From Gimesia benthica (GTDB lineage: Bacteria > Planctomycetota > Planctomycetia > Planctomycetales > Planctomycetaceae): DNA of 64,000 nt. A program made the translations under genes and the position numbers. The stretch is taken from the NCBI RefSeq assembly GCF_009720525.1, contig NZ_CP043930.1:2701501-2765500 (forward strand). The letters run 5' to 3'. Position 1 is the stretch's first letter, and the number at the start of each line of letters is the position of its first letter. The notes beneath the pieces were generated by a model that searched no databases, was not told the DNA's origin, and saw nothing but the letters and a program-made list of their open reading frames with translations. Shown one piece after another: positions 1-64,000 of this stretch.

Positions 1-1453
1 GTTAGGGCGAGGCTCTCTGTTCCAGCTGATCTGTGCCGCCCGTACGAAGCTGGGAGAAGAGACGCTGGCCCGCTGGCTGCTTGGCCCGGCTGAGACCAGT
101 GTCATCCGCGCGCGTCAGCAATCCGTCGAAGAGCTCCGCAACGAACTCGATTTTCGCGAGACGTTAGAACTGCTCGAAGCGGAAACCCATAGTGAAATCG
201 AACAGACTCACCTGGCCGACTGGGTCGGGCAGCCCCTGATCTCCATTCCCGCTCCCCTGCAGTGGGCCTCGATGATCACGGGGATCTTCGCCGCACTGTC
301 AGTCATCAGCTGGCTGTTCTCCTGGACCGGAATCGCCCCGATCGTAGTCGCCATCATCATTCAGGTCTGCCTGCTCTTCTTTGTGGGTCCGCAGATCCGC
401 GAACTGCTGAGCCAGACCGACGAAGTCCGCGACGGGCTGCCGGTGCTCTCCGATGTTCTGTCTTTGATTGAACAGCGAGAATTTAATTCGCCGCACCTCC
501 AGGCAATTATCGCCGCACTGCAGACTGACGGCGTTCCTCCCTCAAAGAGCATCGCCCAGCTCAGACGATACATTCAAGGCTTGAACAACTGCTTCCGCAA
601 TCAGTTCTCCGCGCCGTTGACGATTCTGCTGGGAATCCCGTTTCACTACCTGAGCGCCATCGAACGCTGGCTCAAACGCGTGGGACCACACTGCCCCGAA
701 TGGCTGGCCGCGGTCGGCGAATTTGAGGCCCTCTGCTCCCTGGCCGGCCACGCCTATGAACATCCCACAGATCCGTTCCCCGAAATCGTGGAACCGACAG
801 CTGGTCCCTGTTTCGAAGGAACCAGCCTGGGACACCCCCTGATTCCCGAACATCAGGTCGTTCGCAACGATGTCACACTGAATTCACAGGACCGCCTGCT
901 GATGATCAGCGGTTCGAACATGTCCGGCAAAAGCACACTGATGCGAACCGTGGGTACGAACTTCGTGCTCGCCCTGGCGGGAGCGCCGGTGCGGGCCGTC
1001 TCACTTCGCGTCTCACCCATGCAGGCGGGAACCGCGATGCGGGTCCAGGACTCGCTGCAGCAGGGAGCCTCGCTGTTTTACCAGTCGGTCGCCCGGCTGT
1101 CAGCCGTGGTGCACCTGGCGGACGCTCCCGAACCCGTGCTGTTTCTGCTCGATGAAATCCTGCAGGGAACCAATTCACATGATCGCCGGATCGGCGCCCA
1201 GAGCGTGATTGAAACGCTCATCGAACGGGGCGGAATCGGCATCGTAACGACTCACGACCTGGCGTTAACCGAAATCACGGACCTGTTCGGCGACAAGGCC
1301 CGCAACGTGCACTTTGAGGACCAGCTGGTGGACGGCAAAATGACGTTCGACTACCGCATGCGTCCCGGTGTCGTCGAGCACAGCAATGCCCTGGAATTGA
1401 TGAAGATGATGGGCATTCAGCTGAAAGAAGTCGAAATCGACCCCGAATCCTGA
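1..1453 (+). CDS. MutS-family membrane ATPase (3' part)
   Basis: The frame is open from base 2, so the 5' end lies outside the window. The remaining 483 codons begin inside the MutS core, with a segment typical of MutS domain III, and end with the MutS ATPase. Walker A GSNMSGKST is encoded at 911-937 and Walker B LLDEI near 1147. Two hydrophobic stretches encoded at about 278-400 interrupt the core and probably cross the membrane. Classical MutS1 is soluble, so this is a membrane MutS-like paralog rather than the mismatch repair protein. It converges on mgtE with 25 bp between stop codons and no clear terminator. The family is certain. Function is unknown, and a role in mismatch repair should not be assumed. 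Confidence 0.85.
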   Translation, partial: LGRGSLFQLICAARTKLGEETLARWLLGPAETSVIRARQQSVEELRNELDFRETLELLEAETHSEIEQTHLADWVGQPLISIPAPLQWASMITGIFAALSVISWLFSWTGIAPIVVAIIIQVCLLFFVGPQIRELLSQTDEVRDGLPVLSDVLSLIEQREFNSPHLQAIIAALQTDGVPPSKSIAQLRRYIQGLNNCFRNQFSAPLTILLGIPFHYLSAIERWLKRVGPHCPEWLAAVGEFEALCSLAGHAYEHPTDPFPEIVEPTAGPCFEGTSLGHPLIPEHQVVRNDVTLNSQDRLLMISGSNMSGKSTLMRTVGTNFVLALAGAPVRAVSLRVSPMQAGTAMRVQDSLQQGASLFYQSVARLSAVVHLADAPEPVLFLLDEILQGTNSHDRRIGAQSVIETLIERGGIGIVTTHDLALTEITDLFGDKARNVHFEDQLVDGKMTFDYRMRPGVVEHSNALELMKMMGIQLKEVEIDPES

Positions 1454-1478
1454 GTTGCAAACCGCTGACCACATCCGC

Positions 1479-2825
1479 TCAACTGACGATATACATCGCC
1501 ACCTGGAAATAGATTATCAGCCCCAGAATATCCACCAGGGCGGTAATAAACGGATTCGACATCAGCGCCGGATCCATGCCCAGTTTGCGAAAGCCCATGG
1601 GCAGCATTCCCCCAGCTGAGATTCCCATCAGAACTACCAGAAAGACCGCCAGACCGACGACCGTCGCCTGCATCAGAGCACCGGTAAAGGCCCACGAGAT
1701 ACCAAAGCTGATCAACGACAGCATGCTTCCCAGCAGCAGGCCCAGCTTAAACTCTTTCATTAACAGCGCATTTAATTCTTCGCGCTGGATATTCGATTCC
1801 AGTGCCATCGCCCGGATGATCAGCGTGGCAGACTGCGATCCCGCATTACCACCACTGGCCAGGATCAGGGGAATAAACAACACCAGCCATTCGAACTTGT
1901 CGGACACCGCCTCGTAATGTTCCAGCACCTTGGCCGCCAGGAACGAAGGGACCAGCAGGAAGATCAGCCAGCCAATCCGCTTGCGAATGACTGTGACCAG
2001 AGACGTTGACAGATAACTGTCTTCAAGTGGCTCGACCGCAGCCAGACGGTAGGCATCCTCGGTCGCCTCTTCCTGCATAATATCGATCGCGTCATCGTGT
2101 GTTACAATCCCGACCAGCTGGTTCTGGTTATCGACTACGGGAATCGCCACGAAGTCGAACTTCGCCATCTGTTGTGCCACAAATTCCTGGTCATCATCAA
2201 CGCGTACCGAAATCACATCCCGGTTGATTAATTCAGACAGGGGACGCGTCGGACGGGCAAAGATCAGCTCCCGCAGCGAGACAATCCCCTGCAGTCTGCG
2301 GCCTTCATCGACCACATAAATGTAGGAGATGATTTCACTGTCTGGTGCCTGCTGCCTCAGTTTCTCCAGGGCCTGGGCCACGGTGATGTTCGCGGGCAAA
2401 TACGCATACTCGGTCGTCATGATCGCGCCGGCACTGTCTTCCGGATAGGAGAGCAGCTTGCGAATATCACTCCGTTCGGCCTGGGCAATCAGTGGCAGCA
2501 GTTCTTCGACGTGTTCTTCGTCCATTCGCGAGAGCAGGTCGACACGGTCGTCGGGCGCCATCTCCTCAATCAGCTTGGACAGCGGTCCCCGATCAATGAC
2601 CGCTACGATTTCAATCTGCTGAGGCAGTGACAGGAACTGGAAGATCTCAGCCTGCTTCTGAGAATCACAACAGGAGATGACCCGCCAGACTTCCCGGCTG
2701 TCCAGCTCGGCCAGAATTTCGGCAGTCACAGCCGGATAGAGGGCTTCACAGAACTCCCTGATGCCTGCGTTATCATTTTCATCCAGCATCACCTGGAGCT
2801 CAGGTAGCAATAACCGCCCATACAT
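1479..2825 (-). CDS. mgtE: Magnesium transporter MgtE
   Basis: The 448-residue protein is the usual length for MgtE, a Mg2+-gated Mg2+ channel of the inner membrane. In order it has a helical MgtE_N domain (about 20-125) with the DDRVDLLSRMDEEHVEELL type repeats, two CBS domains (about 135-260) that sense cytoplasmic Mg2+, and five C-terminal membrane helices (about 285-448). The conserved GGNAGSQSATLIIRA segment lies in the pore region near residue 327. The ATG at 2823-2825 is the only plausible start. It is probably transcribed alone, since a terminator lies between it and rpsI upstream. Confidence 0.95.
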   Translation of the reverse strand: MYGRLLLPELQVMLDENDNAGIREFCEALYPAVTAEILAELDSREVWRVISCCDSQKQAEIFQFLSLPQQIEIVAVIDRGPLSKLIEEMAPDDRVDLLSRMDEEHVEELLPLIAQAERSDIRKLLSYPEDSAGAIMTTEYAYLPANITVAQALEKLRQQAPDSEIISYIYVVDEGRRLQGIVSLRELIFARPTRPLSELINRDVISVRVDDDQEFVAQQMAKFDFVAIPVVDNQNQLVGIVTHDDAIDIMQEEATEDAYRLAAVEPLEDSYLSTSLVTVIRKRIGWLIFLLVPSFLAAKVLEHYEAVSDKFEWLVLFIPLILASGGNAGSQSATLIIRAMALESNIQREELNALLMKEFKLGLLLGSMLSLISFGISWAFTGALMQATVVGLAVFLVVLMGISAGGMLPMGFRKLGMDPALMSNPFITALVDILGLIIYFQVAMYIVS

Positions 2826-2934
2826 GCTGAACGCTCCTTTTGATTGTGATGTTGATCAGACGCCCGCACCGGCTACGAAGATGATCCGCGACAGGATGAG
2901 AGCGCCTGCCTGTCTACCGGCCGGTCCATTTTCT

Positions 2935-2975
2935 GTAAAAAAACACCCTAACCGGAGAACGCCAGTCAGGGTGTT
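2935..2975 (-). terminator. Rho-independent terminator after rpsI
   Basis: On the minus strand, 2975-2965 pairs with 2952-2942 (AACACCCT arms, 8 bp plus 2 more after one mismatch) and is followed by a run of seven T (2941-2935). It lies 55 bp after the rpsI stop and ends the rplM-rpsI transcript. Confidence 0.85.
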
Positions 2976-3029
2976 GATGACTTCTAACAGGCAAGTAATT
3001 GGAACGTTGCCTGGTTGCTCGCAGGTCGC

Positions 3030-3635
3030 TTACCGTTTTGAGAACTGGAAGCTTTTGCGGGCTTTCTTGAATCCGAATTTCTTACGTTCAACCATACGGC
3101 TGTCACGAGTCAGGAAGCGTCCTGCACTCAGAGCTTCGTGGAGCTGGTTGTTGTAAGCTTCCAGAGCACGGGCGATACCCAGAACGATAGCACCGGTCTG
3201 ACCAGTCGTTCCACCACCGCTGACGCGAACCCAGACATCAACCTTACCGTAGGTGTCGGTCGCTTTAAGGGGGGCTTCAACCATCTGGCGGTCACGTTCG
3301 ACCTTGAGGTGATCATTCAGACCAACGCCGTTGATGGTCAGGTTACCGGAACCAGCTTTGATGCGGACGCGGGCGACAGCGGTCTTACGACGGCCGGTTC
3401 CCATGGCGACGCCATGCTTGTCCAGTTTGCCACGGATGACGGGCTCTGGTTTGACGACATCTTCCTCTTCCGTTTCAGTGGCCAGACCTGATCCCAGAGT
3501 CAACTCAGGAACACCAGACGAGACTGTCATCGATTCGGCAGTCGCATCCTCTGATGTCGCTGTTTCTGCTTCAACCGGGGTCTGCTGTTCTGTGGTTTCT
3601 TCTGTTACTTCTGATTCTGGAGTCTCATTTTCCAT
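3030..3635 (-). CDS. rpsI: 30S ribosomal protein S9
   Basis: Residues from about 70 to the C-terminus are a normal bacterial S9: GTGRRKTAVARVRI, the VSGGGTTGQTGAI segment, the LTRDSRMVERKKFG motif and the basic tail ending FQFSKR, which reaches the ribosomal P site. The first 65-70 residues are an acidic, Thr/Glu-rich extension absent from ordinary S9 (about 130 residues). The ATG at 3633-3635 gives 201 residues. A TTG three codons upstream is possible but has no better ribosome binding site. It follows rplM by 72 bp in the usual L13-S9 operon. Confidence 0.96.
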   Translation of the reverse strand: MENETPESEVTEETTEQQTPVEAETATSEDATAESMTVSSGVPELTLGSGLATETEEEDVVKPEPVIRGKLDKHGVAMGTGRRKTAVARVRIKAGSGNLTINGVGLNDHLKVERDRQMVEAPLKATDTYGKVDVWVRVSGGGTTGQTGAIVLGIARALEAYNNQLHEALSAGRFLTRDSRMVERKKFGFKKARKSFQFSKR

Positions 3636-3707
3636 AACGGTCAACTACTCTTATCTTGTTTTACTGAAAAGGGATAAAGGGAAGATCGAGTCTTTACTCT
3701 CAGTGTC

Positions 3708-4196
3708 TTACGGGAGCAGGTACTCAGGCCATTCCTGGGGCTGCTGAGCCTGATGATCGTGAGTCGGGCCGGAATACAGCTTCAGCTTTTTCAGCATCTG
3801 ACGACCCAGCTTGTTTTTAGGCAACATGCGACGAACGGCTTCTGACAGAACCTGTGTTGCCTGTCCGCGTTCCAGTTTCTGCTCTGCAGTCACGTTTTTC
3901 AGACCGCTGGGGTAACCACTGTACTTCGCGTAGCTCTTTTCCTGCATTTTGCGGGAGAAGTAGGGATGCGAATCGTGGGCCAGCTCTTTGCCGGTAAACT
4001 TGATCTTATCACAGTTTACGACGACGACATAGTCACCGGTATCAACGTGGGCAGTATAAGTTGGCTTGTGTTTGCCCATCAGTACGGTAGCAATTTTGGT
4101 AGCCAGCCGTCCCACAATCATGTTATCTGCATCAACAACGAGCCACTGAGGGTCGACAGTCTTTGCATTCGCCATAAAAGATTTTGTAGTAGACAC
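3708..4196 (-). CDS. rplM: 50S ribosomal protein L13
   Basis: The 162-residue protein matches L13 over its length: QWLVVDADNMIVGRLATKIA, the GKHKPTYTAHVDTGDYVVVVN segment, and MLPKNKLGRQMLKKLK near the end. It binds 23S rRNA early in 50S assembly. The start is a GTG at 4194-4196, chosen because GAGG lies about 8 bases upstream. An internal ATG at 4175 lacks a site. The C-terminal tail is slightly longer than in E. coli. It is the first gene of the L13-S9 operon, with a promoter at 4227-4253. Confidence 0.97.
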   Translation of the reverse strand: MSTTKSFMANAKTVDPQWLVVDADNMIVGRLATKIATVLMGKHKPTYTAHVDTGDYVVVVNCDKIKFTGKELAHDSHPYFSRKMQEKSYAKYSGYPSGLKNVTAEQKLERGQATQVLSEAVRRMLPKNKLGRQMLKKLKLYSGPTHDHQAQQPQEWPEYLLP

Positions 4197-4226
4197 CGGT
4201 TATTCCTCAAACGTAAACGATACAAT

Positions 4227-4253
4227 ATTATAGACTTATATCAAAACGCCCAA
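4227..4253 (-). promoter_or_regulatory. Candidate promoter of rplM-rpsI
   Basis: On the minus strand there is a perfect TATAAT at 4232-4227, with TTGGGC at 4253-4248 as a possible -35 hexamer. The 15-base spacer is short. The site lies about 30 bp before the rplM start. Confidence 0.45.
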
Positions 4254-4473
4254 CATCAGGGCGTCTTCAGATTGACTTCAAAAAGTCTGTAGCAGGCCGG
4301 TTTACGCCGGTAAAGGGAGCGCATACCAACCTCAAGGGAGCGGGTAACAGTAACCTTTTTGCAGGCGATCTTCAACTTCAGCGAGGAGGAAAATCCGAGC
4401 CAGAAGGCAAAAAATGAGAGAAAACCGGTACCGGCTGGCATCAGGCGCGAAATCCGCTTCCCGTCAGCCCTGA

Positions 4474-6735
4474 TCAGAGGTAGGAGAGCAGCGTCAGCTG
4501 CAAGGCCTGCGAGGTTACCTGAAGATTTGCCTGAAAGGCCGTCTGGCGCTGGGTGATCTCAACAATCACTTCCGTCAGGTCGGTATCAAAATCCCGGGAA
4601 ATGGCTTCCCTGATCTGTACTTCCTGATCCTGCAGTCGACCACTGGCGTCCTCGAGAATACTTAACCGGTTCCCGATCTCCGATCGCACGCCATTCACGC
4701 GATTGATTTCGGCATCCAGTTTCACCCCGATCCGCTCAATTCCCTGACTGTCATTGTTTCGCAATGACGTTTCCAGGCGGGACAGCAGATTAATCACCCC
4801 CGTCGCTTCTTTCGGGTTGGGTTCTTTCCCCTGCAACCCCACCAGCGGGTCACTGCCTGATTCGGTACCATCGATCCCCAATGCATACGCGAGCTCAATC
4901 GGCGGAATCTCCAGCGGTCCAGAACCTGAGGCATCATAAATGGTAATGCCGTTCCCCGTCGTATTCAGAGTGGCCTGCAGCTTGATGGGAATGAAATTCC
5001 CCTGTAGCGGCACACTGTTATCGGTCCCGGTCTCACTGACCGCCAACCCCAGGGCATCTGAAACCGCATTGCTGGCGATACTCAATGGCCCGGTCCCCGA
5101 ATTGTCGGTAATGCGAATCGCATTCGTATCCGGGTCGATACTCGCAACCAGATTTCCTGGATCCACTGCGTTGATCGAGTCCAGCACATCCTGCACGCTC
5201 GCATCGCCGGCCAGACTCACATTCGCCACGGAACCGTCCCGTCGGGTAATATCCAGAGTGGTCGCCCCGACTGGTACGCCCTGCCCCAGATTCAGATCCG
5301 CCAGCGGCGTGGTACCATCGAACGTCTCAAAATCGTTGATCTTATCCAGCACGTCCTGCACGGTCGTCGCACCGCTCAGATCGATGTTGATTGTACTTCC
5401 ATCACGCCGGTTGATCTGCAGCTTGTTAGAAGAATTAACATCGACGCCCCGCCCGTAATTCAATTCCGAGAGAGGCGTACTGGCAGAAAAGGTAGCAATC
5501 CCCAGTCCCGCAGCATTGGATCCGCCGTTATTCTCACCAATCGAGAAGTCCGCACCACTGATGCGACTTGAAATCGCCAGGCCATTCCGGACTTCATTGA
5601 TTCCCAGGTTGAGATTAGGATCAGCCGTACGAATCAGATTGAAGACATCTTCAATCGTGGTCGCCGTCGACAGGTCGACAGTGTGAGTCTCGCCGCCATT
5701 ATTGATGACAAGTCCGGTTCCGACAGTCGAACCGATTCCGGTGCCGCCGTTCAGAGAAGCCAGCGTGGTCTGCAGGGTGATCCCCGGATCGAGGTCGCCT
5801 CCGTTGATTTGTGCTACCGCGGTACTGGCAATCCCCAGTTGCGTCGCCAGATTCGAACCAGAGACATTGGAAACGGCCACGGTTCCCGCAGAGGGAGTTA
5901 ACCGCAGTCCGTTCTGACTCGAAGGATCGATGTCGACCGTCAGCGTGACCGGACTACCGGAAAACGCATTCTCCAGCACGGTTTTGAGATCCTGAATGGT
6001 CTCTACCCTGGAAAGATCAATGGTCTGAGTTTCGGGCGTCCCGTTATCCAGCGTCACTGAGATCGACCCCAGTTTGGCCCCCCGTCCGCTGTGCAGGTCG
6101 GCGATGCGGGTCTGTAACGTTAAGGCGGGATCGATGTCACTCCCGATTTCCGGACTACTGGCGGCAAAAGCCGAAATGCCATCGAAGTTGTTGGCGAGCA
6201 GGGTCTGTGTATCGATGTAGGACTGAACCTGATGACCGTCCCCATGATAGACCACCTGCCCGTCGGCCAGTTCCTGGAAGGGGGCGACATTGGTCAGGCT
6301 GCCGGAAAAAAGGTATTGGCCGCGAAACGTGGTATTGCCCGCGTTGATGACCTGTGTCCGCAGCGCTGCCACCTGATCGGCAAGTGCCACGCGTTCCGCG
6401 TCGGAGACCGTCGAACCGACTCCTGAGAGAGCCAGCGTCTTGGCGGTATTGAGTGCATCGCCCACACTGTTCATCGCCGTCTCACTCATGGCGAGCAGGC
6501 TCTGGTTGGTACTGATGTTGGTCTGGTACTGCAGCTGACGTTCCAGAGAGGACTGGAGAATAATTGTCCGCAGCGCCGCTGCAGGAGATTCACTGAGCAG
6601 GGAAAATTTCTGTCCGGTGGCCACCTGCTGCTGGAGATTCGACAGTTCCCGGGCGTTGCTGTTCAACGATGTCTTCAACCGCTCAGAGAGCATCGTCGAA
6701 GGCAGTCGACCTGGTAATAAAGGACCGATATTCAT
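4474..6735 (-). CDS. flgL: Flagellar hook-filament junction protein FlgL
   Basis: FlgL (HAP3) joins the hook to the filament outside the cell. The N-terminal helical part (residues 1-150, ending in FRGQYLFSGS) and the C-terminal helical part (about 645-753, ending in QALQLTLLSYL) are those of FlgL. The protein has 753 residues, far more than the usual 300-400. The extra length is a middle region (201-570) of four imperfect modules, each with a segment like DLSGATTVQDVLDKIN, which resembles the flagellin hook IN motif of surface-exposed filament proteins. It is the last gene of the operon, 68 bp after flgK. Confidence 0.92.
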   Translation of the reverse strand: MNIGPLLPGRLPSTMLSERLKTSLNSNARELSNLQQQVATGQKFSLLSESPAAALRTIILQSSLERQLQYQTNISTNQSLLAMSETAMNSVGDALNTAKTLALSGVGSTVSDAERVALADQVAALRTQVINAGNTTFRGQYLFSGSLTNVAPFQELADGQVVYHGDGHQVQSYIDTQTLLANNFDGISAFAASSPEIGSDIDPALTLQTRIADLHSGRGAKLGSISVTLDNGTPETQTIDLSRVETIQDLKTVLENAFSGSPVTLTVDIDPSSQNGLRLTPSAGTVAVSNVSGSNLATQLGIASTAVAQINGGDLDPGITLQTTLASLNGGTGIGSTVGTGLVINNGGETHTVDLSTATTIEDVFNLIRTADPNLNLGINEVRNGLAISSRISGADFSIGENNGGSNAAGLGIATFSASTPLSELNYGRGVDVNSSNKLQINRRDGSTINIDLSGATTVQDVLDKINDFETFDGTTPLADLNLGQGVPVGATTLDITRRDGSVANVSLAGDASVQDVLDSINAVDPGNLVASIDPDTNAIRITDNSGTGPLSIASNAVSDALGLAVSETGTDNSVPLQGNFIPIKLQATLNTTGNGITIYDASGSGPLEIPPIELAYALGIDGTESGSDPLVGLQGKEPNPKEATGVINLLSRLETSLRNNDSQGIERIGVKLDAEINRVNGVRSEIGNRLSILEDASGRLQDQEVQIREAISRDFDTDLTEVIVEITQRQTAFQANLQVTSQALQLTLLSYL
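5026..6135 (-). repeat. Four repeated modules inside flgL
   Basis: Residues 201-315, 316-418, 419-475 and 476-570 of FlgL share one pattern: a TPLxxLNxGxGV-like entry, a short strand with RRDGS in two of them, then DLSxATTxQDVLDxIN. Two copies also carry a tail ending in LGI or LGL. This is a protein-level repeat, and the DNA copies are diverged. Confidence 0.7.
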
Positions 6736-6803
6736 AATTCACGGCATCCGTCATTCATTTCCGAGACGCAATTCTGACAATCCGCCACGGGTATAGTGTC
6801 TGT

Positions 6804-8504
6804 TTAAATCTGTAATAAAATGGTAAAGAGCTCGTCGATGGTGCTGACCAGTCGGGCGGCAGACTGAAACGCACGCTGGAACTTCATGACGTTGATGGTC
6901 TCTTCATCGATACTCACTCCGGAGTACTGTTCGCGCTGATTCTTAAGCGAATCCCGAAATGTCTGAGCGCCTTCCGCCAGCGCGCCCTCAGAGGCGGATG
7001 ACTGGGCGATGCTGGATACCACTTTATCGTAATACTCGTCGAGGGTGATGCCCCCGAGTGACTCGATGGGCAGCTGTGAAAAGGCAGCCAGCGCGACCGC
7101 GTTGCTGCCATCTGAAGGGCCGCCCCCCTGTCCCAGTGCCAGAAACTGCTGGTTATCTCTCACAACCGAGTTGATTCCGATATCACTGGAATCGGATCCC
7201 GTGAACAGCGTATTGATGCCGATGGCCGCCAGGGCGCCACTGGTATCATTGGAGAAGCGGAACTCATAATCGGAGTCGGCACTCAGATTCAGCCGACCAT
7301 CGGTCGACACACTCGAATTCAGATTCGCCACGCCGTTCAGCGCACTGGCCAGACTGTTTAACGTTGTGTCTGCCCCAATTCCGTCCAGGTCGACATTGAT
7401 CGTTGTGGTATTGGTAATTCCCGTGGTCTTATTCGTGACTTTAATCTGGAAGCTGCCATGACTCGCCTGGAACGGCAGCCCCGAAAGCGCCGAACTCAGA
7501 TTGGCGGAAGGATCCAGCGCCGCGGACGCGGAGGTCAACTGTTCAAAGCCTGCAGTCCCTTCTCCGGAAGAATGGATCTTGTTGAACTCAAAGATCAGGT
7601 TGGATGCATACGTATCCAGCTGATCCACAAAGCCCCCCAGGATGTCATCGCGGCCTTCGATAATTCCCTTGAGCTCTCCCCCGGTTCGGGAAATGTTACT
7701 ATGAGTCCGAGATAAAAACACTTCCTGGACAACAACCCCTTTATCGGTGTCGGTCTCGACAGTCAGCTTCTGAGAGGAGCCGGCCAGGACCAGATAGTCG
7801 GAACCGGTAAACACATCGATGGCACCATCCGCGCGTTCACGAAACCGCACCGGGATCAGTTCGGAAAGTCGATTGAGCGCGTTATACCGCTCGGTTCGCA
7901 GAGCGCCCGCATCACTCTGCAACAGCCCGGAAGCTTCAAGCTTCGAAATCTTCGGATTCAGGTCCACGATCTTGTCGATCAGCTCGTTGGCCTCTTTCAC
8001 GAGGTTTTCCACATTGACCGACTGGGTCTCGCGCAGATCGTTGATCCTCAATCTTAGCGAACTGATCTCGGACGCAAACTTCTGAGCTTCACTGAGCACA
8101 AACTCCCGGTCCGGAATTGAGCCAGGTTGATTCACCGCGTTGTTCAACTTGGCCAGAAAATCATTCAGACCGGTCGACAGGTCACCACCTGAGAGCTCGC
8201 GCAACTCGCTTTCCAGCTGCTTGTAAATCGTGTCGCGTTCGTTGATAGAAGAATATTCAGTGTTCGCTGAGTGGATGCGGGTTTCCAGGAACAGATCGAT
8301 CTGCTGCTGAATCCCGGAGATCTCCACCCCCGTCCCGTTGATCAACGCTCCCTGTCGATAGGGATCGGACGGATTAAGAACCAGATTCTCACGGATGTAG
8401 CCGGGAGTGCCCGCATTGGCGATATTCTGACCCGCAACCTGGATGCCGGTACTGAATACCTCCATCGATTGCTTGGCCATTGATAATGCTGCATTAAGTC
8501 CCAT
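6804..8504 (-). CDS. flgK: Flagellar hook-associated protein FlgK
   Basis: FlgK (HAP1) is the first hook-filament adaptor. The N-terminus has the rod/hook family signature, with QVAGQNIANAGTPGYIREN at residues 22-41. The C-terminus ends in the helix containing EETINVMKFQRAFQSAARL, which forms the coiled coil of the hook-filament axis. The 566 residues are a normal length. The middle part (about 330-430) carries a Thr/Ser-rich region with TTINVDLDG, again similar to hook IN modules. It lies between the flgN-like gene and flgL, which fits chaperone-client order. Confidence 0.95.
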   Translation of the reverse strand: MGLNAALSMAKQSMEVFSTGIQVAGQNIANAGTPGYIRENLVLNPSDPYRQGALINGTGVEISGIQQQIDLFLETRIHSANTEYSSINERDTIYKQLESELRELSGGDLSTGLNDFLAKLNNAVNQPGSIPDREFVLSEAQKFASEISSLRLRINDLRETQSVNVENLVKEANELIDKIVDLNPKISKLEASGLLQSDAGALRTERYNALNRLSELIPVRFRERADGAIDVFTGSDYLVLAGSSQKLTVETDTDKGVVVQEVFLSRTHSNISRTGGELKGIIEGRDDILGGFVDQLDTYASNLIFEFNKIHSSGEGTAGFEQLTSASAALDPSANLSSALSGLPFQASHGSFQIKVTNKTTGITNTTTINVDLDGIGADTTLNSLASALNGVANLNSSVSTDGRLNLSADSDYEFRFSNDTSGALAAIGINTLFTGSDSSDIGINSVVRDNQQFLALGQGGGPSDGSNAVALAAFSQLPIESLGGITLDEYYDKVVSSIAQSSASEGALAEGAQTFRDSLKNQREQYSGVSIDEETINVMKFQRAFQSAARLVSTIDELFTILLQI

Positions 8505-8575
8505 GGCAGTATGTCCGTAATGATAAATGCGTTCTTAAACCATCGCCCTGGTCCGCCCGTAACGGGCAGCCACAA

Positions 8576-9103
8576 TCAGGCCGATGCGTCAAAGATCGCC
8601 CCCCCTGAACCATTTTCATTCTGGCCGCCCGAGTACGTCGGCGTCTTTTTCCCTGCGTGCGCAATCAGCTCCAGGATCTGCGAGTAATGCTGAAACGAAC
8701 GTTGGGCCACAATCCACTGGACCCAGCTTTCATGCCTGAGCTTCTGCGACCGCTGCTGCACGACTTCAATCCGTTCCGCGATCGGTTCGGAGACCTCAAT
8801 CCCCAGTCCCAGACCAGGCAACAGTTCCTGCAGGGAACCGGCGGGCAGACCGAGTTGCTCCGCGGTCTGCAGCAGTTGCTGCCTTCTCAGCAGAATGAAC
8901 TGCAGCGTATTGGTGAGCTGCTCTTCAATCACGGCCAGCTGTTCAATCCGTTCCGGATCGACCTGTTTCAGCGCCTGTGACTTCTGCTCATAAAGTTCGA
9001 GCAGTTTCTTTTGAATGGGTTCGAGATCATTCAGGATCCCGGTCAGTTTACCCAATAGCTGTTGATGTTGCGCCGGTACCGGCGCAGTTGGTGCTGCATG
9101 CAT
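8576..9103 (-). CDS. flgN: FlgN-like flagellar export chaperone
   Basis: The 175-residue protein is predicted to be mostly helical and matches the FlgN family in pattern: a helix starting near LLGKLTGILNDLEPIQKKL, then a second long helix around IEEQLTNTLQFILLRRQQLL. FlgN holds FlgK and FlgL in the cytoplasm before export, and those two genes follow directly. The ATG at 9101-9103 has a strong purine-rich site (GGGGG) just upstream. The last 40 residues look disordered. The family is assigned from pattern and position because FlgN sequences are poorly conserved. Confidence 0.75.
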   Translation of the reverse strand: MHAAPTAPVPAQHQQLLGKLTGILNDLEPIQKKLLELYEQKSQALKQVDPERIEQLAVIEEQLTNTLQFILLRRQQLLQTAEQLGLPAGSLQELLPGLGLGIEVSEPIAERIEVVQQRSQKLRHESWVQWIVAQRSFQHYSQILELIAHAGKKTPTYSGGQNENGSGGAIFDASA

Positions 9104-9241
9104 GGGAGCCCCCTTTCTCCCGGTTTACATAATCCGCCCCTCGGACGGTGAAAATCGCCTATCGTTATAATCGGCACAATCGCTCTATCTCTCGCGTCTG
9201 TTTTATTCAGAATCCCCTCGTCAGGTATAAAGACTGTTCTT

Positions 9242-9616
9242 TTATAGTGTTACGCCTGATACGGCATTGATCGATTCCATCGACTGCGCATTCAACTGGC
9301 GTGAAAATGACGAGAACAACGTGTCGGAAAACGCATTTCCTTCCTGCGAAGCCAGGTCTTCAGAAATCTGCTGGTCCAGTTGAGACTGAAACATCTCTTC
9401 CGCCTGGCCACCATGAAAATAAGCCGGCTTGCCCTGGGCAGAACGCAGCGCTTTGAACATCTGCTTATAGAACGTACCCGCAACGAATTTCTGGAACGCT
9501 TCCTTCAACTCCGGCGAACTCTGACCGGGCTGCTGTAATTCCGACGGTGCCTGGCTGACAGGTGTCAGCAGAGAACTCTGTTGAATGTTGTTTTGAATTC
9601 CAGACAGGGGGGCCAT
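9242..9616 (-). CDS. flgJ: FlgJ-type rod-binding protein (no muramidase)
   Basis: The 124-residue protein corresponds to the N-terminal half of FlgJ, which caps and assembles the rod. Residues 35-110 match: FVAGTFYKQMFKALRSA, then GGQAEEMFQSQLDQQISEDLA. The muramidase domain of enterobacterial FlgJ is absent, as in many phyla where another enzyme cuts peptidoglycan. It lies after flgI, in the same order as in proteobacterial flg operons. Confidence 0.85.
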   Translation of the reverse strand: MAPLSGIQNNIQQSSLLTPVSQAPSELQQPGQSSPELKEAFQKFVAGTFYKQMFKALRSAQGKPAYFHGGQAEEMFQSQLDQQISEDLASQEGNAFSDTLFSSFSRQLNAQSMESINAVSGVTL

Positions 9617-9661
9617 GGCTGGTGATCCTTGTGAAAATGATTCGAATGAAATACCGGCTTC

Positions 9662-10747
9662 TTAGTGTTCATCATATTCCGCGTGCAGTTTTCCGGAACG
9701 ATGCAACTCGCGGATAATGCTGATCACATCTTCGGTAGGCACGCGCAACTGATTCAACGCCTCGACCAGTTCCTGCAGTCGTTGCGTATTCTGCTGACCT
9801 GGCTGTCCATTAACCGGCACAAAGCCTCCCGGCAGCCCCCCCTCGGCCGGATTACCAATGCCTACGGTCAGATTCTTATGTGAGATCACCACCGGGCTGA
9901 TTTCGACTTCGCCGGTGACGACAACGGTTTGTGATTTAGGATTGACCACCACCCGGGCCTGCTGGTGCGGACGATCGATGCCGACCTCCATCACAGCTGC
10001 AATAAACTCGACCGGTGATTCGATATACTGACGGGGAATCCGGATAAACACCCGGCCCGGCCCCTGGGCAATCGCCAGTTGACTGTTCCCTGCTTCAAAA
10101 CTGAATTCGGCATTGATGACACGGGCGACTTCACTGGCAGTGTGAAAGCCTGCATGACGCTTATCGACAAGCAACGTAATCGAACGGGTCCGACGATCGA
10201 TAAACGAAAGTTCGAAGTCCCGCTCCATCACCAGGCCGTTGATAATCTTCCCGGTTGCCAGTGAAAGTTCGTCTTCCAGAATCACAGCTCCGGAACAGAG
10301 ACCGGCGAACACTTCGTTACCGATTTCCGGTGTCGCTACCGGTGCGACCAGCAGACGACCGCCCCGCAGACTTTTAGCTCCCAACATGGAACTGACGAAG
10401 CAATCCAGCTTCTGCCCTTTCCGAATTCCACTGGCAGGAATCGTGGCTTCAATCATGACCAGTGCCACGTTATTCGCGGCAGCCAGATCCTTGAGATCGA
10501 CCACCGGATTATTTAAGTGCTTGAGTGCTGCGGCCAGGCTGCGGATCGTCGGCAGATTCTTGGGCCCATCTCCCGTCCCGTCGAGCCCGACTACCAACCC
10601 CATGCCTGTGAGCTTAATCTCCCGCATGCCATACACGCTGCAGATATTCTCCACGCGCGTACGTGCCTGCAGTTCCTGTTGCGAACAGGTCAGCATTCCG
10701 AGGAACAGCAGACAGACGATAACAGATTGGAAGAACCGGGCAGACAT
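9662..10747 (-). CDS. flgI: Flagellar P-ring protein FlgI
   Basis: FlgI forms the periplasmic P ring around the rod. Residues 1-27 are a signal peptide starting MSARFFQSVIVCLLFLGML. The mature protein has the FlgI hallmarks: LTGMGLVVGLDGTGDG, NVALVMIEATIPASGIRKGQ, LLVDKRHAGFHTASEVARVI, and a C-terminal segment ending in DVISIIRELHRSGKLHAEY. The ATG at 10747 is preferred because the signal peptide starts there. A TTG at 10783, 3 bp after the flgH stop, would add 12 residues but has no ribosome binding site. The length of 361 is normal. The window holds a second FlgI-like protein at 53.3-55.3 kb. Confidence 0.95.
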   Translation of the reverse strand: MSARFFQSVIVCLLFLGMLTCSQQELQARTRVENICSVYGMREIKLTGMGLVVGLDGTGDGPKNLPTIRSLAAALKHLNNPVVDLKDLAAANNVALVMIEATIPASGIRKGQKLDCFVSSMLGAKSLRGGRLLVAPVATPEIGNEVFAGLCSGAVILEDELSLATGKIINGLVMERDFELSFIDRRTRSITLLVDKRHAGFHTASEVARVINAEFSFEAGNSQLAIAQGPGRVFIRIPRQYIESPVEFIAAVMEVGIDRPHQQARVVVNPKSQTVVVTGEVEISPVVISHKNLTVGIGNPAEGGLPGGFVPVNGQPGQQNTQRLQELVEALNQLRVPTEDVISIIRELHRSGKLHAEYDEH

Positions 10748-10785
10748 GATGAATTTCCGTATTCGTTTAACAAATAGACTCAAAA

Positions 10786-11703
10786 TTAAAACGGGAAGAA
10801 CCAGTCGTACAACACCACGCCCCAGGGACGCTTCGTACTCTGGTAAACTTTCCCGCGCTGGTGTTTGACGATATCCAGGTTCGCAATGTTTTCACTCAAT
10901 GCTGTATTGTCGCGATTGACATCTTTACTGCGAATCTCTCCCGTCAGCCGATATTCCCAGACATCCCGATTACTGCGAATGCTCTTGCGGGCTTCCAGGA
11001 TCAGATTACCATTCGGGCGAATATCAACCACGGTCGCGGCGATGCGGTACTGAATCCCTTCGCGGTCCGCCACCTGACCAGTACTCTGCAGGCGTCCCTG
11101 CAACTGCGTGTCAATCTTGGGACTGTTCAAGGCAGCGGGTGCCAGGTTTCCGGCGTTATCAATTCGCATGAACTCTTTGAGTTCCGCTTTCAGAGTTTCG
11201 GTACGGTTCCGGTTAAAACGGGAATCGATGGTCACGCTTGATTTTTCATCTACCATAATCGTGATGATGTCGTGCACCTTGACAACAATCGGCTCAGGCG
11301 CGGGTACGTAGATCAGCGAATAATCACGCAGCAGTGGTGGCTTGGGCGAGGGCGTATACAGGTCACCTTGCCCGAATGTATTCGCCAGGGACTCGGTCAC
11401 TTCCATCGCCTCGGATGAGTATTCAAACTGATTCATACGGGCGGCCAGACGTTCCGGCGGCGTGACGGGTTTGTCTGCCTTCTGACGCAATGCTTCGATG
11501 TTACTCAGTTCGGAAGTACCCTGGGTGGATCGTATTGCAGTGCTCTGATTGGCCTGCGCGGTGTTCTGCACAGCTGGACCCTGTGCCCGCACGACGCTCG
11601 AACAAAACAATACGATACATCCCAGGGAAATCGCCTCCCGTAATACTGCCAGCTTTCTTCTTCGCTGGCAGGTTCGCACACTGATTCCTCTGAGTGACTT
11701 CAT
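10786..11703 (-). CDS. flgH: Flagellar L-ring protein FlgH
   Basis: FlgH forms the outer-membrane L ring. The C-terminal two thirds match the family: VHDIITIMVDEKSSVTIDSR, then LQGRLQSTGQVADREGIQYR, NLILEARKSIRSN and IANLDIVKHQRG. The start overlaps the flgA stop (ATGA), so the two are translationally coupled. Residues 1-41 are a signal peptide with a likely signal peptidase I site after VVRA. The two cysteines in the hydrophobic part do not form a good lipobox, whereas most FlgH are lipoproteins. An L-ring gene implies an outer membrane like that of Gram-negative bacteria. Confidence 0.93.
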   Translation of the reverse strand: MKSLRGISVRTCQRRRKLAVLREAISLGCIVLFCSSVVRAQGPAVQNTAQANQSTAIRSTQGTSELSNIEALRQKADKPVTPPERLAARMNQFEYSSEAMEVTESLANTFGQGDLYTPSPKPPLLRDYSLIYVPAPEPIVVKVHDIITIMVDEKSSVTIDSRFNRNRTETLKAELKEFMRIDNAGNLAPAALNSPKIDTQLQGRLQSTGQVADREGIQYRIAATVVDIRPNGNLILEARKSIRSNRDVWEYRLTGEIRSKDVNRDNTALSENIANLDIVKHQRGKVYQSTKRPWGVVLYDWFFPF

Positions 11704-12839
11704 TTGGACCTCCCCCCTCTTTGAATTTCGTATACGGTCTGCACCTGACCGCCTCGCGAGGGACCAGCTGACTCGGTCGTACCGGAGATGAACTGGATTC
11801 CCGTCGACTGGGGCATCTGGCTGGACGGACGGTAATTCACTTCGGTCTGGTTGTAACCGGTCACCGTCGCCGTCAAACGATCGCGGCCTTCCAGAGCGAT
11901 CAGTGTGATCTGATCCCCCATGGAACCATCACCGCGTGCCCGCATTTCGCGGCGGACAGAAATGCCGCCCCGTCGGGCATACACGGTTACGATCGCACCA
12001 TCACGTACCAGGGGGACTTCGATCAGGTCTTCGGTTCGCATCGGCTGCGTCTGATAGACAGTGCGGGTCAGTTCGCGGCCAATTACCTGCCGCGGATCGC
12101 TGATCCCTTTCTGATCTTTTTCGGGTCGCATCCAGACCAGGTCGTCGGCGCGAACCACTGTACCCCGATTTAATGTGTATTTGGCTGCCAGAATTTCCGG
12201 CACTCGTTGGATCTGACAAACCACCCGCACCTGTCGGACCATACCCTGAGCATCTTTCAACTGTAGCAGAACAGGTTGCTCGGTCTGACGGTTCAGATCC
12301 AGCTGTGAAAAGTAAAAGCCATCGGCCCGGGTTTCACGTACCACAGGCACGTCTGCCGGCTGCAATCGGACCGAGACCGTAAAATGGCTGGCCTGGGGAG
12401 CAGTCCGGCTGATCCAGTTCTGGAGTGCCTGCTGGACTTTTTCTTCAGTCTGCTGCAACTCCTGCTGTGTCGCGACCTTCTTAACCTGGGGCTCTTCCCG
12501 CGGGCTTTCAGAACTGACACGGATCTGGCTGCGTCCTGTTAACTCCAGCCGGCTCAAGTCAACGCCCAGTGCCTGCAGGCGACTGCGGATTTGTGAAACC
12601 GTGATAACCTGGGTGCGCCCCTGCGCCGGTGCAGGCTGCAGGATCATCGCCTGCATACGGGCGGCTTCCGCTTCATCCGCGTTCAGCACGTCAGCCACAT
12701 CGCCCAGACGTACCACGGACGAATTCACGACCGCGGTCGCCTTCAGCCGCAGAATCTCAGCCCGCACATCACACGTGTGGCTCAGACAGCAGGCTGTCAG
12801 CAACAGACTTAAAACGGATTTGGCCCAGATACGATTCAT
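11700..12839 (-). CDS. flgA: FlgA, P-ring assembly chaperone
   Basis: FlgA is the periplasmic chaperone for FlgI. A signal peptide (about 1-28) precedes an N-terminal part with SSVVRLGDVADVLNADEAEA. The C-terminal part contains the SAF-like fold typical of FlgA: ILAAKYTLNRGTVVRADDL, IGRELTRTVYQTQPMRTEDL and VTVYARRGGISVRREMRARG. The 379 residues exceed the usual 220-250 because an extra N-terminal half (about 30-200) is present. The ATG at 12839 is preferred over a TTG four codons earlier, and neither has a clear site. It sits between flgG and flgH, which is common outside enterobacteria. Confidence 0.9.
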   Translation of the reverse strand: MNRIWAKSVLSLLLTACCLSHTCDVRAEILRLKATAVVNSSVVRLGDVADVLNADEAEAARMQAMILQPAPAQGRTQVITVSQIRSRLQALGVDLSRLELTGRSQIRVSSESPREEPQVKKVATQQELQQTEEKVQQALQNWISRTAPQASHFTVSVRLQPADVPVVRETRADGFYFSQLDLNRQTEQPVLLQLKDAQGMVRQVRVVCQIQRVPEILAAKYTLNRGTVVRADDLVWMRPEKDQKGISDPRQVIGRELTRTVYQTQPMRTEDLIEVPLVRDGAIVTVYARRGGISVRREMRARGDGSMGDQITLIALEGRDRLTATVTGYNQTEVNYRPSSQMPQSTGIQFISGTTESAGPSRGGQVQTVYEIQRGGRSK

Positions 12840-12882
12840 TACAGATTTCAAATTTCTATGGTTTGTCGGTCAGAGAGTCAGC

Positions 12883-13683
12883 TTAGAAACGACGCAGATT
12901 CGTAACGGTCTGCAGTGTCTGGTCGGCTGCCTGTACCACCTGACTGTTCAACTCAAAGTTGCGCTGTGTTTTAATCAGTTCGACCAGTTCCCGTACGGGT
13001 TCCACATTCGACTGTTCCAGGAAACCCTGTCGTAACTGGCCGCGTCCTTCTGTCCCCGGGTTACCGATCTGTGCGTTACCGGAGCCGGTCGTTTCGGTAT
13101 ACAGGTTGTCTCCCTGACGCAGCAGACCCTGGTTATTGATGAAGCGGGCAATCTGAATGTTGCCGGCGATCTGAATCTGTGTGGATCCCTGCTGCTGATA
13201 ACTCACGACACCATCCCCGGAAACCGTCACGTTAATCGCATCCTGGGGAATCGAAATGTTCGGCTGCAGAAGATAACCCTTGTCCGCGGAGGCCATGACC
13301 AGGTTACCGTTTGCGTTGAGTGTGAAGTTTCCGGCCCGCGTGTAGAGATCCTGGGTGCCGTCGTTCACCTGGAAGAAGCCGTCTCCCACGATGGCCAGGT
13401 CATAAAGTCCGTTCGAAGGCACGATTGATCCCTGACTGAAATCACCTTCCGTGCTCTGAACGCGAACACCAATACCAAGGTCGGTGCCAGTGGGGGTGAT
13501 GTTTCCCTGGTTGTCCTGCACACCGGGCAGTTTGAAATGCTCGTAGAAGATGTCTTCAAAATTCGCGCGGTTCTGCTTGTAAGCAGTGGTACCCGCGTTG
13601 GCCAGATTGTTGGCAATGGTATCGAGATTGAAGCTGTTCGCTGCCATTCCCGTCGCACTGGAATACAGGGCTCTGATTGCCAT
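12883..13683 (-). CDS. flgG: Flagellar distal rod protein FlgG
   Basis: FlgG builds the distal rod. Residues 1-40 carry the rod-protein signature with NLDTIANNLANAGTTAYKQ. The C-terminus has VEPVRELVELIKTQRNFELNSQVVQAADQ, diagnostic for FlgG. The middle has the FlgG-specific GDGFFQVNDGTQDLYTRAGNF segment. The length of 266 residues is typical. The start has a strong AAGGAG site. It follows flgF by 71 bp. Confidence 0.96.
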   Translation of the reverse strand: MAIRALYSSATGMAANSFNLDTIANNLANAGTTAYKQNRANFEDIFYEHFKLPGVQDNQGNITPTGTDLGIGVRVQSTEGDFSQGSIVPSNGLYDLAIVGDGFFQVNDGTQDLYTRAGNFTLNANGNLVMASADKGYLLQPNISIPQDAINVTVSGDGVVSYQQQGSTQIQIAGNIQIARFINNQGLLRQGDNLYTETTGSGNAQIGNPGTEGRGQLRQGFLEQSNVEPVRELVELIKTQRNFELNSQVVQAADQTLQTVTNLRRF

Positions 13684-13754
13684 CGGTTGTCTCCTTACTT
13701 CCTCAAGTTCTGTAACGGATTACAGAGCTAAAATTGTCTTTGATTGTTTGATTT

Positions 13755-14528
13755 CTATCTGCGGGGCATGCTTTGTATCAGACGGCCCAGGGAGTCATCC
13801 TGCAGTTTGATCATGTTGATGTTAGACTCGAACATCCGGGTAGATGTCACCAGTTCCATCATCTCCTCGATGGAGTTGGTGCCGGACGCTTCCAGAAACC
13901 CCTGTTCGATCGTGACCGGCCCTTTGGCCTCGGAAACACGACCTTCAGTGGTGTAGAGGCTGTTTCCCATTTTGACGAGTTCGTTAAGCGACGATGGCAT
14001 CACGATCGCAATCTGTCCCCGGGTTCCCAGCGCCTGTCCTTGGGCGTCAAAGGGAGTCACTAGACCATCGGGAGAAATTTCCATGCGAACGGCATCGACG
14101 GGCAGTGTAATTTCCTGGCCGTTGGTATTCAGCAGAGGCAGCCCCTGATCGGCAGTCACAACGCGGCGCTTACTGTCCAGAGAAAGGGACCCGTTGCGAG
14201 TCAGATAGGAGTTTTGAGAATTGCCGACCTGGAAGAAACCCTGCCCTTTTAAGGCCAGGTCAAAATCGCTTTCGGTCGAGATCATGGCCCCGTTTTCGAA
14301 ATTGGTCGTCATCACTTCCAGAGTGATACCACCACTGTGGTTTTGCAGATCTCCGGGAAGAGGCGCCAGGGGAGCCTGTTTCTCGTCGGCAGGCGGGTTC
14401 ATGCGAAAAATGGGTATATCACGCTTGAATGAAGTCGTATTCGCATTCGCCATATTGTTAGCCAGCACATCCATTCGCACTGAATTTGCATCAGCGCCTT
14501 GTGCTGAGAGGTACATGCCGTAAATCAT
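13755..14528 (-). CDS. flgF: Flagellar proximal rod protein FlgF-like
   Basis: This second rod protein has the N-terminal motif VRMDVLANNMANANTTSFK and a C-terminal segment FLEASGTNSIEEMMELVTST, closely related to FlgG but shorter in its variable parts. Its place directly before flgG and its 257 residues fit FlgF. It is the first gene of the nine-gene flagellar run. Its start codon is preceded by a leader that can trap the ribosome binding site in a 12-bp stem (14529-14641), so its translation is probably regulated. Confidence 0.9.
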   Translation of the reverse strand: MIYGMYLSAQGADANSVRMDVLANNMANANTTSFKRDIPIFRMNPPADEKQAPLAPLPGDLQNHSGGITLEVMTTNFENGAMISTESDFDLALKGQGFFQVGNSQNSYLTRNGSLSLDSKRRVVTADQGLPLLNTNGQEITLPVDAVRMEISPDGLVTPFDAQGQALGTRGQIAIVMPSSLNELVKMGNSLYTTEGRVSEAKGPVTIEQGFLEASGTNSIEEMMELVTSTRMFESNINMIKLQDDSLGRLIQSMPRR

Positions 14529-14641
14529 TTAGATACCTGTTATGAACCGCCGCCATCTGAATAAATAGACAGTAACGATGTCAACGAGTTTCGATAGACA
14601 CTTCCCCCCGTCTATCTATCGGAACTCGCTAACAGGTATCT
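14529..14641 (-). promoter_or_regulatory. Structured flgF leader with sequestered RBS
   Basis: Positions 14531-14542 and 14630-14641 are perfect 12-bp inverted repeats. The proximal arm contains the AGG ribosome binding site and ends 2 bases before the flgF ATG. Between the arms, 14585-14599 and 14610-14628 form a second stem (6 bp, one mismatch, 7 bp, plus wobble pairs). Its loop in RNA is GGGGGGAAGU, which contains GGA, the core of CsrA binding sites. csrA is the next gene upstream. The pairing is seen directly. Control by CsrA or by another switch is inferred. Confidence 0.6.
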
Positions 14642-14976
14642 TTAATATAATCGGAAAAAAGAGTTTATTTCTCCTATTTTCACATCTGCAAGTAATTCGG
14701 ACTCGCGTATGTGCCGGCATGCCCTAATCAATGTCTGGCCGATGAATGTCTGGGCACTAGAACCGTCTCTAAAAGATGATCAGTTGGCTGCTGTCAAACC
14801 AAGGCATATAGAGAACATGGAGAACAAAAAAGATACTGCTCCCACGAGAGAAATATAATAGCATCGGTCCGTTGTAAACTGACCTGGAAGGTCCAGAATT
14901 CTCCGCCAGATCAATTAACAACCATAGTGGCTCTTCAGCAACCAGCGCCTGATCAATCAGCGATCATTGCGATCAA
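14642..14976. other. Intergenic region between csrA and the flgF leader
   Basis: No gene is seen. It holds the probable flgF promoter region (minus strand: TTGCAG at about 14691-14686 and TAAACT 18 bases later, weak), a near-perfect short direct repeat AATGTCTGG at about 14730 and 14745, and four GATC sites within 14950-14980. None of these is strong enough for a separate call. Confidence 0.4.
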
Positions 14977-15177
14977 TTATAAACCACAGCTCTGCAGGGG
15001 TTCACATTCGACTTCAAACTGGGTGACCAGCTTACGAATTTCAGCGCGATTCACCTGAACATCATCAGGTGCTTCAACCCCCAGACGTACTCGATTCCCC
15101 TTTACTGACAGCACTTTGATCGAGATATTGTCGTTAATCACAATCTCTTCATCCTTGCGTCTTGTGAGCACTAACAT
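14977..15177 (-). CDS. csrA: Carbon storage regulator CsrA
   Basis: CsrA is a homodimeric RNA-binding protein that blocks or stabilises mRNAs at GGA motifs and often governs flagellar genes. The 66-residue protein starts [18 protein letters not shown] and continues with [26 protein letters not shown], covering all five strands and the helix of the fold. The RNA-contacting residues (L4, R6 and the segment around [12 protein letters not shown]) are present. The ATG at 15175-15177 has an AAGGAG site 7 bases upstream, so the longer in-frame extension is rejected. The tail is short and acidic. It sits just upstream of the flagellar operon, on the same strand. Confidence 0.97.
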
Positions 15178-15273
15178 AGTGGACTCCTTTCTTAAGTTCA
15201 TTCCTTTGATAAATCTAACCAAGCCCTACTCAGTAGAGTGAAAGAGTTACATCCATCTCTAGAGATTATACGC

Positions 15274-15289
15274 AGCAAACAAAGTTCCA
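15274..15289 (-). promoter_or_regulatory. Candidate sigma54-type promoter of csrA
   Basis: On the minus strand the sequence reads TGGAACTTTGTTTGCT. It has the GG and GC of the -24/-12 elements exactly 10 bases apart and TTGCT in the -12 box. Two positions differ from TGGCACG-N4-TTGCW. Transcription would start about 85 bases before csrA. A TATAAT at 15270-15265 overlaps the region and is an alternative. Confidence 0.35.
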
Positions 15290-15408
15290 GTTTGCAGAAA
15301 AATCGAAATTTTTAAAATATTTATCATAACCCTTAAAGTTTACTGAATGATGCGACACGACACCGCACTAACCCTATTCCACCCCCTTTAACATGCCCTG
15401 AGAGTCAC

Positions 15409-15451
15409 GCAAAATGCTTCACTATTTTGGCACAAAAGTGAAGCATTTTGC
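15409..15451. repeat. 15-bp perfect dyad upstream of csrA
   Basis: The arms 15409-15423 and 15437-15451 (GCAAAATGCTTCACT and its complement) are perfect inverted repeats. The 13-base centre can add four more pairs. There is no T-tract on either side, so it is not a standard terminator. It lies between the divergent csrA and the secreted-protein gene and could be an operator or an RNA hairpin. Confidence 0.7.
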
Positions 15452-15466
15452 AGCAGTGTGGTAAAC

Positions 15467-15530
15467 TTGCAGTAGATCGATACACAAACCTGACTGCGAG
15501 CCAGTCAGGCCAATGGTCGATATATGCAGG
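15467..15530 (+). ncRNA. Possible structured leader of the 15590 gene
   Basis: A hairpin of 8 bp with a 5-base loop (15489-15496 with 15502-15509) is enclosed by a looser stem in which TGCA and ATCGA of 15468-15480 pair with TCGAT and TGCA of 15518-15527. It lies about 60 bases before the start codon of the downstream gene. It does not match a riboswitch class that I recognise. Confidence 0.3.
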
Positions 15531-15589
15531 TAACGCAATCAGAGGCTCAATACTACTTATTCAGTCAACTACCCAGGGGGGAAAGTCCC

Positions 15590-16249
15590 ATGCTACTCGT
15601 TCCAAGGTCTTACCTGACCGCACTCATATTAGCAGGTCTGTGCATTCCACCCACACTTCAGGCTGCAGACCCTCCAAAGGGCACCGCACTGCCCGAAGTG
15701 ATTCCTGACGACGCCATGCCTCCCAAAAAACTTCCGAAGCTCTCAGAAGTCATGAGCATTGCCCGGGAGTATTTCACAAATCGCAAAGGGTATGAGTCCG
15801 GTGATCTGCTGACCAGCAATGACGTCAAACCTCTGTTTCGGGAACTGCAGCAGGCTGGCTGGAAGGTCAAAGCGGAAAAAGTGATTCTGAGTCGGATGCA
15901 TACCAATAGCGATTTTCTTGCATCGCAGCTGAGTACTCCCAAAGGCGTCAAATTCATGCGTAAAATCGCGAAGATGCCAGGCGGCTACGATCGCCTCGAT
16001 CATCTGCTGAAGATGCCTTATGGCAAACGACGGATCAAAGAGTTCATCGACTCCCCCGGCGGTTACACGATGATTGAATACATGACCACAACCCAAGGGG
16101 GCAAGAACTTGGGAAAATACCTCTCCCAGACCAAGACCGGAAAGGGCTTCAACCAGCCGACAGACATGATCTACACCCAGACAGAGCTGCTGCAGGTGAT
16201 CCAGGAAACATACCAGGCAGAGAACAATCCCAAAGGCAGACGTAAATAG
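15590..16249 (+). CDS. Secreted protein of unknown function
   Basis: The 219-residue protein begins with a clear signal peptide (MLLVPRSYLTALILAGLCIP, cleavage after LQAA). The mature part is basic and probably helical, with a conserved-looking core around FLASQLSTPKGVKFMRKIAKMPGGYDRL and a later MPYGKRRIKEFIDSPGGYTM. The related pieces KMPGGYDRL and DSPGGYTMIEYM suggest an internal duplication. The ATG at 15590 has a GGGGGGAAA site. An upstream in-frame ATG at 15524 has none. It is divergent from csrA and ends at a bidirectional terminator. I do not recognise the family. Confidence 0.8.
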   Translation: MLLVPRSYLTALILAGLCIPPTLQAADPPKGTALPEVIPDDAMPPKKLPKLSEVMSIAREYFTNRKGYESGDLLTSNDVKPLFRELQQAGWKVKAEKVILSRMHTNSDFLASQLSTPKGVKFMRKIAKMPGGYDRLDHLLKMPYGKRRIKEFIDSPGGYTMIEYMTTTQGGKNLGKYLSQTKTGKGFNQPTDMIYTQTELLQVIQETYQAENNPKGRRK

Positions 16250-16281
16250 TCTTCTATCAATCCTGGTATGATCAACGATAT

Positions 16282-16317
16282 AAAAAGCCCCGCACACTTT
16301 TCAGCGTGCGGGGCTTT
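16282..16317. terminator. Bidirectional Rho-independent terminator
   Basis: A 12-bp stem, AAAGCCCCGCAC with its complement (16283-16294 with 16305-16316, allowing one bulged base), is flanked by A on the left and T on the right. It lies between the convergent secreted-protein gene and the HDOD gene and can serve both. Confidence 0.85.
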
Positions 16318-16366
16318 GTCATTTCAATATCGATTCAGAACTAAAGACACAAAGTTTTCAGTGCAT

Positions 16367-17230
16367 TCAGCCTTCGAGATTCACACCGAAGAACTCGGCA
16401 CTTTCAGCAATATCTGCTCGGCATTCTTCGATCATCTGTTCGATTTGTGGTTCTTCAAAGTCAAAGAAAGTGATCAGCAGATCTTCGGCTTCGGCGAATT
16501 CTTCTGAATTCCGGTTCCATAAGGAGCCAGCTAAGAGACTTCCCGTCCGGAGCGCCATTCCCAATGGACAACCGTGCTGACCGGTATCATGGTGATGTTC
16601 AATCGCCACAACCATTTCATGCGGGAGATCCCAGAAATCCATCAGGCGTGCGCCCAACAGAGCATGGTCAAATCCAAAGAACTGACGTTCGCCTTTGACC
16701 AGCGCTTCGCCGTGCGGATAGCTTTCATAAATCAGGCTGTACTGTTCCCGCTCAACCTGAGAAAACACGAGAATCCCCACATCCGCCAGCAGGCCGGCAG
16801 TGTAGGTTTCATCTTTCTTAAGACATTTATGATGGTCTGCCAGATGAGCCGAAATCGAGGCAATCGTCAAAGCACGCTGCCAGTAATCGGCGAAGATTCG
16901 TCCCTTACTCCGTTTAGTCAGTGACTCCACCATGGAGAAGCTGACCGTTAACATCCGGATGGTATCTTTTCCCAGGTAGGACACTGCATGCTTGATGCTC
17001 GTAATCCGACGCGATACACCGTACTTGGCTGAATTGACTACCTGCAGAATTTTGGCAGCCAGTCCCGGATCGTGTTCGATACAGTTTACAATATCATCGA
17101 TCCGGCTCTCAGGATCGCGGGTCAGCTGCAGCACCTGCTGTGCGACCTTGGGTGCGGAATGTAATCGATCCAGACGTTGAACAAAGGCGTCTGCAAGATC
17201 GCCCGGGTCTAAACAATTATCAACTAACAT
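16367..17230 (-). CDS. HDOD domain protein
   Basis: Residues 20-220 form an HDOD domain, a catalytically dead relative of HD phosphohydrolases used as a signalling output module. The sequence has the characteristic start (LHSAPKVAQQVLQLTRDPES), VVNSAKYGVSRRITSIKHAVSYLG and the end LMDFWDLPHEMVVAIEHHHD. The 287-residue protein has no other recognised domain, and the acidic C-terminal 45 residues look like a short tail. It is probably transcribed alone. HDOD proteins often act in motility, chemotaxis or secretion control, and the closeness of the flagellar cluster would fit, but this is inference. Confidence 0.88.
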   Translation of the reverse strand: MLVDNCLDPGDLADAFVQRLDRLHSAPKVAQQVLQLTRDPESRIDDIVNCIEHDPGLAAKILQVVNSAKYGVSRRITSIKHAVSYLGKDTIRMLTVSFSMVESLTKRSKGRIFADYWQRALTIASISAHLADHHKCLKKDETYTAGLLADVGILVFSQVEREQYSLIYESYPHGEALVKGERQFFGFDHALLGARLMDFWDLPHEMVVAIEHHHDTGQHGCPLGMALRTGSLLAGSLWNRNSEEFAEAEDLLITFFDFEEPQIEQMIEECRADIAESAEFFGVNLEG

Positions 17231-17471
17231 GACCGTCCTTCTCTCTGTTCTCAGGCTCTCTATATATGTTCTGCCCCTTCAGGGGAACCTCGTTGAAATC
17301 TATCTTTGAGAGCAGCGGGGAACGGCAGAAACTGGAGCGTACGAACCGATTTTTGGATTCTTGGCAGGGACTCTTCCAGTCGTAACGGTCAGCAGTTTTA
17401 TAATGAGAATGGCCAGAACCTTGAGTCCAGAGAAATCCCTCCTCAAGGTCCGAATTTCAGGCCGCCTGGTT

Positions 17472-18356
17472 TCAGCGTAGCAGCTCCAGGCCGGTTTCCC
17501 TGATTTCGTAAGGGATCAGGGATTCATCGACGGCACTGCCACGATGTTTCGCGATGTGTAATGCACGGCTCATCCGGTTGCCTTCCCGGATCTTTCCCAT
17601 CAGGATGATCGTATTGGCATTGGACAGGACGTCACCACTTTCGATGGGACGCTGAATCAGGTCATCCAGCATTACCTCATGCGTGGTTAACAGCAACAGG
17701 CAGCCGATCTGCTGGCAGTCGTAACGATGTGCTTCAATCTGCTCCTGCTGACTGCGAAACTGTGCCCGAAACAGATCACGGGCCACCCAGTCGTATTCTT
17801 TGCGCAGGATCTGATGGTAGACGTATTCGAAGGCATGGAACTGGAAGGAATCACTGGGCCGTTCGGTCGGTTCGATCCCGTCAATCACTGTACGCCGGAC
17901 ACCATGCACAAAATTGGCATAGAAATACGCGATTGCAGCATCCAGCTTTTTGACAAATTCCAGCTTCCATTCCTTCCACTCATCCAGCTCCATATCCCGG
18001 CGGGTCACCCGGCGGCCACTTTGGCGGAAGAGATGCTGATAATCTTTGCGCGCCTGTTCCCGCTCCCAGATCTGTTCCAGATCGAAGACCTCATCGACGA
18101 GTTGCTCCCGTAGTTTCCATTGAAACAGACGCTCTGCATAATCCTCGTGACTTTGTGAATCGCCGCGGGTCGCCATATCGAACAGAATGCCGGTCTCCCC
18201 TTCCTGGGCGAGTCCTGCCTGAGCATACTGCAGCCCCAGTTGCGTTTTTCCAATGCCGGTCGCCCCCAGAACTACTGTCAGCTTTCCGGGCAATAATCCC
18301 CCCGACAGCATTTCATCCAGTTCCGGAATTCCCGTTTGTTGGCGCAGTTCAGACAT
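17472..18356 (-). CDS. KaiC/RecA-like ATPase
   Basis: The 294-residue protein starts like KaiC-family ATPases: [23 protein letters not shown] followed by Walker A GATGIGKT (31-38). A strand with [13 protein letters not shown] near residue 227 resembles the end of the RecA fold. The middle (about 65-190) is an unusual charged helical insertion rich in Arg, Glu and Tyr that does not look like KaiC. One domain only is present, so it is not a circadian KaiC. Partner and role are unknown. It is flanked by the HDOD gene and the aldolase-like gene, both on the same strand, and both gaps are wide enough for separate transcription. Confidence 0.75.
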
Positions 18357-18437
18357 AATTCGACTCGTTGACAGGCAGAGGCGGTTCGCCTCCAGGGGTA
18401 TAGATTCGTTCGCAAGAAAGCACGACCTCAGTGCATC

Positions 18438-19553
18438 TTAAACGGTGATGAAGCGATCCCGGGCAGCCACATTCCACTGACCGACCACTTTGCCGCCGCT
18501 GACAACCGTTACCGATTTGTGCAGGGCCGAGGTCGGACAGACGTGTCGGGGAATGGCCAGCAGCTCGTCACCCGGCTGAAACTCTCCTGCCCGTTCAGTC
18601 AATACAACCAGATGCTCTTCATTCTGCAGTACTGGTTTGGCATCGGGTAAATCGGGGAACCGACAGCGGCCTTCCATCGCGGGATCCGAAGCAATCGCTT
18701 TATAACCCAGGTCAAACGTAACCCGATCAGGGCCAGGCCGACTGATCACACGTGTCAGAACCATCGCCGCCGGTTTGAATTTCAGATCTGGAAATAGTTC
18801 GCCGTACCCGACGTCGTGAAACACACAGGTTCCGGGACAGACTTCAATCGCGGGATCATCAATACTGGCGAAGATTGGAAACGAACCGGTCGCACCCGCG
18901 ACAATCCGGGGGACTTTCAATCCCTCGAGCAGCAGTTGATCACGCAGTTTGGAAACATGATGCCAGACCTCTTTGACGGCGACCTCTCGCTCATGGAAAT
19001 CGACCTGGTGATTCTGACCGTCATAAACGTGCAGGCCCGCGGGAATCAGACCGGGAGTATTCGCAATCAACTGGTAAAGTTCTACCGCTGCGTCTCCGGG
19101 TACAATCCCGGTCCGGTTCTGCCCGGTATTCAGATCGAGCAGAACTTCGATTTCGAGTCCCGCTTCGGTCATCGCGGTTCCCAGCTGTTCGATGGGGGTA
19201 GGATGATCGGCGGTTACCTGTAGCGCCACATCGGGCCAGCGTTTGCGGAACTCAATGGCCCGCGCGATATTCGGTCCTACCAGATTGTATGCCAGGCAGA
19301 TGTCTTTGACACCGGTCTCGGCCAGCATCTCCGCTTCAGCAAAGGTCGCCGCCTTGTGCTTCTTGATGCCCAGCGAGAGTTCCAGCTCGATGACTTCCCG
19401 CATCTTATGGGTCTTGCAATGCGGTCGCAGCCGGTCGGGGTTCCCCACCAGTGCGATCATCTGCTTTAAATTCTCTTCCACAAGATCTTTAAAAATGATC
19501 ATCCCGGGAGAGATAATCTGACTGGTATCCTCTATCTGATAGCATGCATCCAT
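18438..19553 (-). CDS. D-threonine aldolase / D-serine dehydratase-like enzyme
   Basis: The 371-residue protein belongs to the fold-type III PLP enzymes (alanine racemase N-terminal fold, DSD1-like C-terminus). RPHCKTHKM at about 44-52 holds the PLP lysine. EVLLDLNTGQNRTGI and VAGATGSFPIF match the barrel. The C-terminal domain has the metal-ligand pair near HVCPTSALHKSV (His and Cys), as in D-threonine aldolase and eukaryotic D-serine dehydratase. The ATG at 19553 is preferred over TTG two codons earlier. It ends a run with amidohydrolase, symporter and YhdT-like genes, with 24 bp to its neighbour. The exact D-amino acid cannot be read from the sequence. Confidence 0.85.
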   Translation of the reverse strand: MDACYQIEDTSQIISPGMIIFKDLVEENLKQMIALVGNPDRLRPHCKTHKMREVIELELSLGIKKHKAATFAEAEMLAETGVKDICLAYNLVGPNIARAIEFRKRWPDVALQVTADHPTPIEQLGTAMTEAGLEIEVLLDLNTGQNRTGIVPGDAAVELYQLIANTPGLIPAGLHVYDGQNHQVDFHEREVAVKEVWHHVSKLRDQLLLEGLKVPRIVAGATGSFPIFASIDDPAIEVCPGTCVFHDVGYGELFPDLKFKPAAMVLTRVISRPGPDRVTFDLGYKAIASDPAMEGRCRFPDLPDAKPVLQNEEHLVVLTERAGEFQPGDELLAIPRHVCPTSALHKSVTVVSGGKVVGQWNVAARDRFITV

Positions 19554-19577
19554 GAGCAAACCCGATTCACGTTTCTG

Positions 19578-20417
19578 TTAAATGCCCTGGAAAAAGACAT
19601 GTTCAGCGGTCTTTTCCAGAATCCATGATTTGTCGTCATCCGACAGGAACGGCAGTCCGTTCTTGATCAGATCGATCGACGCCTTGTAAGTATGGGGTCC
19701 CTGCACCTGGTAAGGGCAGTCGGTAGCCCACATCAGGCGTTTGGCACCAAAGGCCTGATACACCTTTTTAATGAGTGGCGCCAGATCATGGTAGGGCATC
19801 TGCTTCTTGCCCAGGGCATAAAAGGCAGAAACTTTGACATAAACGTTGGGATGCTTAGCCATCTTACACAACGCGTCGACTTCTTCAGGCTCAATCTTAC
19901 CCGTCACGCCGATCCGTGCCAGGTGGTCGATCACCACGGTCGTGTCGCGATGCTTTTGACACATTTTATCCAGTGCGGGCAGCCCGTTGGGATTCATCAG
20001 GCAGCACATGGCCATGCCTTCTTTTGCACCGGTCGTCCACATCTCTTCCATGCACGCACCGTCCAGCCACTCGTCGACCTTCTTCGTCTTCGGTGCAATC
20101 CGGAAGCCCCGGACTCCCTTTTTCTTGAGGTCCAGCATCTTTGGCGTCGGGTTGTCCCCCTTCTGGTCGATCACAGCCACACCGGAAAACATTCCCGGAT
20201 ACTTGGCCATGCAATCCAGCATGTAGCTGTTGTCAAAACCATAGAAGGACATCTGGATCAGCACGACCCGGTTCACACCGACCGGCATCATCTCAGCCTG
20301 CAGCTCTTCCGCAGTAAAACTGGGAGGCTGCATATCCGCGACCTTATACCCGGGAGCCAGGGGGTATTTTTTGACGTCAGGAGTCCAGACATGCGAATGT
20401 GCGTCGATATATTCCAT
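19578..20417 (-). CDS. Amidohydrolase 2 family (metal-dependent TIM-barrel hydrolase)
   Basis: The 279-residue protein has DAHSHVW at residues 5-11, a metal-binding motif of the amidohydrolase 2 family. It also has VVIDHLAR (about 160-167) and LMWATDCPYQ near the C-terminus, whose Asp is the usual catalytic acid. Relatives hydrolyse lactones or carboxylate rings, such as 2-pyrone-4,6-dicarboxylate. The substrate here is unknown. It sits between the symporter and the D-amino-acid aldolase-like gene with short gaps (45 and 24 bp), so it probably works on the imported compound or a product of it. Confidence 0.82.
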   Translation of the reverse strand: MEYIDAHSHVWTPDVKKYPLAPGYKVADMQPPSFTAEELQAEMMPVGVNRVVLIQMSFYGFDNSYMLDCMAKYPGMFSGVAVIDQKGDNPTPKMLDLKKKGVRGFRIAPKTKKVDEWLDGACMEEMWTTGAKEGMAMCCLMNPNGLPALDKMCQKHRDTTVVIDHLARIGVTGKIEPEEVDALCKMAKHPNVYVKVSAFYALGKKQMPYHDLAPLIKKVYQAFGAKRLMWATDCPYQVQGPHTYKASIDLIKNGLPFLSDDDKSWILEKTAEHVFFQGI

Positions 20418-20462
20418 AGCATGATCCTCAAAAGAGTCAGAAACCCGTTGGACAAAGTCGGC

Positions 20463-22460
20463 TCAGGAACCGGCTTTCTCTTTATAGAAAAACTTATGCA
20501 CCAGTTCCTGTGGCGGAGGTGCAGTCAGCTTCGTGACAATGAATCCACAGATGAACGAACCAAACAGACCGACAATGATCGGATCGAAATCGAACAACTG
20601 ATATGGCTTGAAAAAGCTGCCATTCTCGAAGTATCCGGTCACGTACATCGCCAGATGCAGTCCGAAACCGCCCACCATCGCCCCCATCGCACCAGCGGCA
20701 TTTACACGTCGCCAGTACAGAGCATAGACGATTGGTGCCAGGAAGCTTGCCGCCAGTCCACTCCCCACATACACAATAATGTCCTGCAGGAACTGGGGTG
20801 GATTGATCGCGACAATCATGGCTGCGGTACCAACGACAAAGGTCGCCAGGTAACTCAGCATTTTAATTGTCTTCTCGCTGGCTTCGGGATTGATATTCCG
20901 CTGATACACGTCGCGGACCCAGGCAGAGGAAATCAGCAACAGGAAGCTGTCTACGGTCGACATCACAGCGGCAAATGGTGCCGCCACCAGCAGACCAGCC
21001 AGCCAGCCCATGCCGATGTTCTCCGTCAGATAAACGGCCATCGCCGGCATGATGCGGTCGGATTCGCCTTCCATCCCCGGCAAAATCACCCGGGCACAAC
21101 AGAAAATCACCACCAGTGGGAAGTAAATCAGGGTATAGTAAATGGCCACGGTACAAATCGAACGCTGCAGCGTTTTCGTATCGCGGAACGCCATCAGGCG
21201 AACCATATTTGCAGGCTGCCCCGTTCCGGAAATCGCCCACATGAAGAAGAACGAGATCGCCAGGCTTAAAGGCAGAAACCCATTATTACTGGCAGGGCTG
21301 GGCCCCGGACCGACAACATAAGCACCCTGCTGACTTGCTTCCTCTCCATAGGCATACTGCACCAGATCAATATTGGAGACACTCACCCCACTGAGGAAAT
21401 TCTCCTTTTCTTTCCGTTTCAAAATGCGATCGATGTCTTCCAGCGTGGTCAGCTGAATAACTTTCACCTCATCTACAGTAGTTTTGCCTGCTGGAATTTC
21501 TGAAGCAGCGGTCACCCGGAACAACAGCGGGACTTTAGAACTTTCAATCGGATTGTCTGTGATCCAGGTGCCAACCTCAATTCGCATGTCCTCTGCAGCA
21601 GGTTTATCCAGGGTTAGCGTGATCCCCCCCTTGTCTGCAGCGGAATAACGGGGAGGCGTCATTTTCGCCATCAGCTTGGTGGTGTTCTCCAGTCCGCCCG
21701 CCTGTGAAATTGCCAGGGGGAGCATGATGATCACACCGATCACCATCACGATGCCCTGCATCACGTCGGTCCAGACCACCGCATGGAAACCACCATACGT
21801 TGTATAAACAATCACGGCGATACCAAACACCAACAGGCAGAGCAGGTATTCCGGACTCACACCATCAGAGAGAAATGGGATACCCGAGACAGCCTGTGCC
21901 AGACCGTCAGCAGTGCTCTCAAACACAGAGACGCCATCGAGCAGCGTCTGCAGAATCAGGCTGCCCGCTTTGAACTGGGCCACCAGGTTAAACGACATGA
22001 AGAACACGATCAGCGAGACGGCCATCAAACCCAGAATGGGACTGTGAAAGCGGTCGCGAATCACGTCGGGAACCGTAATCGAACCGGAGCGCCGCGCAAT
22101 CTGGTTTAATCGTTTCCCGATCAAACCCATCGTACAGATCGGGACGACCATGTAACTGCCGATCCACAAGGCGAGAATCCAGCCGTGTGAATAAATCTTG
22201 GACGGAAACCCGGTAAAACTTCCACCGGAACTACTGGTGGCAGCAAAGGTCAAAGCGAAGGCCCAGACCCCCAGGCCACGACTTCCCAGAAAGTATTCAC
22301 TGAGGAAGCTTTTGCTTTTGAGCAGCTGGTTAGACAGGGCTGCGAGCACGAAGACTGCCAGCGTATAGATCATAAAGGAAATCAGCGCCGCATCGGGGCC
22401 GGTTTCATCTGCTGCAAACAATAATGGTAGACTCTGACTGGTAGCTAGTAAGACTTTCAA
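20463..22460 (-). CDS. Sodium:solute symporter (PanF-like)
   Basis: This is a 665-residue inner-membrane symporter of the SSS family. It has the SSS core pattern, including VVWTDVMQGIVMVIGVIIM, SAWVRDVYQRNINPEASEK and GTGQPANMVRLMAFRD. It carries an insertion of about 125 residues (265-390) between transmembrane segments, which is hydrophilic and probably periplasmic. The start is a TTG at 22458-22460 with a GGGGGG site 8 bases upstream, overlapping the stop of the YhdT-like gene. The pair recalls yhdT-panF of enterobacteria, where the substrate is pantothenate, but with an amidohydrolase and aldolase downstream another carboxylate is as likely. Confidence 0.88.
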   Translation of the reverse strand: MKVLLATSQSLPLLFAADETGPDAALISFMIYTLAVFVLAALSNQLLKSKSFLSEYFLGSRGLGVWAFALTFAATSSSGGSFTGFPSKIYSHGWILALWIGSYMVVPICTMGLIGKRLNQIARRSGSITVPDVIRDRFHSPILGLMAVSLIVFFMSFNLVAQFKAGSLILQTLLDGVSVFESTADGLAQAVSGIPFLSDGVSPEYLLCLLVFGIAVIVYTTYGGFHAVVWTDVMQGIVMVIGVIIMLPLAISQAGGLENTTKLMAKMTPPRYSAADKGGITLTLDKPAAEDMRIEVGTWITDNPIESSKVPLLFRVTAASEIPAGKTTVDEVKVIQLTTLEDIDRILKRKEKENFLSGVSVSNIDLVQYAYGEEASQQGAYVVGPGPSPASNNGFLPLSLAISFFFMWAISGTGQPANMVRLMAFRDTKTLQRSICTVAIYYTLIYFPLVVIFCCARVILPGMEGESDRIMPAMAVYLTENIGMGWLAGLLVAAPFAAVMSTVDSFLLLISSAWVRDVYQRNINPEASEKTIKMLSYLATFVVGTAAMIVAINPPQFLQDIIVYVGSGLAASFLAPIVYALYWRRVNAAGAMGAMVGGFGLHLAMYVTGYFENGSFFKPYQLFDFDPIIVGLFGSFICGFIVTKLTAPPPQELVHKFFYKEKAGS

Positions 22461-22831
22461 GACTCATTCCCCCCGGTAGTTGCATCATCTTGTGCTGCGT
22501 GCATCTCTGCTATTTCTTCTGCGAGATCTTCACCTTCGTGAGCTACTCCGAGGTCGTCTTCTTTCATATAAAACAGGCAGAACCAGATTGTAAACAGGTC
22601 AGCTAAGACCCAGGGAAATGCAATCCCCCAGAACACCCAGCTGGGTATTCCCATTGTCGTCTCAACCGCTTCAGGATCCAGTCCCGACTGAAACCCGTTC
22701 AGGTAACAGTAAGGCACGGCCCACAGCAACGCGACAACCCATAATCCCAGGATAATCCAGGCCTCACGCCTGGAGTTTAAAAAGACAGGGTCGACTTCCA
22801 TGGACTCTGTGTCGTTCACTGGTGCGGTCAT
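22457..22831 (-). CDS. YhdT-like (DUF997) small membrane protein
   Basis: The 124-residue protein has two hydrophobic helices (about 22-44 and 66-88): REAWIILGLWVVALLWAVPY, then PSWVFWGIAFPWVLADLF and FCLFYMKEDD, which matches the arrangement of DUF997/YhdT. The acidic tail is cytoplasmic or disordered. The ATG at 22829-22831 has GAGG upstream. A longer reading frame back to 22936 would add a basic stretch without a site and is rejected. Its stop overlaps the start of the symporter gene, so it is probably an accessory subunit. Confidence 0.78.
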   Translation of the reverse strand: MTAPVNDTESMEVDPVFLNSRREAWIILGLWVVALLWAVPYCYLNGFQSGLDPEAVETTMGIPSWVFWGIAFPWVLADLFTIWFCLFYMKEDDLGVAHEGEDLAEEIAEMHAAQDDATTGGNES

Positions 22832-23078
22832 TGCACGGCCCTCACTTTTAAACGTTTCTTTATTAAATGAGCGTTTGAGCGAACGATTGTACTCTCGATT
22901 CTGACCAGACACAAAGGACCTCTGCCCGAATGACAAAAAAAATCAGAACTGAATTCAGAGTGACAGAATCGTGAACAGACTGTTATACTGGTCTCACAGA
23001 TAAAACGCTTCAGTTTCACCAGTGAAACTCGAAGCACGTTGATCCGCATTCTGCTTTCAAGTTCGGGAGTTCTGTTTT

Positions 23079-24047
23079 ATGTCTTCGCGTCCCTTTTGCA
23101 CCGGCTGTCTGATGACCCTCACTCTGCTCTTCAGCGTCGGCTGCGGTTCCTCTGACCAGCCACAAAACGCGCCGGAACAGGTCAGCGTCGATCTGGGCGG
23201 CGGGGTCGATCTCGGTGACGCCGGCGCCATGGAAATGGAAGCTGCCCCTTCAGAACCCAAAACCCAAAAACCGGTCCGGCGGTTCCAGCCGGTGACACTC
23301 GGTGGTAACCAGTCCGCCAGCGGCTCCTCTGCCGATGGTGCTCCCGAAGAACAGAAATTCGACAACGTACTCGAAGCACTCAAGCCCCTGCAGATCATGC
23401 TCGGCGAATGGGGAGGCACGACCTTCAAAAAATTCGATGGATTCAGTTCTGTGGAAACACTCGACTGGGTCTGGGACCTGCAGAGCAATCCGGCTCAACC
23501 CGCGCTCGTCATGCAGGCCGATAAAAGTCGTTATTACGAAAACGCACGGCTCACTTACCTGGCCGATAAACAGAAATACCGGCTGACTGTTACCGACAAA
23601 GACGGACAGAAAAAAGTTTACGAAGGCGAATTCTCCGTCCCCCTGACCAAGATCCCCGGCGACGACGATCCCAACGTCCTGCACTCCACGTATAAGCTTA
23701 GCCTGGCACTGGTCGAACCGGCGGATGAAAAGAAACACGCCCAGATCATCTTCAATCAGCAAAACAACGATCGCTACATGTTCGAACTTTACGATCTTCG
23801 TGGCGACAGCTACGCACGAGTAGACACCATTAACACCCGCCGCAAGGGAACCTCGTTTGCGAAAAGCGATTCGGACTACGGTTCCAAAACCTGTATCATT
23901 TCAGGAGGTCTGGGGACCTCGCAGGTCTCATATCAGGGCAAGTCCTACTATGTCTGCTGCAGCGGCTGTCGAAAAGCCTTTGAAGCCAATCCGGAAAAAT
24001 GGATTGCCAAGTACGAAGCCAATAAGAAGAAAACCGACACGCAATAA
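23079..24047 (+). CDS. Lipoprotein with C-terminal YHS-like domain
   Basis: The signal peptide ends in a lipobox (LFSVGC, cysteine at residue 23), so it is membrane anchored. The region from 95 to 260 is beta-rich with no family that I recognise. The last 55 residues contain a cysteine arrangement like YHS/TRASH metal-binding domains: SGGLGTSQVSYQGKSYYVCC followed by SGCRKAFEANPEKWIAKY. These domains bind copper or other soft metals. It is a single gene with its start at ATG 23079, and it converges on the phospholipase-like gene with 32 bp between stops and no obvious terminator. Confidence 0.8.
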   Translation: MSSRPFCTGCLMTLTLLFSVGCGSSDQPQNAPEQVSVDLGGGVDLGDAGAMEMEAAPSEPKTQKPVRRFQPVTLGGNQSASGSSADGAPEEQKFDNVLEALKPLQIMLGEWGGTTFKKFDGFSSVETLDWVWDLQSNPAQPALVMQADKSRYYENARLTYLADKQKYRLTVTDKDGQKKVYEGEFSVPLTKIPGDDDPNVLHSTYKLSLALVEPADEKKHAQIIFNQQNNDRYMFELYDLRGDSYARVDTINTRRKGTSFAKSDSDYGSKTCIISGGLGTSQVSYQGKSYYVCCSGCRKAFEANPEKWIAKYEANKKKTDTQ

Positions 24048-24079
24048 AATGCTCGCAACAGCGCCGGTTCCAAGTTCCT

Positions 24080-25135
24080 TTAATTCGCTTTCCAGCGGAC
24101 TGTAAGCTCTTCCCACCCGGGTACGCTTGTGTCGGGCAGGTTCTGCAGATAAGGCACGCGTTCCACGACCTGGGCAAATAAATTCGCGACCGCTTCTCCC
24201 ATCTCCCACAATGCGTGACGCAGATTCGCCTTCTCTGCCAGCGCGACCATTTCCGAATAAGAGAGTCCTCCCGTTAGACGGCTCAGTTCTTCGTCACATA
24301 CCCAGCGGGTTCCCTGCTGCTTCAAAGCGTACTGCTTCATCAACCGTGGATTTCGAATCTGCTGATAGCGACGATTCTCCGCCAGCACGCGCAACAACAG
24401 AGCTTCGTGCTGTGGTGCCCACGCATCCGGAAAGTCTGTACCCAGCAGTCCTCGTGGCTGCGAGACGCGCATGTAGTGCAGCTGAACCGGTTCGACCGGA
24501 GTCTCAGCCAGATCCGCTAACAGGCTCGCCCAGTCCAGCTTCAGTTCCTTACGACCAACTTCGTGTAAAGTTACCAGATCCTGAATCGGTCGATTTGCCG
24601 GCGTGTACTTTCCGTCTAACAGATTCAACGTAATCCCCGGTTGCACCGATTTGATCAGGCTGTCACCCACAATATGAGCCAGCCAGCCAAACAGATACGC
24701 CAGCTGGCGATCCCCCGGACCATAGAGATCCCGCGCATCCTGAAACACACGGGCCGCATAATCAGGGAGATGATCCCAGGGCACCGTAAACTTCCGCTCA
24801 GCAGGCACCCAGCCGAAAACCACATGTGCGCGACCATAGAACAGCTGATGGATTTCCCGCGGACGATATTCCTTGCCCTGAAAATTCAACGTCCACGGCT
24901 TAACATCACCGCCAGTCAACGGACTGCGTTCCAGTGGAGCCGTCCCGAAGCCGACCTCTTCCCCCGTATCCACACAGATCGCTTCCGGCATGATCTGAAT
25001 GTCGCAACCCATATAGGCACCGGCCAGGTAACTTGAATAGTGACGATGAATCAGAGAGGCCATCGGCAGTTGCTTCTGCACCGCCGCCTTCCCTCCCAGG
25101 ATGGCGTACATCGTATGACCGACAATTCCACTCAT
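24080..25135 (-). CDS. Zinc-dependent phospholipase C-like protein
   Basis: The 351-residue protein lacks a signal peptide. It shows the histidine and aspartate pattern of the zinc-dependent PLC/S1 nuclease-like fold: a His near the N-terminus (GHTMYAIL), LIHRHYSSYLAGAYMGCD, QLFYGRAHVVFG and AYLFGWLAHIVGDSLIK, where the last His-x3-Asp is typical. Classical family members are secreted, so a cytoplasmic location or another export route would be unusual. The assignment rests on pattern only. It is monocistronic. Confidence 0.6.
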   Translation of the reverse strand: MSGIVGHTMYAILGGKAAVQKQLPMASLIHRHYSSYLAGAYMGCDIQIMPEAICVDTGEEVGFGTAPLERSPLTGGDVKPWTLNFQGKEYRPREIHQLFYGRAHVVFGWVPAERKFTVPWDHLPDYAARVFQDARDLYGPGDRQLAYLFGWLAHIVGDSLIKSVQPGITLNLLDGKYTPANRPIQDLVTLHEVGRKELKLDWASLLADLAETPVEPVQLHYMRVSQPRGLLGTDFPDAWAPQHEALLLRVLAENRRYQQIRNPRLMKQYALKQQGTRWVCDEELSRLTGGLSYSEMVALAEKANLRHALWEMGEAVANLFAQVVERVPYLQNLPDTSVPGWEELTVRWKAN

Positions 25136-25422
25136 GACTGCCTCGCCTCATCGGTAATGGACCGGAAACACACATCAACATACTGTGATTTATCATACCA
25201 GAACAAGCCCCGATACACAGCCCGCAGTGCAGCCATCTGTAATCCGATCTGCATCCAATTTCAGAACCGTGTCTCTTCCAAAAGTGAGAATTCTATTTGT
25301 CAGCCTGATTCCCGGTTCAAAAATATGGTCCCCTGTCGAAGCAGTTTCCCTGCAACCGGGAGACCAATCTGATATTATAGTTTGAGTCCTCCCATTTTCA
25401 TTCGCCCAACAGTAGAACCACC

Positions 25423-26478
25423 ATGAAGCTTCAGACGATCTGCGTTCCCATGTTATTACTTACTGCCGCTGTCCTGCCCGTTCACGGGGAAGAACTTCCT
25501 CCGGCGTCCCGGGGCTCCTTCAGTATTGCTGTGATCCCGGATACCCAGCACTACAAGGGACGTGGTACGCACAGTAAAAAGCAGGCCAAAGATCCCACGA
25601 CGAACCCCGTTTTCGAAGCGATCACGGACTGCATCGTGGATGAGCTGGACCGACAGCGGATTGTGTTCGTCTCCCATGTCGGCGACATCGTCGACATCAA
25701 TAACGACGAACAGTGGGCCGTCGCACAGAACTGCATGGACAAGCTGCATGGCAAAGTCCCTTACGGAATTAGTGTCGGCAATCACGACATGACGGGAAAA
25801 ACCGGCAACTCGGCATTGTTCCAGAAATATTTTCCCCGTTCCCGCTTCGCGGAATTCGACTGGTATGGCGGCTGCTATCCTGGCGAACCGAACCAACCGG
25901 AAATCTCGGGCAACAACGCGAACAGTTATCAGCTCTTCTCTGCAGAAGGCATGGATTTCATTATCGTGCATCTGGAATGTAACGCACCCGATCCGGTTCT
26001 CGACTGGGCCAATGAAGTACTCACCAAACATGCCGACCGCAGAGCGATTGTCACCACCCACATGGATCTGGGCCCACTCGAGCATCCCAAACAGCCACGC
26101 GACTACTTCGACGCCCCCAAAGGTCGCATGGTCTGGAAAAAGTGCCACGGCGCCAATGGGAACACTTCACAGCAGATGTGGGAAAAATGTTTCAGCAAGC
26201 ACAAGAACCTGTTTCTGATCTGCTGTGGTGACCAGAGCCGTACCCAGGCAATGCGCCAGAGCGTCAAAGGCCAACATGGGAATACAGTGCATGAACTGCT
26301 CTCCGACTACGGAGCCGAAGGCTTCCGGTTGATGCGGTTCCTGCCTGCTCAAAACAAAATCGAGGTCCGCACCTGGAATCCCGTCAAAGGGACCTCCTGT
26401 GAAAAAACGAAGCTGATTCCTGAACGGGACCAGCATCAGTTCACGCTGGACTATCAGATGACCAAATCTGCTGACTGA
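25423..26478 (+). CDS. Secreted calcineurin-like metallophosphoesterase
   Basis: This is a 351-residue protein with a signal peptide (1-22, MKLQTICVPMLLLTAAVLPV). The two-metal phosphoesterase signature is present in order: VIPDTQH (Asp40, His43), HVGDIVDIN, GNHD (VGNHDMTG), then TTHMDLG and CCGDQS near residue 265. The length and a C-terminal beta region match the secreted family that acts on phosphate esters in periplasm or medium. The substrate is unknown. The ATG at 25423 is the only good start. It ends 325 bp before the kinase gene with a terminator in between. Confidence 0.85.
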   Translation: MKLQTICVPMLLLTAAVLPVHGEELPPASRGSFSIAVIPDTQHYKGRGTHSKKQAKDPTTNPVFEAITDCIVDELDRQRIVFVSHVGDIVDINNDEQWAVAQNCMDKLHGKVPYGISVGNHDMTGKTGNSALFQKYFPRSRFAEFDWYGGCYPGEPNQPEISGNNANSYQLFSAEGMDFIIVHLECNAPDPVLDWANEVLTKHADRRAIVTTHMDLGPLEHPKQPRDYFDAPKGRMVWKKCHGANGNTSQQMWEKCFSKHKNLFLICCGDQSRTQAMRQSVKGQHGNTVHELLSDYGAEGFRLMRFLPAQNKIEVRTWNPVKGTSCEKTKLIPERDQHQFTLDYQMTKSAD

Positions 26479-26803
26479 CATCAAACCAGACTCATTCCGG
26501 AAAAGCGCTCACAACCCCATTCGGTTGCGAGCTGCTTCTCTTTTCCCGCCTGTGCGATTCCACGGGGCGTCTCCCCGTCCGTCATGCCAATCGCCTGTCA
26601 CGCATCTCCCGCCACAGACACACATCCATACACGTTGATTCATCGACTTCGACTCTGTCTGTCCGAAGCAGTTACCAGATCAGGATTTCGGTCTGCGCGA
26701 AGTTTCAGGAAATTATGCGCCTTATAGAAATCCGCTACCAAAGTGCGTTGCATCTGTATATAATTAGGAACATTTCTCATTTCCCATCGCGCAACTGTGA
26801 TTT
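26479..26803. other. Intergenic region before the kinase gene
   Basis: It holds the terminator at 26507-26545 and a short GGGG/CCCC hairpin (ACGGGG, 5-base loop, CCCCGT) near 26563-26580. The rest is probably promoter for the downstream kinase gene, but no confident -35/-10 pair was found. No gene is supported. Confidence 0.4.
26507..26545 (+). terminator. Terminator after the phosphoesterase gene
   Basis: The arms 26507-26516 and 26523-26532 (GCTCACAACC with its near-complement) form a 10-bp stem with one mismatch and a 6-base loop. A T-rich tract follows (TTCTCTTTTC). It lies 29 bp after the stop. Confidence 0.6.
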
Positions 26804-28513
26804 ATGTCGAAACCACAAGACGTACCGTCATTTCTGGAATTACTGCGGGAGAGCCATCTGCTCTCGGAAGACAAAGTTCGCGCCGTCATTGAAGAATTCG
26901 ACCTGGAATCCGCCGAAAAGCCCAAGGAGGCCGCTCAACGTCTCGTCACCGGGAAAGTCTTGACGCGTTACCAGGGCGAACGCCTGCTGGCCGGCCGTAA
27001 ACGTGGTTTCTTCATCGACAAATACAAAGTGTTGGAAGTCCTCGGTTTCGGCGGCATGGGCAGTCTGTATCTCGCGGAGCATCTGGAGACGAAGGAACCG
27101 GTCGCCCTCAAGGTCCTCAATGACAAATGCCGCAACGACGCGGGCATGCTGACCCGGCTCAAACTGGAAGCCTCAGCCGGATCGCGTCTGGATCACCCCC
27201 ACATTGTCCGCACGATCTCCTATGAAGGATCAGGGGCCGTCTGTTACATCGCGATGGAATTCATCAAAGGCATCAGCCTGCTGGAACTGGTCCTGCTCAA
27301 ACAGAGATCGCTCCCTTCTCCCCAGGTCTGCGACGTCATCGCCCAGGCCGCTCTGGGGCTGGAAGAAGCTCATCAGGCAGGCATCATCCACCGCGACCTC
27401 AAACCGGAAAACCTGATCATCGATTCCCAGGGTTATGTCAAAGTACTCGACTTTGGTCTGGCCCTGCTCAAAGACAATCCCGATGCGGAATTCTCACTCT
27501 CGATGATCTTCGGGCATGGCTGTGTCGGGACCCCCGAATACATTGCCCCCGAGCAGTCCCGCGAAGGCACCACCGTTGATGCCCGGGCCGATGTTTACGG
27601 ACTGGGTGGTACGATGTATTTCCTCCTGACCGGTAAACTCCCCTTCCCCAAAGGGACCGCTGCTCAGAAAATTCAGGCCCACCGCGAACAGGCTCCCCGG
27701 TCGATCGCCGAAATCGCACCCGCGATCCCTGCTGAAGTCGTCGCAATCGTCGAAAAGATGATGGCCAAGGATCCCGAGGATCGTTATCAGTCGATGGCAG
27801 AAGTCGCCGCGGCCCTGGAACCATTCGCCGAACGTCAGCCAGTCGAATTCCGCTTCAATAAAGTTGTCTCGCAGCGGGTTCAGCAGGCCAAGGCCCGCAG
27901 TGCGATCGCTCAGTCGAGTATCGTCAAGCCGCAGCTTTCTTCGCGGATCGCGACCGCCAGTCATGTTGCCGAACAAGCCAGGCAGCAACAGAAAGCAGAT
28001 GGCATCGAACGCCTGACCCGCGGCGAATCGGACATCTCCAAAAGTGGCATCCTCCGTCATGGGGTTCCCGCCGAATCGACAGACAACATGGCACAGGAAG
28101 CCTCGGATGCCCTGGTCAAAGACTTTCAACCAATTGAATTGATCGACCTCGACGATAAACGCAGGTTCCCGATCTTTAAACAGCGGGTCACCCTCGGCCG
28201 GAATCCGACCTGCGATATCCAGATTGATCGACCCGGCATTTCGGGCAATCACTGCGAATTTCACTACGAGAACACCGGCTGGGTTGTTACCGACCTCAAA
28301 AGCAAAAACGGCACCGAGGTCGACGGACGACGGATTCAGGAACAGATCCTCTTCCCCGGCAACACTCTGTCACTGGCCGCCAGCTATCACTTCCGCGTCG
28401 CCTCACCGAATCAGTACGTCCAGAAAAACAAGAAGAAGCCGATGCTGATCGCCGCCTCCGTCCTGGCCGGCATCTGTCTCATCGCCGGCATCGGCTACTG
28501 GCTGCTGTCTTGA
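26804..28513 (+). CDS. Ser/Thr protein kinase with FHA domain and C-terminal anchor
   Basis: A Hanks-type kinase domain spans residues 74-330: glycine loop GFGGMG (81-86), catalytic Lys103, HRDLKPEN (196-203), DFG (216-218) and APE (248-250). An FHA domain follows at about 450-520, with LGRNPTCDIQI, GISGNHCEFH and SKNGTEVDG, which binds phosphothreonine. The last 20 residues are one membrane helix. The N-terminal 70 residues are a small helical region common in planctomycete kinases. All catalytic residues are present, so it should be active. The kinase faces the cytoplasm, and fusion to FHA suggests self-recruitment of phosphorylated partners. It is flanked by the inverted-repeat element. 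Confidence 0.93.
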   Translation: MSKPQDVPSFLELLRESHLLSEDKVRAVIEEFDLESAEKPKEAAQRLVTGKVLTRYQGERLLAGRKRGFFIDKYKVLEVLGFGGMGSLYLAEHLETKEPVALKVLNDKCRNDAGMLTRLKLEASAGSRLDHPHIVRTISYEGSGAVCYIAMEFIKGISLLELVLLKQRSLPSPQVCDVIAQAALGLEEAHQAGIIHRDLKPENLIIDSQGYVKVLDFGLALLKDNPDAEFSLSMIFGHGCVGTPEYIAPEQSREGTTVDARADVYGLGGTMYFLLTGKLPFPKGTAAQKIQAHREQAPRSIAEIAPAIPAEVVAIVEKMMAKDPEDRYQSMAEVAAALEPFAERQPVEFRFNKVVSQRVQQAKARSAIAQSSIVKPQLSSRIATASHVAEQARQQQKADGIERLTRGESDISKSGILRHGVPAESTDNMAQEASDALVKDFQPIELIDLDDKRRFPIFKQRVTLGRNPTCDIQIDRPGISGNHCEFHYENTGWVVTDLKSKNGTEVDGRRIQEQILFPGNTLSLAASYHFRVASPNQYVQKNKKKPMLIAASVLAGICLIAGIGYWLLS

Positions 28514-28517
28514 ATAA

Positions 28518-28747
28518 TGAGCGGAATGGCGCTAGCCACCGGTAATTGAAACAGCTTCCGGATGTCTATCGCAATCACGACTTCAAAATGAATGGGGTGG
28601 GCCCGAATAAAATTCGGGCCGAGCGCAGCGAGCAGGAAATCGCAGCTCACTCTCGCAAATGTTTCTGACAAGACCGATTCAAAAAAGAAATTAAAATCGG
28701 TTCATCCATATTCGCCCTAACACCGGCGGCTAGCGCCTTGCCGCTCA
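28518..28747. repeat. 230-bp element with 26-bp terminal inverted repeats
   Basis: The arms 28518-28543 and 28722-28747 are inverted repeats (23 of 26 match) with the core GGCTAGCGCC. The interior holds a perfect 9-bp hairpin (28600-28608 with 28612-28620) and a 7-bp pair (28673-28679 with 28695-28701). No coding frame is inside. The structure fits a miniature inverted-repeat element or another interspersed planctomycete repeat. It fills the gap between the kinase gene and the SGNH gene and may act as a terminator for both. Confidence 0.65.
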
Positions 28748-28759
28748 GTCTAAAGAATG

Positions 28760-29617
28760 CTACTTCTGATTCTCTTCCTGCAGTGCCCCCTCAATATACT
28801 CCGCCACCTGTTTGCCCAGCAGGTCATAGCCTTTGCCGTTGAAGTGCACGTCTTTCGGATTCTGTACTTCTGACAGATGTGGCGTGATGAAGGTAAACAG
28901 ATCGTCGATCTCTACACCGTTCCGCTCCATCACCTTCGCAGCGATCGCATTCTTTTCTTCCAGCTTCGCCTTCATTTCCGGTCCCTCTTTCCAGTCAGCC
29001 GGGATCGGCGTACTGCTGGCCCAGACCACTTTCGCCCCGGTCTGCTTCAGTCGTTTCACAATCTCTTCCAGGCGTTTCTCATAGTCTTCCGCTTTGGTCC
29101 GTCGATCGTGAATGCCAAAGTTGAAATGGATCAGGTCCCAGTTACCGTCACCCAGCCAGACATCGAGTTTCTTCAGGCCTGTCGCCGTCGGTCCGCAGTT
29201 CGCCGGAGCACGATGCACGTTCACTTTCCCTTTTAAGGCGTTCCGGGCCGCCTGTGTGTAGCCCCGTGAAACCGAATCCCCAACCAGCAGCACGCGAGGC
29301 AATGTGGGATCGTCGGCGACATAATCCCAGGCCGTCTTCTGACCGGCGACTTTCTGTTTCTTATAGATCGGGAGATAAAAACCGCCCAGGTTTTCTTCAA
29401 GCACGGTTTCCCACGCCTGCTGTTTCGCGGGCAGCGTCGCTTTCCAGGCCGCGAACTTTTTGTTGATCTCCGCTTCCTGTTTCGCTTTTTTAGCAGCGGC
29501 TTCGTCAGCGTTGGTCGGTTCGGTTTTCTTGTCATTCGCCTGCAGCGAGGCTACGATGAAACTCAAACAACACAGAATCAACAGTGTGGAACGCAGACAA
29601 CGGATTGATTTCAACAT
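28760..29617 (-). CDS. Secreted SGNH/GDSL hydrolase
   Basis: The 285-residue protein has a signal peptide at the chosen ATG 29617 (MLKSIRCLRSTLLILCCLSF), which has a GGGAAG site. A longer frame reaching 29827 has no signal peptide and overlaps the start of the aldolase gene. The SGNH blocks are present: LLVGDSVSRG, ANCGPTATG, HFNFGIHDRR and KDVHFNGKGYDLLG with the catalytic Asp/His pair. The substrate is probably an ester or acetylated sugar. A coiled charged stretch (about 25-75, Lys/Glu rich) precedes the catalytic part. It is divergent from the aldolase gene at 29766. Confidence 0.85.
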   Translation of the reverse strand: MLKSIRCLRSTLLILCCLSFIVASLQANDKKTEPTNADEAAAKKAKQEAEINKKFAAWKATLPAKQQAWETVLEENLGGFYLPIYKKQKVAGQKTAWDYVADDPTLPRVLLVGDSVSRGYTQAARNALKGKVNVHRAPANCGPTATGLKKLDVWLGDGNWDLIHFNFGIHDRRTKAEDYEKRLEEIVKRLKQTGAKVVWASSTPIPADWKEGPEMKAKLEEKNAIAAKVMERNGVEIDDLFTFITPHLSEVQNPKDVHFNGKGYDLLGKQVAEYIEGALQEENQK

Positions 29618-29765
29618 CGATATTCTTCCCGGTAACTGAAAACGAATGAATTTGGACCTCGTCTTCAGGATACCGCAGGCGCATGCCGGAAACAATCTCG
29701 CCTCAACCGCCCGAGTCACGTTCAGGCTGTTTTTATCATTCACATTTAGATACCAGGGACCTCCC

Positions 29766-30518
29766 ATGTCTGACTCATTCCGCTCGCAACTCAAACAGGG
29801 GAAACTGCTGATTGCCCCCATGGTCACCTTTTCCTGCCCGGAAGCCGCCGAGATCCTGGCCGACGTCGGCTATGACTGGCTGTTCCTCGATGCCGAACAC
29901 AGCACTTACGCCCCCTCCGATCTGCAGGCCATCGTGGGGCGGGTGAGTCACAAGATCCACAGTCTGGTCCGGCTGCACGCCCCCGAAGAAGTCTCCATCA
30001 AGAAAGCCCTCGATCTGGGTGCCGCCGGAATTATCGCCCCGCAGGTCAATACCGTGGAACAGGCCGAACAGATCATTTCCTGGTCCCGCTACTCACCTGA
30101 AGGAACCCGGGGTGTCGGCCTGGGCCGCGCCCACGGCTACGGCTTTGCCTTCGAAGACTACCTGGCCAAAGCGAATGAGGAAACCACCGTCGTCGTTCAG
30201 GCTGAGCACATCGATGCGGTCAATGCCATTGAACAGATCGTCGCCGTCCCCGGCGTCGACGCAGTGCTGATCGGCCCGTACGATCTCTCTGCCAGCATGA
30301 AACGCATCGGCGAGATCGATCATCCCGAAGTGACCGGCGCCATCGACCATGTGACCGAGGTCTGTCAGAAAAACAACATGCCCCTGGGCATCTTCGGCGT
30401 CACCGTGGACGCAGTCAAACCGTACATCGACAAAGGCTTCACCCTGATCACCGTCGGCGTCGACACCATCATGCTGGGCCACGCCGCCCGCAAAATGCTG
30501 GGACAGGTTAAGGGATGA
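29766..30518 (+). CDS. HpcH/HpaI family aldolase
   Basis: This 250-residue class II, metal-dependent aldolase of the HpcH/HpaI family cleaves or forms 4-hydroxy-2-oxo acids to give pyruvate. Visible hallmarks are GYDWLFLDAEH (about 33-43), SLVRLHAPEEVSIKKALDLG, GIIAPQVNTVEQA with the metal glutamate, and VPGVDAVLIGPYDLSASM (about 163-180). The ATG 29766 has an AGGGA site. An upstream in-frame start at 29646 is rejected. It is single-gene, divergent from the SGNH gene. Confidence 0.88.
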   Translation: MSDSFRSQLKQGKLLIAPMVTFSCPEAAEILADVGYDWLFLDAEHSTYAPSDLQAIVGRVSHKIHSLVRLHAPEEVSIKKALDLGAAGIIAPQVNTVEQAEQIISWSRYSPEGTRGVGLGRAHGYGFAFEDYLAKANEETTVVVQAEHIDAVNAIEQIVAVPGVDAVLIGPYDLSASMKRIGEIDHPEVTGAIDHVTEVCQKNNMPLGIFGVTVDAVKPYIDKGFTLITVGVDTIMLGHAARKMLGQVKG

Positions 30519-30641
30519 AAAAGACTTTCCTGACATCCTTGTAAACGTTGTATTACGATTCTCTGGATCAGTTTGGGATAGAATCATTGAGAAGGGATTT
30601 TGTCATTTTCAACTTTCGTAGGCTGATCCCGCTCTAAAAGA

Positions 30642-31115
30642 TCATGAGTTTTGAGTAACACATGGCTCCAGAAACCGCAGGTGATGGGCGGCGTGGGTTG
30701 TGTAAACAGTTTCCAGCGTTTCGCGATCCAGGCGGCCGAAGCCGGGGTGCCAGTGGTAAGGTCCCTCGTGGGCTTTGAAGCGGGTCACGCTCTGGGCAAA
30801 GTGTTCCGCTTCCGCGGCGTCTGCCAGGTCCGCTGCCGGAACGAAGATCGGAGTCGTCGGAATTCCCTGGGGAGAATCTCCCTTGAGCAGACGCGGCAGG
30901 AACAGCCGACGCATCACCGGCCAGAGAGGGGCATAGATCAGCATCCACTTTGGGTATCCATCGAGTGCGGGATCCTGCACCAGCGATAAATGGCGGCAGA
31001 TCTGGGCCAGATTCCACTTGCCCCGCTGGGTGTAGCCGGTCCGTAACAGCGACTCCACTTCCGCAACCGCGTCCTCCAGCCGTTCGAACTTCAGCTCCCG
31101 CAAATCCTCAATCAT
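30642..31115 (-). CDS. DUF1569 protein
   Basis: This 157-residue protein matches DUF1569, a DinB-like metal-binding helical family of unknown activity: WNLAQICRHLSLVQDPALDG, and near the end FGRLDRETLETVYTTHAAHH with two His. The family is common in planctomycetes. The ATG 31113-31115 has GAGG upstream. A TTG 30 bases earlier has no better site. The gene is monocistronic, with 245 bp to the divergent ion-channel gene. Confidence 0.8.
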   Translation of the reverse strand: MIEDLRELKFERLEDAVAEVESLLRTGYTQRGKWNLAQICRHLSLVQDPALDGYPKWMLIYAPLWPVMRRLFLPRLLKGDSPQGIPTTPIFVPAADLADAAEAEHFAQSVTRFKAHEGPYHWHPGFGRLDRETLETVYTTHAAHHLRFLEPCVTQNS

Positions 31116-31390
31116 CTCACCGGTTTCCTCGATTTCCTCTCCCAATTCCCCCTGCTTCGCGACAGCAGACAGTTCCTGTCATAAACTTTTCTGTCAATTT
31201 CCGAAACCGGTACACCGAGTAATATTGCTTTTTTTGGCTGAGAGAGGACAAAGTATGCATTTCCACTGATTGATGAACTGTGGAAAGATTCAGAGGGATC
31301 AATGCTCCGGCCGTGGGTATAATCAAAGAGACAGCCTCGCCCTGGATTTCTCGGCCAGTCTGATCCCACTTCTCGATAAGGAACACTTGA

Positions 31391-32476
31391 TTGACAAACG
31401 CGTTTCTGCCTCGCTTACTGGTCTGCTTCGGGTTGTTGCTACCGGTCCCCGTTTTTGCCCAGGAAGCTGCCCCTGGCCCTGCTGCAGCAAAAAGTCCTCT
31501 GAAGTCAACCCTGGTTGAAGAGGCCAAGCCGGAACTGAAGCGTCCTGCCAGTCCGGGTGAAGCGACTGAGGTGCAGGCCCTGATTTATGTGATTGATATT
31601 GATGAAATCAACTCCGCCGACCAGAGCTTTGCCGCCAGCGTGTATTATGAAGCCCGCTGGAACAGTCCCCTGCTCCAGCACGCGGGGCCCGGACCACTGC
31701 ACGTCGATCTGGCCGACATCTGGAATCCCCGCCTGACCATCATCGGTCAACAGAATTCCTGGAAGTCGTATCCCGAGACGGCGGAAATCCTGCCGGACGG
31801 GACCGTCATTTATCGACAGAAAGTCTGGGGCCATTTTTCGCAGCCACTGAATCTCCACGACTTTCCGTTTGACCGACAGGAACTCTCGATCCAACTGGTA
31901 GCCCCGGGCTTTTCGGAGAAACAGGTGAGCATGACGCCCTGGGTTGGCGAACTGGGGAGAACTTCCAACCTGGCTCCGCATTTTTCCTTACCCGACTTTG
32001 ATATTCTCTCCTTCGAGGCAAAGTCAGCACCGTACTATCCGGACCAGGGCCCCATTGGCGTCGCTGGTTACGAAATGAAAATCCAGGTTGCCCGACAGCC
32101 CGAATATTACATTTTAAAGGTCATCTTGCCCTTATGCCTGATCGTGATCATGTCCTGGCTGCCCCGCTGGTTGAACCCGGAACAGTCAGGAACCAACATC
32201 GGGATCTCCACATCCGCGTTCCTGACTCTGGTTGCCTACCTGTTTGCGATCACGGTTCTGCTGCCACGGATTTCCTACATCACGCGCATCGACCGCTTCA
32301 TCATGCTGTCGACCCTCACGGTGTTTTCAGGATTGATCCAGACGGTGACAAACACCTACCTGCTCAAGGGTGAAAGTATTCAGAATAAACGTCTGGTGGC
32401 ACAGCTCGATTTCTGGTCGCGGATCCTGTACCCGCTCATCCTGGTCGCAGTCATCGTGATCTCATTTGTACTATGA
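31391..32476 (+). CDS. Pentameric ligand-gated ion channel (Cys-loop family, prokaryotic)
   Basis: The 361-residue protein has a signal peptide (1-23, ends VFAQ), an extracellular beta-sandwich (about 60-238), and four membrane helices M1 (240-260), M2 (267-292), M3 (302-325) and M4 (341-361). The family hallmark FPFD occurs at 158-161 in [11 protein letters not shown]. The two cysteines of animal receptors are Leu or absent, as in GLIC and ELIC. M1 has the conserved proline (ILPL). M2 is [19 protein letters not shown]. The start is TTG at 31391 with an AAGGAA site 9 bases upstream and an in-frame stop just before. Ligand and ion selectivity are unknown. Confidence 0.92.
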
Positions 32477-32481
32477 ATGTC

Positions 32482-32501
32482 TGACATGTTAAAACATGTC
32501 A
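32482..32501. repeat. 9-bp inverted repeat
   Basis: TGACATGTT (32482-32490) and its complement (32493-32501) form a near-perfect dyad just after the ion-channel stop codon. There is no T-tract, so it resembles an operator or a hairpin rather than a terminator. Confidence 0.45.
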
Positions 32502-32560
32502 AGCAATCGGCGTGATTAAAACGCTAGTCGCATCCTCAAAACTCAAGCAGATAAAGTCCC

Positions 32561-33085
32561 ATGTTCACGACCCGCGATGCCACTCTGGATGACCTGCCTG
32601 CGATTGTCGACATCTATAACCAGTCGATTCCCGCCGGTACTGCGACGGCAGATACCCGGCCGATTACCGTTGAAAGCCGCCGACCGTGGTTTGCCCAGTT
32701 CTCTCCGGAAAAGCGACCCATCTGGGTGGCAGAAGACGAAGCGGGACAGATCGCCGGCTGCATCTACGTGACTTCGTTTTACGCGGGGCGACCGGCGTAT
32801 GACAAGACGGCGGAAGTCAGTCTCTACCTGTCGAACTCCCACCAGAAACAGGGACTGGGCACGTTTCTGCTCCAGAAAATGATCGATGCCTGCCCTTCTC
32901 TGGGCATCACAACCCTGGTCGGCATGCACTTCGATCACAACGAAGCCACGAAACATCTGAATGAAAAGTTCGGCTTCGAAGTCTGCGGACACCTGCCCGA
33001 AATCGCTGAAGTGCACGGACAGAAACGGGGACTGCTGATCTCCCTGCTGCGAATCCCCGAATGTTCGGAAGACGGAAACACTTAA
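32561..33085 (+). CDS. GNAT acetyltransferase
   Basis: This 174-residue protein has the GNAT fold of the phosphinothricin/methionine sulfoximine acetyltransferase branch: N-terminal RDATLDDLPAIVDIYNQS, then IPAGTATADTRPI, WVAEDEAGQIAGCIYVTSF, EVSLYLSNSHQKQGLGTFLL with the acetyl-CoA loop, and HFDHNEATKHLNEKFGF. The branch acetylates small amines or amino-acid analogues. The substrate here is not known. It follows the ion channel by 84 bp on the same strand, probably with its own promoter. Confidence 0.85.
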   Translation: MFTTRDATLDDLPAIVDIYNQSIPAGTATADTRPITVESRRPWFAQFSPEKRPIWVAEDEAGQIAGCIYVTSFYAGRPAYDKTAEVSLYLSNSHQKQGLGTFLLQKMIDACPSLGITTLVGMHFDHNEATKHLNEKFGFEVCGHLPEIAEVHGQKRGLLISLLRIPECSEDGNT

Positions 33086-33423
33086 CCCTTATCGGAGGGA
33101 GTCGATTCCTGCGGCGCTGGTTCTGAGGAGGGCTCCTTGTCCGTTGCTTCTCCCGACTCTTTCTCAGGGGTCTCCGCGTCGGCTGGTTTCACTGCGTCAG
33201 TCACTGTCGGCACCAATGGATAGGCCTTGAATTCTTCAGCCGTCAGTTCCAGCACGCGGCCTGCTGCAGTGAGTGCAAAGCCGCCGTTGTCAGCGATGTC
33301 TGCGGTATAGGCCAGCAGGTACTTGTCGTTCTCCTGACCCGAGTCTGTCAGCACGGCATTCCAGATGACGACGACCTTCCCCGCTTCAATCATCTTTTTC
33401 AGACTCTCGGGGATCGTAACCAC
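33082..33423 (-). CDS. C-terminal piece of a frameshifted protein
   Basis: These 113 codons read MVTIPESLKKMIEAGKVVVI and include FALTAAGRVLELTAEEFKAY, followed by a Pro/Glu/Thr tail. They probably belong to the same gene as the adjacent membrane protein at 33426-33758. The frame is open upstream of the GTG at 33423 and would be joined by one extra C in the run of six G (plus strand) at 33436-33441. The alternative is a separate GTG-started gene, 5 bases after the stop of the first, which coupling could support. The stop overlaps the stop of the GNAT gene. Confidence 0.45.
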   Translation of the reverse strand: MVTIPESLKKMIEAGKVVVIWNAVLTDSGQENDKYLLAYTADIADNGGFALTAAGRVLELTAEEFKAYPLVPTVTDAVKPADAETPEKESGEATDKEPSSEPAPQESTPSDKG

Positions 33424-33425
33424 AA

Positions 33426-33758
33426 CTACGGAATCGGGGGGACGATCCCCTCCGCTTTCGGGGGAGGCGGAGGGTTGTCGATGAAGTCCTGCAGATCTTC
33501 CAGGCTGGAAGGAGAGCGTTCCCGTTTCTGATGAAATTCGTGATACGCCAGGCCCAGCGGCTGCATTTCACTTTTAAAGGAATGTGCCTGCTCTGCGGGT
33601 TTGAAGAGGCGACCGGAATAGATGCCGACTACCAGCAGAATCAGAAACGCGAACACCAGCCCCCTCACGATCAGCGGAGAGCGATAAGGGGGATGCTGCC
33701 GGTCTGTCTCCGGCGTGGAGGTTGGCGTCTGTGATTCAATGTGCTCGTTTGAGTCCAT
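33426..33758 (-). CDS. N-terminal piece of a frameshifted membrane protein
   Basis: These 110 codons encode a single-pass membrane protein: a polar N-terminus (1-28), a helix RGLVFAFLILLVVGIYSG (32-49), then a periplasmic segment ending FHQKRERSPSSLEDLQDFID and a proline run. The frame stops at TAG 33426-33428, immediately after the six-base C run on the minus strand. See the combined entry for the proposed single gene. Confidence 0.55.
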   Translation of the reverse strand: MDSNEHIESQTPTSTPETDRQHPPYRSPLIVRGLVFAFLILLVVGIYSGRLFKPAEQAHSFKSEMQPLGLAYHEFHQKRERSPSSLEDLQDFIDNPPPPPKAEGIVPPIP

Positions 33759-33894
33759 CGTGATCTCCGTGGCTCATCTTCAGAAGTCAACCGCTGTCGA
33801 AACGCGATACACTGCGGTTTTGCATGGGAACGGAAAAATCAATGTACCCGGAACAGAGTACGAATACAAGAACGCATTCCCAGACCTGCAGCGA

Positions 33895-34812
33895 TCACGT
33901 TCTCTGTGACGACTGGTCCTGCCACAGTTTCCAGTAAGCCTGCATACGCTGGGCGAATGCTTTGGGCTGTTCCGCATAGATTCGATCGGCCAGCGCCAGT
34001 CCCGCTGACTGTAGTTCTTCCCTTTGTTGACCGATCAGCGTTATGAGTTGATCGATGTCACTGGTCGCGCCGAACCGCTCCGGTTCGCTGGTCAGCTGAC
34101 TGGTCATCACCGCCAGATCGTGATCGTCGCCGAGGTAATCATTTAACTGATCGAGTTCCTCAAGCTGGGCTGCCATGATCGGCTCCCAGATTTTTTTCAG
34201 CAGGCGCAGATGATACATCAGATACTTGCTACGTTTGCGGCACTCGTGAAAGAGTTCATCGTGAGGTTGCACGTACAGTTCCGCCAGAGCCTCAGCACCG
34301 CGACGGTAATTCCGCTGTAATCCGCGTTTAAGAATCTTGTCTGCTTTGCCTTTGATCTTCCACTCGTCAATCTGCCGATGTGCGGTCTGCAGATCATCAC
34401 AGAGCTGCTGCAGTTCCTGATCCAGGTCAATCCACTCTTCCACCAGCTGCTGCTTGCGTTCCTGGAAGCAGCGTTCAAAAGCGGCAAACAGGTCTACGTA
34501 CGCGGGATCGTCGAAGCGTTTCTTGAGTTTCGCCAGAGATTCCAGCATCGATTCCGCATCGCGTACGCGGGACAGCCTGCGTCCTGCATCACGGTACCAG
34601 ACATTAATGCGGCTGTAGTCGTCTCCCAGTCCCGACCGGACGATTCGAATCAACCCTCTCAGTTTCTTGAACCGTTTGCGAACTTCATGAATCGCCTCGT
34701 GCCGGTCCGATTCTGAATCCTGCAATTCCTGGATTGCCTTATGCACCTGATGACCGGCAATCCGCCGCACGCCATCTGCCAGTGATTCACCTTGTTCGAA
34801 CTGATAACTCAT
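33895..34812 (-). CDS. CHAD domain protein
   Basis: The 305-residue protein is almost entirely a CHAD domain, a helical bundle with conserved basic and acidic residues that binds polyphosphate. Visible markers are SDRHEAIHEVRKRFKKLRGLIR (the conserved His and basic patch), RDAGRRLSRVRDAESMLESL and YLGDDHDLAVM near residue 224. Family members attach to polyphosphate granules or accompany phosphate enzymes. The start ATG 34812 is clear. The gene is monocistronic with MFS and small genes as neighbours. Confidence 0.9.
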   Translation of the reverse strand: MSYQFEQGESLADGVRRIAGHQVHKAIQELQDSESDRHEAIHEVRKRFKKLRGLIRIVRSGLGDDYSRINVWYRDAGRRLSRVRDAESMLESLAKLKKRFDDPAYVDLFAAFERCFQERKQQLVEEWIDLDQELQQLCDDLQTAHRQIDEWKIKGKADKILKRGLQRNYRRGAEALAELYVQPHDELFHECRKRSKYLMYHLRLLKKIWEPIMAAQLEELDQLNDYLGDDHDLAVMTSQLTSEPERFGATSDIDQLITLIGQQREELQSAGLALADRIYAEQPKAFAQRMQAYWKLWQDQSSQRT

Positions 34813-34912
34813 CGTAAGTCCTGAGGCAGCAATAATAGAGGGAACGGTTTTAGAAAACGTTACCTTACCAGAAACGATCCGTTTTGTTAATTCTGCCGCA
34901 GCCTGGACCGGT

Positions 34913-36142
34913 TCAGGCAGTCTCTTCCGTAGCCTGTGTCGGCGCGGATTCCACCCAGTGCATCACAACCACAATCAGCACTCCGGACAGCATGAATCCA
35001 CTTATGACGGGAATGACGGTGCCGTTATAACTGTGACCAATCAGAATCCCACAGGGAACTGAGATCAGCGTGGATAGTGCGCCCATCACTGCCGCTCCGA
35101 TGCCGGCGATATGCCCCAGTGGCTCCATTGCCATCGCATTCAGATTGCCATACATGATTCCGAAGCAGAACAGAATGATCATCATATAACCCATCATCGT
35201 CCACAGCGGGGGTTGTCCTCCCGTACTCAGAACGTACACGAAGAACAGCAGGGAGATGACCGTCGAAAACTTTTTGGACCACCGCGACAGGTTCTGCATC
35301 CCGAACCGCATAACCAGTCGCCCGTTCACAAACGAAGCACTGCCGATACAGAGGGCCAGGATGGCGAAGTACAGCGGAAACATGGTTCCCAGTTTGTACT
35401 GTTTCTGAAAGATCTGCTGGGCGGAACTCAGATATCCCAGGAACGCACTGGAAATCAACCCCAGAGAAATCGTGTAACCCAGCGAAACGCGGTGTGAGCA
35501 GACTTCAATCACAGCAGACTTGATGCGTGCGATCGAGAAGGGAATCCGCCGCTCTACACTCAGAGTTTCGGGCAGACGCAGCGCAAACCAGGCGAGGGTC
35601 AGCAGTCCGCAGACCAAGAGTGCAGCAAAGATGGCGCGCCAGTGTGCGATCAGTAAAATCCCCTGCCCCAGGGTAGGGGCGATTGCCGGAACGAAAATGA
35701 AGATCGTCATCACAAACGACATGACCCGGGCCATTGCGGGGCCTTCGTACTGATCGCGAACGATTGCCACGATAACACACCGGGGCGCTGCCAGCCCGAG
35801 TCCCTGGAGAAACCGTCCCCCGAGCATGACGTTCAGATCTGTAGCAAACAGTGAAAACAGGCTACCTGTCAGAAACAGACCGAATCCAAGGTAGACAGCT
35901 GGTTTTCGGCCGGTGGTGTCTGAGAGTGGACCATACACGCCCTGCCCGAACGCGAGCCCCAGAAACAGAAACGAGACAATCAGCTGACTGTCATTGGCCT
36001 CTCGGGCACCGAGATCCTGACCGATTTCTGTCAGGGCAGGCAGCATCGCATCGATCGAAAGTGCGACCAGCGACTGCATCAAAGCCATCATCGCCACAAA
36101 TTCCGCAAAGGAAATCGCGACGGGTTCTCGTTTCACACTCAA
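34913..36142 (-). CDS. MFS multidrug transporter, Bcr/CflA type
   Basis: This 409-residue transporter has 12 predicted helices. The first helices contain ALSIDAMLPALTEIGQDL and GLAFGQGVYGPLSDTTGRKP, the Bcr/CflA pattern with the MFS motif A (GPLSDTTGRKPA). It belongs to the drug:H+ antiporter group 12 TMS and would export small toxic compounds. The start is TTG 36140-36142 without a strong site, so a GTG two codons downstream is possible. It is a single gene. Confidence 0.88.
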   Translation of the reverse strand: MSVKREPVAISFAEFVAMMALMQSLVALSIDAMLPALTEIGQDLGAREANDSQLIVSFLFLGLAFGQGVYGPLSDTTGRKPAVYLGFGLFLTGSLFSLFATDLNVMLGGRFLQGLGLAAPRCVIVAIVRDQYEGPAMARVMSFVMTIFIFVPAIAPTLGQGILLIAHWRAIFAALLVCGLLTLAWFALRLPETLSVERRIPFSIARIKSAVIEVCSHRVSLGYTISLGLISSAFLGYLSSAQQIFQKQYKLGTMFPLYFAILALCIGSASFVNGRLVMRFGMQNLSRWSKKFSTVISLLFFVYVLSTGGQPPLWTMMGYMMIILFCFGIMYGNLNAMAMEPLGHIAGIGAAVMGALSTLISVPCGILIGHSYNGTVIPVISGFMLSGVLIVVVMHWVESAPTQATEETA

Positions 36143-36337
36143 GGAATGCTATTTTCTACTAGAAGGAGATCCAGGGAGTCATCAGTTGTACGGGCGCCCG
36201 CCCGAGAATCATATCGTTCTACCCCCGTGGAGAAAACCATGCTTCTTCCCCGAATGTTCCTCTTGCTGAAATGATCGTGAAATCCTATCTTGCGTGGTGT
36301 TTGAGTTATTCCCTATTTCCTTCGAAAGACAATTACC

Positions 36338-36604
36338 ATGCAAAGTGCAGAAGGTTGGCGTTCCATTTTAGAGAACTGGCCCGAAGTGATCCCCAAGCGG
36401 GGCATTATCATCACAAATTACCAGGAATCCATTCCGTTTCAGAACTTCCTGCTCTCCACAGGCGTGGTACTGCTGGAGCGGGATAAGCCGGATTCCCTCG
36501 GAGCACGTAAAGTCATGCTGTCATACGAAGCAATCAGCGCTATCAAGCTGACCGACACAATGGAACTGGCCCGCTACCAGGTCATGGGCTTCCAGCCGGT
36601 ATAA
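36338..36604 (+). CDS. Small conserved protein of unknown function
   Basis: The 88-residue cytoplasmic protein begins MQSAEGWRSILENWPEVIPK and continues with RGIIITNYQESIPFQNFLLS and KVMLSYEAISAIKLTDTMEL, alternating beta-like and helical segments. It has no signal peptide or membrane helix and no recognised domain. The regular codon use suggests a real gene. It lies alone between the divergent MFS gene and the convergent prenyltransferase gene. Confidence 0.7.
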   Translation: MQSAEGWRSILENWPEVIPKRGIIITNYQESIPFQNFLLSTGVVLLERDKPDSLGARKVMLSYEAISAIKLTDTMELARYQVMGFQPV

Positions 36605-36632
36605 GTAAAACGGACTTCTCTGCCTGCCCCGA

Positions 36633-37532
36633 TCAGGTGACCGCCATCCAGCGGGAGAGCAGGATCGTGGGCAGCAGCAACGCCGCTGTCAGAATCGCGT
36701 AGGCAGGGTTGGTTGTCCAGACAAAGACCATGATCGCATTCAGCATCACGTAAGAGATGAGCATGGTCTTGACGGCGATCTGCACGTTCTGGGGTGCGGG
36801 GTTCAGAATGGCCTGCACCAGCCGCCGGTTGATGGTCAGAATCACCACACCTGCCGCCGCCAGGACCATCGTCAGATTGATTTCCCGCGGCCAGGGATAG
36901 GTCGCCAGCATCCAGACCAGGCCGCCGAGACCAGCGTTAATCACCAGCAGCCCTCCAATCAGGTGACCGCGATGACTCTGTTTCGCTTCCATCCGGGCAA
37001 ACCAGGTGAGCCCCATGATGAAGAGTCCCATGGCTGCCGCGATGCGTAATTGGGGTTTGACCCACAGATTGATCTCGCGTTCCACCGCACTGGCCCCGAG
37101 CATCAGGTTCAGAAAGCGACAGCTGCCCATCATGACCGGACCGAGGAACGTCTTCTTCAGAATCACGTCATAGCCCAGGATCGCGACGACCAGCAGGCCG
37201 GCGACAATCAGGCTCTGCGTCCCCACCGTCTGGGCAGCCCCGACACCGGCCAGCATTAACATGCCCCCCAGCACCGCAGCGTTCCGAGTAGATATGCGTC
37301 CGGAAGGAATCGGACGGGACGGCCGTTCTTCAGCATCCAGTTTCCGGTCGAAGACATCGTTGAAGACCATCCCTGCGAGGTACAGCCCCGCTGATGCGAC
37401 CAATAATAATCCAAAATCCAGCCGCGGTTCAAACGAATTATGCGTCAGCAGAAAACCCAGGATGATGTCCGACATCGCTGTGAACACCGTGGGAAACCGC
37501 ATTAGTTGTAAATACGCGAGACACTTTTTCAT
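36633..37532 (-). CDS. eboC: UbiA-type prenyltransferase, EboC-like
   Basis: This is a 299-residue protein of 8-9 membrane helices. GMVFNDVFDRKLDAEERPSR (about 54-73) is the first aspartate-rich motif (NDxxD plus DAEERPSRP) of the UbiA superfamily. The second region, near residue 110, is less conserved than in UbiA, as in the EboC group. EboC belongs to the Ebo cluster, which exports or modifies an unknown signal. It follows the inositol-phosphate synthase gene by 14 bp. Other Ebo genes (A, B, D, E) are not in this window. The ATG at 37530-37532 is the only good start. The exact product is unknown. Confidence 0.8.
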   Translation of the reverse strand: MKKCLAYLQLMRFPTVFTAMSDIILGFLLTHNSFEPRLDFGLLLVASAGLYLAGMVFNDVFDRKLDAEERPSRPIPSGRISTRNAAVLGGMLMLAGVGAAQTVGTQSLIVAGLLVVAILGYDVILKKTFLGPVMMGSCRFLNLMLGASAVEREINLWVKPQLRIAAAMGLFIMGLTWFARMEAKQSHRGHLIGGLLVINAGLGGLVWMLATYPWPREINLTMVLAAAGVVILTINRRLVQAILNPAPQNVQIAVKTMLISYVMLNAIMVFVWTTNPAYAILTAALLLPTILLSRWMAVT

Positions 37533-37546
37533 GCTGACGTTGATTT

Positions 37547-38761
37547 CTATTCCTCGGAAACGGCGTCGGCCCAGGCTTCCAGCTGCTGGTACTGTCGTTC
37601 AAATTCGGGCGTGGTTGCCTGCATCGGGCTCTTGAAGAACGAACTCAGATACGACATCACACCACTGCGACCACCACGCCGCCATTCCCGTTCGGTAAAG
37701 CGAACCATATCGAGCATCAGGGGAGCAGCCAGGATCGAGTCGGTTCCCTGCCAGGTGAACTGCAGCGCCATTTTGGTATCGAGGAAGCCCTGAAAGTGAA
37801 TGTGGTCCCAGGCGGTCTTCCAGTCACCCATCGATTCAATGTATTCAATGGAGACCAATGTCTGCGGTTTGTATCCCAGGATTTCGGTCAGCAGATGATC
37901 TTTTGAATGGACCTTGTTCGACTTATTGACTGGGTCGTCCAGCACTTTGCCGTCCAGGTTACCGAAGATGTTATGTCCGACCCAGCTCATCACGTTGAGG
38001 TTACGATGAGCAAACATCGGGGCCAGTACACTCTTCATCAGAGTCTCACCGGTCTTACCGTCCCGACCTCCGTGTAAAACTTGCTTTTCTTCTGCCAGTT
38101 CGATCATCGCCGGCAGATCGGTGGCTGCGGAAGGAGTGAAGTTGAGATGCGAACAGCCGGCTTCCATCGCGGCAATCGCATACAGCGAACTGGCGGGAAC
38201 CGGAGATGTCACTCCGTTTTCGAGGGCGTCTTTGAGTTCAGCCAGGCTGAGCGATTTCGCTGCTTCATCGACCGGCGGTTCGGTAGAAGCCAGGTTGACC
38301 ACAACGACGTGGCCCAGATCATGCTTTTCCTGGAACTCTTTGATATCCGCAGTCAGACGGGCCAGCGTTTCCTGCAGAGTTTCTGTATCGAACTTACGAA
38401 CGGCATCACCGGCGAGAGATCGAATCGTATCTCCGACATGGATCAGCGTTCCCGGCTTGACGTTTTCATCGAAGGCCTTGAGATCTTCTTCGACGGCCTG
38501 CAACAGCGCGGGGTGGAACACGCCTGAGTTTTCACTGAAGTATTTCGCGGCTTCGACAAACGAGGTATCGCGGATTTCGTGACCGCCGATGACGAACTGA
38601 TCCCAGTCGCGCAGATTCAGTTTCTTAAAGTAGGGATTTTCTGAAACAAGACCGCTGGTGCCGGTCAGGCCTTTCGTCAATGCGGAAAGCCCCACTGCGG
38701 CTGTGGTAGCCACACCGCCCCATGCTCCGATAATCCAAATCCCGATACGTTGTTGCGTCAT
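37547..38761 (-). CDS. ino1: Inositol-3-phosphate synthase
   Basis: This 404-residue NAD-dependent enzyme of the MIPS family isomerises glucose 6-phosphate to inositol 3-phosphate. The Rossmann loop GAWGGVATTAAVGL is at 12-25. Later blocks are SENPYFKKLNLRDWDQFVIG, LNFTPSAATDLPAM and the phosphate-site segment HNIFGNLDGKVLDDPVNKS. SKVHSKDHLLTEILGY carries the conserved catalytic lysines. It is co-transcribed with the EboC-like gene downstream. In bacteria this enzyme also feeds phosphoinositol or glycolipid synthesis. Confidence 0.93.
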   Translation of the reverse strand: MTQQRIGIWIIGAWGGVATTAAVGLSALTKGLTGTSGLVSENPYFKKLNLRDWDQFVIGGHEIRDTSFVEAAKYFSENSGVFHPALLQAVEEDLKAFDENVKPGTLIHVGDTIRSLAGDAVRKFDTETLQETLARLTADIKEFQEKHDLGHVVVVNLASTEPPVDEAAKSLSLAELKDALENGVTSPVPASSLYAIAAMEAGCSHLNFTPSAATDLPAMIELAEEKQVLHGGRDGKTGETLMKSVLAPMFAHRNLNVMSWVGHNIFGNLDGKVLDDPVNKSNKVHSKDHLLTEILGYKPQTLVSIEYIESMGDWKTAWDHIHFQGFLDTKMALQFTWQGTDSILAAPLMLDMVRFTEREWRRGGRSGVMSYLSSFFKSPMQATTPEFERQYQQLEAWADAVSEE

Positions 38762-39038
38762 GATATTGCCTGAAATCTGATAAAAGTTGGTCTAATGGTA
38801 ATCGTTGTTGTTAGCTGGCCGGGTGGGAGCAGTCCAGTAGAGAACGGCGGACATGAGGCCGACCGGAACTCCTGACTACTGATGCTGGATCACCATCTCT
38901 GAGGGAAGTTGATGACAATAAATTGTCAGAAAATATATTTAAATTTGCTTAATATTATAGATGGCAGCCGTCAGTTCACAATCAAGGAAATGCCAGACTC
39001 ACCCACATTTTTATCTGATCTGTCTCTGGGGACTCGGC

Positions 39039-40885
39039 TCAGCTGGTTTGTAATGTCTGCTCAATCCAGTCCATGAGTGACTGCTTGAATTCTTCAATCG
39101 TCGCCACCGCGGACGCTTTGGTTTCTGCCAGCTGACCGGCTTCAGAGACCTCCGCCTGGGCAAAATAGTAGAACTTGATCTTTGGCTCTGTACCTGACGG
39201 ACGCACACCCAGCTGAACTGTCAGCGGCGAGCCTTCGGCCCGCGCTTCAAACATCAGAACATTTCCTTTGGGTTTAGAAAAGGTCTCAGCAGTGGTATTT
39301 TCGGGTAATGAACGAATTTCGAGATCCGCGTAATCGCGGACCAGGGTGAACGTCAGCTGCCCCATTTTCTGTGGAGGCGTGCTGCGAAACGCCTTCATCA
39401 GCTGCCTGATCTGCTCGTTACCTTGCGACCCCTTGCATGTCTTGGACACCTGGCCTTCCAGATGAAATCCATGCTCAACATAGAGTTCGTCCAGGCGATT
39501 GAGCAGGGTTTTCCCCTCACTCTTCAATTCTGCCGCCAGTTCACAGGCCCAGAGGGCACCAATGGCGGCGTCTTTGTCGCGACAGTAGGTTCCTGCCAGG
39601 TAACCCAGCGATTCTTCCGTACCGAAGACGAATTTGTCCGGACCTTCCGCATCCATTGTCTCGGCAATGTATTTGAATCCGACCAGCAGGTTGTTAATGA
39701 TCCGTGCACCGGCGCTCCGTGTGATCGCAGCAATCAGCGGCGTGGTGACAATTGTCTCCACAACATAATGCTCGGAGGTCAGGCTTCCATTCTCTTGTTG
39801 TTTGCGTAACACATAATCGGCGAGCAGTGCCCCAACCTGATTACCGGTCAGATGCACGAATTCACCAGCATCGTTTTTGACGCAGACACCCAGTCGATCC
39901 GCATCCGGGTCACTGGCCAGAATGATCTCTGCTCCGGTCTGCGATGCCTGCTCGATGGCCGGCTGATAGACTTCATCCCGTTCCGGGTTAGGCAGCTGGT
40001 CAGGTACATTCGGAAAGTTGCCGTCCTGTTCGCACTGCGGCTCGAACCGCTCAATGCCTTTGAAGCCAACGTGCTGCAGCACATGAAAGACAGAGGTTTC
40101 TCCTACACCGTGGAGAGGTGTGAAAAGCCCTTTCAGTTCGCGGGCACTGGAATGACTGTGCTCGGCGACGCACTTGCGATACTCGCCGGCAACCTCCTCG
40201 TCGATCAGTTGGATCGCTCCCTGTTCAACCGCGGTGTCAAAATCGACGACAGGAATTTCTGTCGCCTGATAGACTTCGTCAATAATTCCCTGGTCGTGTG
40301 GCGGCAGAACCTGCCCACCGGTGGACCAGTAGGCTTTGAACCCATTGTCCGAGGGGGATTGTGCGAGGCAGTGATCATGGCCCCGACGTCACAGCCCAGC
40401 TGACGAACCGCAAAAGAGAGTTCCGGCGTGGAACGGGATGTCTTGAAAAAGTAAACCGTCAGACCATGGGCGGCCAGCACACTGGCTGCAATGCGGGCGA
40501 ATTTCGAGGAATTGATGCGCGAGTCATGGGCAATCGCGGCCTTACCTGTTTCCTGTCCCGAGAATTTTTTGTAATACGCGGCCAGTCCATGTGCCGACTC
40601 GGCAATCGTCCGCTCGTTGATCGTCGCCGAACCCAGCTCACTCATCAGCCCCCGACGTCCACCGGTTCCAAACGGGATCACTTCCCAGAAGTAGGTATCG
40701 AGATCTTCAAAGGCTTTATCTTCAATCAACTGGAGCAGTGCCGGCTGATAGCTGGCATACTGAGGTTCAGTAACCCAGCGTTTGAGATTTTCGAAAGCGG
40801 ATTCGGAAAGCTGTTTTTCTGAGACAGCATTCTGAGCCAGGTCGAGTGCCTGCTTGGGAGTGATAGAAGGGGACGGCTGGTTCAT
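39039..40885 (-). pseudogene. Phosphohexomutase (PGM/PMM family), frameshifted
   Basis: Two overlapping frames make one alpha-D-phosphohexomutase of 615 residues. The first, 40205-40885, contains IPFGTGGRRGLMSE and the catalytic serine loop ending TASHNPP (about 171). The second, open from about 40357 to 39039, continues with SDNGFKAYWSTGG, the metal motif DPDADRLGV, and the C-terminal RPSGTEPKIKFYYF phosphate loop. A one-base deletion in the five-G run (plus strand) at 40353-40357 separates them. All key residues are kept on both sides, so this is recent or a sequencing error. It converts glucose 1-phosphate and 6-phosphate or related sugars. Confidence 0.9.
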
Positions 40886-41497
40886 CCTGTTCTCGTTTTC
40901 ATTGTTGAGACCGCGGGAACTGGTTTCTATGTGCGTAAAATCATATATATCAGTTGTTTCTGCTTCAGAACCGGAGCAGTTCCCAGACCGCTATCACGCC
41001 CCAGGGTGGTGTGAACGGGTTCTGAATCTGGATTAGATTGTAAAGGGAACTTCTCCCAGAGCCAACCCTCACGCCCTCTCCGATTCTACGGTCGCGTGCA
41101 GGAATCGCTCTGGATGTCACGTTCAGAAATTGAAATCGAGACTTTTCATCAATCGAGATTGCGACTCCAGTTATCCTGATCAGCGCGAATGTAGGAATCA
41201 GTCAGGAAACGCCTCTGACCGTGGCACTGAATTTTTGCCCATAACGATCAAATCCATTTCGTTAAGACTTTGCCAGATTTTAGTTTCCCAACGATCAAGT
41301 CCTTGATTCCCCATCACCGCGGTGGCAGAATAGGTGAGTTAAACGTTATACAGATTAACTGGATACACCAATCTTGATTTCAGAATCAGATGAAATCGGG
41401 AGCGAGTCTTCCTGTTTCGCAACCTGATTCCTGCGATTCCGCTCCAATGTCCTGATCCATGATGAACCCGCTTGATAATCCAAATTAAGGTAGCATT
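40886..41497. other. Long intergenic region before the Hsp70 gene
   Basis: 612 bases without a supported gene lie between the divergent phosphohexomutase and Hsp70 genes. A near-identical 13-base direct repeat (AACGATCAARTCC) occurs at 41243-41255 and 41290-41302. No confident promoter, terminator or RNA is visible. It probably carries both promoters and may hold the heat-shock control of the Hsp70 gene. Confidence 0.4.
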
Positions 41498-43081
<1,584 letters not shown>

Positions 43082-43087
43082 AAATCA

Positions 43088-43125
43088 GTGCGGCGGGTCA
43101 TCTTCGCCCCGCCGCACCCTTTCTA
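43088..43125 (+). terminator. Hairpin after the Hsp70 gene
   Basis: A perfect 10-bp GC-rich stem (43088-43097 with 43108-43117) is followed by CCTTTCT. It can be a weak terminator or an mRNA stabilising hairpin between the two co-directional genes. Confidence 0.55.
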
Positions 43126-43187
43126 ATAAGTGTCGCTGATGTTTTTCAATTCGTGATTTCACAACACAGAGCAAGGAGTTCTCTCAG

Positions 43188-44225
43188 GTGGCAATTGACG
43201 TCTACAAGGAATGGCTGGGAATCCCGGAAGGCGAACGTCCTCCACACCACTACGACTTACTGCGTCTGGTCAAATTCGAAGATGATGAAGAGAAGATTCG
43301 AGCTCATTACAAGAAGCTGAATAATCACGTTCGAAAATACGCCGCCGGAAAATACTCCAACGAATCTCAGGAACTGCTCAACGAACTGGCCAAGGCCATG
43401 CTCTGCCTGACTGACCCGGAGCGGAAACGCGAGTACGACGAAAGCTTGGGCCGCGAGTTTGATGAAGATGAACTCACCGGTCCACAGTCCGTTGAACAGG
43501 TACTGGTCGAACAGGGACACATCACCAAAGAGCAGGCAGCCGAGCTCAAAGGTTTTGCAGATCAGCGTGGACTGACCATGCGTGATGCCGCCGTCCAGAT
43601 GCGATTGGTCAACGCGGCCACCGCCACACAGGCCATGGCTCGCTCCCAGGGCATGCCTTACATCGACCTGGAGGAAACTCAGCCGGATAACGATATTCTT
43701 CTCGAACTCCCCCAGCACGTCGCCAAACGAAACACGATTCTGCCGCTGTTCATCGACGATGACATGCTGCTGGTTGCCTGTGCGGATCAACCCACCCACG
43801 AACTCGAAGATGACCTGCGGATGCGATACCAGGTTCCCTCTCGCTGGGTTCTCGCGATGCCCCGCTCGATCAACGAGGGGATCAAAAAGTACTACGCAGC
43901 CGCCGAAGAGAGCGAAGCAGAAGAAGAAGTAGTAGTAGAAGAGACCACTTCCAAAAAGTCAGCCAAAGCTGCCAAGCCGGCCAAAAAGCCCGAGAAAAAG
44001 AAACCCGCGAAGGGTGGAAGTCAACTCGCGCCTGAGCAGCTGAAGGAGAGGAAACAGCTCTCGATCATCTTCAGTGGCTGGGCTTTCATCGCCGCCCTTC
44101 TGGTCGATCAGTTTGTTCTGAAACCCTATGTCTTTTCGCAGACCTGGCCTTGGCCTTGGGTGCTCTCCACCCTTTCCGTGCCAGCGATCGCGTTCTACTG
44201 GATGTCGGGCATGTGGAAGAAATAA
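43188..44225 (+). CDS. Membrane protein with HPD-less J-like and MshEN-type domains
   Basis: This is a 345-residue protein in three parts. Residues 21-88 follow the J-domain helix pattern (PHHYDLLRLVKFEDDEEKIR, LNELAKAMLCLTDPERKREY), but the HPD tripeptide between helices II and III is absent. Residues 103-236 match the type II secretion ATPase N-terminal (MshEN) fold: VLVEQGHITKEQAAELKGFA, ARSQGMPYIDLEE and LPQHVAKRNTILPLFIDDDM. Residues 238-280 are a charged linker. Two membrane helices (291-312, 320-341) end the protein. The GTG start has an AGGAG site. MshEN domains in MshE bind c-di-GMP. Here binding is unproven. Confidence 0.8.
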   Translation: MAIDVYKEWLGIPEGERPPHHYDLLRLVKFEDDEEKIRAHYKKLNNHVRKYAAGKYSNESQELLNELAKAMLCLTDPERKREYDESLGREFDEDELTGPQSVEQVLVEQGHITKEQAAELKGFADQRGLTMRDAAVQMRLVNAATATQAMARSQGMPYIDLEETQPDNDILLELPQHVAKRNTILPLFIDDDMLLVACADQPTHELEDDLRMRYQVPSRWVLAMPRSINEGIKKYYAAAEESEAEEEVVVEETTSKKSAKAAKPAKKPEKKKPAKGGSQLAPEQLKERKQLSIIFSGWAFIAALLVDQFVLKPYVFSQTWPWPWVLSTLSVPAIAFYWMSGMWKK

Positions 44226-44244
44226 TTACAGGCCCCCAAACTTG

Positions 44245-45543
44245 TCAATCTTCTTTCTCTTCAGATTCAACGGGTGGCTGAGGCTTGAGTTCTGCCACCA
44301 GATGACCCAGCTTGCGGACTTCGATCACTTCCAGTTGATAACCCTGCCAGTCGCAGACATCGCCTACTTCAGGAATGCGTTCCAGTTTTTCGTGGAACAT
44401 ACCGGCTACGGTCAGCAGACCGTCATCGGCAATTTCATATTCCTGCTGCAGCTTGCGACAGAGGTAACGCAGGGTCGTAATTCCCTCGACGTGGTACACG
44501 CCCGGCTCGACTTCACGTACCGGATCACGGCGTAAAATGCGTCTGGCCCGACTCGGTTCCGGAGACAAAATGGTATCAATGATATCATCAAAGGCGACGA
44601 TGCCGATCGTTTCCCCATATTCGTCGACGACAGAGGCGAAGTTACACTCTTCTGCCTGAAACCGGGTGTAGACGTCTGCCAGGTTAGAACACCAGGGCAC
44701 ATGAATGACCCGCTTCGACTTCTTATTCAGCGAAGAAGTCGAAAACGAAGACAGCTCGGATAAGGAAATAATGCGATCGATCTCTTCCGAGTCCACCCCC
44801 TGCTTACGCAGGATGATGTAATCGGTATTGGGGGTAATCCGGGTCAGGTCTTCCAGTTGCAGAGGCATGTTAAATGTGAGATAGGTCCCCCGGGGACGCA
44901 TCGCCTCTTCAACGAGGATTTCCGAAAGGTCCAGAATGTTATGCAGGATCTGCCGCTCGTGGCGAATCACTTCTTCACTGGCACCTGACGCATCGACGGC
45001 ACGTTCCAGGTCTTCGGAATGCAGGTACGACTCTTTCTGAATATGCGGCCAGAAAGTCCGTCGCATCATACGACTGATTTTCTGTAACAGCGGAATCACC
45101 GGATCCAGTACGCGAATCGAAAATGCCAGTGGCCAGCTGACCATGATCGCAATCTTCTTGCGAAACACAATCGAAAGACTTTTGGGAAGCACTTCCCCAA
45201 ACAGAATGATCGCCAGCAGGCTGCCCACCGTGAAAAATCCGGCCGCAGCAGTCTGTCCCTCGTCTGCTAATTCCTTGGCTATCACACCGGCGACCGCAAA
45301 GTAGGACAGGTTAATCAGCAGGTTCCAGAATAGAACCGCCGTCAACAGGCGATCCGCATCGGCGGCCAGAGCAGCAACAATCTGTTCGCTGGACTTTCCC
45401 TTGCTAAACTGCCGGAGCTCAGCACGAGAGAGATAGAAGATGGCAGTCTCACTACCGGAAAAGAATCCGGAGGCACAGATCAGAGCCAGCAGAGCCAGGG
45501 CTCCGGGAAACCAGATTGCAATCGTATCAATTAATGCGATCAT
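44245..45543 (-). CDS. CNNM/CorC family membrane protein (HlyC-like)
   Basis: This 432-residue protein begins with a CNNM domain of 3-4 membrane helices (GFFSGSETAIFYLSRAELRQ near 25-45). Two CBS domains follow (about 205-335), containing FASVVDEYGETIGIVAFDDI and preceded by VEEAMRPRGTYL. It ends with a CorC/HlyC transporter-associated domain (DGLLTVAGMFHEKLERIPEV, then CDWQGYQLEVIEVRKLG). These proteins affect Mg2+/Co2+ export. The haemolysin label in databases is misleading. It converges on the J-MshEN gene with 19 bp between stops. Confidence 0.9.
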   Translation of the reverse strand: MIALIDTIAIWFPGALALLALICASGFFSGSETAIFYLSRAELRQFSKGKSSEQIVAALAADADRLLTAVLFWNLLINLSYFAVAGVIAKELADEGQTAAAGFFTVGSLLAIILFGEVLPKSLSIVFRKKIAIMVSWPLAFSIRVLDPVIPLLQKISRMMRRTFWPHIQKESYLHSEDLERAVDASGASEEVIRHERQILHNILDLSEILVEEAMRPRGTYLTFNMPLQLEDLTRITPNTDYIILRKQGVDSEEIDRIISLSELSSFSTSSLNKKSKRVIHVPWCSNLADVYTRFQAEECNFASVVDEYGETIGIVAFDDIIDTILSPEPSRARRILRRDPVREVEPGVYHVEGITTLRYLCRKLQQEYEIADDGLLTVAGMFHEKLERIPEVGDVCDWQGYQLEVIEVRKLGHLVAELKPQPPVESEEKED

Positions 45544-45563
45544 CGTGAAACGGGACGGCCGCT

Positions 45564-47330
45564 CTATCCTTTATCGTAAGTAGTTTTTCCCAGGGCAACA
45601 TCGAACTCAGATACTGCGGGAATATACATGGAAAGCACGGGCAGACCGTAGGCAAACAGAATCGTCACCAGCACACCCAGTGTGCCTCCCAGTAAAAACG
45701 AAGTAATAGCATAAAAGGTCAGGAAGGGAAGCAGCCAGGCGGAAATCGCCAGAGCCCGCGATGGGTTCCGGTGTGTCAGAGCCGAATGCAGGGCGGCACT
45801 TCCCACGACGATAAACACCAGGAAGCTCTGCAGCTGCAGGGCAAAAGACGAGCGGGCCTGCACCAGCAGGATCATGAAAATCCCGATCCCGATAAACAGG
45901 AAGAACATCGTTCCCAGACTGCCGCCGATAGCCGAACGGCTGTTGTCATAGGTCAATCCCATGTGCAAACCTAGCACGATCGAGAAGATCATCAACGCCA
46001 GGAAGCCGATCAGGGCGCACAGGAAACCTTCGACCGAAAATGCCCCCTGTGCCACGAGGTAGCACAGAATCAGTACAGGCACCAGGATCAGTTCTTTGCT
46101 GTTATAGAAAATTCCGCCCAGCTTGCCGAGCACGAATTCCTTCGCGGAAATATCGGTCACCAGCAGCAGTTCAAGTGTTTTACTGTCTTTTTCCGAGGTG
46201 ATCGACGTCACCGCCTGCGTATTCGCCAGAACGAGGCTCAACCAGGCAATCCCGGCAAACGCGAGCCCCTGAGGCGGGATCACTCCGAGGTACAGCATTC
46301 CTTCCGCAGCCGCTTCAGAACTGGTCGCCGACCAGAGCAGGAAACCGGCCAGCAGAAAGTAAGCCAGCTTGATCACAAACACTTTGCGACCGTAGGCCTT
46401 CGTCATGATCTCACGCCAGATGACCGGGTTCGACCAGATGGCACGTGACTTTTCCTTAACGATGACTGGTTGCTGTTCAGCCTGGGCTTCCCCTTCTTTT
46501 TCTGCTTTGGGGGTCGCTTTGTAAACCGAGCGGGACGGATTCCAGACACGCAGCCGGAAGACGGTAAACACCCGCAATGCGATTCCCAGCACTGCCAGGC
46601 TGATCAGTGAAGGCCAGGCACTCACGGAGATGGACGAGAGACCGGTATTCAGCGAGAGCGGATTCAGAATTTCATACAGGGCCCGGAAAGGATTCAGGCC
46701 GGCGATCCAGGGGCGAATTGCTGATATGGGTCCGATCAGACCGACCAGCAGTTCTACAACTCCCAGAAAGACCACCATCCCCAAAACACTGATGGCCAGC
46801 GTCTGGAACGTTTTCTCACGCCAGAACGCCACCAGGGCAGCCCAGCTTCCCGTGGCATACACGGTGATCAGGCAGATCAGTTCCATCCAGAGAATCTGCG
46901 CCAGTTCGACGCCTCCCAGCAGATGCAGGAAGATACACACGGGGACCGACGCCGCCAGCAAGACGTACACAATCAGCAGACTGGACTGGGTTTTCCCACT
47001 GACCAGCTCCCGGTCCTTGAGTTCGGTCATCAGCAGCAGAATCAGGGTGCCGCGATCTTTTTCCTGCGCAATGCTTCCCGCAGAAAACAGGAGTGTAAAA
47101 AACATCACCAGCAGCAACTGCAGAAACGAGATCATTTGAAAAATCAGATTTCCCAGCCGGGCAAATTCACCAATGGTGGTGGTCTGAATCTGCTGCGTTC
47201 CCAGGATCGTCTGGCCGGCGGTGAAAATCAGGATGAATACCGCAGCCACATAGCCGGAACGAATCAGGTAATGCCGAATCTGTCGGGGTGACGTCAGTGC
47301 TTCCCGAATGAAAATAGGATTGTTGAACAA
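45564..47330 (-). CDS. ABC-2 type permease, double-length
   Basis: The 588-residue protein has about 12 predicted membrane helices in two similar halves, each starting with a NPIFIREALT- or NPVIWREIMT-like segment (residues 4 and 293). Both halves show the ABC-2 signature of DRGTLILLLMTELKDRELVSGK and DSKTLELLLVTDISAKEFVLGK. The duplication is clear in these two lines. No ATPase gene is adjacent. The start is TTG at 47328-47330. It is 20 bp upstream of the CNNM gene and probably in the same transcript. Confidence 0.88.
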   Translation of the reverse strand: MFNNPIFIREALTSPRQIRHYLIRSGYVAAVFILIFTAGQTILGTQQIQTTTIGEFARLGNLIFQMISFLQLLLVMFFTLLFSAGSIAQEKDRGTLILLLMTELKDRELVSGKTQSSLLIVYVLLAASVPVCIFLHLLGGVELAQILWMELICLITVYATGSWAALVAFWREKTFQTLAISVLGMVVFLGVVELLVGLIGPISAIRPWIAGLNPFRALYEILNPLSLNTGLSSISVSAWPSLISLAVLGIALRVFTVFRLRVWNPSRSVYKATPKAEKEGEAQAEQQPVIVKEKSRAIWSNPVIWREIMTKAYGRKVFVIKLAYFLLAGFLLWSATSSEAAAEGMLYLGVIPPQGLAFAGIAWLSLVLANTQAVTSITSEKDSKTLELLLVTDISAKEFVLGKLGGIFYNSKELILVPVLILCYLVAQGAFSVEGFLCALIGFLALMIFSIVLGLHMGLTYDNSRSAIGGSLGTMFFLFIGIGIFMILLVQARSSFALQLQSFLVFIVVGSAALHSALTHRNPSRALAISAWLLPFLTFYAITSFLLGGTLGVLVTILFAYGLPVLSMYIPAVSEFDVALGKTTYDKG

Positions 47331-47414
47331 TGCTCTCTGGCCTTTTTATCCGATATATGACTGCAGTCAGTCAGAGACGCCCTTCTCCCCTCGACCGGTT
47401 ATGTTTTTATGATA

Positions 47415-48407
47415 TTAGATCGATCTCTGGATGGCAAATTCGGTCAGTTCCTCAAGAATCTGTCGTGTGGGTGAAGCGGCACATACCTTGAGCGATTCCC
47501 GCGCCTGGCGGGCAAAATCCCGTGCCCGGTTAGCGGCATATTCGATGGCGTCGCTATTCTTGATGAACTGTGCCAGCCGCGCTTTGGTCTGCGGGTCGGG
47601 TTGTGAGAGGATTTCCTGAATCGTCGCCTGATCGGCAGGACTGCTCTGGTCCAGCAGGCGGATCAGGGGGAGTGTCAGCTTTTCTTTCTGCAGGTCTGAA
47701 CCCAGTGATTTGCCCATCTGCTCTTCGTCTCCGAGCAGGTCGAGCAGGTCATCGGTAATCTGGAAGGCGACTCCCAGGGCGCGACCATAATCTTCCAGGG
47801 CAGTCACCACGGTCTCATCGGCTCCCGCATACAGGGCTCCGAGCTCGGTACTGATGGCACAGAGTTCCGCAGTTTTCCCGTTGATGATCTGCAGATACTG
47901 TTCTTCCGACAAGGCCACGTTACCCCGTTCGTAGATCTGGGCCAGTTCGCCTTCGCAGACCAGATTGGTCGCCCGACCAATCAGTCGACAGGCACGGGCA
48001 TCGCCCAGGCTGGCACTCAGATGGAACGCATGGGTGAAGAGGAAATCACCGACCAGTACGCTGGTTTCGTTATTCCAGCGGGAATTGACGGTTGCGACAT
48101 GTCTGCGGATCAGGGCGTCGTCCAGAACATCGTCGTGCACCAGCGTGGCCAGATGAATCATTTCGACCACGGAGGCCAGCACATAGTGGCTCTCTTTGAT
48201 GCCACCCGTCGCGGCAGCAGAGAGCAGCAGCAGAATCGGACGGAGCCGTTTTCCCTGAAAGCGGGTGATATGCTGCAAAACGTCGTGCACGTAAGGATGC
48301 TTCGAGCTGACTTCGCTCAAAAAGACCTGCTCTGCCTGTGCCAGTTCACCGCCAATTAACTCTTCGACACGTGCCAGCAGGTCATGTGTCGTAAGATGCT
48401 CCCCCAT
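47415..48407 (-). CDS. Long-chain polyprenyl diphosphate synthase
   Basis: This 330-residue enzyme adds isopentenyl units to make the C35-C45 precursor of menaquinone or ubiquinone side chains. It has GKRLRP (52-57), the first aspartate-rich motif DDVLDD (92-97), RRHVATVN, and the second motif with ITDDLLDLLGD near 217. The region before the first motif (LATLVH) has small residues, which fits long-chain products. No heterodimer partner is seen. The gene is apparently monocistronic, separated from moaC by 255 bp. Confidence 0.92.
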   Translation of the reverse strand: MGEHLTTHDLLARVEELIGGELAQAEQVFLSEVSSKHPYVHDVLQHITRFQGKRLRPILLLLSAAATGGIKESHYVLASVVEMIHLATLVHDDVLDDALIRRHVATVNSRWNNETSVLVGDFLFTHAFHLSASLGDARACRLIGRATNLVCEGELAQIYERGNVALSEEQYLQIINGKTAELCAISTELGALYAGADETVVTALEDYGRALGVAFQITDDLLDLLGDEEQMGKSLGSDLQKEKLTLPLIRLLDQSSPADQATIQEILSQPDPQTKARLAQFIKNSDAIEYAANRARDFARQARESLKVCAASPTRQILEELTEFAIQRSI

Positions 48408-48662
48408 TACAGCCTCACCACAATATCGAATCGATTTCCAGTTTTCGTCTGGCGGTCAGTTATTTATCAAATACGGAACATATGAATCGCTTCCGCCGAT
48501 CATATTCCGCGACCATTGTAAGCATTCTACCGGCAGATAGGAATGCAAACAGGGGCCTCTGTTGGATTTCGGGGATGAAATCAGACTTTCCCGTCTGCTG
48601 GGGTAAGTCAGCAGGGTCAGGCCAGCTCAGCGTGAACGATACTGCCTCTCACATCACGATGC

Positions 48663-49142
48663 TCAGGCATCTTTGCGGATAAAATGTCCGCTTTTGCCAC
48701 CCGATTTTTCCACCAGGCGGGTCGGTCCCAGACTCATTGCCCGGTCAACGGCTTTACACATGTCGTAAATGGTGAGCGCTGCAATGCTGACGGCTGTCAG
48801 GGCTTCCATTTCCACCCCCGTTTTGCCATCAATCTTGACGGTGGCGATGATCCGGATCGTAGTCTCGTTCTGAACTTCATAATCCAGGCGCACGCTGCTG
48901 ATACTCAACGGATGACACAGGGGAATCAGGTCTGCCGTCTTTTTCGTCGCCATGATCCCGGCGATCCGGGCAATCTCAAGCACGTCTCCCTTAGAGACCT
49001 GTCGATCCAGAATCAGCCTTTGCGTGGCTGGCTCCATTGTGACGAAGGACTCTGCCACCGCGATCCGCGCGGTCACATCCTTGCCCCCCACATCAACCAT
49101 GCGGCTGGCGCCCTCGTCATCAAAATGGGTCAGTTCAGACAT
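48663..49142 (-). CDS. moaC: Cyclic pyranopterin monophosphate synthase MoaC
   Basis: MoaC makes cyclic pyranopterin monophosphate from the MoaA product in molybdenum cofactor synthesis. The 159-residue protein has the family start ([20 protein letters not shown]), [17 protein letters not shown] with the active-site His, and [20 protein letters not shown] with catalytic Lys and Glu. DMCKAVDR closes the domain. The start ATG at 49142 follows the smc stop by 68 bp. No other moa genes are in the window, so it is an isolated copy. Confidence 0.97.
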
Positions 49143-49210
49143 CGCTACCTCGGCTGTATCAAAGAAAAGCGGTCGGCCCCCTCAACTGCAACCGGATACG
49201 CAGCCACTGT

Positions 49211-52200
49211 TTAAGCGGCTTCGGAGGCCCCGTCTGCGCCGGAGCTGGACTGTTTGAAGTGACCATCTTCGCTGATGTCATCAAACCGGACTGACATCCG
49301 CTTGGAAACCCCGGACTGTTCCATTGTAACGCCATACAATACGTTACCAACAGTCATCGATCGTTTATTATGTGTGATCATAATGAACTGGGTCGTTTCC
49401 TTGAAGTCATCGATCAGACCGGCGTAACGTTCCACGTTTGCTTCATCCAGCGCGGCATCAACCTCGTCCAGAATACAGAACGGGCTGGGCCGGCTGCGGA
49501 AGATCGACATCAACAGCGCCACCGCGGTCAGAGTCTTTTCACCACCGCTGAGCAGCGTCAGACCGCGCAATTCTTTTCCGGGAGGCCGGGCGACGATTTC
49601 GATTCCACATTCGAGCACATCATCCGGATCTTCCAGAATGATATCGGCTTCACCACCGCCGAACAGTTTACGAAAGATTTCCTGGAAATGACCCCGCACC
49701 ACTTCGAACGTATCAAAGAACAGCCGCTTACTTTCGACATTGATCCGGCGGATGATTTCTTCCAGTGACGATTTGGCTTCGTTGAGGTCATCCAGCTGCG
49801 ACTTCATATACTCGAAGCGGCACTCCAGTTCGTCCAGGTCTTTCAGACTGTCCGAGTTGATGCTGCCCATCATCTTGATTTTCCGCCGCAGTCGGTTTAC
49901 CTGGGCTTCAATCTCGGGACGGATTTCGAGGTACAGCTCCGCATTGAAACCCGGTTCAGTCAGCGCATCATCTTCGTTGACCAGCTCGATCTCGACCGGT
50001 TCTTCCGGGGTCGCTGATTCGAAGTCTTCACTGAGCGCATCCTGCTTGATCGCGTTTTCTGCTTCCGGATCTGTTTCCTCTACCTGCGCGACTTCGGTTT
50101 CTTCCTCAGCAGCCTGTTCCCGTTCCGCTTCCGCGATCTCTTCCAGGTGCTGTTTGAGAATCGATTCTCCCGAGGAGACGATTTCTTCCAAAGTGAGCTG
50201 GTACTCTTCCTCAATTCGCTCGGCCAGCGTCTTGATTTCATGCTCAATGTCGCGCGTCTTGAATTCCTCTTCGTGCTTCTTATCGCTCAGCTCACGACGT
50301 TCCTTGCGAATCGCTGCCTCTTCGGAACTCAACTGTTTCTTGTACTGGCGTTTCTCATCCCGCAACTGAGTCAGGTTGCGTGCCTGCTCCAGGAAGTTTT
50401 CCTGAACCAGCAGCTGTTCATCCAGCAGGGCACGCGTATTCAGAATGTGCAGATTGATCTGGGAATTCTTCTCCAGAGAAGATTCGTACCGCCGATTCGA
50501 TTCTTCCTGCTGCTGATGACGCTGTTCCGATTCACTGTTGAGACGACTGAAACGCTGTTCCAGACCGGCCAGACGTTCCTCATGCGTCGCCAGCTCCAGC
50601 TTGCGTGCATTCTGCTGTTCTTTCAGTTCCTGGACTTCGCATTGCTTATCGAGCAGCTGTTTTTCACCTTCCTGAATCAGTGCGTTCAGGCGATCCAGTT
50701 CTGCTTCCAGCTCCTGCTTCTCGACCAGCACCGCTTCCGCTTCCGCAGTCAGTTTCGCGGAATGTGCTTCCAGATCGTGCAGGTCACCGAGAACCGTTGC
50801 CAGTTCTTCGTTCAACTGTTCCCGTTTGTGTTCTGCCGAAACCTTGGCTGCTTTTTCCGTGGCCAGTGCTTCGGACGCTTCCTGCATCTGCTCCTGGCAG
50901 GCACTGCGTTCCCCGTCCACCGTCGACAACAGCTCGTCAAGCTTCTCCAACGCAACTTCGTTATCATTCAATGTACGGTCGATGCGGATCAGATCATTCT
51001 TCAGTTTTCGCAGTTCACTACGGCGCGTGAAAATCGCTGATTCTCCACCGATTGCCCCAACGAAAATCGACAGGTTTTCCTCGACCAGTTCGCCCTGCAG
51101 AGTAACGAATCGACACTGCTTCCCTTCCTCGCGGGAGAGGCGAACAGCCGTCTCCAGGGAATCCACGATCCAGGTATCGGTCAATAACAGTTCGGCAAGC
51201 TGACGGTTCTGGGGAGTGTCTTTTACCAGCTGATCGGCACGATAAATCACTCCCCGTTCGCTGCTCAGATCCAGCACACCTTCCGGGGAATTCGTCGTTG
51301 TTTCCGACTCTGCCGTCGGTACGCCAAAGCTCTCTGGAACCAGGGAATCTGCCGACAGTGTGAACCCACTCGCCGCATTCGGTTCGGCTGCATTCGCAGA
51401 GGGATGCGTGATAAAACCGACGCGACCGGAAATGGAATACTTGCCCTCTTTCAAAAACTGATAGAGGGGATCAAACTCACTGATTACCAGCAGTTGTGAC
51501 CGACTGCCCAGAGCGACTTCAAGGAGAGCCGCCTGTTCCAGATCGACATCCAGCAGATCCGCCACGCTCCCCAGGATGGTATTCCAGGGAGGATAGTTTG
51601 AGGTCTGGGCGCGGTTCAGAATGTCTTTTACCCCGATACTCAAGCCTTCCTGCCGACGTTCCAGATCTTCCAGAACGCTTTTGCGAGCCTGGTAAGCAGA
51701 GCGACGTTCCCGCAATTCGGAGAGCTGTTGCGTCCGCTGATCCTGCTGACTGAGCAGATCCTGTTGTTTTTCATCGACGGCAGAGAGTGCCTGTGCGAAC
51801 TCGGCGACTTTATCACCCGCGGTACGGAAGCGTGCAGTACGCTCTTCGACGACCGCCTCGGCTTCTTCAACACGTGCTTCCAGCTGCAGGCGTTTTTCAT
51901 TCGCCTTGGTCATCGAGTTGCTGACGGTTTCCTGCTGAGTCTGCATGGAAAACAGACGATTATCCAGGGCCAGCGACTGCTTGTTGCACTCGTGCATCTG
52001 CTGCCGCTTCTGCTGGATTTCTTCGCTGATCGCATCCAGTTCCGCATTGACCACGGTAATGCGTTCCTGGGCTTCCTGCAGTTTTGCCCGCTGCAGTTCA
52101 AAGCCGGCTTCGGAATTTTCTTTCTCCTGTGTGACCGCTTCCAGATCCCGCTGGATTTCCGTCGTACGCCTGGCCATCAGAATCCGCTGCTTACGAAGCC

Positions 52201-53155
52201 GGGTGATTTCGGTTTCGAATTCCGTTTTCCGCTCGAGCTGATGTTCGATGGCAGTCTGGTTTCCGGCGATCCCTTCGCGGTGAGTGGACAGCTGCTTTTC
52301 CACGGTTCGAAGCTGATCCTCGAATTCGGATACTTCTGCGTCGATGGCGCCCAGCTTATCTTCGTATTCCTGGTAACCCGCATTCAGTTCATCGATCCGC
52401 TTCTGGTACTGACCGATCTGGTTATGCAAGTTCGAGAGTTGTGCGGTCAGATGTCGCCAGTCATCGGCGGCCATTCCCATCCAGAGTTTGCGCAGCTCGG
52501 TTGATGCCTCACGGTATTTCGCCGCCTTGGAGGCCTGGCTCCGCGTTGAGTTGAGCTGGGCTTCCACCTCGTCGACGATGTCCGTCAGGCGGAGAATATT
52601 CTGTCCGACCCGTTCCAGTTTCCGTTCGGCGTCTACCTTGCGGGCTTTATACCGGCTGATACCCGCTGCCTCTTCAAAGACGACGCGCCGGGTAGCCGCA
52701 TTAGCCTGCAGAATCTGATCAACACGTCCCTGCTCAATAATACTGTAAGCCGAGGTGGCGGCTCCAGTCCCCATGAACAGGTCACGGATGTCTTTCAGGC
52801 GTACCGGATTCCGGTTGAGCAGATATTCCGAATCGCCGTTCTTCCAGAGTCGGCGTCCGATATGAACTTCTTCAGCGTCGATATCCAGAAACCGTTCGGT
52901 ATTCTTGAACGTCAACGTTGCTTCAGCATAGGCGTTTGCTTTACGACCTTTGGATCCGTTGAAGATTACATCGGTCATATCCTTGCCGCGGAGGCTCTTG
53001 GGACTCTGGTCACCCAAAACCCACTTGATTCCGTCGACAACGTTACTCTTACCACTTCCGTTGGGCCCGACAACGCAAGTAATGCCTTCCGAAAATTCAA
53101 AGATGGTCCGATCGGCAAAACTCTTAAAGCCGAACAGTTCCAATGATTTCAGCAT
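49211..53155 (-). CDS. smc: Chromosome segregation protein SMC
   Basis: The 1314-residue SMC has the N-terminal head with Walker A GPNGSGKS (30-37), a coiled coil, a hinge (about 505-700, with ILNRAQTSNYPPWNTILGSV), a second coiled coil, and the C-terminal head with signature LLSGGEKTLTAVALL and Walker B FCILDEVDAALDEANV. It forms condensin with ScpA and ScpB, which are not here. It is longer than the usual 1180-1190 residues. Extra parts are a Ser/Thr/Glu-rich insertion in the hinge and an acidic segment of about 65 residues (1005-1070) between the second coiled coil and the C-terminal head. The ATG at 53155 follows a GTG one codon earlier. Confidence 0.97.
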   Translation of the reverse strand: MLKSLELFGFKSFADRTIFEFSEGITCVVGPNGSGKSNVVDGIKWVLGDQSPKSLRGKDMTDVIFNGSKGRKANAYAEATLTFKNTERFLDIDAEEVHIGRRLWKNGDSEYLLNRNPVRLKDIRDLFMGTGAATSAYSIIEQGRVDQILQANAATRRVVFEEAAGISRYKARKVDAERKLERVGQNILRLTDIVDEVEAQLNSTRSQASKAAKYREASTELRKLWMGMAADDWRHLTAQLSNLHNQIGQYQKRIDELNAGYQEYEDKLGAIDAEVSEFEDQLRTVEKQLSTHREGIAGNQTAIEHQLERKTEFETEITRLRKQRILMARRTTEIQRDLEAVTQEKENSEAGFELQRAKLQEAQERITVVNAELDAISEEIQQKRQQMHECNKQSLALDNRLFSMQTQQETVSNSMTKANEKRLQLEARVEEAEAVVEERTARFRTAGDKVAEFAQALSAVDEKQQDLLSQQDQRTQQLSELRERRSAYQARKSVLEDLERRQEGLSIGVKDILNRAQTSNYPPWNTILGSVADLLDVDLEQAALLEVALGSRSQLLVISEFDPLYQFLKEGKYSISGRVGFITHPSANAAEPNAASGFTLSADSLVPESFGVPTAESETTTNSPEGVLDLSSERGVIYRADQLVKDTPQNRQLAELLLTDTWIVDSLETAVRLSREEGKQCRFVTLQGELVEENLSIFVGAIGGESAIFTRRSELRKLKNDLIRIDRTLNDNEVALEKLDELLSTVDGERSACQEQMQEASEALATEKAAKVSAEHKREQLNEELATVLGDLHDLEAHSAKLTAEAEAVLVEKQELEAELDRLNALIQEGEKQLLDKQCEVQELKEQQNARKLELATHEERLAGLEQRFSRLNSESEQRHQQQEESNRRYESSLEKNSQINLHILNTRALLDEQLLVQENFLEQARNLTQLRDEKRQYKKQLSSEEAAIRKERRELSDKKHEEEFKTRDIEHEIKTLAERIEEEYQLTLEEIVSSGESILKQHLEEIAEAEREQAAEEETEVAQVEETDPEAENAIKQDALSEDFESATPEEPVEIELVNEDDALTEPGFNAELYLEIRPEIEAQVNRLRRKIKMMGSINSDSLKDLDELECRFEYMKSQLDDLNEAKSSLEEIIRRINVESKRLFFDTFEVVRGHFQEIFRKLFGGGEADIILEDPDDVLECGIEIVARPPGKELRGLTLLSGGEKTLTAVALLMSIFRSRPSPFCILDEVDAALDEANVERYAGLIDDFKETTQFIMITHNKRSMTVGNVLYGVTMEQSGVSKRMSVRFDDISEDGHFKQSSSGADGASEAA

Positions 53156-53253
53156 CACTAAACCTTAAACGGGAAATTAAACAACAGACGTCTTATTGAG
53201 CAGGGAGTCAGGCACGGTTATTACAATCAAGATGCCTGACCGTCCTTGCCGGA

Positions 53254-55314
53254 TTATTTTTTGAAGTAACGTAACCAGCTATCGAAGGCACCTCGCTTCA
53301 CGAATTTCCCTTCCTCATCCGTGGGACTGGCTTTCGGCTTCCGTGTATCAGACAGACTGGCTTCACCTTTGTTGTCTGAATCACCTTCTGCCTCTGCCCG
53401 TTCCCGCATTTCCTCTTCATATTCCGATTTTTTGGAACGTTTCGACTGAGGAGCTCCATCGTGGAAGATATTGGGGACCATATTTTCGTTCCCAACGCGT
53501 GAACCTTTACGACGTTTCGGTTTTGTAGATTTCATTTCGCCCGATTTCAGAGCCATCAATGAATCTTCCGGTTCAGGTCGGAAATACATCCGGCCCCCTT
53601 CCGGCAGTGCGTCGATTTCAACCTGTGCGTCAATGTTTCCCTGGCGGTGTGCCTGCAGGATCATGGCGGCGATATCGGGATAGCTGGCTCCCATCTCCAC
53701 GGCGGTGCGAATCACAACGGCAATGTTCCGTGAGACTTTCTTCCGCTGGTCGGGTTCGCCGACTTCGTATTTACTGACAATCACTTCCTCACTGCCGGCA
53801 GCCCCGGTCACCAGCACTTCGCCGGCCCGCACTGCCATGGGAACCCGGAACTCCTGCTCAGAACCAAACAGGACTACTTCCGGATGCTTCCGGTGCGTGA
53901 TATGAATCATCGGCCCGCCATTACGGGCATTGCTGCCCTCTTTCTGATCGGGATCGTGACTGGTTGCCTGCTCCAGTTCCGTCTGCAGAACGTGCAGCAG
54001 GAACTGACCATTCATGTCTTCACCACGAATAAAGGGATCATTTTTATCCAACGTCCAGAGTGCCCGGAAAGCCCCGTAACGGGTTTCGGCACTGGTCATG
54101 CACATCAGATCCCGCAGGTAGAGGTGTGCCTCCGGCTCGTCAATTGCCGACATCGCAGCCAGGGCATAGACGCGGAACGCAGGTTCCTCGCGGGCGGCTT
54201 CAGCCAGATGCTTCAGCCCTGCTCCTTCTCCCAGGTAAGCCAGTGCGACCGCAGCATGGAAGCGGACTTCGAGCAACGGGCTCTTCAACGCCATCTTGAG
54301 AATCGGAATCGATTTCTTACCGATGGCCTCCAGTTGAATGGAAGCCCGTTCCGCTTTCTCGGGGATCATAATTTCTTCACTCAGCTTCTGCATACGTACA
54401 CGCTGCGCCACATCGGTTTCCCGGAAGGCGATATACCGTACGACCTGCAGATAACGTGAATCGTTGTGTTTGTAGCGTGGCTTGAGTTTCAGTACCACTT
54501 TCTTATCGGTCTTGGCTTCGGCTAAAGGCTCTTCGATTCCGTATTGATCATAATGATGGAACCGTGTGCCGATCTTGTTGGCGATACGCTGCGCGTTACG
54601 AATACTCTTGAAATCGTTTCGCAGGTACAGTGCCAGATCCCGGTCTTCCGCGGTGGAGATCCCCCCGGCCAGAATACGACCACGGCGGAGCATCCCGTTG
54701 GCAACTTCGACATCTTCACCCATTGGCGGAATCAGAATTGGACCTTTGGCTTTCGCCAGGATATGACCTTTGAGCAAACCGCGTCCCTGAATCATTGCCT
54801 GTTCAGCCAGGTATGCTTCCATCAACCAGCCTCCTTCCAGGCTGGTCGCTTCACTGTTACCGGGCAGGTAGACTTCAACATCGAAGCTCTCCCCTTTGCG
54901 AATCAGCGGAGGCAGATAGGCTTTCACGATAACCAGCGCGGTAGACGGGCTGCGTAAAATCATGTTCGGGTTTTTGACATTCCGGCGGCGCATCTCACGC
55001 AGCAGTGCTTCACGGTGCACGGACGGAGGCGGATTGCCGCCGGTCCCTTTGAGGCCGGTCACCAGGCCGACCCCCTGCAGGGCGATCAGGTTCTTCCCGG
55101 TAATCTGTGTGTAATCTCCCACAAAGGGCGTTTCGACCTTTGTCTCGAATTTTTCCAGCTCGGAGAAGTCTTCCTCCTCATCCTCATCCGGGCTTTGCGA
55201 CCGCATGTTGACATTTTTCAGCCAGCTTTGTGGCTTCAAATCGAGTTCCTGGCATCCGGCGAACGAAAACGCCAGTGTGATCAGCACGATGAACGGATTG
55301 ACAAAGTTCTTCAC
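53254..55314 (-). CDS. FlgI-like lipoprotein with HEAT repeats
   Basis: The 686-residue protein starts with a lipoprotein signal (lipobox FAGC, cysteine 21). Residues 70-280 resemble the FlgI P-ring fold: LQGVGLVTGLKGTGGN against LTGMGLVVGLDGTGDG in the true FlgI of this window, then STALVIVKAYLPPLIRKGES and SLEGGWLMEAYLAEQ. Residues 320-425 form HEAT-like repeats (KKSIPILKMALKSPLLEVRF, VALAYLGEGAGLKHLAEAAR). A beta region (about 490-610) again recalls FlgI. The tail (610-686) is basic and acidic. The start is GTG. It lies beside smc, not in the flagellar cluster, and its role is unknown. Confidence 0.8.
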   Translation of the reverse strand: MKNFVNPFIVLITLAFSFAGCQELDLKPQSWLKNVNMRSQSPDEDEEEDFSELEKFETKVETPFVGDYTQITGKNLIALQGVGLVTGLKGTGGNPPPSVHREALLREMRRRNVKNPNMILRSPSTALVIVKAYLPPLIRKGESFDVEVYLPGNSEATSLEGGWLMEAYLAEQAMIQGRGLLKGHILAKAKGPILIPPMGEDVEVANGMLRRGRILAGGISTAEDRDLALYLRNDFKSIRNAQRIANKIGTRFHHYDQYGIEEPLAEAKTDKKVVLKLKPRYKHNDSRYLQVVRYIAFRETDVAQRVRMQKLSEEIMIPEKAERASIQLEAIGKKSIPILKMALKSPLLEVRFHAAVALAYLGEGAGLKHLAEAAREEPAFRVYALAAMSAIDEPEAHLYLRDLMCMTSAETRYGAFRALWTLDKNDPFIRGEDMNGQFLLHVLQTELEQATSHDPDQKEGSNARNGGPMIHITHRKHPEVVLFGSEQEFRVPMAVRAGEVLVTGAAGSEEVIVSKYEVGEPDQRKKVSRNIAVVIRTAVEMGASYPDIAAMILQAHRQGNIDAQVEIDALPEGGRMYFRPEPEDSLMALKSGEMKSTKPKRRKGSRVGNENMVPNIFHDGAPQSKRSKKSEYEEEMRERAEAEGDSDNKGEASLSDTRKPKASPTDEEGKFVKRGAFDSWLRYFKK

Positions 55315-55631
55315 AGCACGACCCCGTTTGTGAGAATACAGTCTTTTCAGAATGTGTGTTCTCCACCTTAACCGATGCCGGACGGACGTTGATCAACAGG
55401 CAGACGGACCGTTCGCGAGAACCTGTCCCTGCATCAGTAAAATTACTGAAATGGACCTGAGGAATCAGACAGTGCCGGAATCGACAAAGTAGAAAACCTG
55501 AAGAGAAATTGAGATTTGATTTTGAGAGAGATTAATGTGGATCGGGAGCTTATGGCATTGTGAAAAGCAGGTCAAGAGGGATTTTTGGACCTGTCGAGCG
55601 CAGGCAAAATCGTGTTTAAACCGCTCGAAAC
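55315..55631. other. Intergenic region upstream of the FlgI-like gene
   Basis: 317 bases without a gene. On the minus strand, a 6-bp stem with a 14-base loop (CAGGTC/GACCTG near 55568-55593) lies after the upstream gene and may be a weak terminator. The rest probably holds the promoter of the FlgI-like gene. Confidence 0.35.
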
Positions 55632-56345
55632 CTACTTAAGCAGTTGCAGGAATTCAGTTTTCGATATCTTCTGGCTTTGAGCGGACGCTGACCGGCGAGG
55701 CCGAATCTCGAACTCTACCTTTGAGATTTGATTAAAAATATCGTATTCACTGGGTGCTGAAGCTTCGAATCGAATTTGATCAGTAAGACGCCTATCGCGT
55801 TCATCAAAACTCACCAGATCAGTGGCCGTAACTCGAAACGTTTTTGAGTCCCTGGAACAGACGTCAATCTTGACCGCAACAAGCTCCGTGGTTTTCTGAT
55901 TGGCAGTGCTGAGCAGAGTGACAGTCCCCTGTCGCAGGTTTTGCAGGACCAGATGTGTGCCATCCTGATCATGAAACAGAGCTGCCTGCGGTGCATACAT
56001 CCGCAGTTGACCGGAGATGTTCTGAATTTCGACATTTCCCCACAGATTGAAATACATCTCATCCGAATTTTTCCAGGAAACTTCAATGGATTGAGCAATG
56101 AAACGCGTATACCCACACACCAGACGAGCTTTACCTGAAATGACAATGCTGCGTCGCCCCTTACTATGCAGACGGACCTTCAGATCCGATCCCTGCAAAA
56201 CGAACGGGCCAAACTCCAGTGTCTGATCACCGGTCACACTCACTTTATCATGATCCGCTTTCTCCTGACGTGGATTGTCCTCAGCAGAACAGATCACCTG
56301 CAGCCCGGCCAGGCATACCAGAATCGCAACAATTCGAGACAACAT
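55632..56345 (-). CDS. Secreted protein, possibly LptA/OstA-like
   Basis: The 237-residue protein has a signal peptide (1-21, ends ICSAE). The mature part is beta-rich with repeating motifs of the form LQGSDLKVRLHSKGRRSIVI, FIAQSIEVSWKNSDEMYFN, VEIQNISGQLRMYAPQ and LVLQNLRQGTVTLL, which recall the OstA/LptA jelly roll for lipopolysaccharide transport. The match is weak, so the family is a suggestion only. The C-terminal 40 residues are polar. It is upstream of the FlgI-like gene on the same strand with a 317-bp gap. Confidence 0.55.
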   Translation of the reverse strand: MLSRIVAILVCLAGLQVICSAEDNPRQEKADHDKVSVTGDQTLEFGPFVLQGSDLKVRLHSKGRRSIVISGKARLVCGYTRFIAQSIEVSWKNSDEMYFNLWGNVEIQNISGQLRMYAPQAALFHDQDGTHLVLQNLRQGTVTLLSTANQKTTELVAVKIDVCSRDSKTFRVTATDLVSFDERDRRLTDQIRFEASAPSEYDIFNQISKVEFEIRPRRSASAQSQKISKTEFLQLLK

Positions 56346-56615
56346 TTCTGAACTCCGTTTCAGTTTTATTGAGTGAATTCAGCTCCTTTAAAAACTAAAT
56401 TCTTACAGCCGGGGCAGGCTCTGGCCGGTGTTCTAACAGACAGTTTTTAGAGGGTCCATGCCAATTGTGAGCGAATTCGCCTCTTTACCCGATCAGGGAT
56501 AATCTGGACTGCAGGTGTTTTCAAACGCGGCGGATTCAGACATGATATGAATACCAAGCTTAGTGACCACTGTTTAAGAAGTTACATCATTCCTGGTTCC
56601 TGCGAGATTCCTCTA

Positions 56616-58652
56616 ATGAAATTACCACAAAAATATCTTGTCAAAATTACAATCCCTCTCATCCTGGCGGCCTGCTGGTCTTCCAGCCTGCTGTACGCGG
56701 ATGGCCCGAAGGATAATCTGCCCGACCAGGTCCGCCGCATCCCCGCGCTGGGTGTCGAAGTTCCTGAGAAACAGCGTGCTCAACTGGAAGAGGGGCTGGC
56801 GAAACTCAAGTCGTCAATCGATCAGCTTAAAAAGACTAAGGATGCCCGCATTCGTTCCCTGATCCCCGATGTCGAAATCTACCATCGGGCCGTTCGCTGT
56901 GCCCTGGAATACCAGGAGTTTTTCCACGAACGGGAAATCGGCGTGGGCTCGAAGCTGCTCGAACAGGGACAGGAGCGAGCCGACCAGCTGCTGAAAGGGG
57001 AAGCCCCCTGGACCAAACAGACCGGCCTGGTCGTCCGCGGCTATATCTCGAAAATTGATCAGACGGTTCAGCCTTACGGCCTGGTCATTCCCGAGAGCTA
57101 CACGTTCTCGGGTAAGAGCCAGTACCGCTGTGACCTCTGGTTCCACGGACGGGGCGAGCGTCTGAGTGAAGTCAACTTCATTAACCAGGCACAGCGTTCC
57201 CGCGGGCAGTACACTCCGACCGACACGATTGTCCTGCACCCCTACGGCCGTTACTCGAATGCGTTTAAATTCGCCGGCGAAGTCGATGTCCTGGAAGCAC
57301 TGGAATCTACAAAAGAGAATTACCGCATCGACGATGATCGCGTTGCGGTCCGTGGATTCTCGATGGGAGGCGCTGCCTGCTGGCAGTTTGCCGTCCATTA
57401 TGCTGACCGCTGGTTTGCCGCAAATCCAGGAGCAGGCTTCTCCGAAACCCCGCTCTTCCTGGATGTCTTCCAGAACGAAGAACTGAAGCCGACCTGGTAC
57501 GAGAAGAAACTCTGGCAGCTCTACGACTGCCCGGGGTATGCCTTGAACCTGTTTCAATGTCCGACGGTCGCCTACAGTGGTGAAATTGATAAACAGAAGC
57601 AGGCAGCCGATGTGATGGAAGAAGCACTCGCCAAAGTAGGCATCGACATGGTCCACATCATCGGCCCGGAAACCGCACACCGGATTCACCCCGACTCCAA
57701 GGTAATTATCGAAGAGAAAATGGATTCCCTGGCCCGCGTAGGACGACAGCGGATTCCCGAAACCATTCACCTGGTGGCTTACACCCTGAAGTACAACCGC
57801 ATGAACTGGGTGATTCTGGATGCGATGGACGAAGAATGGGATCTGGGGCGCATCGATGCCCGCCTGCTCTCCGATAACCGGGTCGAAGTTAATACAAATA
57901 ACGTATCTGCTCTCACGCTGAAAATGTCAGCCGGTGAATGTCCGCTAGACATGACCCAGCCTGTCACTGTGAAAATCGACGGATTGAAAATCAATGTTCC
58001 CCGCCCACTCTCCGACCGTTCCTGGGAGGTCTCCTTTCACAGAGAGAACTCTACCTGGGAACTCGGCCCCGCAGTTTACGAACCGGGACAACTGGTCAAA
58101 AAACACAACCTGCAGGGTCCGATCGATGATGCTTTTATGGATTCGTTCATCTTTGTCTCTCCGTCCGGCAAATCTGCCTCTCCAACGGTTGAGAAGTGGG
58201 TCCAGTCAGAAATGAAACATGCGATCGTACACTGGCGTCAGCAGTTCCGCGGTGATGCCCGCGTAATGCAGGACTCACAGATCACGGACAAGGAAATCGC
58301 CGCGAGCAACCTGGTGCTCTGGGGCGACCCGCAGAGCAATCAGATCCTGAAAAAAATCATCGACAAGCTGCCGATCCAGTGGAATCAGGAGATGATCGTT
58401 GTGGGCAACAAGCAGTATGCTGCCGACCACCACGCTTCTGTGTTGATCTTCCCTAATCCACTGAATCCAGAGAAATATGTGGTTCTCAACAGCGGGTTTA
58501 CTTATCGCGAGTATGCCTATCTGAATAATGCCCGCCAGGTGCCGATGCTACCCGACTGGGCAATCATCGATTTACGCACTCCGGCTGGCAGTCAGTATCC
58601 CGGGAAAGTGGTTGATGCCAACTTCTTCGATGAATTCTGGCGTTTGAAATGA
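56616..58652 (+). CDS. Secreted alpha/beta-hydrolase-like protein
   Basis: This protein of 678 residues has a signal peptide (MKLPQKYLVKITIPLILAAC, then a cleavage region near SLLYADG). The nucleophile elbow is GFSMGGAACWQFA in a region with RCDLWFHGRG and VAYSGEIDKQKQAADVMEEA. An HRIHPDSK segment (about 360) may give the catalytic His. It resembles planctomycete peptidase/esterase proteins with a prolyl-oligopeptidase-type fold. The C-terminal half (about 420-678) is beta-rich. ATG 56616 is preferred because it starts the signal peptide, although an in-frame ATG at 56547 exists. Confidence 0.75.
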   Translation: MKLPQKYLVKITIPLILAACWSSSLLYADGPKDNLPDQVRRIPALGVEVPEKQRAQLEEGLAKLKSSIDQLKKTKDARIRSLIPDVEIYHRAVRCALEYQEFFHEREIGVGSKLLEQGQERADQLLKGEAPWTKQTGLVVRGYISKIDQTVQPYGLVIPESYTFSGKSQYRCDLWFHGRGERLSEVNFINQAQRSRGQYTPTDTIVLHPYGRYSNAFKFAGEVDVLEALESTKENYRIDDDRVAVRGFSMGGAACWQFAVHYADRWFAANPGAGFSETPLFLDVFQNEELKPTWYEKKLWQLYDCPGYALNLFQCPTVAYSGEIDKQKQAADVMEEALAKVGIDMVHIIGPETAHRIHPDSKVIIEEKMDSLARVGRQRIPETIHLVAYTLKYNRMNWVILDAMDEEWDLGRIDARLLSDNRVEVNTNNVSALTLKMSAGECPLDMTQPVTVKIDGLKINVPRPLSDRSWEVSFHRENSTWELGPAVYEPGQLVKKHNLQGPIDDAFMDSFIFVSPSGKSASPTVEKWVQSEMKHAIVHWRQQFRGDARVMQDSQITDKEIAASNLVLWGDPQSNQILKKIIDKLPIQWNQEMIVVGNKQYAADHHASVLIFPNPLNPEKYVVLNSGFTYREYAYLNNARQVPMLPDWAIIDLRTPAGSQYPGKVVDANFFDEFWRLK

Positions 58653-58662
58653 CCCAACACTT

Positions 58663-58690
58663 CCCCGGGCAATGTGCCCGGGGAGTATTT
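58663..58690 (+). terminator. Hairpin after the hydrolase-like gene
   Basis: A perfect 9-bp GC-rich stem (58663-58671 with 58675-58683, 3-base loop) is followed by AGTATTTAT. It lies 11 bases after the stop and overlaps any upstream extension of the next gene, which supports the later start at 58723. Confidence 0.6.
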
Positions 58691-58722
58691 ATGTTCGATT
58701 CTTTTTAATGGTGAACTCACTC

Positions 58723-59919
58723 ATGAAATCCCTGACGAATCTACTGACAGCCGTTGTACTCCTGGTACTGACCGGATCGGCCTCGGCCGAGGTGGCCTAC
58801 CTGAATCCATCCGCTGAGACAGGAATCTCGCAGTGTGCTGTCGTCAAAAACAGTGTGCTCGCACACACTTCTCAGATCCTGCCGATCAATTTCAATGGGG
58901 GACAGGTAGCAGCTGGAAATGCGGGAGATCAGACTGCGATGGTACTGCAGAATCTGGATTACCTGCTGGGCAAAGTCGATGCCACCCTGTACCGCGTTGT
59001 GAAACTAAATGTTTACGTGGCCCGGGAAGAACTGGTCTCCGAGGTCAAACAGCGACTGGTCAAAGAACTGAAATTCAAAGTTCAGCCCGCCTGTACTTTC
59101 GTGGTGACCAAACTCGCAGATCCCAAGGCCCTGGTGGCCATGGATGTCGTGGCGGCACTCGACTCAGATAAAAAAATCGCGAAGACAGAGATCTACAACG
59201 ACAATGTCTCCGGGTTCCGTGTCGCCCTGTTACCCGCGGGACGGACCGCCTACATTTCCGGTCAGGCCGTCAAAGCGGACACACTGGAAGAAGCTACAAA
59301 AAAGACCATGGAAGAACTTCACCAGACACTGAAGTTCCTGGGTGGCTCTCCCGAAAACATCGTGCACCTCAAAGCGTTTCTTACACCGATGAAACAGGGA
59401 GAGAGTTCCGCAGAGGTGATCGACAGTTTCTTCCCCGAGAAACGCCGCCCGCCGGTCACGCTGGTGGAATGGTTCTCCACCCTGCCGGTCGAGATCGAAA
59501 TGATCGTCGCATTACCTGAGCCGGCACCAGCCTCCCGTCCTGCGGAGACCATCGTCTACAAGACGCCGACCGGGATGAAAGCTTCCCCCGTCTACAGTCG
59601 CGTCGCGATTGCCGAAGTAAGTGACCGGATCTATGTTTCGGGAATCACTTCTAAAGAGCCGGGTAATTACAGTACACGGATTCACAGCGCCTTCGACCAG
59701 TTGAAAGCGATTGTGACGGAAGCAGGCAGCGATATGGAGCATCTGGCCAAAGCGACCTACTATGTTTCCGACAATGAAATCAGTGGCGACTTCGGTAAGA
59801 TCCGCCAGGAATACTATAATCCGAAGCGGCCCCCGGCAGCCTCCAAGGCGACCGTCAAAAGCGTGGGCATTCCGAACCGGATCCTGCTGATGGATATGAT
59901 CGCGGTTCCCGTCAAGTAA
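58723..59919 (+). CDS. Secreted protein with two RidA-like domains
   Basis: The 398-residue protein has a signal peptide (MKSLTNLLTAVVLLVLTGSA). Three segments carry the RidA (YjgF) pattern. The clearest are NLDYLLGKVDATLYRVVKLN near 83, AYISGQAVKADTLEEATKKT near 181, and RIYVSGITSKEPGNYSTRIH near 304. Each is followed by a helix and a strand with a KAFLTP- or ATYYVS-like ending. RidA domains deaminate enamines in the cytoplasm, so an exported form is unusual. The start at 58723 is preferred, since an earlier frame would begin within a terminator-like hairpin. It ends at the terminator 59945. Confidence 0.75.
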   Translation: MKSLTNLLTAVVLLVLTGSASAEVAYLNPSAETGISQCAVVKNSVLAHTSQILPINFNGGQVAAGNAGDQTAMVLQNLDYLLGKVDATLYRVVKLNVYVAREELVSEVKQRLVKELKFKVQPACTFVVTKLADPKALVAMDVVAALDSDKKIAKTEIYNDNVSGFRVALLPAGRTAYISGQAVKADTLEEATKKTMEELHQTLKFLGGSPENIVHLKAFLTPMKQGESSAEVIDSFFPEKRRPPVTLVEWFSTLPVEIEMIVALPEPAPASRPAETIVYKTPTGMKASPVYSRVAIAEVSDRIYVSGITSKEPGNYSTRIHSAFDQLKAIVTEAGSDMEHLAKATYYVSDNEISGDFGKIRQEYYNPKRPPAASKATVKSVGIPNRILLMDMIAVPVK

Positions 59920-59944
59920 GCAAATCCGCTTCGATCGAGCAGAC

Positions 59945-59977
59945 AAAAAACGCCCTGCTGTAATGCAGGGCGTTTTT
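59945..59977. terminator. Bidirectional Rho-independent terminator
   Basis: A perfect 9-bp stem (ACGCCCTGC with its complement, 6-base loop) is flanked by A on the left and T on the right. It serves the convergent RidA-like and DUF1501 genes. Confidence 0.9.
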
Positions 59978-60011
59978 CATTGATTCTCAGTTGTCGTCAG
60001 TGCGTCTGCCA

Positions 60012-61475
60012 TTAAGCAATGATGTCATGCACGATGCGGCTGGGCTGACCATCAATCAGCGTCTGCTCCGCCCCGTTGCGGGTGAAGGTCAACTGCTCGG
60101 CGTCGAGACCAAACAGATGCATCAGAGTAGCATGGTAGTCGCTGTGACTGACTTTGTCTTTGATGGCATGATGACCAAAGTCATCGGTTTCGCCATACGT
60201 CATACCGCTCTTCAGGCCACCGCCGGCCATCCACTGAGTGAAGCCATAGGTATTATGATCGCGGCCCTGCTTGGCGACTCCGGCATCGTTCTGGATCACG
60301 GGGAGACGCCCCATTTCACCACCCCAGTGGACCAGGGTTTCATCCAGCAGACCACGTTGCTTGAGGTCTTTGACCAGACCTGCGGAAGGTACATCCACCC
60401 GCTTACAGGTTCGCGGCAGTGAAGTCCGCATGCTGGTATGGTGGTCCCAGTGCTGGTTCCCCGTCATGATCTGTACGAAGCGGACACCCCGTTCAATCAG
60501 GCGGCGGGCAATCAGACAGCGTTTGCCGAACTCAGCGGATTCCGGCACGTCGATACCGTATAACTTCTGAGTGGCCAGTGTTTCCTGGCTCAGGTCGAGT
60601 GCCTCGGTGGCTGCAGTCTGCATCTTGGCTGCCAGTTCATAGCTGGCGATACGAGCTGAAAGATCGTCTTCACGAGGATGCTGGCTCAGATGCCGCTGGT
60701 TCAACTGACCGAGGAAGTCGAGATATTTTTCCTGGGCTTTGCCACTCAGGTGCGGCGGTGCATTCAGGTTTAGAATACGTGGTTCTTTCGGACGAATGAC
60801 CGTACCCTGGTACAACGAGGGCAGCCAGCCGTTGGTCCAGTTATCGACACCCAGAACGGGTGCGCCGCCGGGATCGACCATGGCGATATAAGCGGGCAGG
60901 TTTTCTGATTCTGATCCCAGACCATAAGTCAACCAGCTACCCAGTGTCGGGCGACCGGGAAGAATGCGACCACTGTGCATCGCGTAGATCGACTGTCCGT
61001 GGTTGTTGACGCCGGTGTGCATCGAACGCATCAGCACGATGTCATCGACGACCTCTCCCAGACCGGGCACCAGTTCAGACAGCTCCATGCCACATTCGCC
61101 GTGCTTCTTGAATTTCCAGGGACTGCCCAGCACTTTGGAACTGGCCTGGGCGGCGTTGTCGTATTTGATGTCGCCGGGAAACTTTTTGCCGTCGTACTTC
61201 TGCAGCATCGGCTTGGGATCGAACATGTCCAGGTGACTGGGGCCGCCCTGCATGAACATGGAAATCATCGACTTCGCGCGAGCTGGATGATGCGTCGGTT
61301 TGACCTTGAGGTCAAAGACTTTCTTTTCCAGTTCCGGCCGTGCCACGGGATTCTTCGCCTGGGCCTGCTCGTGATTGAGCAACCAGGACAGGGCGACCGA
61401 ACCAATGCCCATGGAACTGGAGGCCAGAAAGTGACGGCGGGAATGCGGGGCTGTCAGGGGGGCTTGTTTATGCAT
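60012..61475 (-). CDS. DUF1501 protein, Tat-exported
   Basis: The 487-residue protein starts at ATG 61475 with a twin-arginine signal (SRRHFLASS). It is a DUF1501 family member, alkaline-phosphatase/sulfatase-like fold: MISMFMQGGPSHLDMFDPKP near residue 67, MRSMHTGVNNHGQSIYAMHS, and the C-terminal HWGGEMGRLPVIQND with a His. Substrates are unknown. In planctomycetes the gene is typically paired with a DUF1549/DUF1553 gene, as here, 80 bp apart on the same strand, and the two are probably co-transcribed. Confidence 0.92.
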   Translation of the reverse strand: MHKQAPLTAPHSRRHFLASSSMGIGSVALSWLLNHEQAQAKNPVARPELEKKVFDLKVKPTHHPARAKSMISMFMQGGPSHLDMFDPKPMLQKYDGKKFPGDIKYDNAAQASSKVLGSPWKFKKHGECGMELSELVPGLGEVVDDIVLMRSMHTGVNNHGQSIYAMHSGRILPGRPTLGSWLTYGLGSESENLPAYIAMVDPGGAPVLGVDNWTNGWLPSLYQGTVIRPKEPRILNLNAPPHLSGKAQEKYLDFLGQLNQRHLSQHPREDDLSARIASYELAAKMQTAATEALDLSQETLATQKLYGIDVPESAEFGKRCLIARRLIERGVRFVQIMTGNQHWDHHTSMRTSLPRTCKRVDVPSAGLVKDLKQRGLLDETLVHWGGEMGRLPVIQNDAGVAKQGRDHNTYGFTQWMAGGGLKSGMTYGETDDFGHHAIKDKVSHSDYHATLMHLFGLDAEQLTFTRNGAEQTLIDGQPSRIVHDIIA

Positions 61476-61555
61476 AGTGCGATACCATTCGAGTATCTGA
61501 AGTTTCAAAACATGTGAGACATAAAAGGCGTGCGGCTGAAATTCAGCGACCCGCC

Positions 61556-64000
61556 TCAGTCGACATACAGGAATCCGTTACTGCTGAGCAGTGCCTGGCA
61601 GAAGGTTGCCAGTGCCAGCTGTTCCGGAGTTTTGCCTGCACTGTTTTTCTTATCAAACTGAGGAATCTGTGAATCGATGAACGCGATTGACTGTTTAATT
61701 TCTTCGGCCGTCGGTTCTTTACCGTAGGCCAGCATCCAGGCCAGTTTGACCTGTTCCGCTTTGTTGTCGGCCCGTTCTTTCTGCAGACGTTCTGCGAAAT
61801 ACTCGGCATGTTCCACCATGAAGCCACTGTTCATCATCAACAGTGACTGTGGAGCCACGGTGGATGAGGATCGTTTTTCACAGTTGGGCTCCATCTTGGG
61901 AGCATCGAACATATCCAGTACCGCCAGCGGTTTACTGCGGCTGACCGCGACATAGATGCTGCGGCGGAACTGGCGATCATCCATCTTGATATTCTTACCC
62001 TGACGACCGGCAGAATCGACATTGGAGATGCCAACCACGATCTGGCCGACTTCGTCTTCTTTGACGGGAACCGGAGTACCATACAGGTCGTTCTTCAGTT
62101 TACCGGTCACGGCGATGATGGAATCGCGAATCGTTTCCGCTTCGAGACGACGGACCGGCATATGACCGTAGAGCAGGTTGTCTGGATCGACGACATCATA
62201 TTCGTCGGATCGTTGTGAACTCTGCATGTAAGCGGTAGAGGTCATCATCATCTTGTGCAGACGTTTAATTTTCCACCCGTTGGAAACGAAATCGTGAGCC
62301 AGCCAGTCCAGCAGTTCACTGTGGGTCGGCGGAATGCCCAGCTTACCGAAGTCGGTTGGAGAAGCCACGATCCCTTTCCCGAAGTGATGCAGCCAGAGAC
62401 GATTCACGAACACACGTGCCGTCAGCGGATGCTCTCCGTTCGTGATGTACTTCGCGTACGCCAGGCGACGCCCGGTTGTGGGAATGTCTTTGTTCTGAAC
62501 CGGAATTTCTACCTGCTGGTTCAGACTGGTTTTGACGACTGACAGGCCTGCAGGTTCCAGTTCATGTTTGGGTTGTTCAAAGTCACCCCGATTGAAGAAA
62601 AAGGTTTTTGGTACTTTCCCCGGGACTTCAGTGAGAACACGAATGAATTCTTCCTGCGGTTTTTTCTCGCGGATCTTAGCCGCTTTGTCACTGTATTCCT
62701 TGAGGATCGCCGTGGTCTTCAGATCGTTAAACCGTTTGGCTTCGTCTTTGAAGTGCTGTACCTGCGCAGCTCCTTCAGGATCGAAATCCTTCAGATTCGT
62801 GGTCGAAACCAGGAGACCAGGGAACTCTTCGATAATTTTCTTCTCATCTTCAGTCCGCTTTTTCGCGTCGGCTTTCTGTGCAGCCAAAGCCAGTGCTTTG
62901 CGGTCTTCCGGAATTTTGGCCAGCGTTTCTGTTTTGACTTTTTCGACCAGGTCGCGCGCCAGTTCCTTGGATTTCTGAGTTGCTTTGCTGGACTGCTCAT
63001 ACAGAGTCCGGTCGTAGAGATACAACGAACCTGCAGAGAGACGGTTAATACGGGGATAGTCCTTCAGCAGGGCCACCTGTTCCTTGGTCCGATCTTTACC
63101 GGCCGTTTTATAAGCTTTGCGGGCGGCTTCCCGCTTCTCTTCAGGAACGTCCAGCAGTTCACGCTCGAGAGTACGGTCGATGAACTTGTTGACCAGTTCG
63201 GTTCGTTCCGCGAGAACTTTCTGGGCTTCTTTTTCCAGCTCGTTCGCTTTCTGGCGATCGGCGTCCGACATGATCGAAATCCGACGTCCGGCGGGGGTCC
63301 GCCAGTTTTTCCAGTCGAGGGCCGGTTCGAAAATGGCACGGAAACGATAGTAATCGTTTTGTGGAATCGGGTCGTATTTGTGATCGTGGCACTGGGCACA
63401 CGCGACAGTCATACCCAGGATGGAAGACGAAACAATGTCCACGGTGTCTGTCACAACCTGGTTTTTCGCGACTTCCTTTTCAGCAGGGTTACTGCCGGTT
63501 CCATCCGGGGCCATCCGCAGAAAACCGGTGGCGACCAGCTTCTGCATGTCTTCCGGACTCAACTTGTGATAAGGCGGCTTGACCATTTCATCGCCGGCCA
63601 ACTGTTCCTGCAGGAACTGATCGTAGGGCTTATCCTCGTTGAACGACTTGATGACATAATCGCGGTAGCGGAAGGCCCAGGGGCGTTCCTGGTCTTTGTT
63701 GTTGTAGCCTTCGGAGTCAGCATAACCGGCGACGTCCAGCCAGTGACGTCCCCAGCGTTCTCCGTAATGCGGCGAAGCGAGCAGACGGTCGATCAGTTTT
63801 TCGTAGGCGTCCGGACTCTTGTCATCCAGAAACTGCTTCAGTTCTTCTGGAGTGGGAGGCAGGCCAATCAGATCGTAAAACGCACGTCGTGCCAGCGTTG
63901 CTTTCGCTGCTTCCGCCGTGAAGGTCAGATCCTTTTCTTCCAGTTTGGACAGCAGGAACGCATCGATTGGCTGGCGGACCAGTTTGGGTTGTTTTACCTG
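61556..64000 (-). CDS. DUF1549/DUF1553 protein (3' part)
   Basis: The frame is open from base 64000, so the N-terminal part, with a possible cytochrome c-like domain and signal peptide, lies outside. The 814 residues here have DUF1549 (about 1-160, with RWGRHWLDVAGYADSEGY and NEDKPYDQFLQEQLAGDEM) and the C-terminal DUF1553 (about 530-814, with RVFVNRLWLHHFGKGIVASP and APQSLLMMNSGFMVEHAEYF). A CAQCHDHKYDPI segment, like a haem c motif CxxCH, lies between. It is the first gene of the pair with DUF1501, and the function is unproven. Confidence 0.9.
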   Translation of the reverse strand, partial: QVKQPKLVRQPIDAFLLSKLEEKDLTFTAEAAKATLARRAFYDLIGLPPTPEELKQFLDDKSPDAYEKLIDRLLASPHYGERWGRHWLDVAGYADSEGYNNKDQERPWAFRYRDYVIKSFNEDKPYDQFLQEQLAGDEMVKPPYHKLSPEDMQKLVATGFLRMAPDGTGSNPAEKEVAKNQVVTDTVDIVSSSILGMTVACAQCHDHKYDPIPQNDYYRFRAIFEPALDWKNWRTPAGRRISIMSDADRQKANELEKEAQKVLAERTELVNKFIDRTLERELLDVPEEKREAARKAYKTAGKDRTKEQVALLKDYPRINRLSAGSLYLYDRTLYEQSSKATQKSKELARDLVEKVKTETLAKIPEDRKALALAAQKADAKKRTEDEKKIIEEFPGLLVSTTNLKDFDPEGAAQVQHFKDEAKRFNDLKTTAILKEYSDKAAKIREKKPQEEFIRVLTEVPGKVPKTFFFNRGDFEQPKHELEPAGLSVVKTSLNQQVEIPVQNKDIPTTGRRLAYAKYITNGEHPLTARVFVNRLWLHHFGKGIVASPTDFGKLGIPPTHSELLDWLAHDFVSNGWKIKRLHKMMMTSTAYMQSSQRSDEYDVVDPDNLLYGHMPVRRLEAETIRDSIIAVTGKLKNDLYGTPVPVKEDEVGQIVVGISNVDSAGRQGKNIKMDDRQFRRSIYVAVSRSKPLAVLDMFDAPKMEPNCEKRSSSTVAPQSLLMMNSGFMVEHAEYFAERLQKERADNKAEQVKLAWMLAYGKEPTAEEIKQSIAFIDSQIPQFDKKNSAGKTPEQLALATFCQALLSSNGFLYVD

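What the first reader, a model, noticed from the sequence alone, without database searches (positions are those of the whole stretch)
14529..14641. flgF leader can hide its ribosome binding site and shows a GGA-loop hairpin next to csrA
A perfect 12-bp inverted repeat (14531-14542, 14630-14641) places the AGG of the flgF ribosome binding site, 7 bases before ATG, in a stem. Inside lies a second stem of about 15 pairs whose 10-base loop reads GGGGGGAAGU. CsrA binds GGA in hairpin loops, and csrA is the next gene upstream on the same strand. A CsrA-switched leader controlling entry to the nine-gene flagellar operon would be a new arrangement in planctomycetes.
Basis: partly seen in the sequence, partly recalled or inferred. 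Interest (0 to 1): 0.75.

Follow-up and report, generated by a model that had tools for sequence, protein, structure and literature searches.

The report
Flagellar promoter doubling as ribosome-site blocker
Upstream of a flagellar operon in a planctomycete, the promoter DNA appears also to encode the RNA strand that hides the gene's ribosome-binding site, so messages started at that promoter could be translated while run-on messages from the gene before would be silenced.

Summary
The repeats are real and not chance: a perfect 12-bp inverted repeat in a leader folding at z -5.0. A core of it is kept in all 15 genus genomes where flgF was found (17 searched). P1, hiding the AGG, forms in all 15 minimum-energy folds. 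The CsrA switch is not supported. The 5' strands of P1 and P2 coincide with a flagellar sigma-28-type promoter, TAAAGATA-n13-TCCGATAG. Its motif lies upstream of flgF in 29 of 34 regions from other genera (1.26 in shuffles); a related one precedes flagellin (13 of 13 usable genomes); FliA is encoded. The G-run of the 'loop' sits at the predicted transcript start, and G-runs recur near there in 7 of 21 other genera. RNA started there would lack both 5' strands. Best explanation: the promoter doubles as the anti-RBS strand, so run-on RNA, e.g. from csrA, is blocked while promoter-started RNA is freed, as in phage T4 gene e. Transcript start, read-through and silencing are inferred; no expression data exist, and predicted AUG exposure does not rise.

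The parts
14649..14658 (-). TTTTCCGATT upstream box; shared with flgF upstream regions of other genera (consensus TTTNNCGRTT)
   Evidence: in G015 and G012 the CC is changed
14637..14644 (-). predicted sigma-28-type -35 element TAAAGATA, overlapping the 5' strand of P1
   Evidence: TAAAGAT in 15 of 15 leaders, TAAAGATA in 12 of 15; same octamer as the -35 of the E. coli aer sigma-28 promoter (passage); family motif in 29 of 34
14630..14641 (-). 5' strand of P1, AGATACCTGTTA (shared core GATACCTG)
14616..14623 (-). predicted sigma-28-type -10 element TCCGATAG, also the 5' strand of P2
   Evidence: 15 of 15 leaders; TTCCGATA upstream of flagellin in 13 of 13 usable genomes
14604..14609 (-). G-run GGGGGG, at the predicted transcript start (6 nt after the -10 octamer); apical loop of P2 in a run-on RNA
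   Evidence: begins 8 or 9 nt after CGAT in 15 of 15; start distance taken from E. coli aer
14590..14600 (-). 3' strand of P2, TGTCTATCGAA
   Evidence: mean column identity 0.97 over 15 leaders; pair table
14547..14580 (-). P3, a variable hairpin with some both-sided changes, present in run-on and promoter-started RNA
   Evidence: 3 of its 8 listed pairs have changes on both sides
14531..14542 (-). 3' strand of P1, TAACAGGTATCT, holding the AGG (14536-14538); core CAGGTATC invariant
   Evidence: identity 1.00 over 15 leaders
13755..14528 (-). flgF, first gene of a flagellar run down to 4474: flgF, flgG-like, flgA, flgH, flgI, flgJ-like, a 175-aa frame without NCBIfam match, flgK, flgL
   Evidence: TIGR02490 flgF model matched below its cut-off
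14977..15177 (-). csrA (from the ATG at 15177), with a TATAAT at 15265-15270 upstream; possible source of run-on RNA

Best explanation
The element is the promoter and translation-start region of the flgF flagellar operon in Gimesia, and one stretch of DNA does two jobs. As DNA, 14658-14616 is a flagellar sigma-28 (FliA)-type promoter with a 13-bp spacer, starting transcription near the G-run at about 14609. As RNA, which exists only when polymerase runs in from upstream (for example from csrA), the -35 element pairs with the RBS (P1) and the -10 element pairs with the early leader (P2), hiding the AGG. RNA started at the promoter lacks both 5' strands, keeps P3, and has a freer AGG. So flgF should be translated from its own FliA-dependent message and hardly from run-on RNA, the logic of the phage T4 gene e leader. 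Shown: the conserved complementarity, the promoter motif shared across the family, and the predicted difference in AGG exposure. Inferred: the transcript start, FliA dependence, run-on transcription and silencing.
For: Promoter: TNAA[GC]-N15-18-NCGAT within 260 nt upstream of flgF in 29 of 34 regions from other genera, against a mean of 1.26 (maximum 5) in 100 shuffles and 1 on the other strand. Upstream of flagellin, T(A/G)CC-N10-TTCCGATA with the same spacing as in the window's flgF is kept in 13 of 13 usable genomes. FliA is present at 261.7 bits, cut-off 189.6. TAAAGATA equals the -35 of the E. coli aer sigma-28 promoter, whose transcript starts 6 bp after its -10 octamer (passages of PMC2859248), the place where the G-run begins. 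Structure: P1 forms in 15 of 15 minimum-energy folds (correct-strand rows, 25); its 3' strand is invariant over 8 positions and its two interior variable pairs keep pairing through G-U. Exposure: the AGG is unpaired with mean probability 0.00-0.31 in run-on RNA (below 0.2 in 14 of 15) and 0.18-0.86 in promoter-started RNA, higher in 15 of 15; total pairing of the start region (-18 to +3) falls in 11 of 11 representatives. The promoter block pairs with the start region more than its shuffles (3 or fewer of 60 as high) in 10 of 11 Gimesia representatives. In other genera a weak tendency: by genus, n = 21, p = 0.018; far-upstream block p = 0.80; against other genera's promoter blocks p = 0.019. 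Precedent: T4 gene e (passages of PMC3014915).
Against: No transcript data. The spacer is 13 bp, not the 11 of the E. coli consensus. No both-sided compensatory change in P1 or P2. Predicted exposure of the AUG itself is lower in promoter-started RNA in 11 of 15, equal in 1, higher in 3, and in 5 of 6 such RNAs folded (without the G-run) the AGG pairs with UACCU inside flgF. AGG exposure differs little in G008 (0.31 to 0.38) and G002 (0.17 to 0.23). G012 shows no excess pairing of promoter block and start region (13 of 60 shuffles as high). In other genera only 3 of 29 genomes are individually in the top 3 of 60; these tests are post hoc and the rows are related. Read-through from csrA is unproven; one terminator-like site lies between, no more than in shuffles. 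The extended motif is not a regulon mark in this genome: 11 of 13 hits overlap an open frame.
Confidence: 0.48

Rival explanations
1. It is only a sigma-28-type promoter plus a conserved 5' leader. The complementarity reflects DNA-level sites (for example dyad sites around the start) or leader functions unrelated to hiding the RBS; P1 and P2 never form as RNA to any effect.
For: The promoter explains conservation of both 5' strands and, with the start, of the G-run. In most other genera the pairing with the start region is weak or absent (3 of 29 individually strong; mean z -0.61). The AUG is not predicted to be freer in promoter-started RNA.
Against: It does not explain why CAGGTATC is invariant while its neighbours are at 0.64-0.75 identity, or why the interior P1 changes keep G-U pairing. 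The arms lie 117-123 nt apart with single-nucleotide variation, unlike helix-phased operators.
Confidence: 0.3
2. A full-length cis-regulatory RNA transcribed from a start upstream of 14641, switched by a ligand, temperature or protein that opens P1.
For: P1 with P2- and P3-type stems inside in 15 of 15 leaders, z from -7.8 to -1.0 (correct-strand rows, 25); one copy per genome, always at flgF, in 15 of 17 genus genomes. Some conservation continues just upstream (0.61-0.69 identity in 14693-14664).
Against: No Rfam match. No match in the other 153 of 170 family genomes (stricter filters, 20 candidates scored per genome). The 5' half of the supposed aptamer is a motif shared with relatives that lack the fold.
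Confidence: 0.12
3. One reading: CsrA binds the GGA of the P2 loop and switches the leader.
For: A GGA ends the G-run in 15 of 15 leaders. csrA is upstream in 15 of 15. The csrA leader carries two AAAGGA-type sites kept in 15 of 15, so CsrA control near this locus is plausible.
Against: No second GGA is shared by the leaders; in relatives the G-run is followed by C or T in 6 of 10. The run lies at the predicted start. 13 CsrA-family matches weaken the neighbour argument. Promoter-started RNA has no such hairpin loop.
Confidence: 0.08

Closest known systems
Bacteriophage T4 gene e (lysozyme) leader, and T4 soc, 49 and I-TevI
   Same: Long upstream-started RNA hides the RBS; RNA from a proximal promoter lacks the 5' strand and is translated; in related phages the promoter region encodes the 5' strand (passages of PMC3014915).
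   Different: Here a bacterial chromosomal flagellar operon, a three-way junction rather than one stem-loop, with predicted -35 and -10 elements both serving as 5' strands; no experiment yet.
Flagellar sigma-28 (FliA) promoters, e.g. E. coli aer
   Same: -35 TAAAGATA identical to aer; -10 TCCGATAG close to the consensus GCCGATAA; G-run begins where the start would be (passages of PMC2859248).
   Different: Spacer 13 bp instead of 11; an added TTTNNCGRTT box upstream; a G-tract at the start.
CsrA-repressed leaders of flagellar genes (e.g. Bacillus hag; recalled)
   Same: GGA in a hairpin loop upstream of a flagellar gene, csrA nearby.
   Different: No second shared GGA, RBS without GGA, no FliW match, loop explained by the predicted transcript start.

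Membership tests
sigma-28 (FliA) promoter | TAAAGTTT-like -35 and GCCGATAA-like -10 octamers | tested here: met
   TAAAGATA and TCCGATAG in the window; TAAAGAT and TCCGATAG in 15 of 15 leaders
sigma-28 (FliA) promoter | 11-bp spacer between the octamers (E. coli consensus) | tested here: not met
   13 bp in the window; in the 29 family hits 22 have 17 and 7 have 16 nt between TNAA[GC] and NCGAT, i.e. 13 or 12 bp between octamers. Hence called sigma-28-type, not filed as a member
sigma-28 (FliA) promoter | Cognate sigma factor present and needed for transcription | tested here: inconclusive
   FliA family member over the cut-off; dependence not testable here
T4 gene e-type promoter-gated RBS sequestration | 5' strand of the RBS-blocking stem is encoded within the proximal promoter | tested here: inconclusive
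   Overlap of P1 and P2 5' strands with the predicted -35 and -10 is exact, but the promoter itself is a prediction
T4 gene e-type promoter-gated RBS sequestration | Long transcripts exist and are poorly translated; short ones are translated | not testable with these tools
   only predicted exposure: AGG higher in promoter-started RNA in 15 of 15, AUG higher in 3 of 15
CsrA-regulated leader | GGA sites in hairpin loops, usually more than one, one often at the RBS (recalled) | tested here: not met
   one GGA site shared by the 15 leaders; RBS core CAGGUAUC has no GGA
CsrA-regulated leader | CsrA binds the RNA | not testable with these tools
   needs a gel shift
Known riboswitch or RNA family | Match to an Rfam 15 covariance model | tested here: not met
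   no match at gathering score in the window nor at E up to 5 for 14400-15000

The most novel reading that the evidence does not exclude
A bacterial flagellar promoter is built so that its -35 and -10 elements are also the antisense strands that lock the operon's ribosome site in any RNA not started there, making translation itself FliA-dependent, in a weaker form across the Planctomycetaceae. The transcripts begin with a conserved G-tract at or just after the start, which could allow slippage or nucleotide-sensing initiation.
Probability: 0.38. Interest if true: 0.72.

Novelty: new variant of a known kind. Interest (0 to 1): 0.55.

Why it matters
If true, a flagellar checkpoint is written into overlapping DNA and RNA codes: the rod and hook operon could not be translated from leaky upstream transcription, only once FliA is active. 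It would carry the T4 gene e logic into a bacterial chromosome and show how promoter and anti-RBS sequence can be made to coincide. It also gives a testable promoter model for planctomycete flagellar genes and an unexplained G-tract at their predicted start sites.

Tried and rejected
CsrA switch: rejected as main explanation. Known riboswitch: no Rfam match. Mobile repeat: one full copy in the genome, and one model match per genome, at flgF. Upstream open reading frame starting in the G-run: looked at by eye in the alignment, frame interrupted in some and open in others; no computation; dropped. Pseudoknot of the G-run with the upstream UUUUCC: dropped because that box changes in G004, G003, G015 and G012. 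Intrinsic terminator between csrA and flgF: one site, shuffles 0.9 on average.

Errors and dropped rows: searches took loci in contig orientation, so 8 of 15 rows and 7 of 14 folds were the wrong strand; they were discarded and redone. Of the 37 non-genus genomes with flgF, regions of 34 were fetched; G044, G070 and G091 were left out. In some searches the 5 regions without the motif (G149, G086, G115, G020, G019) were dropped; the match in G072 may be chance. One search used 9 and one search used 11 of the 15 Gimesia leaders. In some searches G012 (contig end) was not counted: 13 of 14 flagellin loci. The offset range 8-17 was chosen.

Full report
What is there. The perfect 12-bp inverted repeat is at the stated place, with the AGG 7 bases before the flgF ATG in its 3' strand. 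The minus-strand RNA folds at -47.3 kcal/mol against -29.4 (sd 3.6) for shuffles, 0 of 200 as good. The fold is a three-way junction: P1 (outer arms), P2 (hairpin with the G-run in its loop) and P3. The window lies in an 8.03-Mb single-contig genome. The genus is inferred to be Gimesia: a same-genus genome (G015, contig of 5999 bases) corresponds to a record titled uncultured Gimesia sp..

Conservation. flgF was found in 15 of 17 genus genomes, and csrA lies upstream in all 15. On 11 representatives, identity in the intergenic region between csrA and the block ranges from 0.06 to 0.70 per 15-nt bin; from about 14663 to the ATG it is 0.65-0.94, about that of csrA itself. P1 forms in the minimum-energy fold of all 15 leaders, with a P2-type and a P3-type stem inside; details differ in G013, G015 and G012. 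Fold z-scores run from -7.8 to -1.0, and 5 of 15 (G013, G004, G003, G015, G012) are weaker than -2 (correct-strand rows, 25). In the named structure 93.6% of cells pair, against 24-40% when partners are slid. Cells with both-sided changes (14 against 6.3 in shuffles, 0 of 500) and the covariation score (0.165 against 0.120, 0 of 500) exceed shuffles. The number of pairs with both-sided change (3 against 2.8) and of pair types (17 against 16.6) do not. All both-sided changes are in P3. P1 varies at three pairs: two interior ones to G-U and, at its inner end, an A-C mismatch in G012. Model R1 finds one match per genome in 15 of 17 genus genomes and none in the other 153 of the 170 family genomes (stricter filters).

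The turn. To see whether relatives keep the structure, I fetched flgF upstream regions of 34 genomes of other genera. They do not match the RNA model, but they share the DNA of its 5' half. Aligned on CGAT, the 29 regions with the motif read TTTNNCGgTTNNgcTNAAgNTtNCGg-N9-gtCGAT. TNAA[GC]-N15-18-NCGAT occurs in 29 of 34, against 1.26 on average in shuffles (maximum 5) and 1 on the opposite strand. In the window this is TTTTCCGATTA..TAAAGATA-n13-TCCGATAG. The octamers match the flagellar sigma-28 consensus TAAAGTTT-n11-GCCGATAA; TAAAGATA is the -35 of the E. coli aer promoter, whose transcript starts 6 bp after the -10 octamer (passages of PMC2859248). The spacer is two longer. The genome encodes a FliA (261.7 bits, cut-off 189.6). 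Upstream of flagellin, T(A/G)CC-N10-TTCCGATA, with the spacing of the window's flgF, is kept in 13 of 13 usable genomes, about 290 nt before the ATG. A looser pattern also matches 384 nt upstream of fliA, with a 90-aa frame between; with that pattern such matches are not rare, so this is weak. A genome search for the extended motif gave 13 hits (1 for the reversed control pattern); 11 overlap an open frame of 80 aa or more and 2 do not, flgF and L192, so the extended form is not a regulon mark here.

Consequence. The start predicted from the promoter is at the G-run, 14609-14604. RNA made there lacks the 5' strands of P1 and P2. The predicted chance that the AGG is unpaired is 0.00-0.31 in run-on RNA (below 0.2 in 14 of 15) and 0.18-0.86 in promoter-started RNA, higher in 15 of 15, though by little in G008 and G002. 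Against the reading, the AUG is less exposed in promoter-started RNA in 11 of 15 (equal in 1, more in 3), and in 5 of 6 such RNAs folded the AGG region pairs with UACCU in the coding region. Total pairing of the start region, -18 to +3, falls in 11 of 11 representatives. So the strong blocker exists only in RNA entering from upstream. This is the arrangement described for T4 gene e, where longer early transcripts form the inhibitory structure and transcripts from late promoters just upstream lack its 5' portion (passages of PMC3014915).

Is the pairing selected, or an accident of promoter conservation? In Gimesia the P1 3' strand CAGGTATC is invariant in 15 of 15 while its flanks are at 0.75 and 0.64. 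The promoter block pairs with the start region more than its shuffles (3 or fewer of 60 as high) in 10 of 11 representatives; G012 is the exception (13 of 60). In other genera the effect is weak: duplex z averages -0.61 (SE 0.22) over 29, against -3.29 over 9 Gimesia leaders; 3 of 29 are individually in the top 3 of 60, and over genomes native exceeds shuffled with p = 0.001. By genus (n = 21) p = 0.018; far-upstream blocks p = 0.80; native against other genera's promoter blocks p = 0.019. Rows are related and the tests were designed after the idea.

The G-run. In the 29 regions of other genera, runs of five or more G occur downstream of the motif in 10; 9 of these begin 10-15 nt after CGAT, that is 7 of 21 genera, against 17 of 3184 windows of equal size further upstream (0.5%). 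No other 10-nt bin from -150 to +59 holds more than one genus. In Gimesia the run begins 8 nt (12 of 15) or 9 nt (3 of 15) after CGAT. It is followed by A in 4, C in 5 and T in 1 of the 10. This ties it to the promoter start rather than to CsrA. Slippage, pausing or a 5'-end signal remain open.

CsrA. There are 13 CsrA-family matches over the cut-off and no FliW match in the genome. GGA ends the G-run in 15 of 15 leaders, but no second GGA is shared. CsrA control of csrA itself looks likelier: two AAAGGA-type sites in its leader are kept in 15 of 15.

Literature. Searches on planctomycete CsrA and flagella, planctomycete transcription starts, FliA in planctomycetes (12 of 530 listed), Gimesia flagella (15 of 25 listed) and RBS sequestration in longer or run-on transcripts listed nothing that describes this arrangement in title or start of abstract; those papers were not read. 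Passages of PMC7716864 report flagella in all its Gimesia strains.

Noticed in passing
flgF upstream regions of other genera among L149-L182; window 14604-14609: A tract of five or more G begins 10-15 nt after the CGAT of the flgF promoter motif in 7 of 21 other genera, against a base rate of 0.5%; function unknown.
   Followed up: partly
window 15183-15208 (minus strand): The csrA leader holds CAAAGGAATG and AAGAAAGGAGT, kept in 15 of 15 Gimesia genomes, resembling CsrA binding sites (consensus recalled) and suggesting autoregulation.
   Followed up: no
L205 1282-1330 (flagellin leader, 219-171 nt before the ATG): A 49-nt block with two GGA motifs is identical in 13 of 13 usable genomes, far from the start codon: a candidate regulatory RNA or CsrA target.
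   Followed up: no
whole genome G000: 13 CsrA-family matches over the curated cut-off and no FliW match.
   Followed up: no
window 15409-15451: A 21-nt inverted repeat (90% complementary, 1 nt between the arms) upstream of csrA, possibly a terminator or a regulator site.
   Followed up: no
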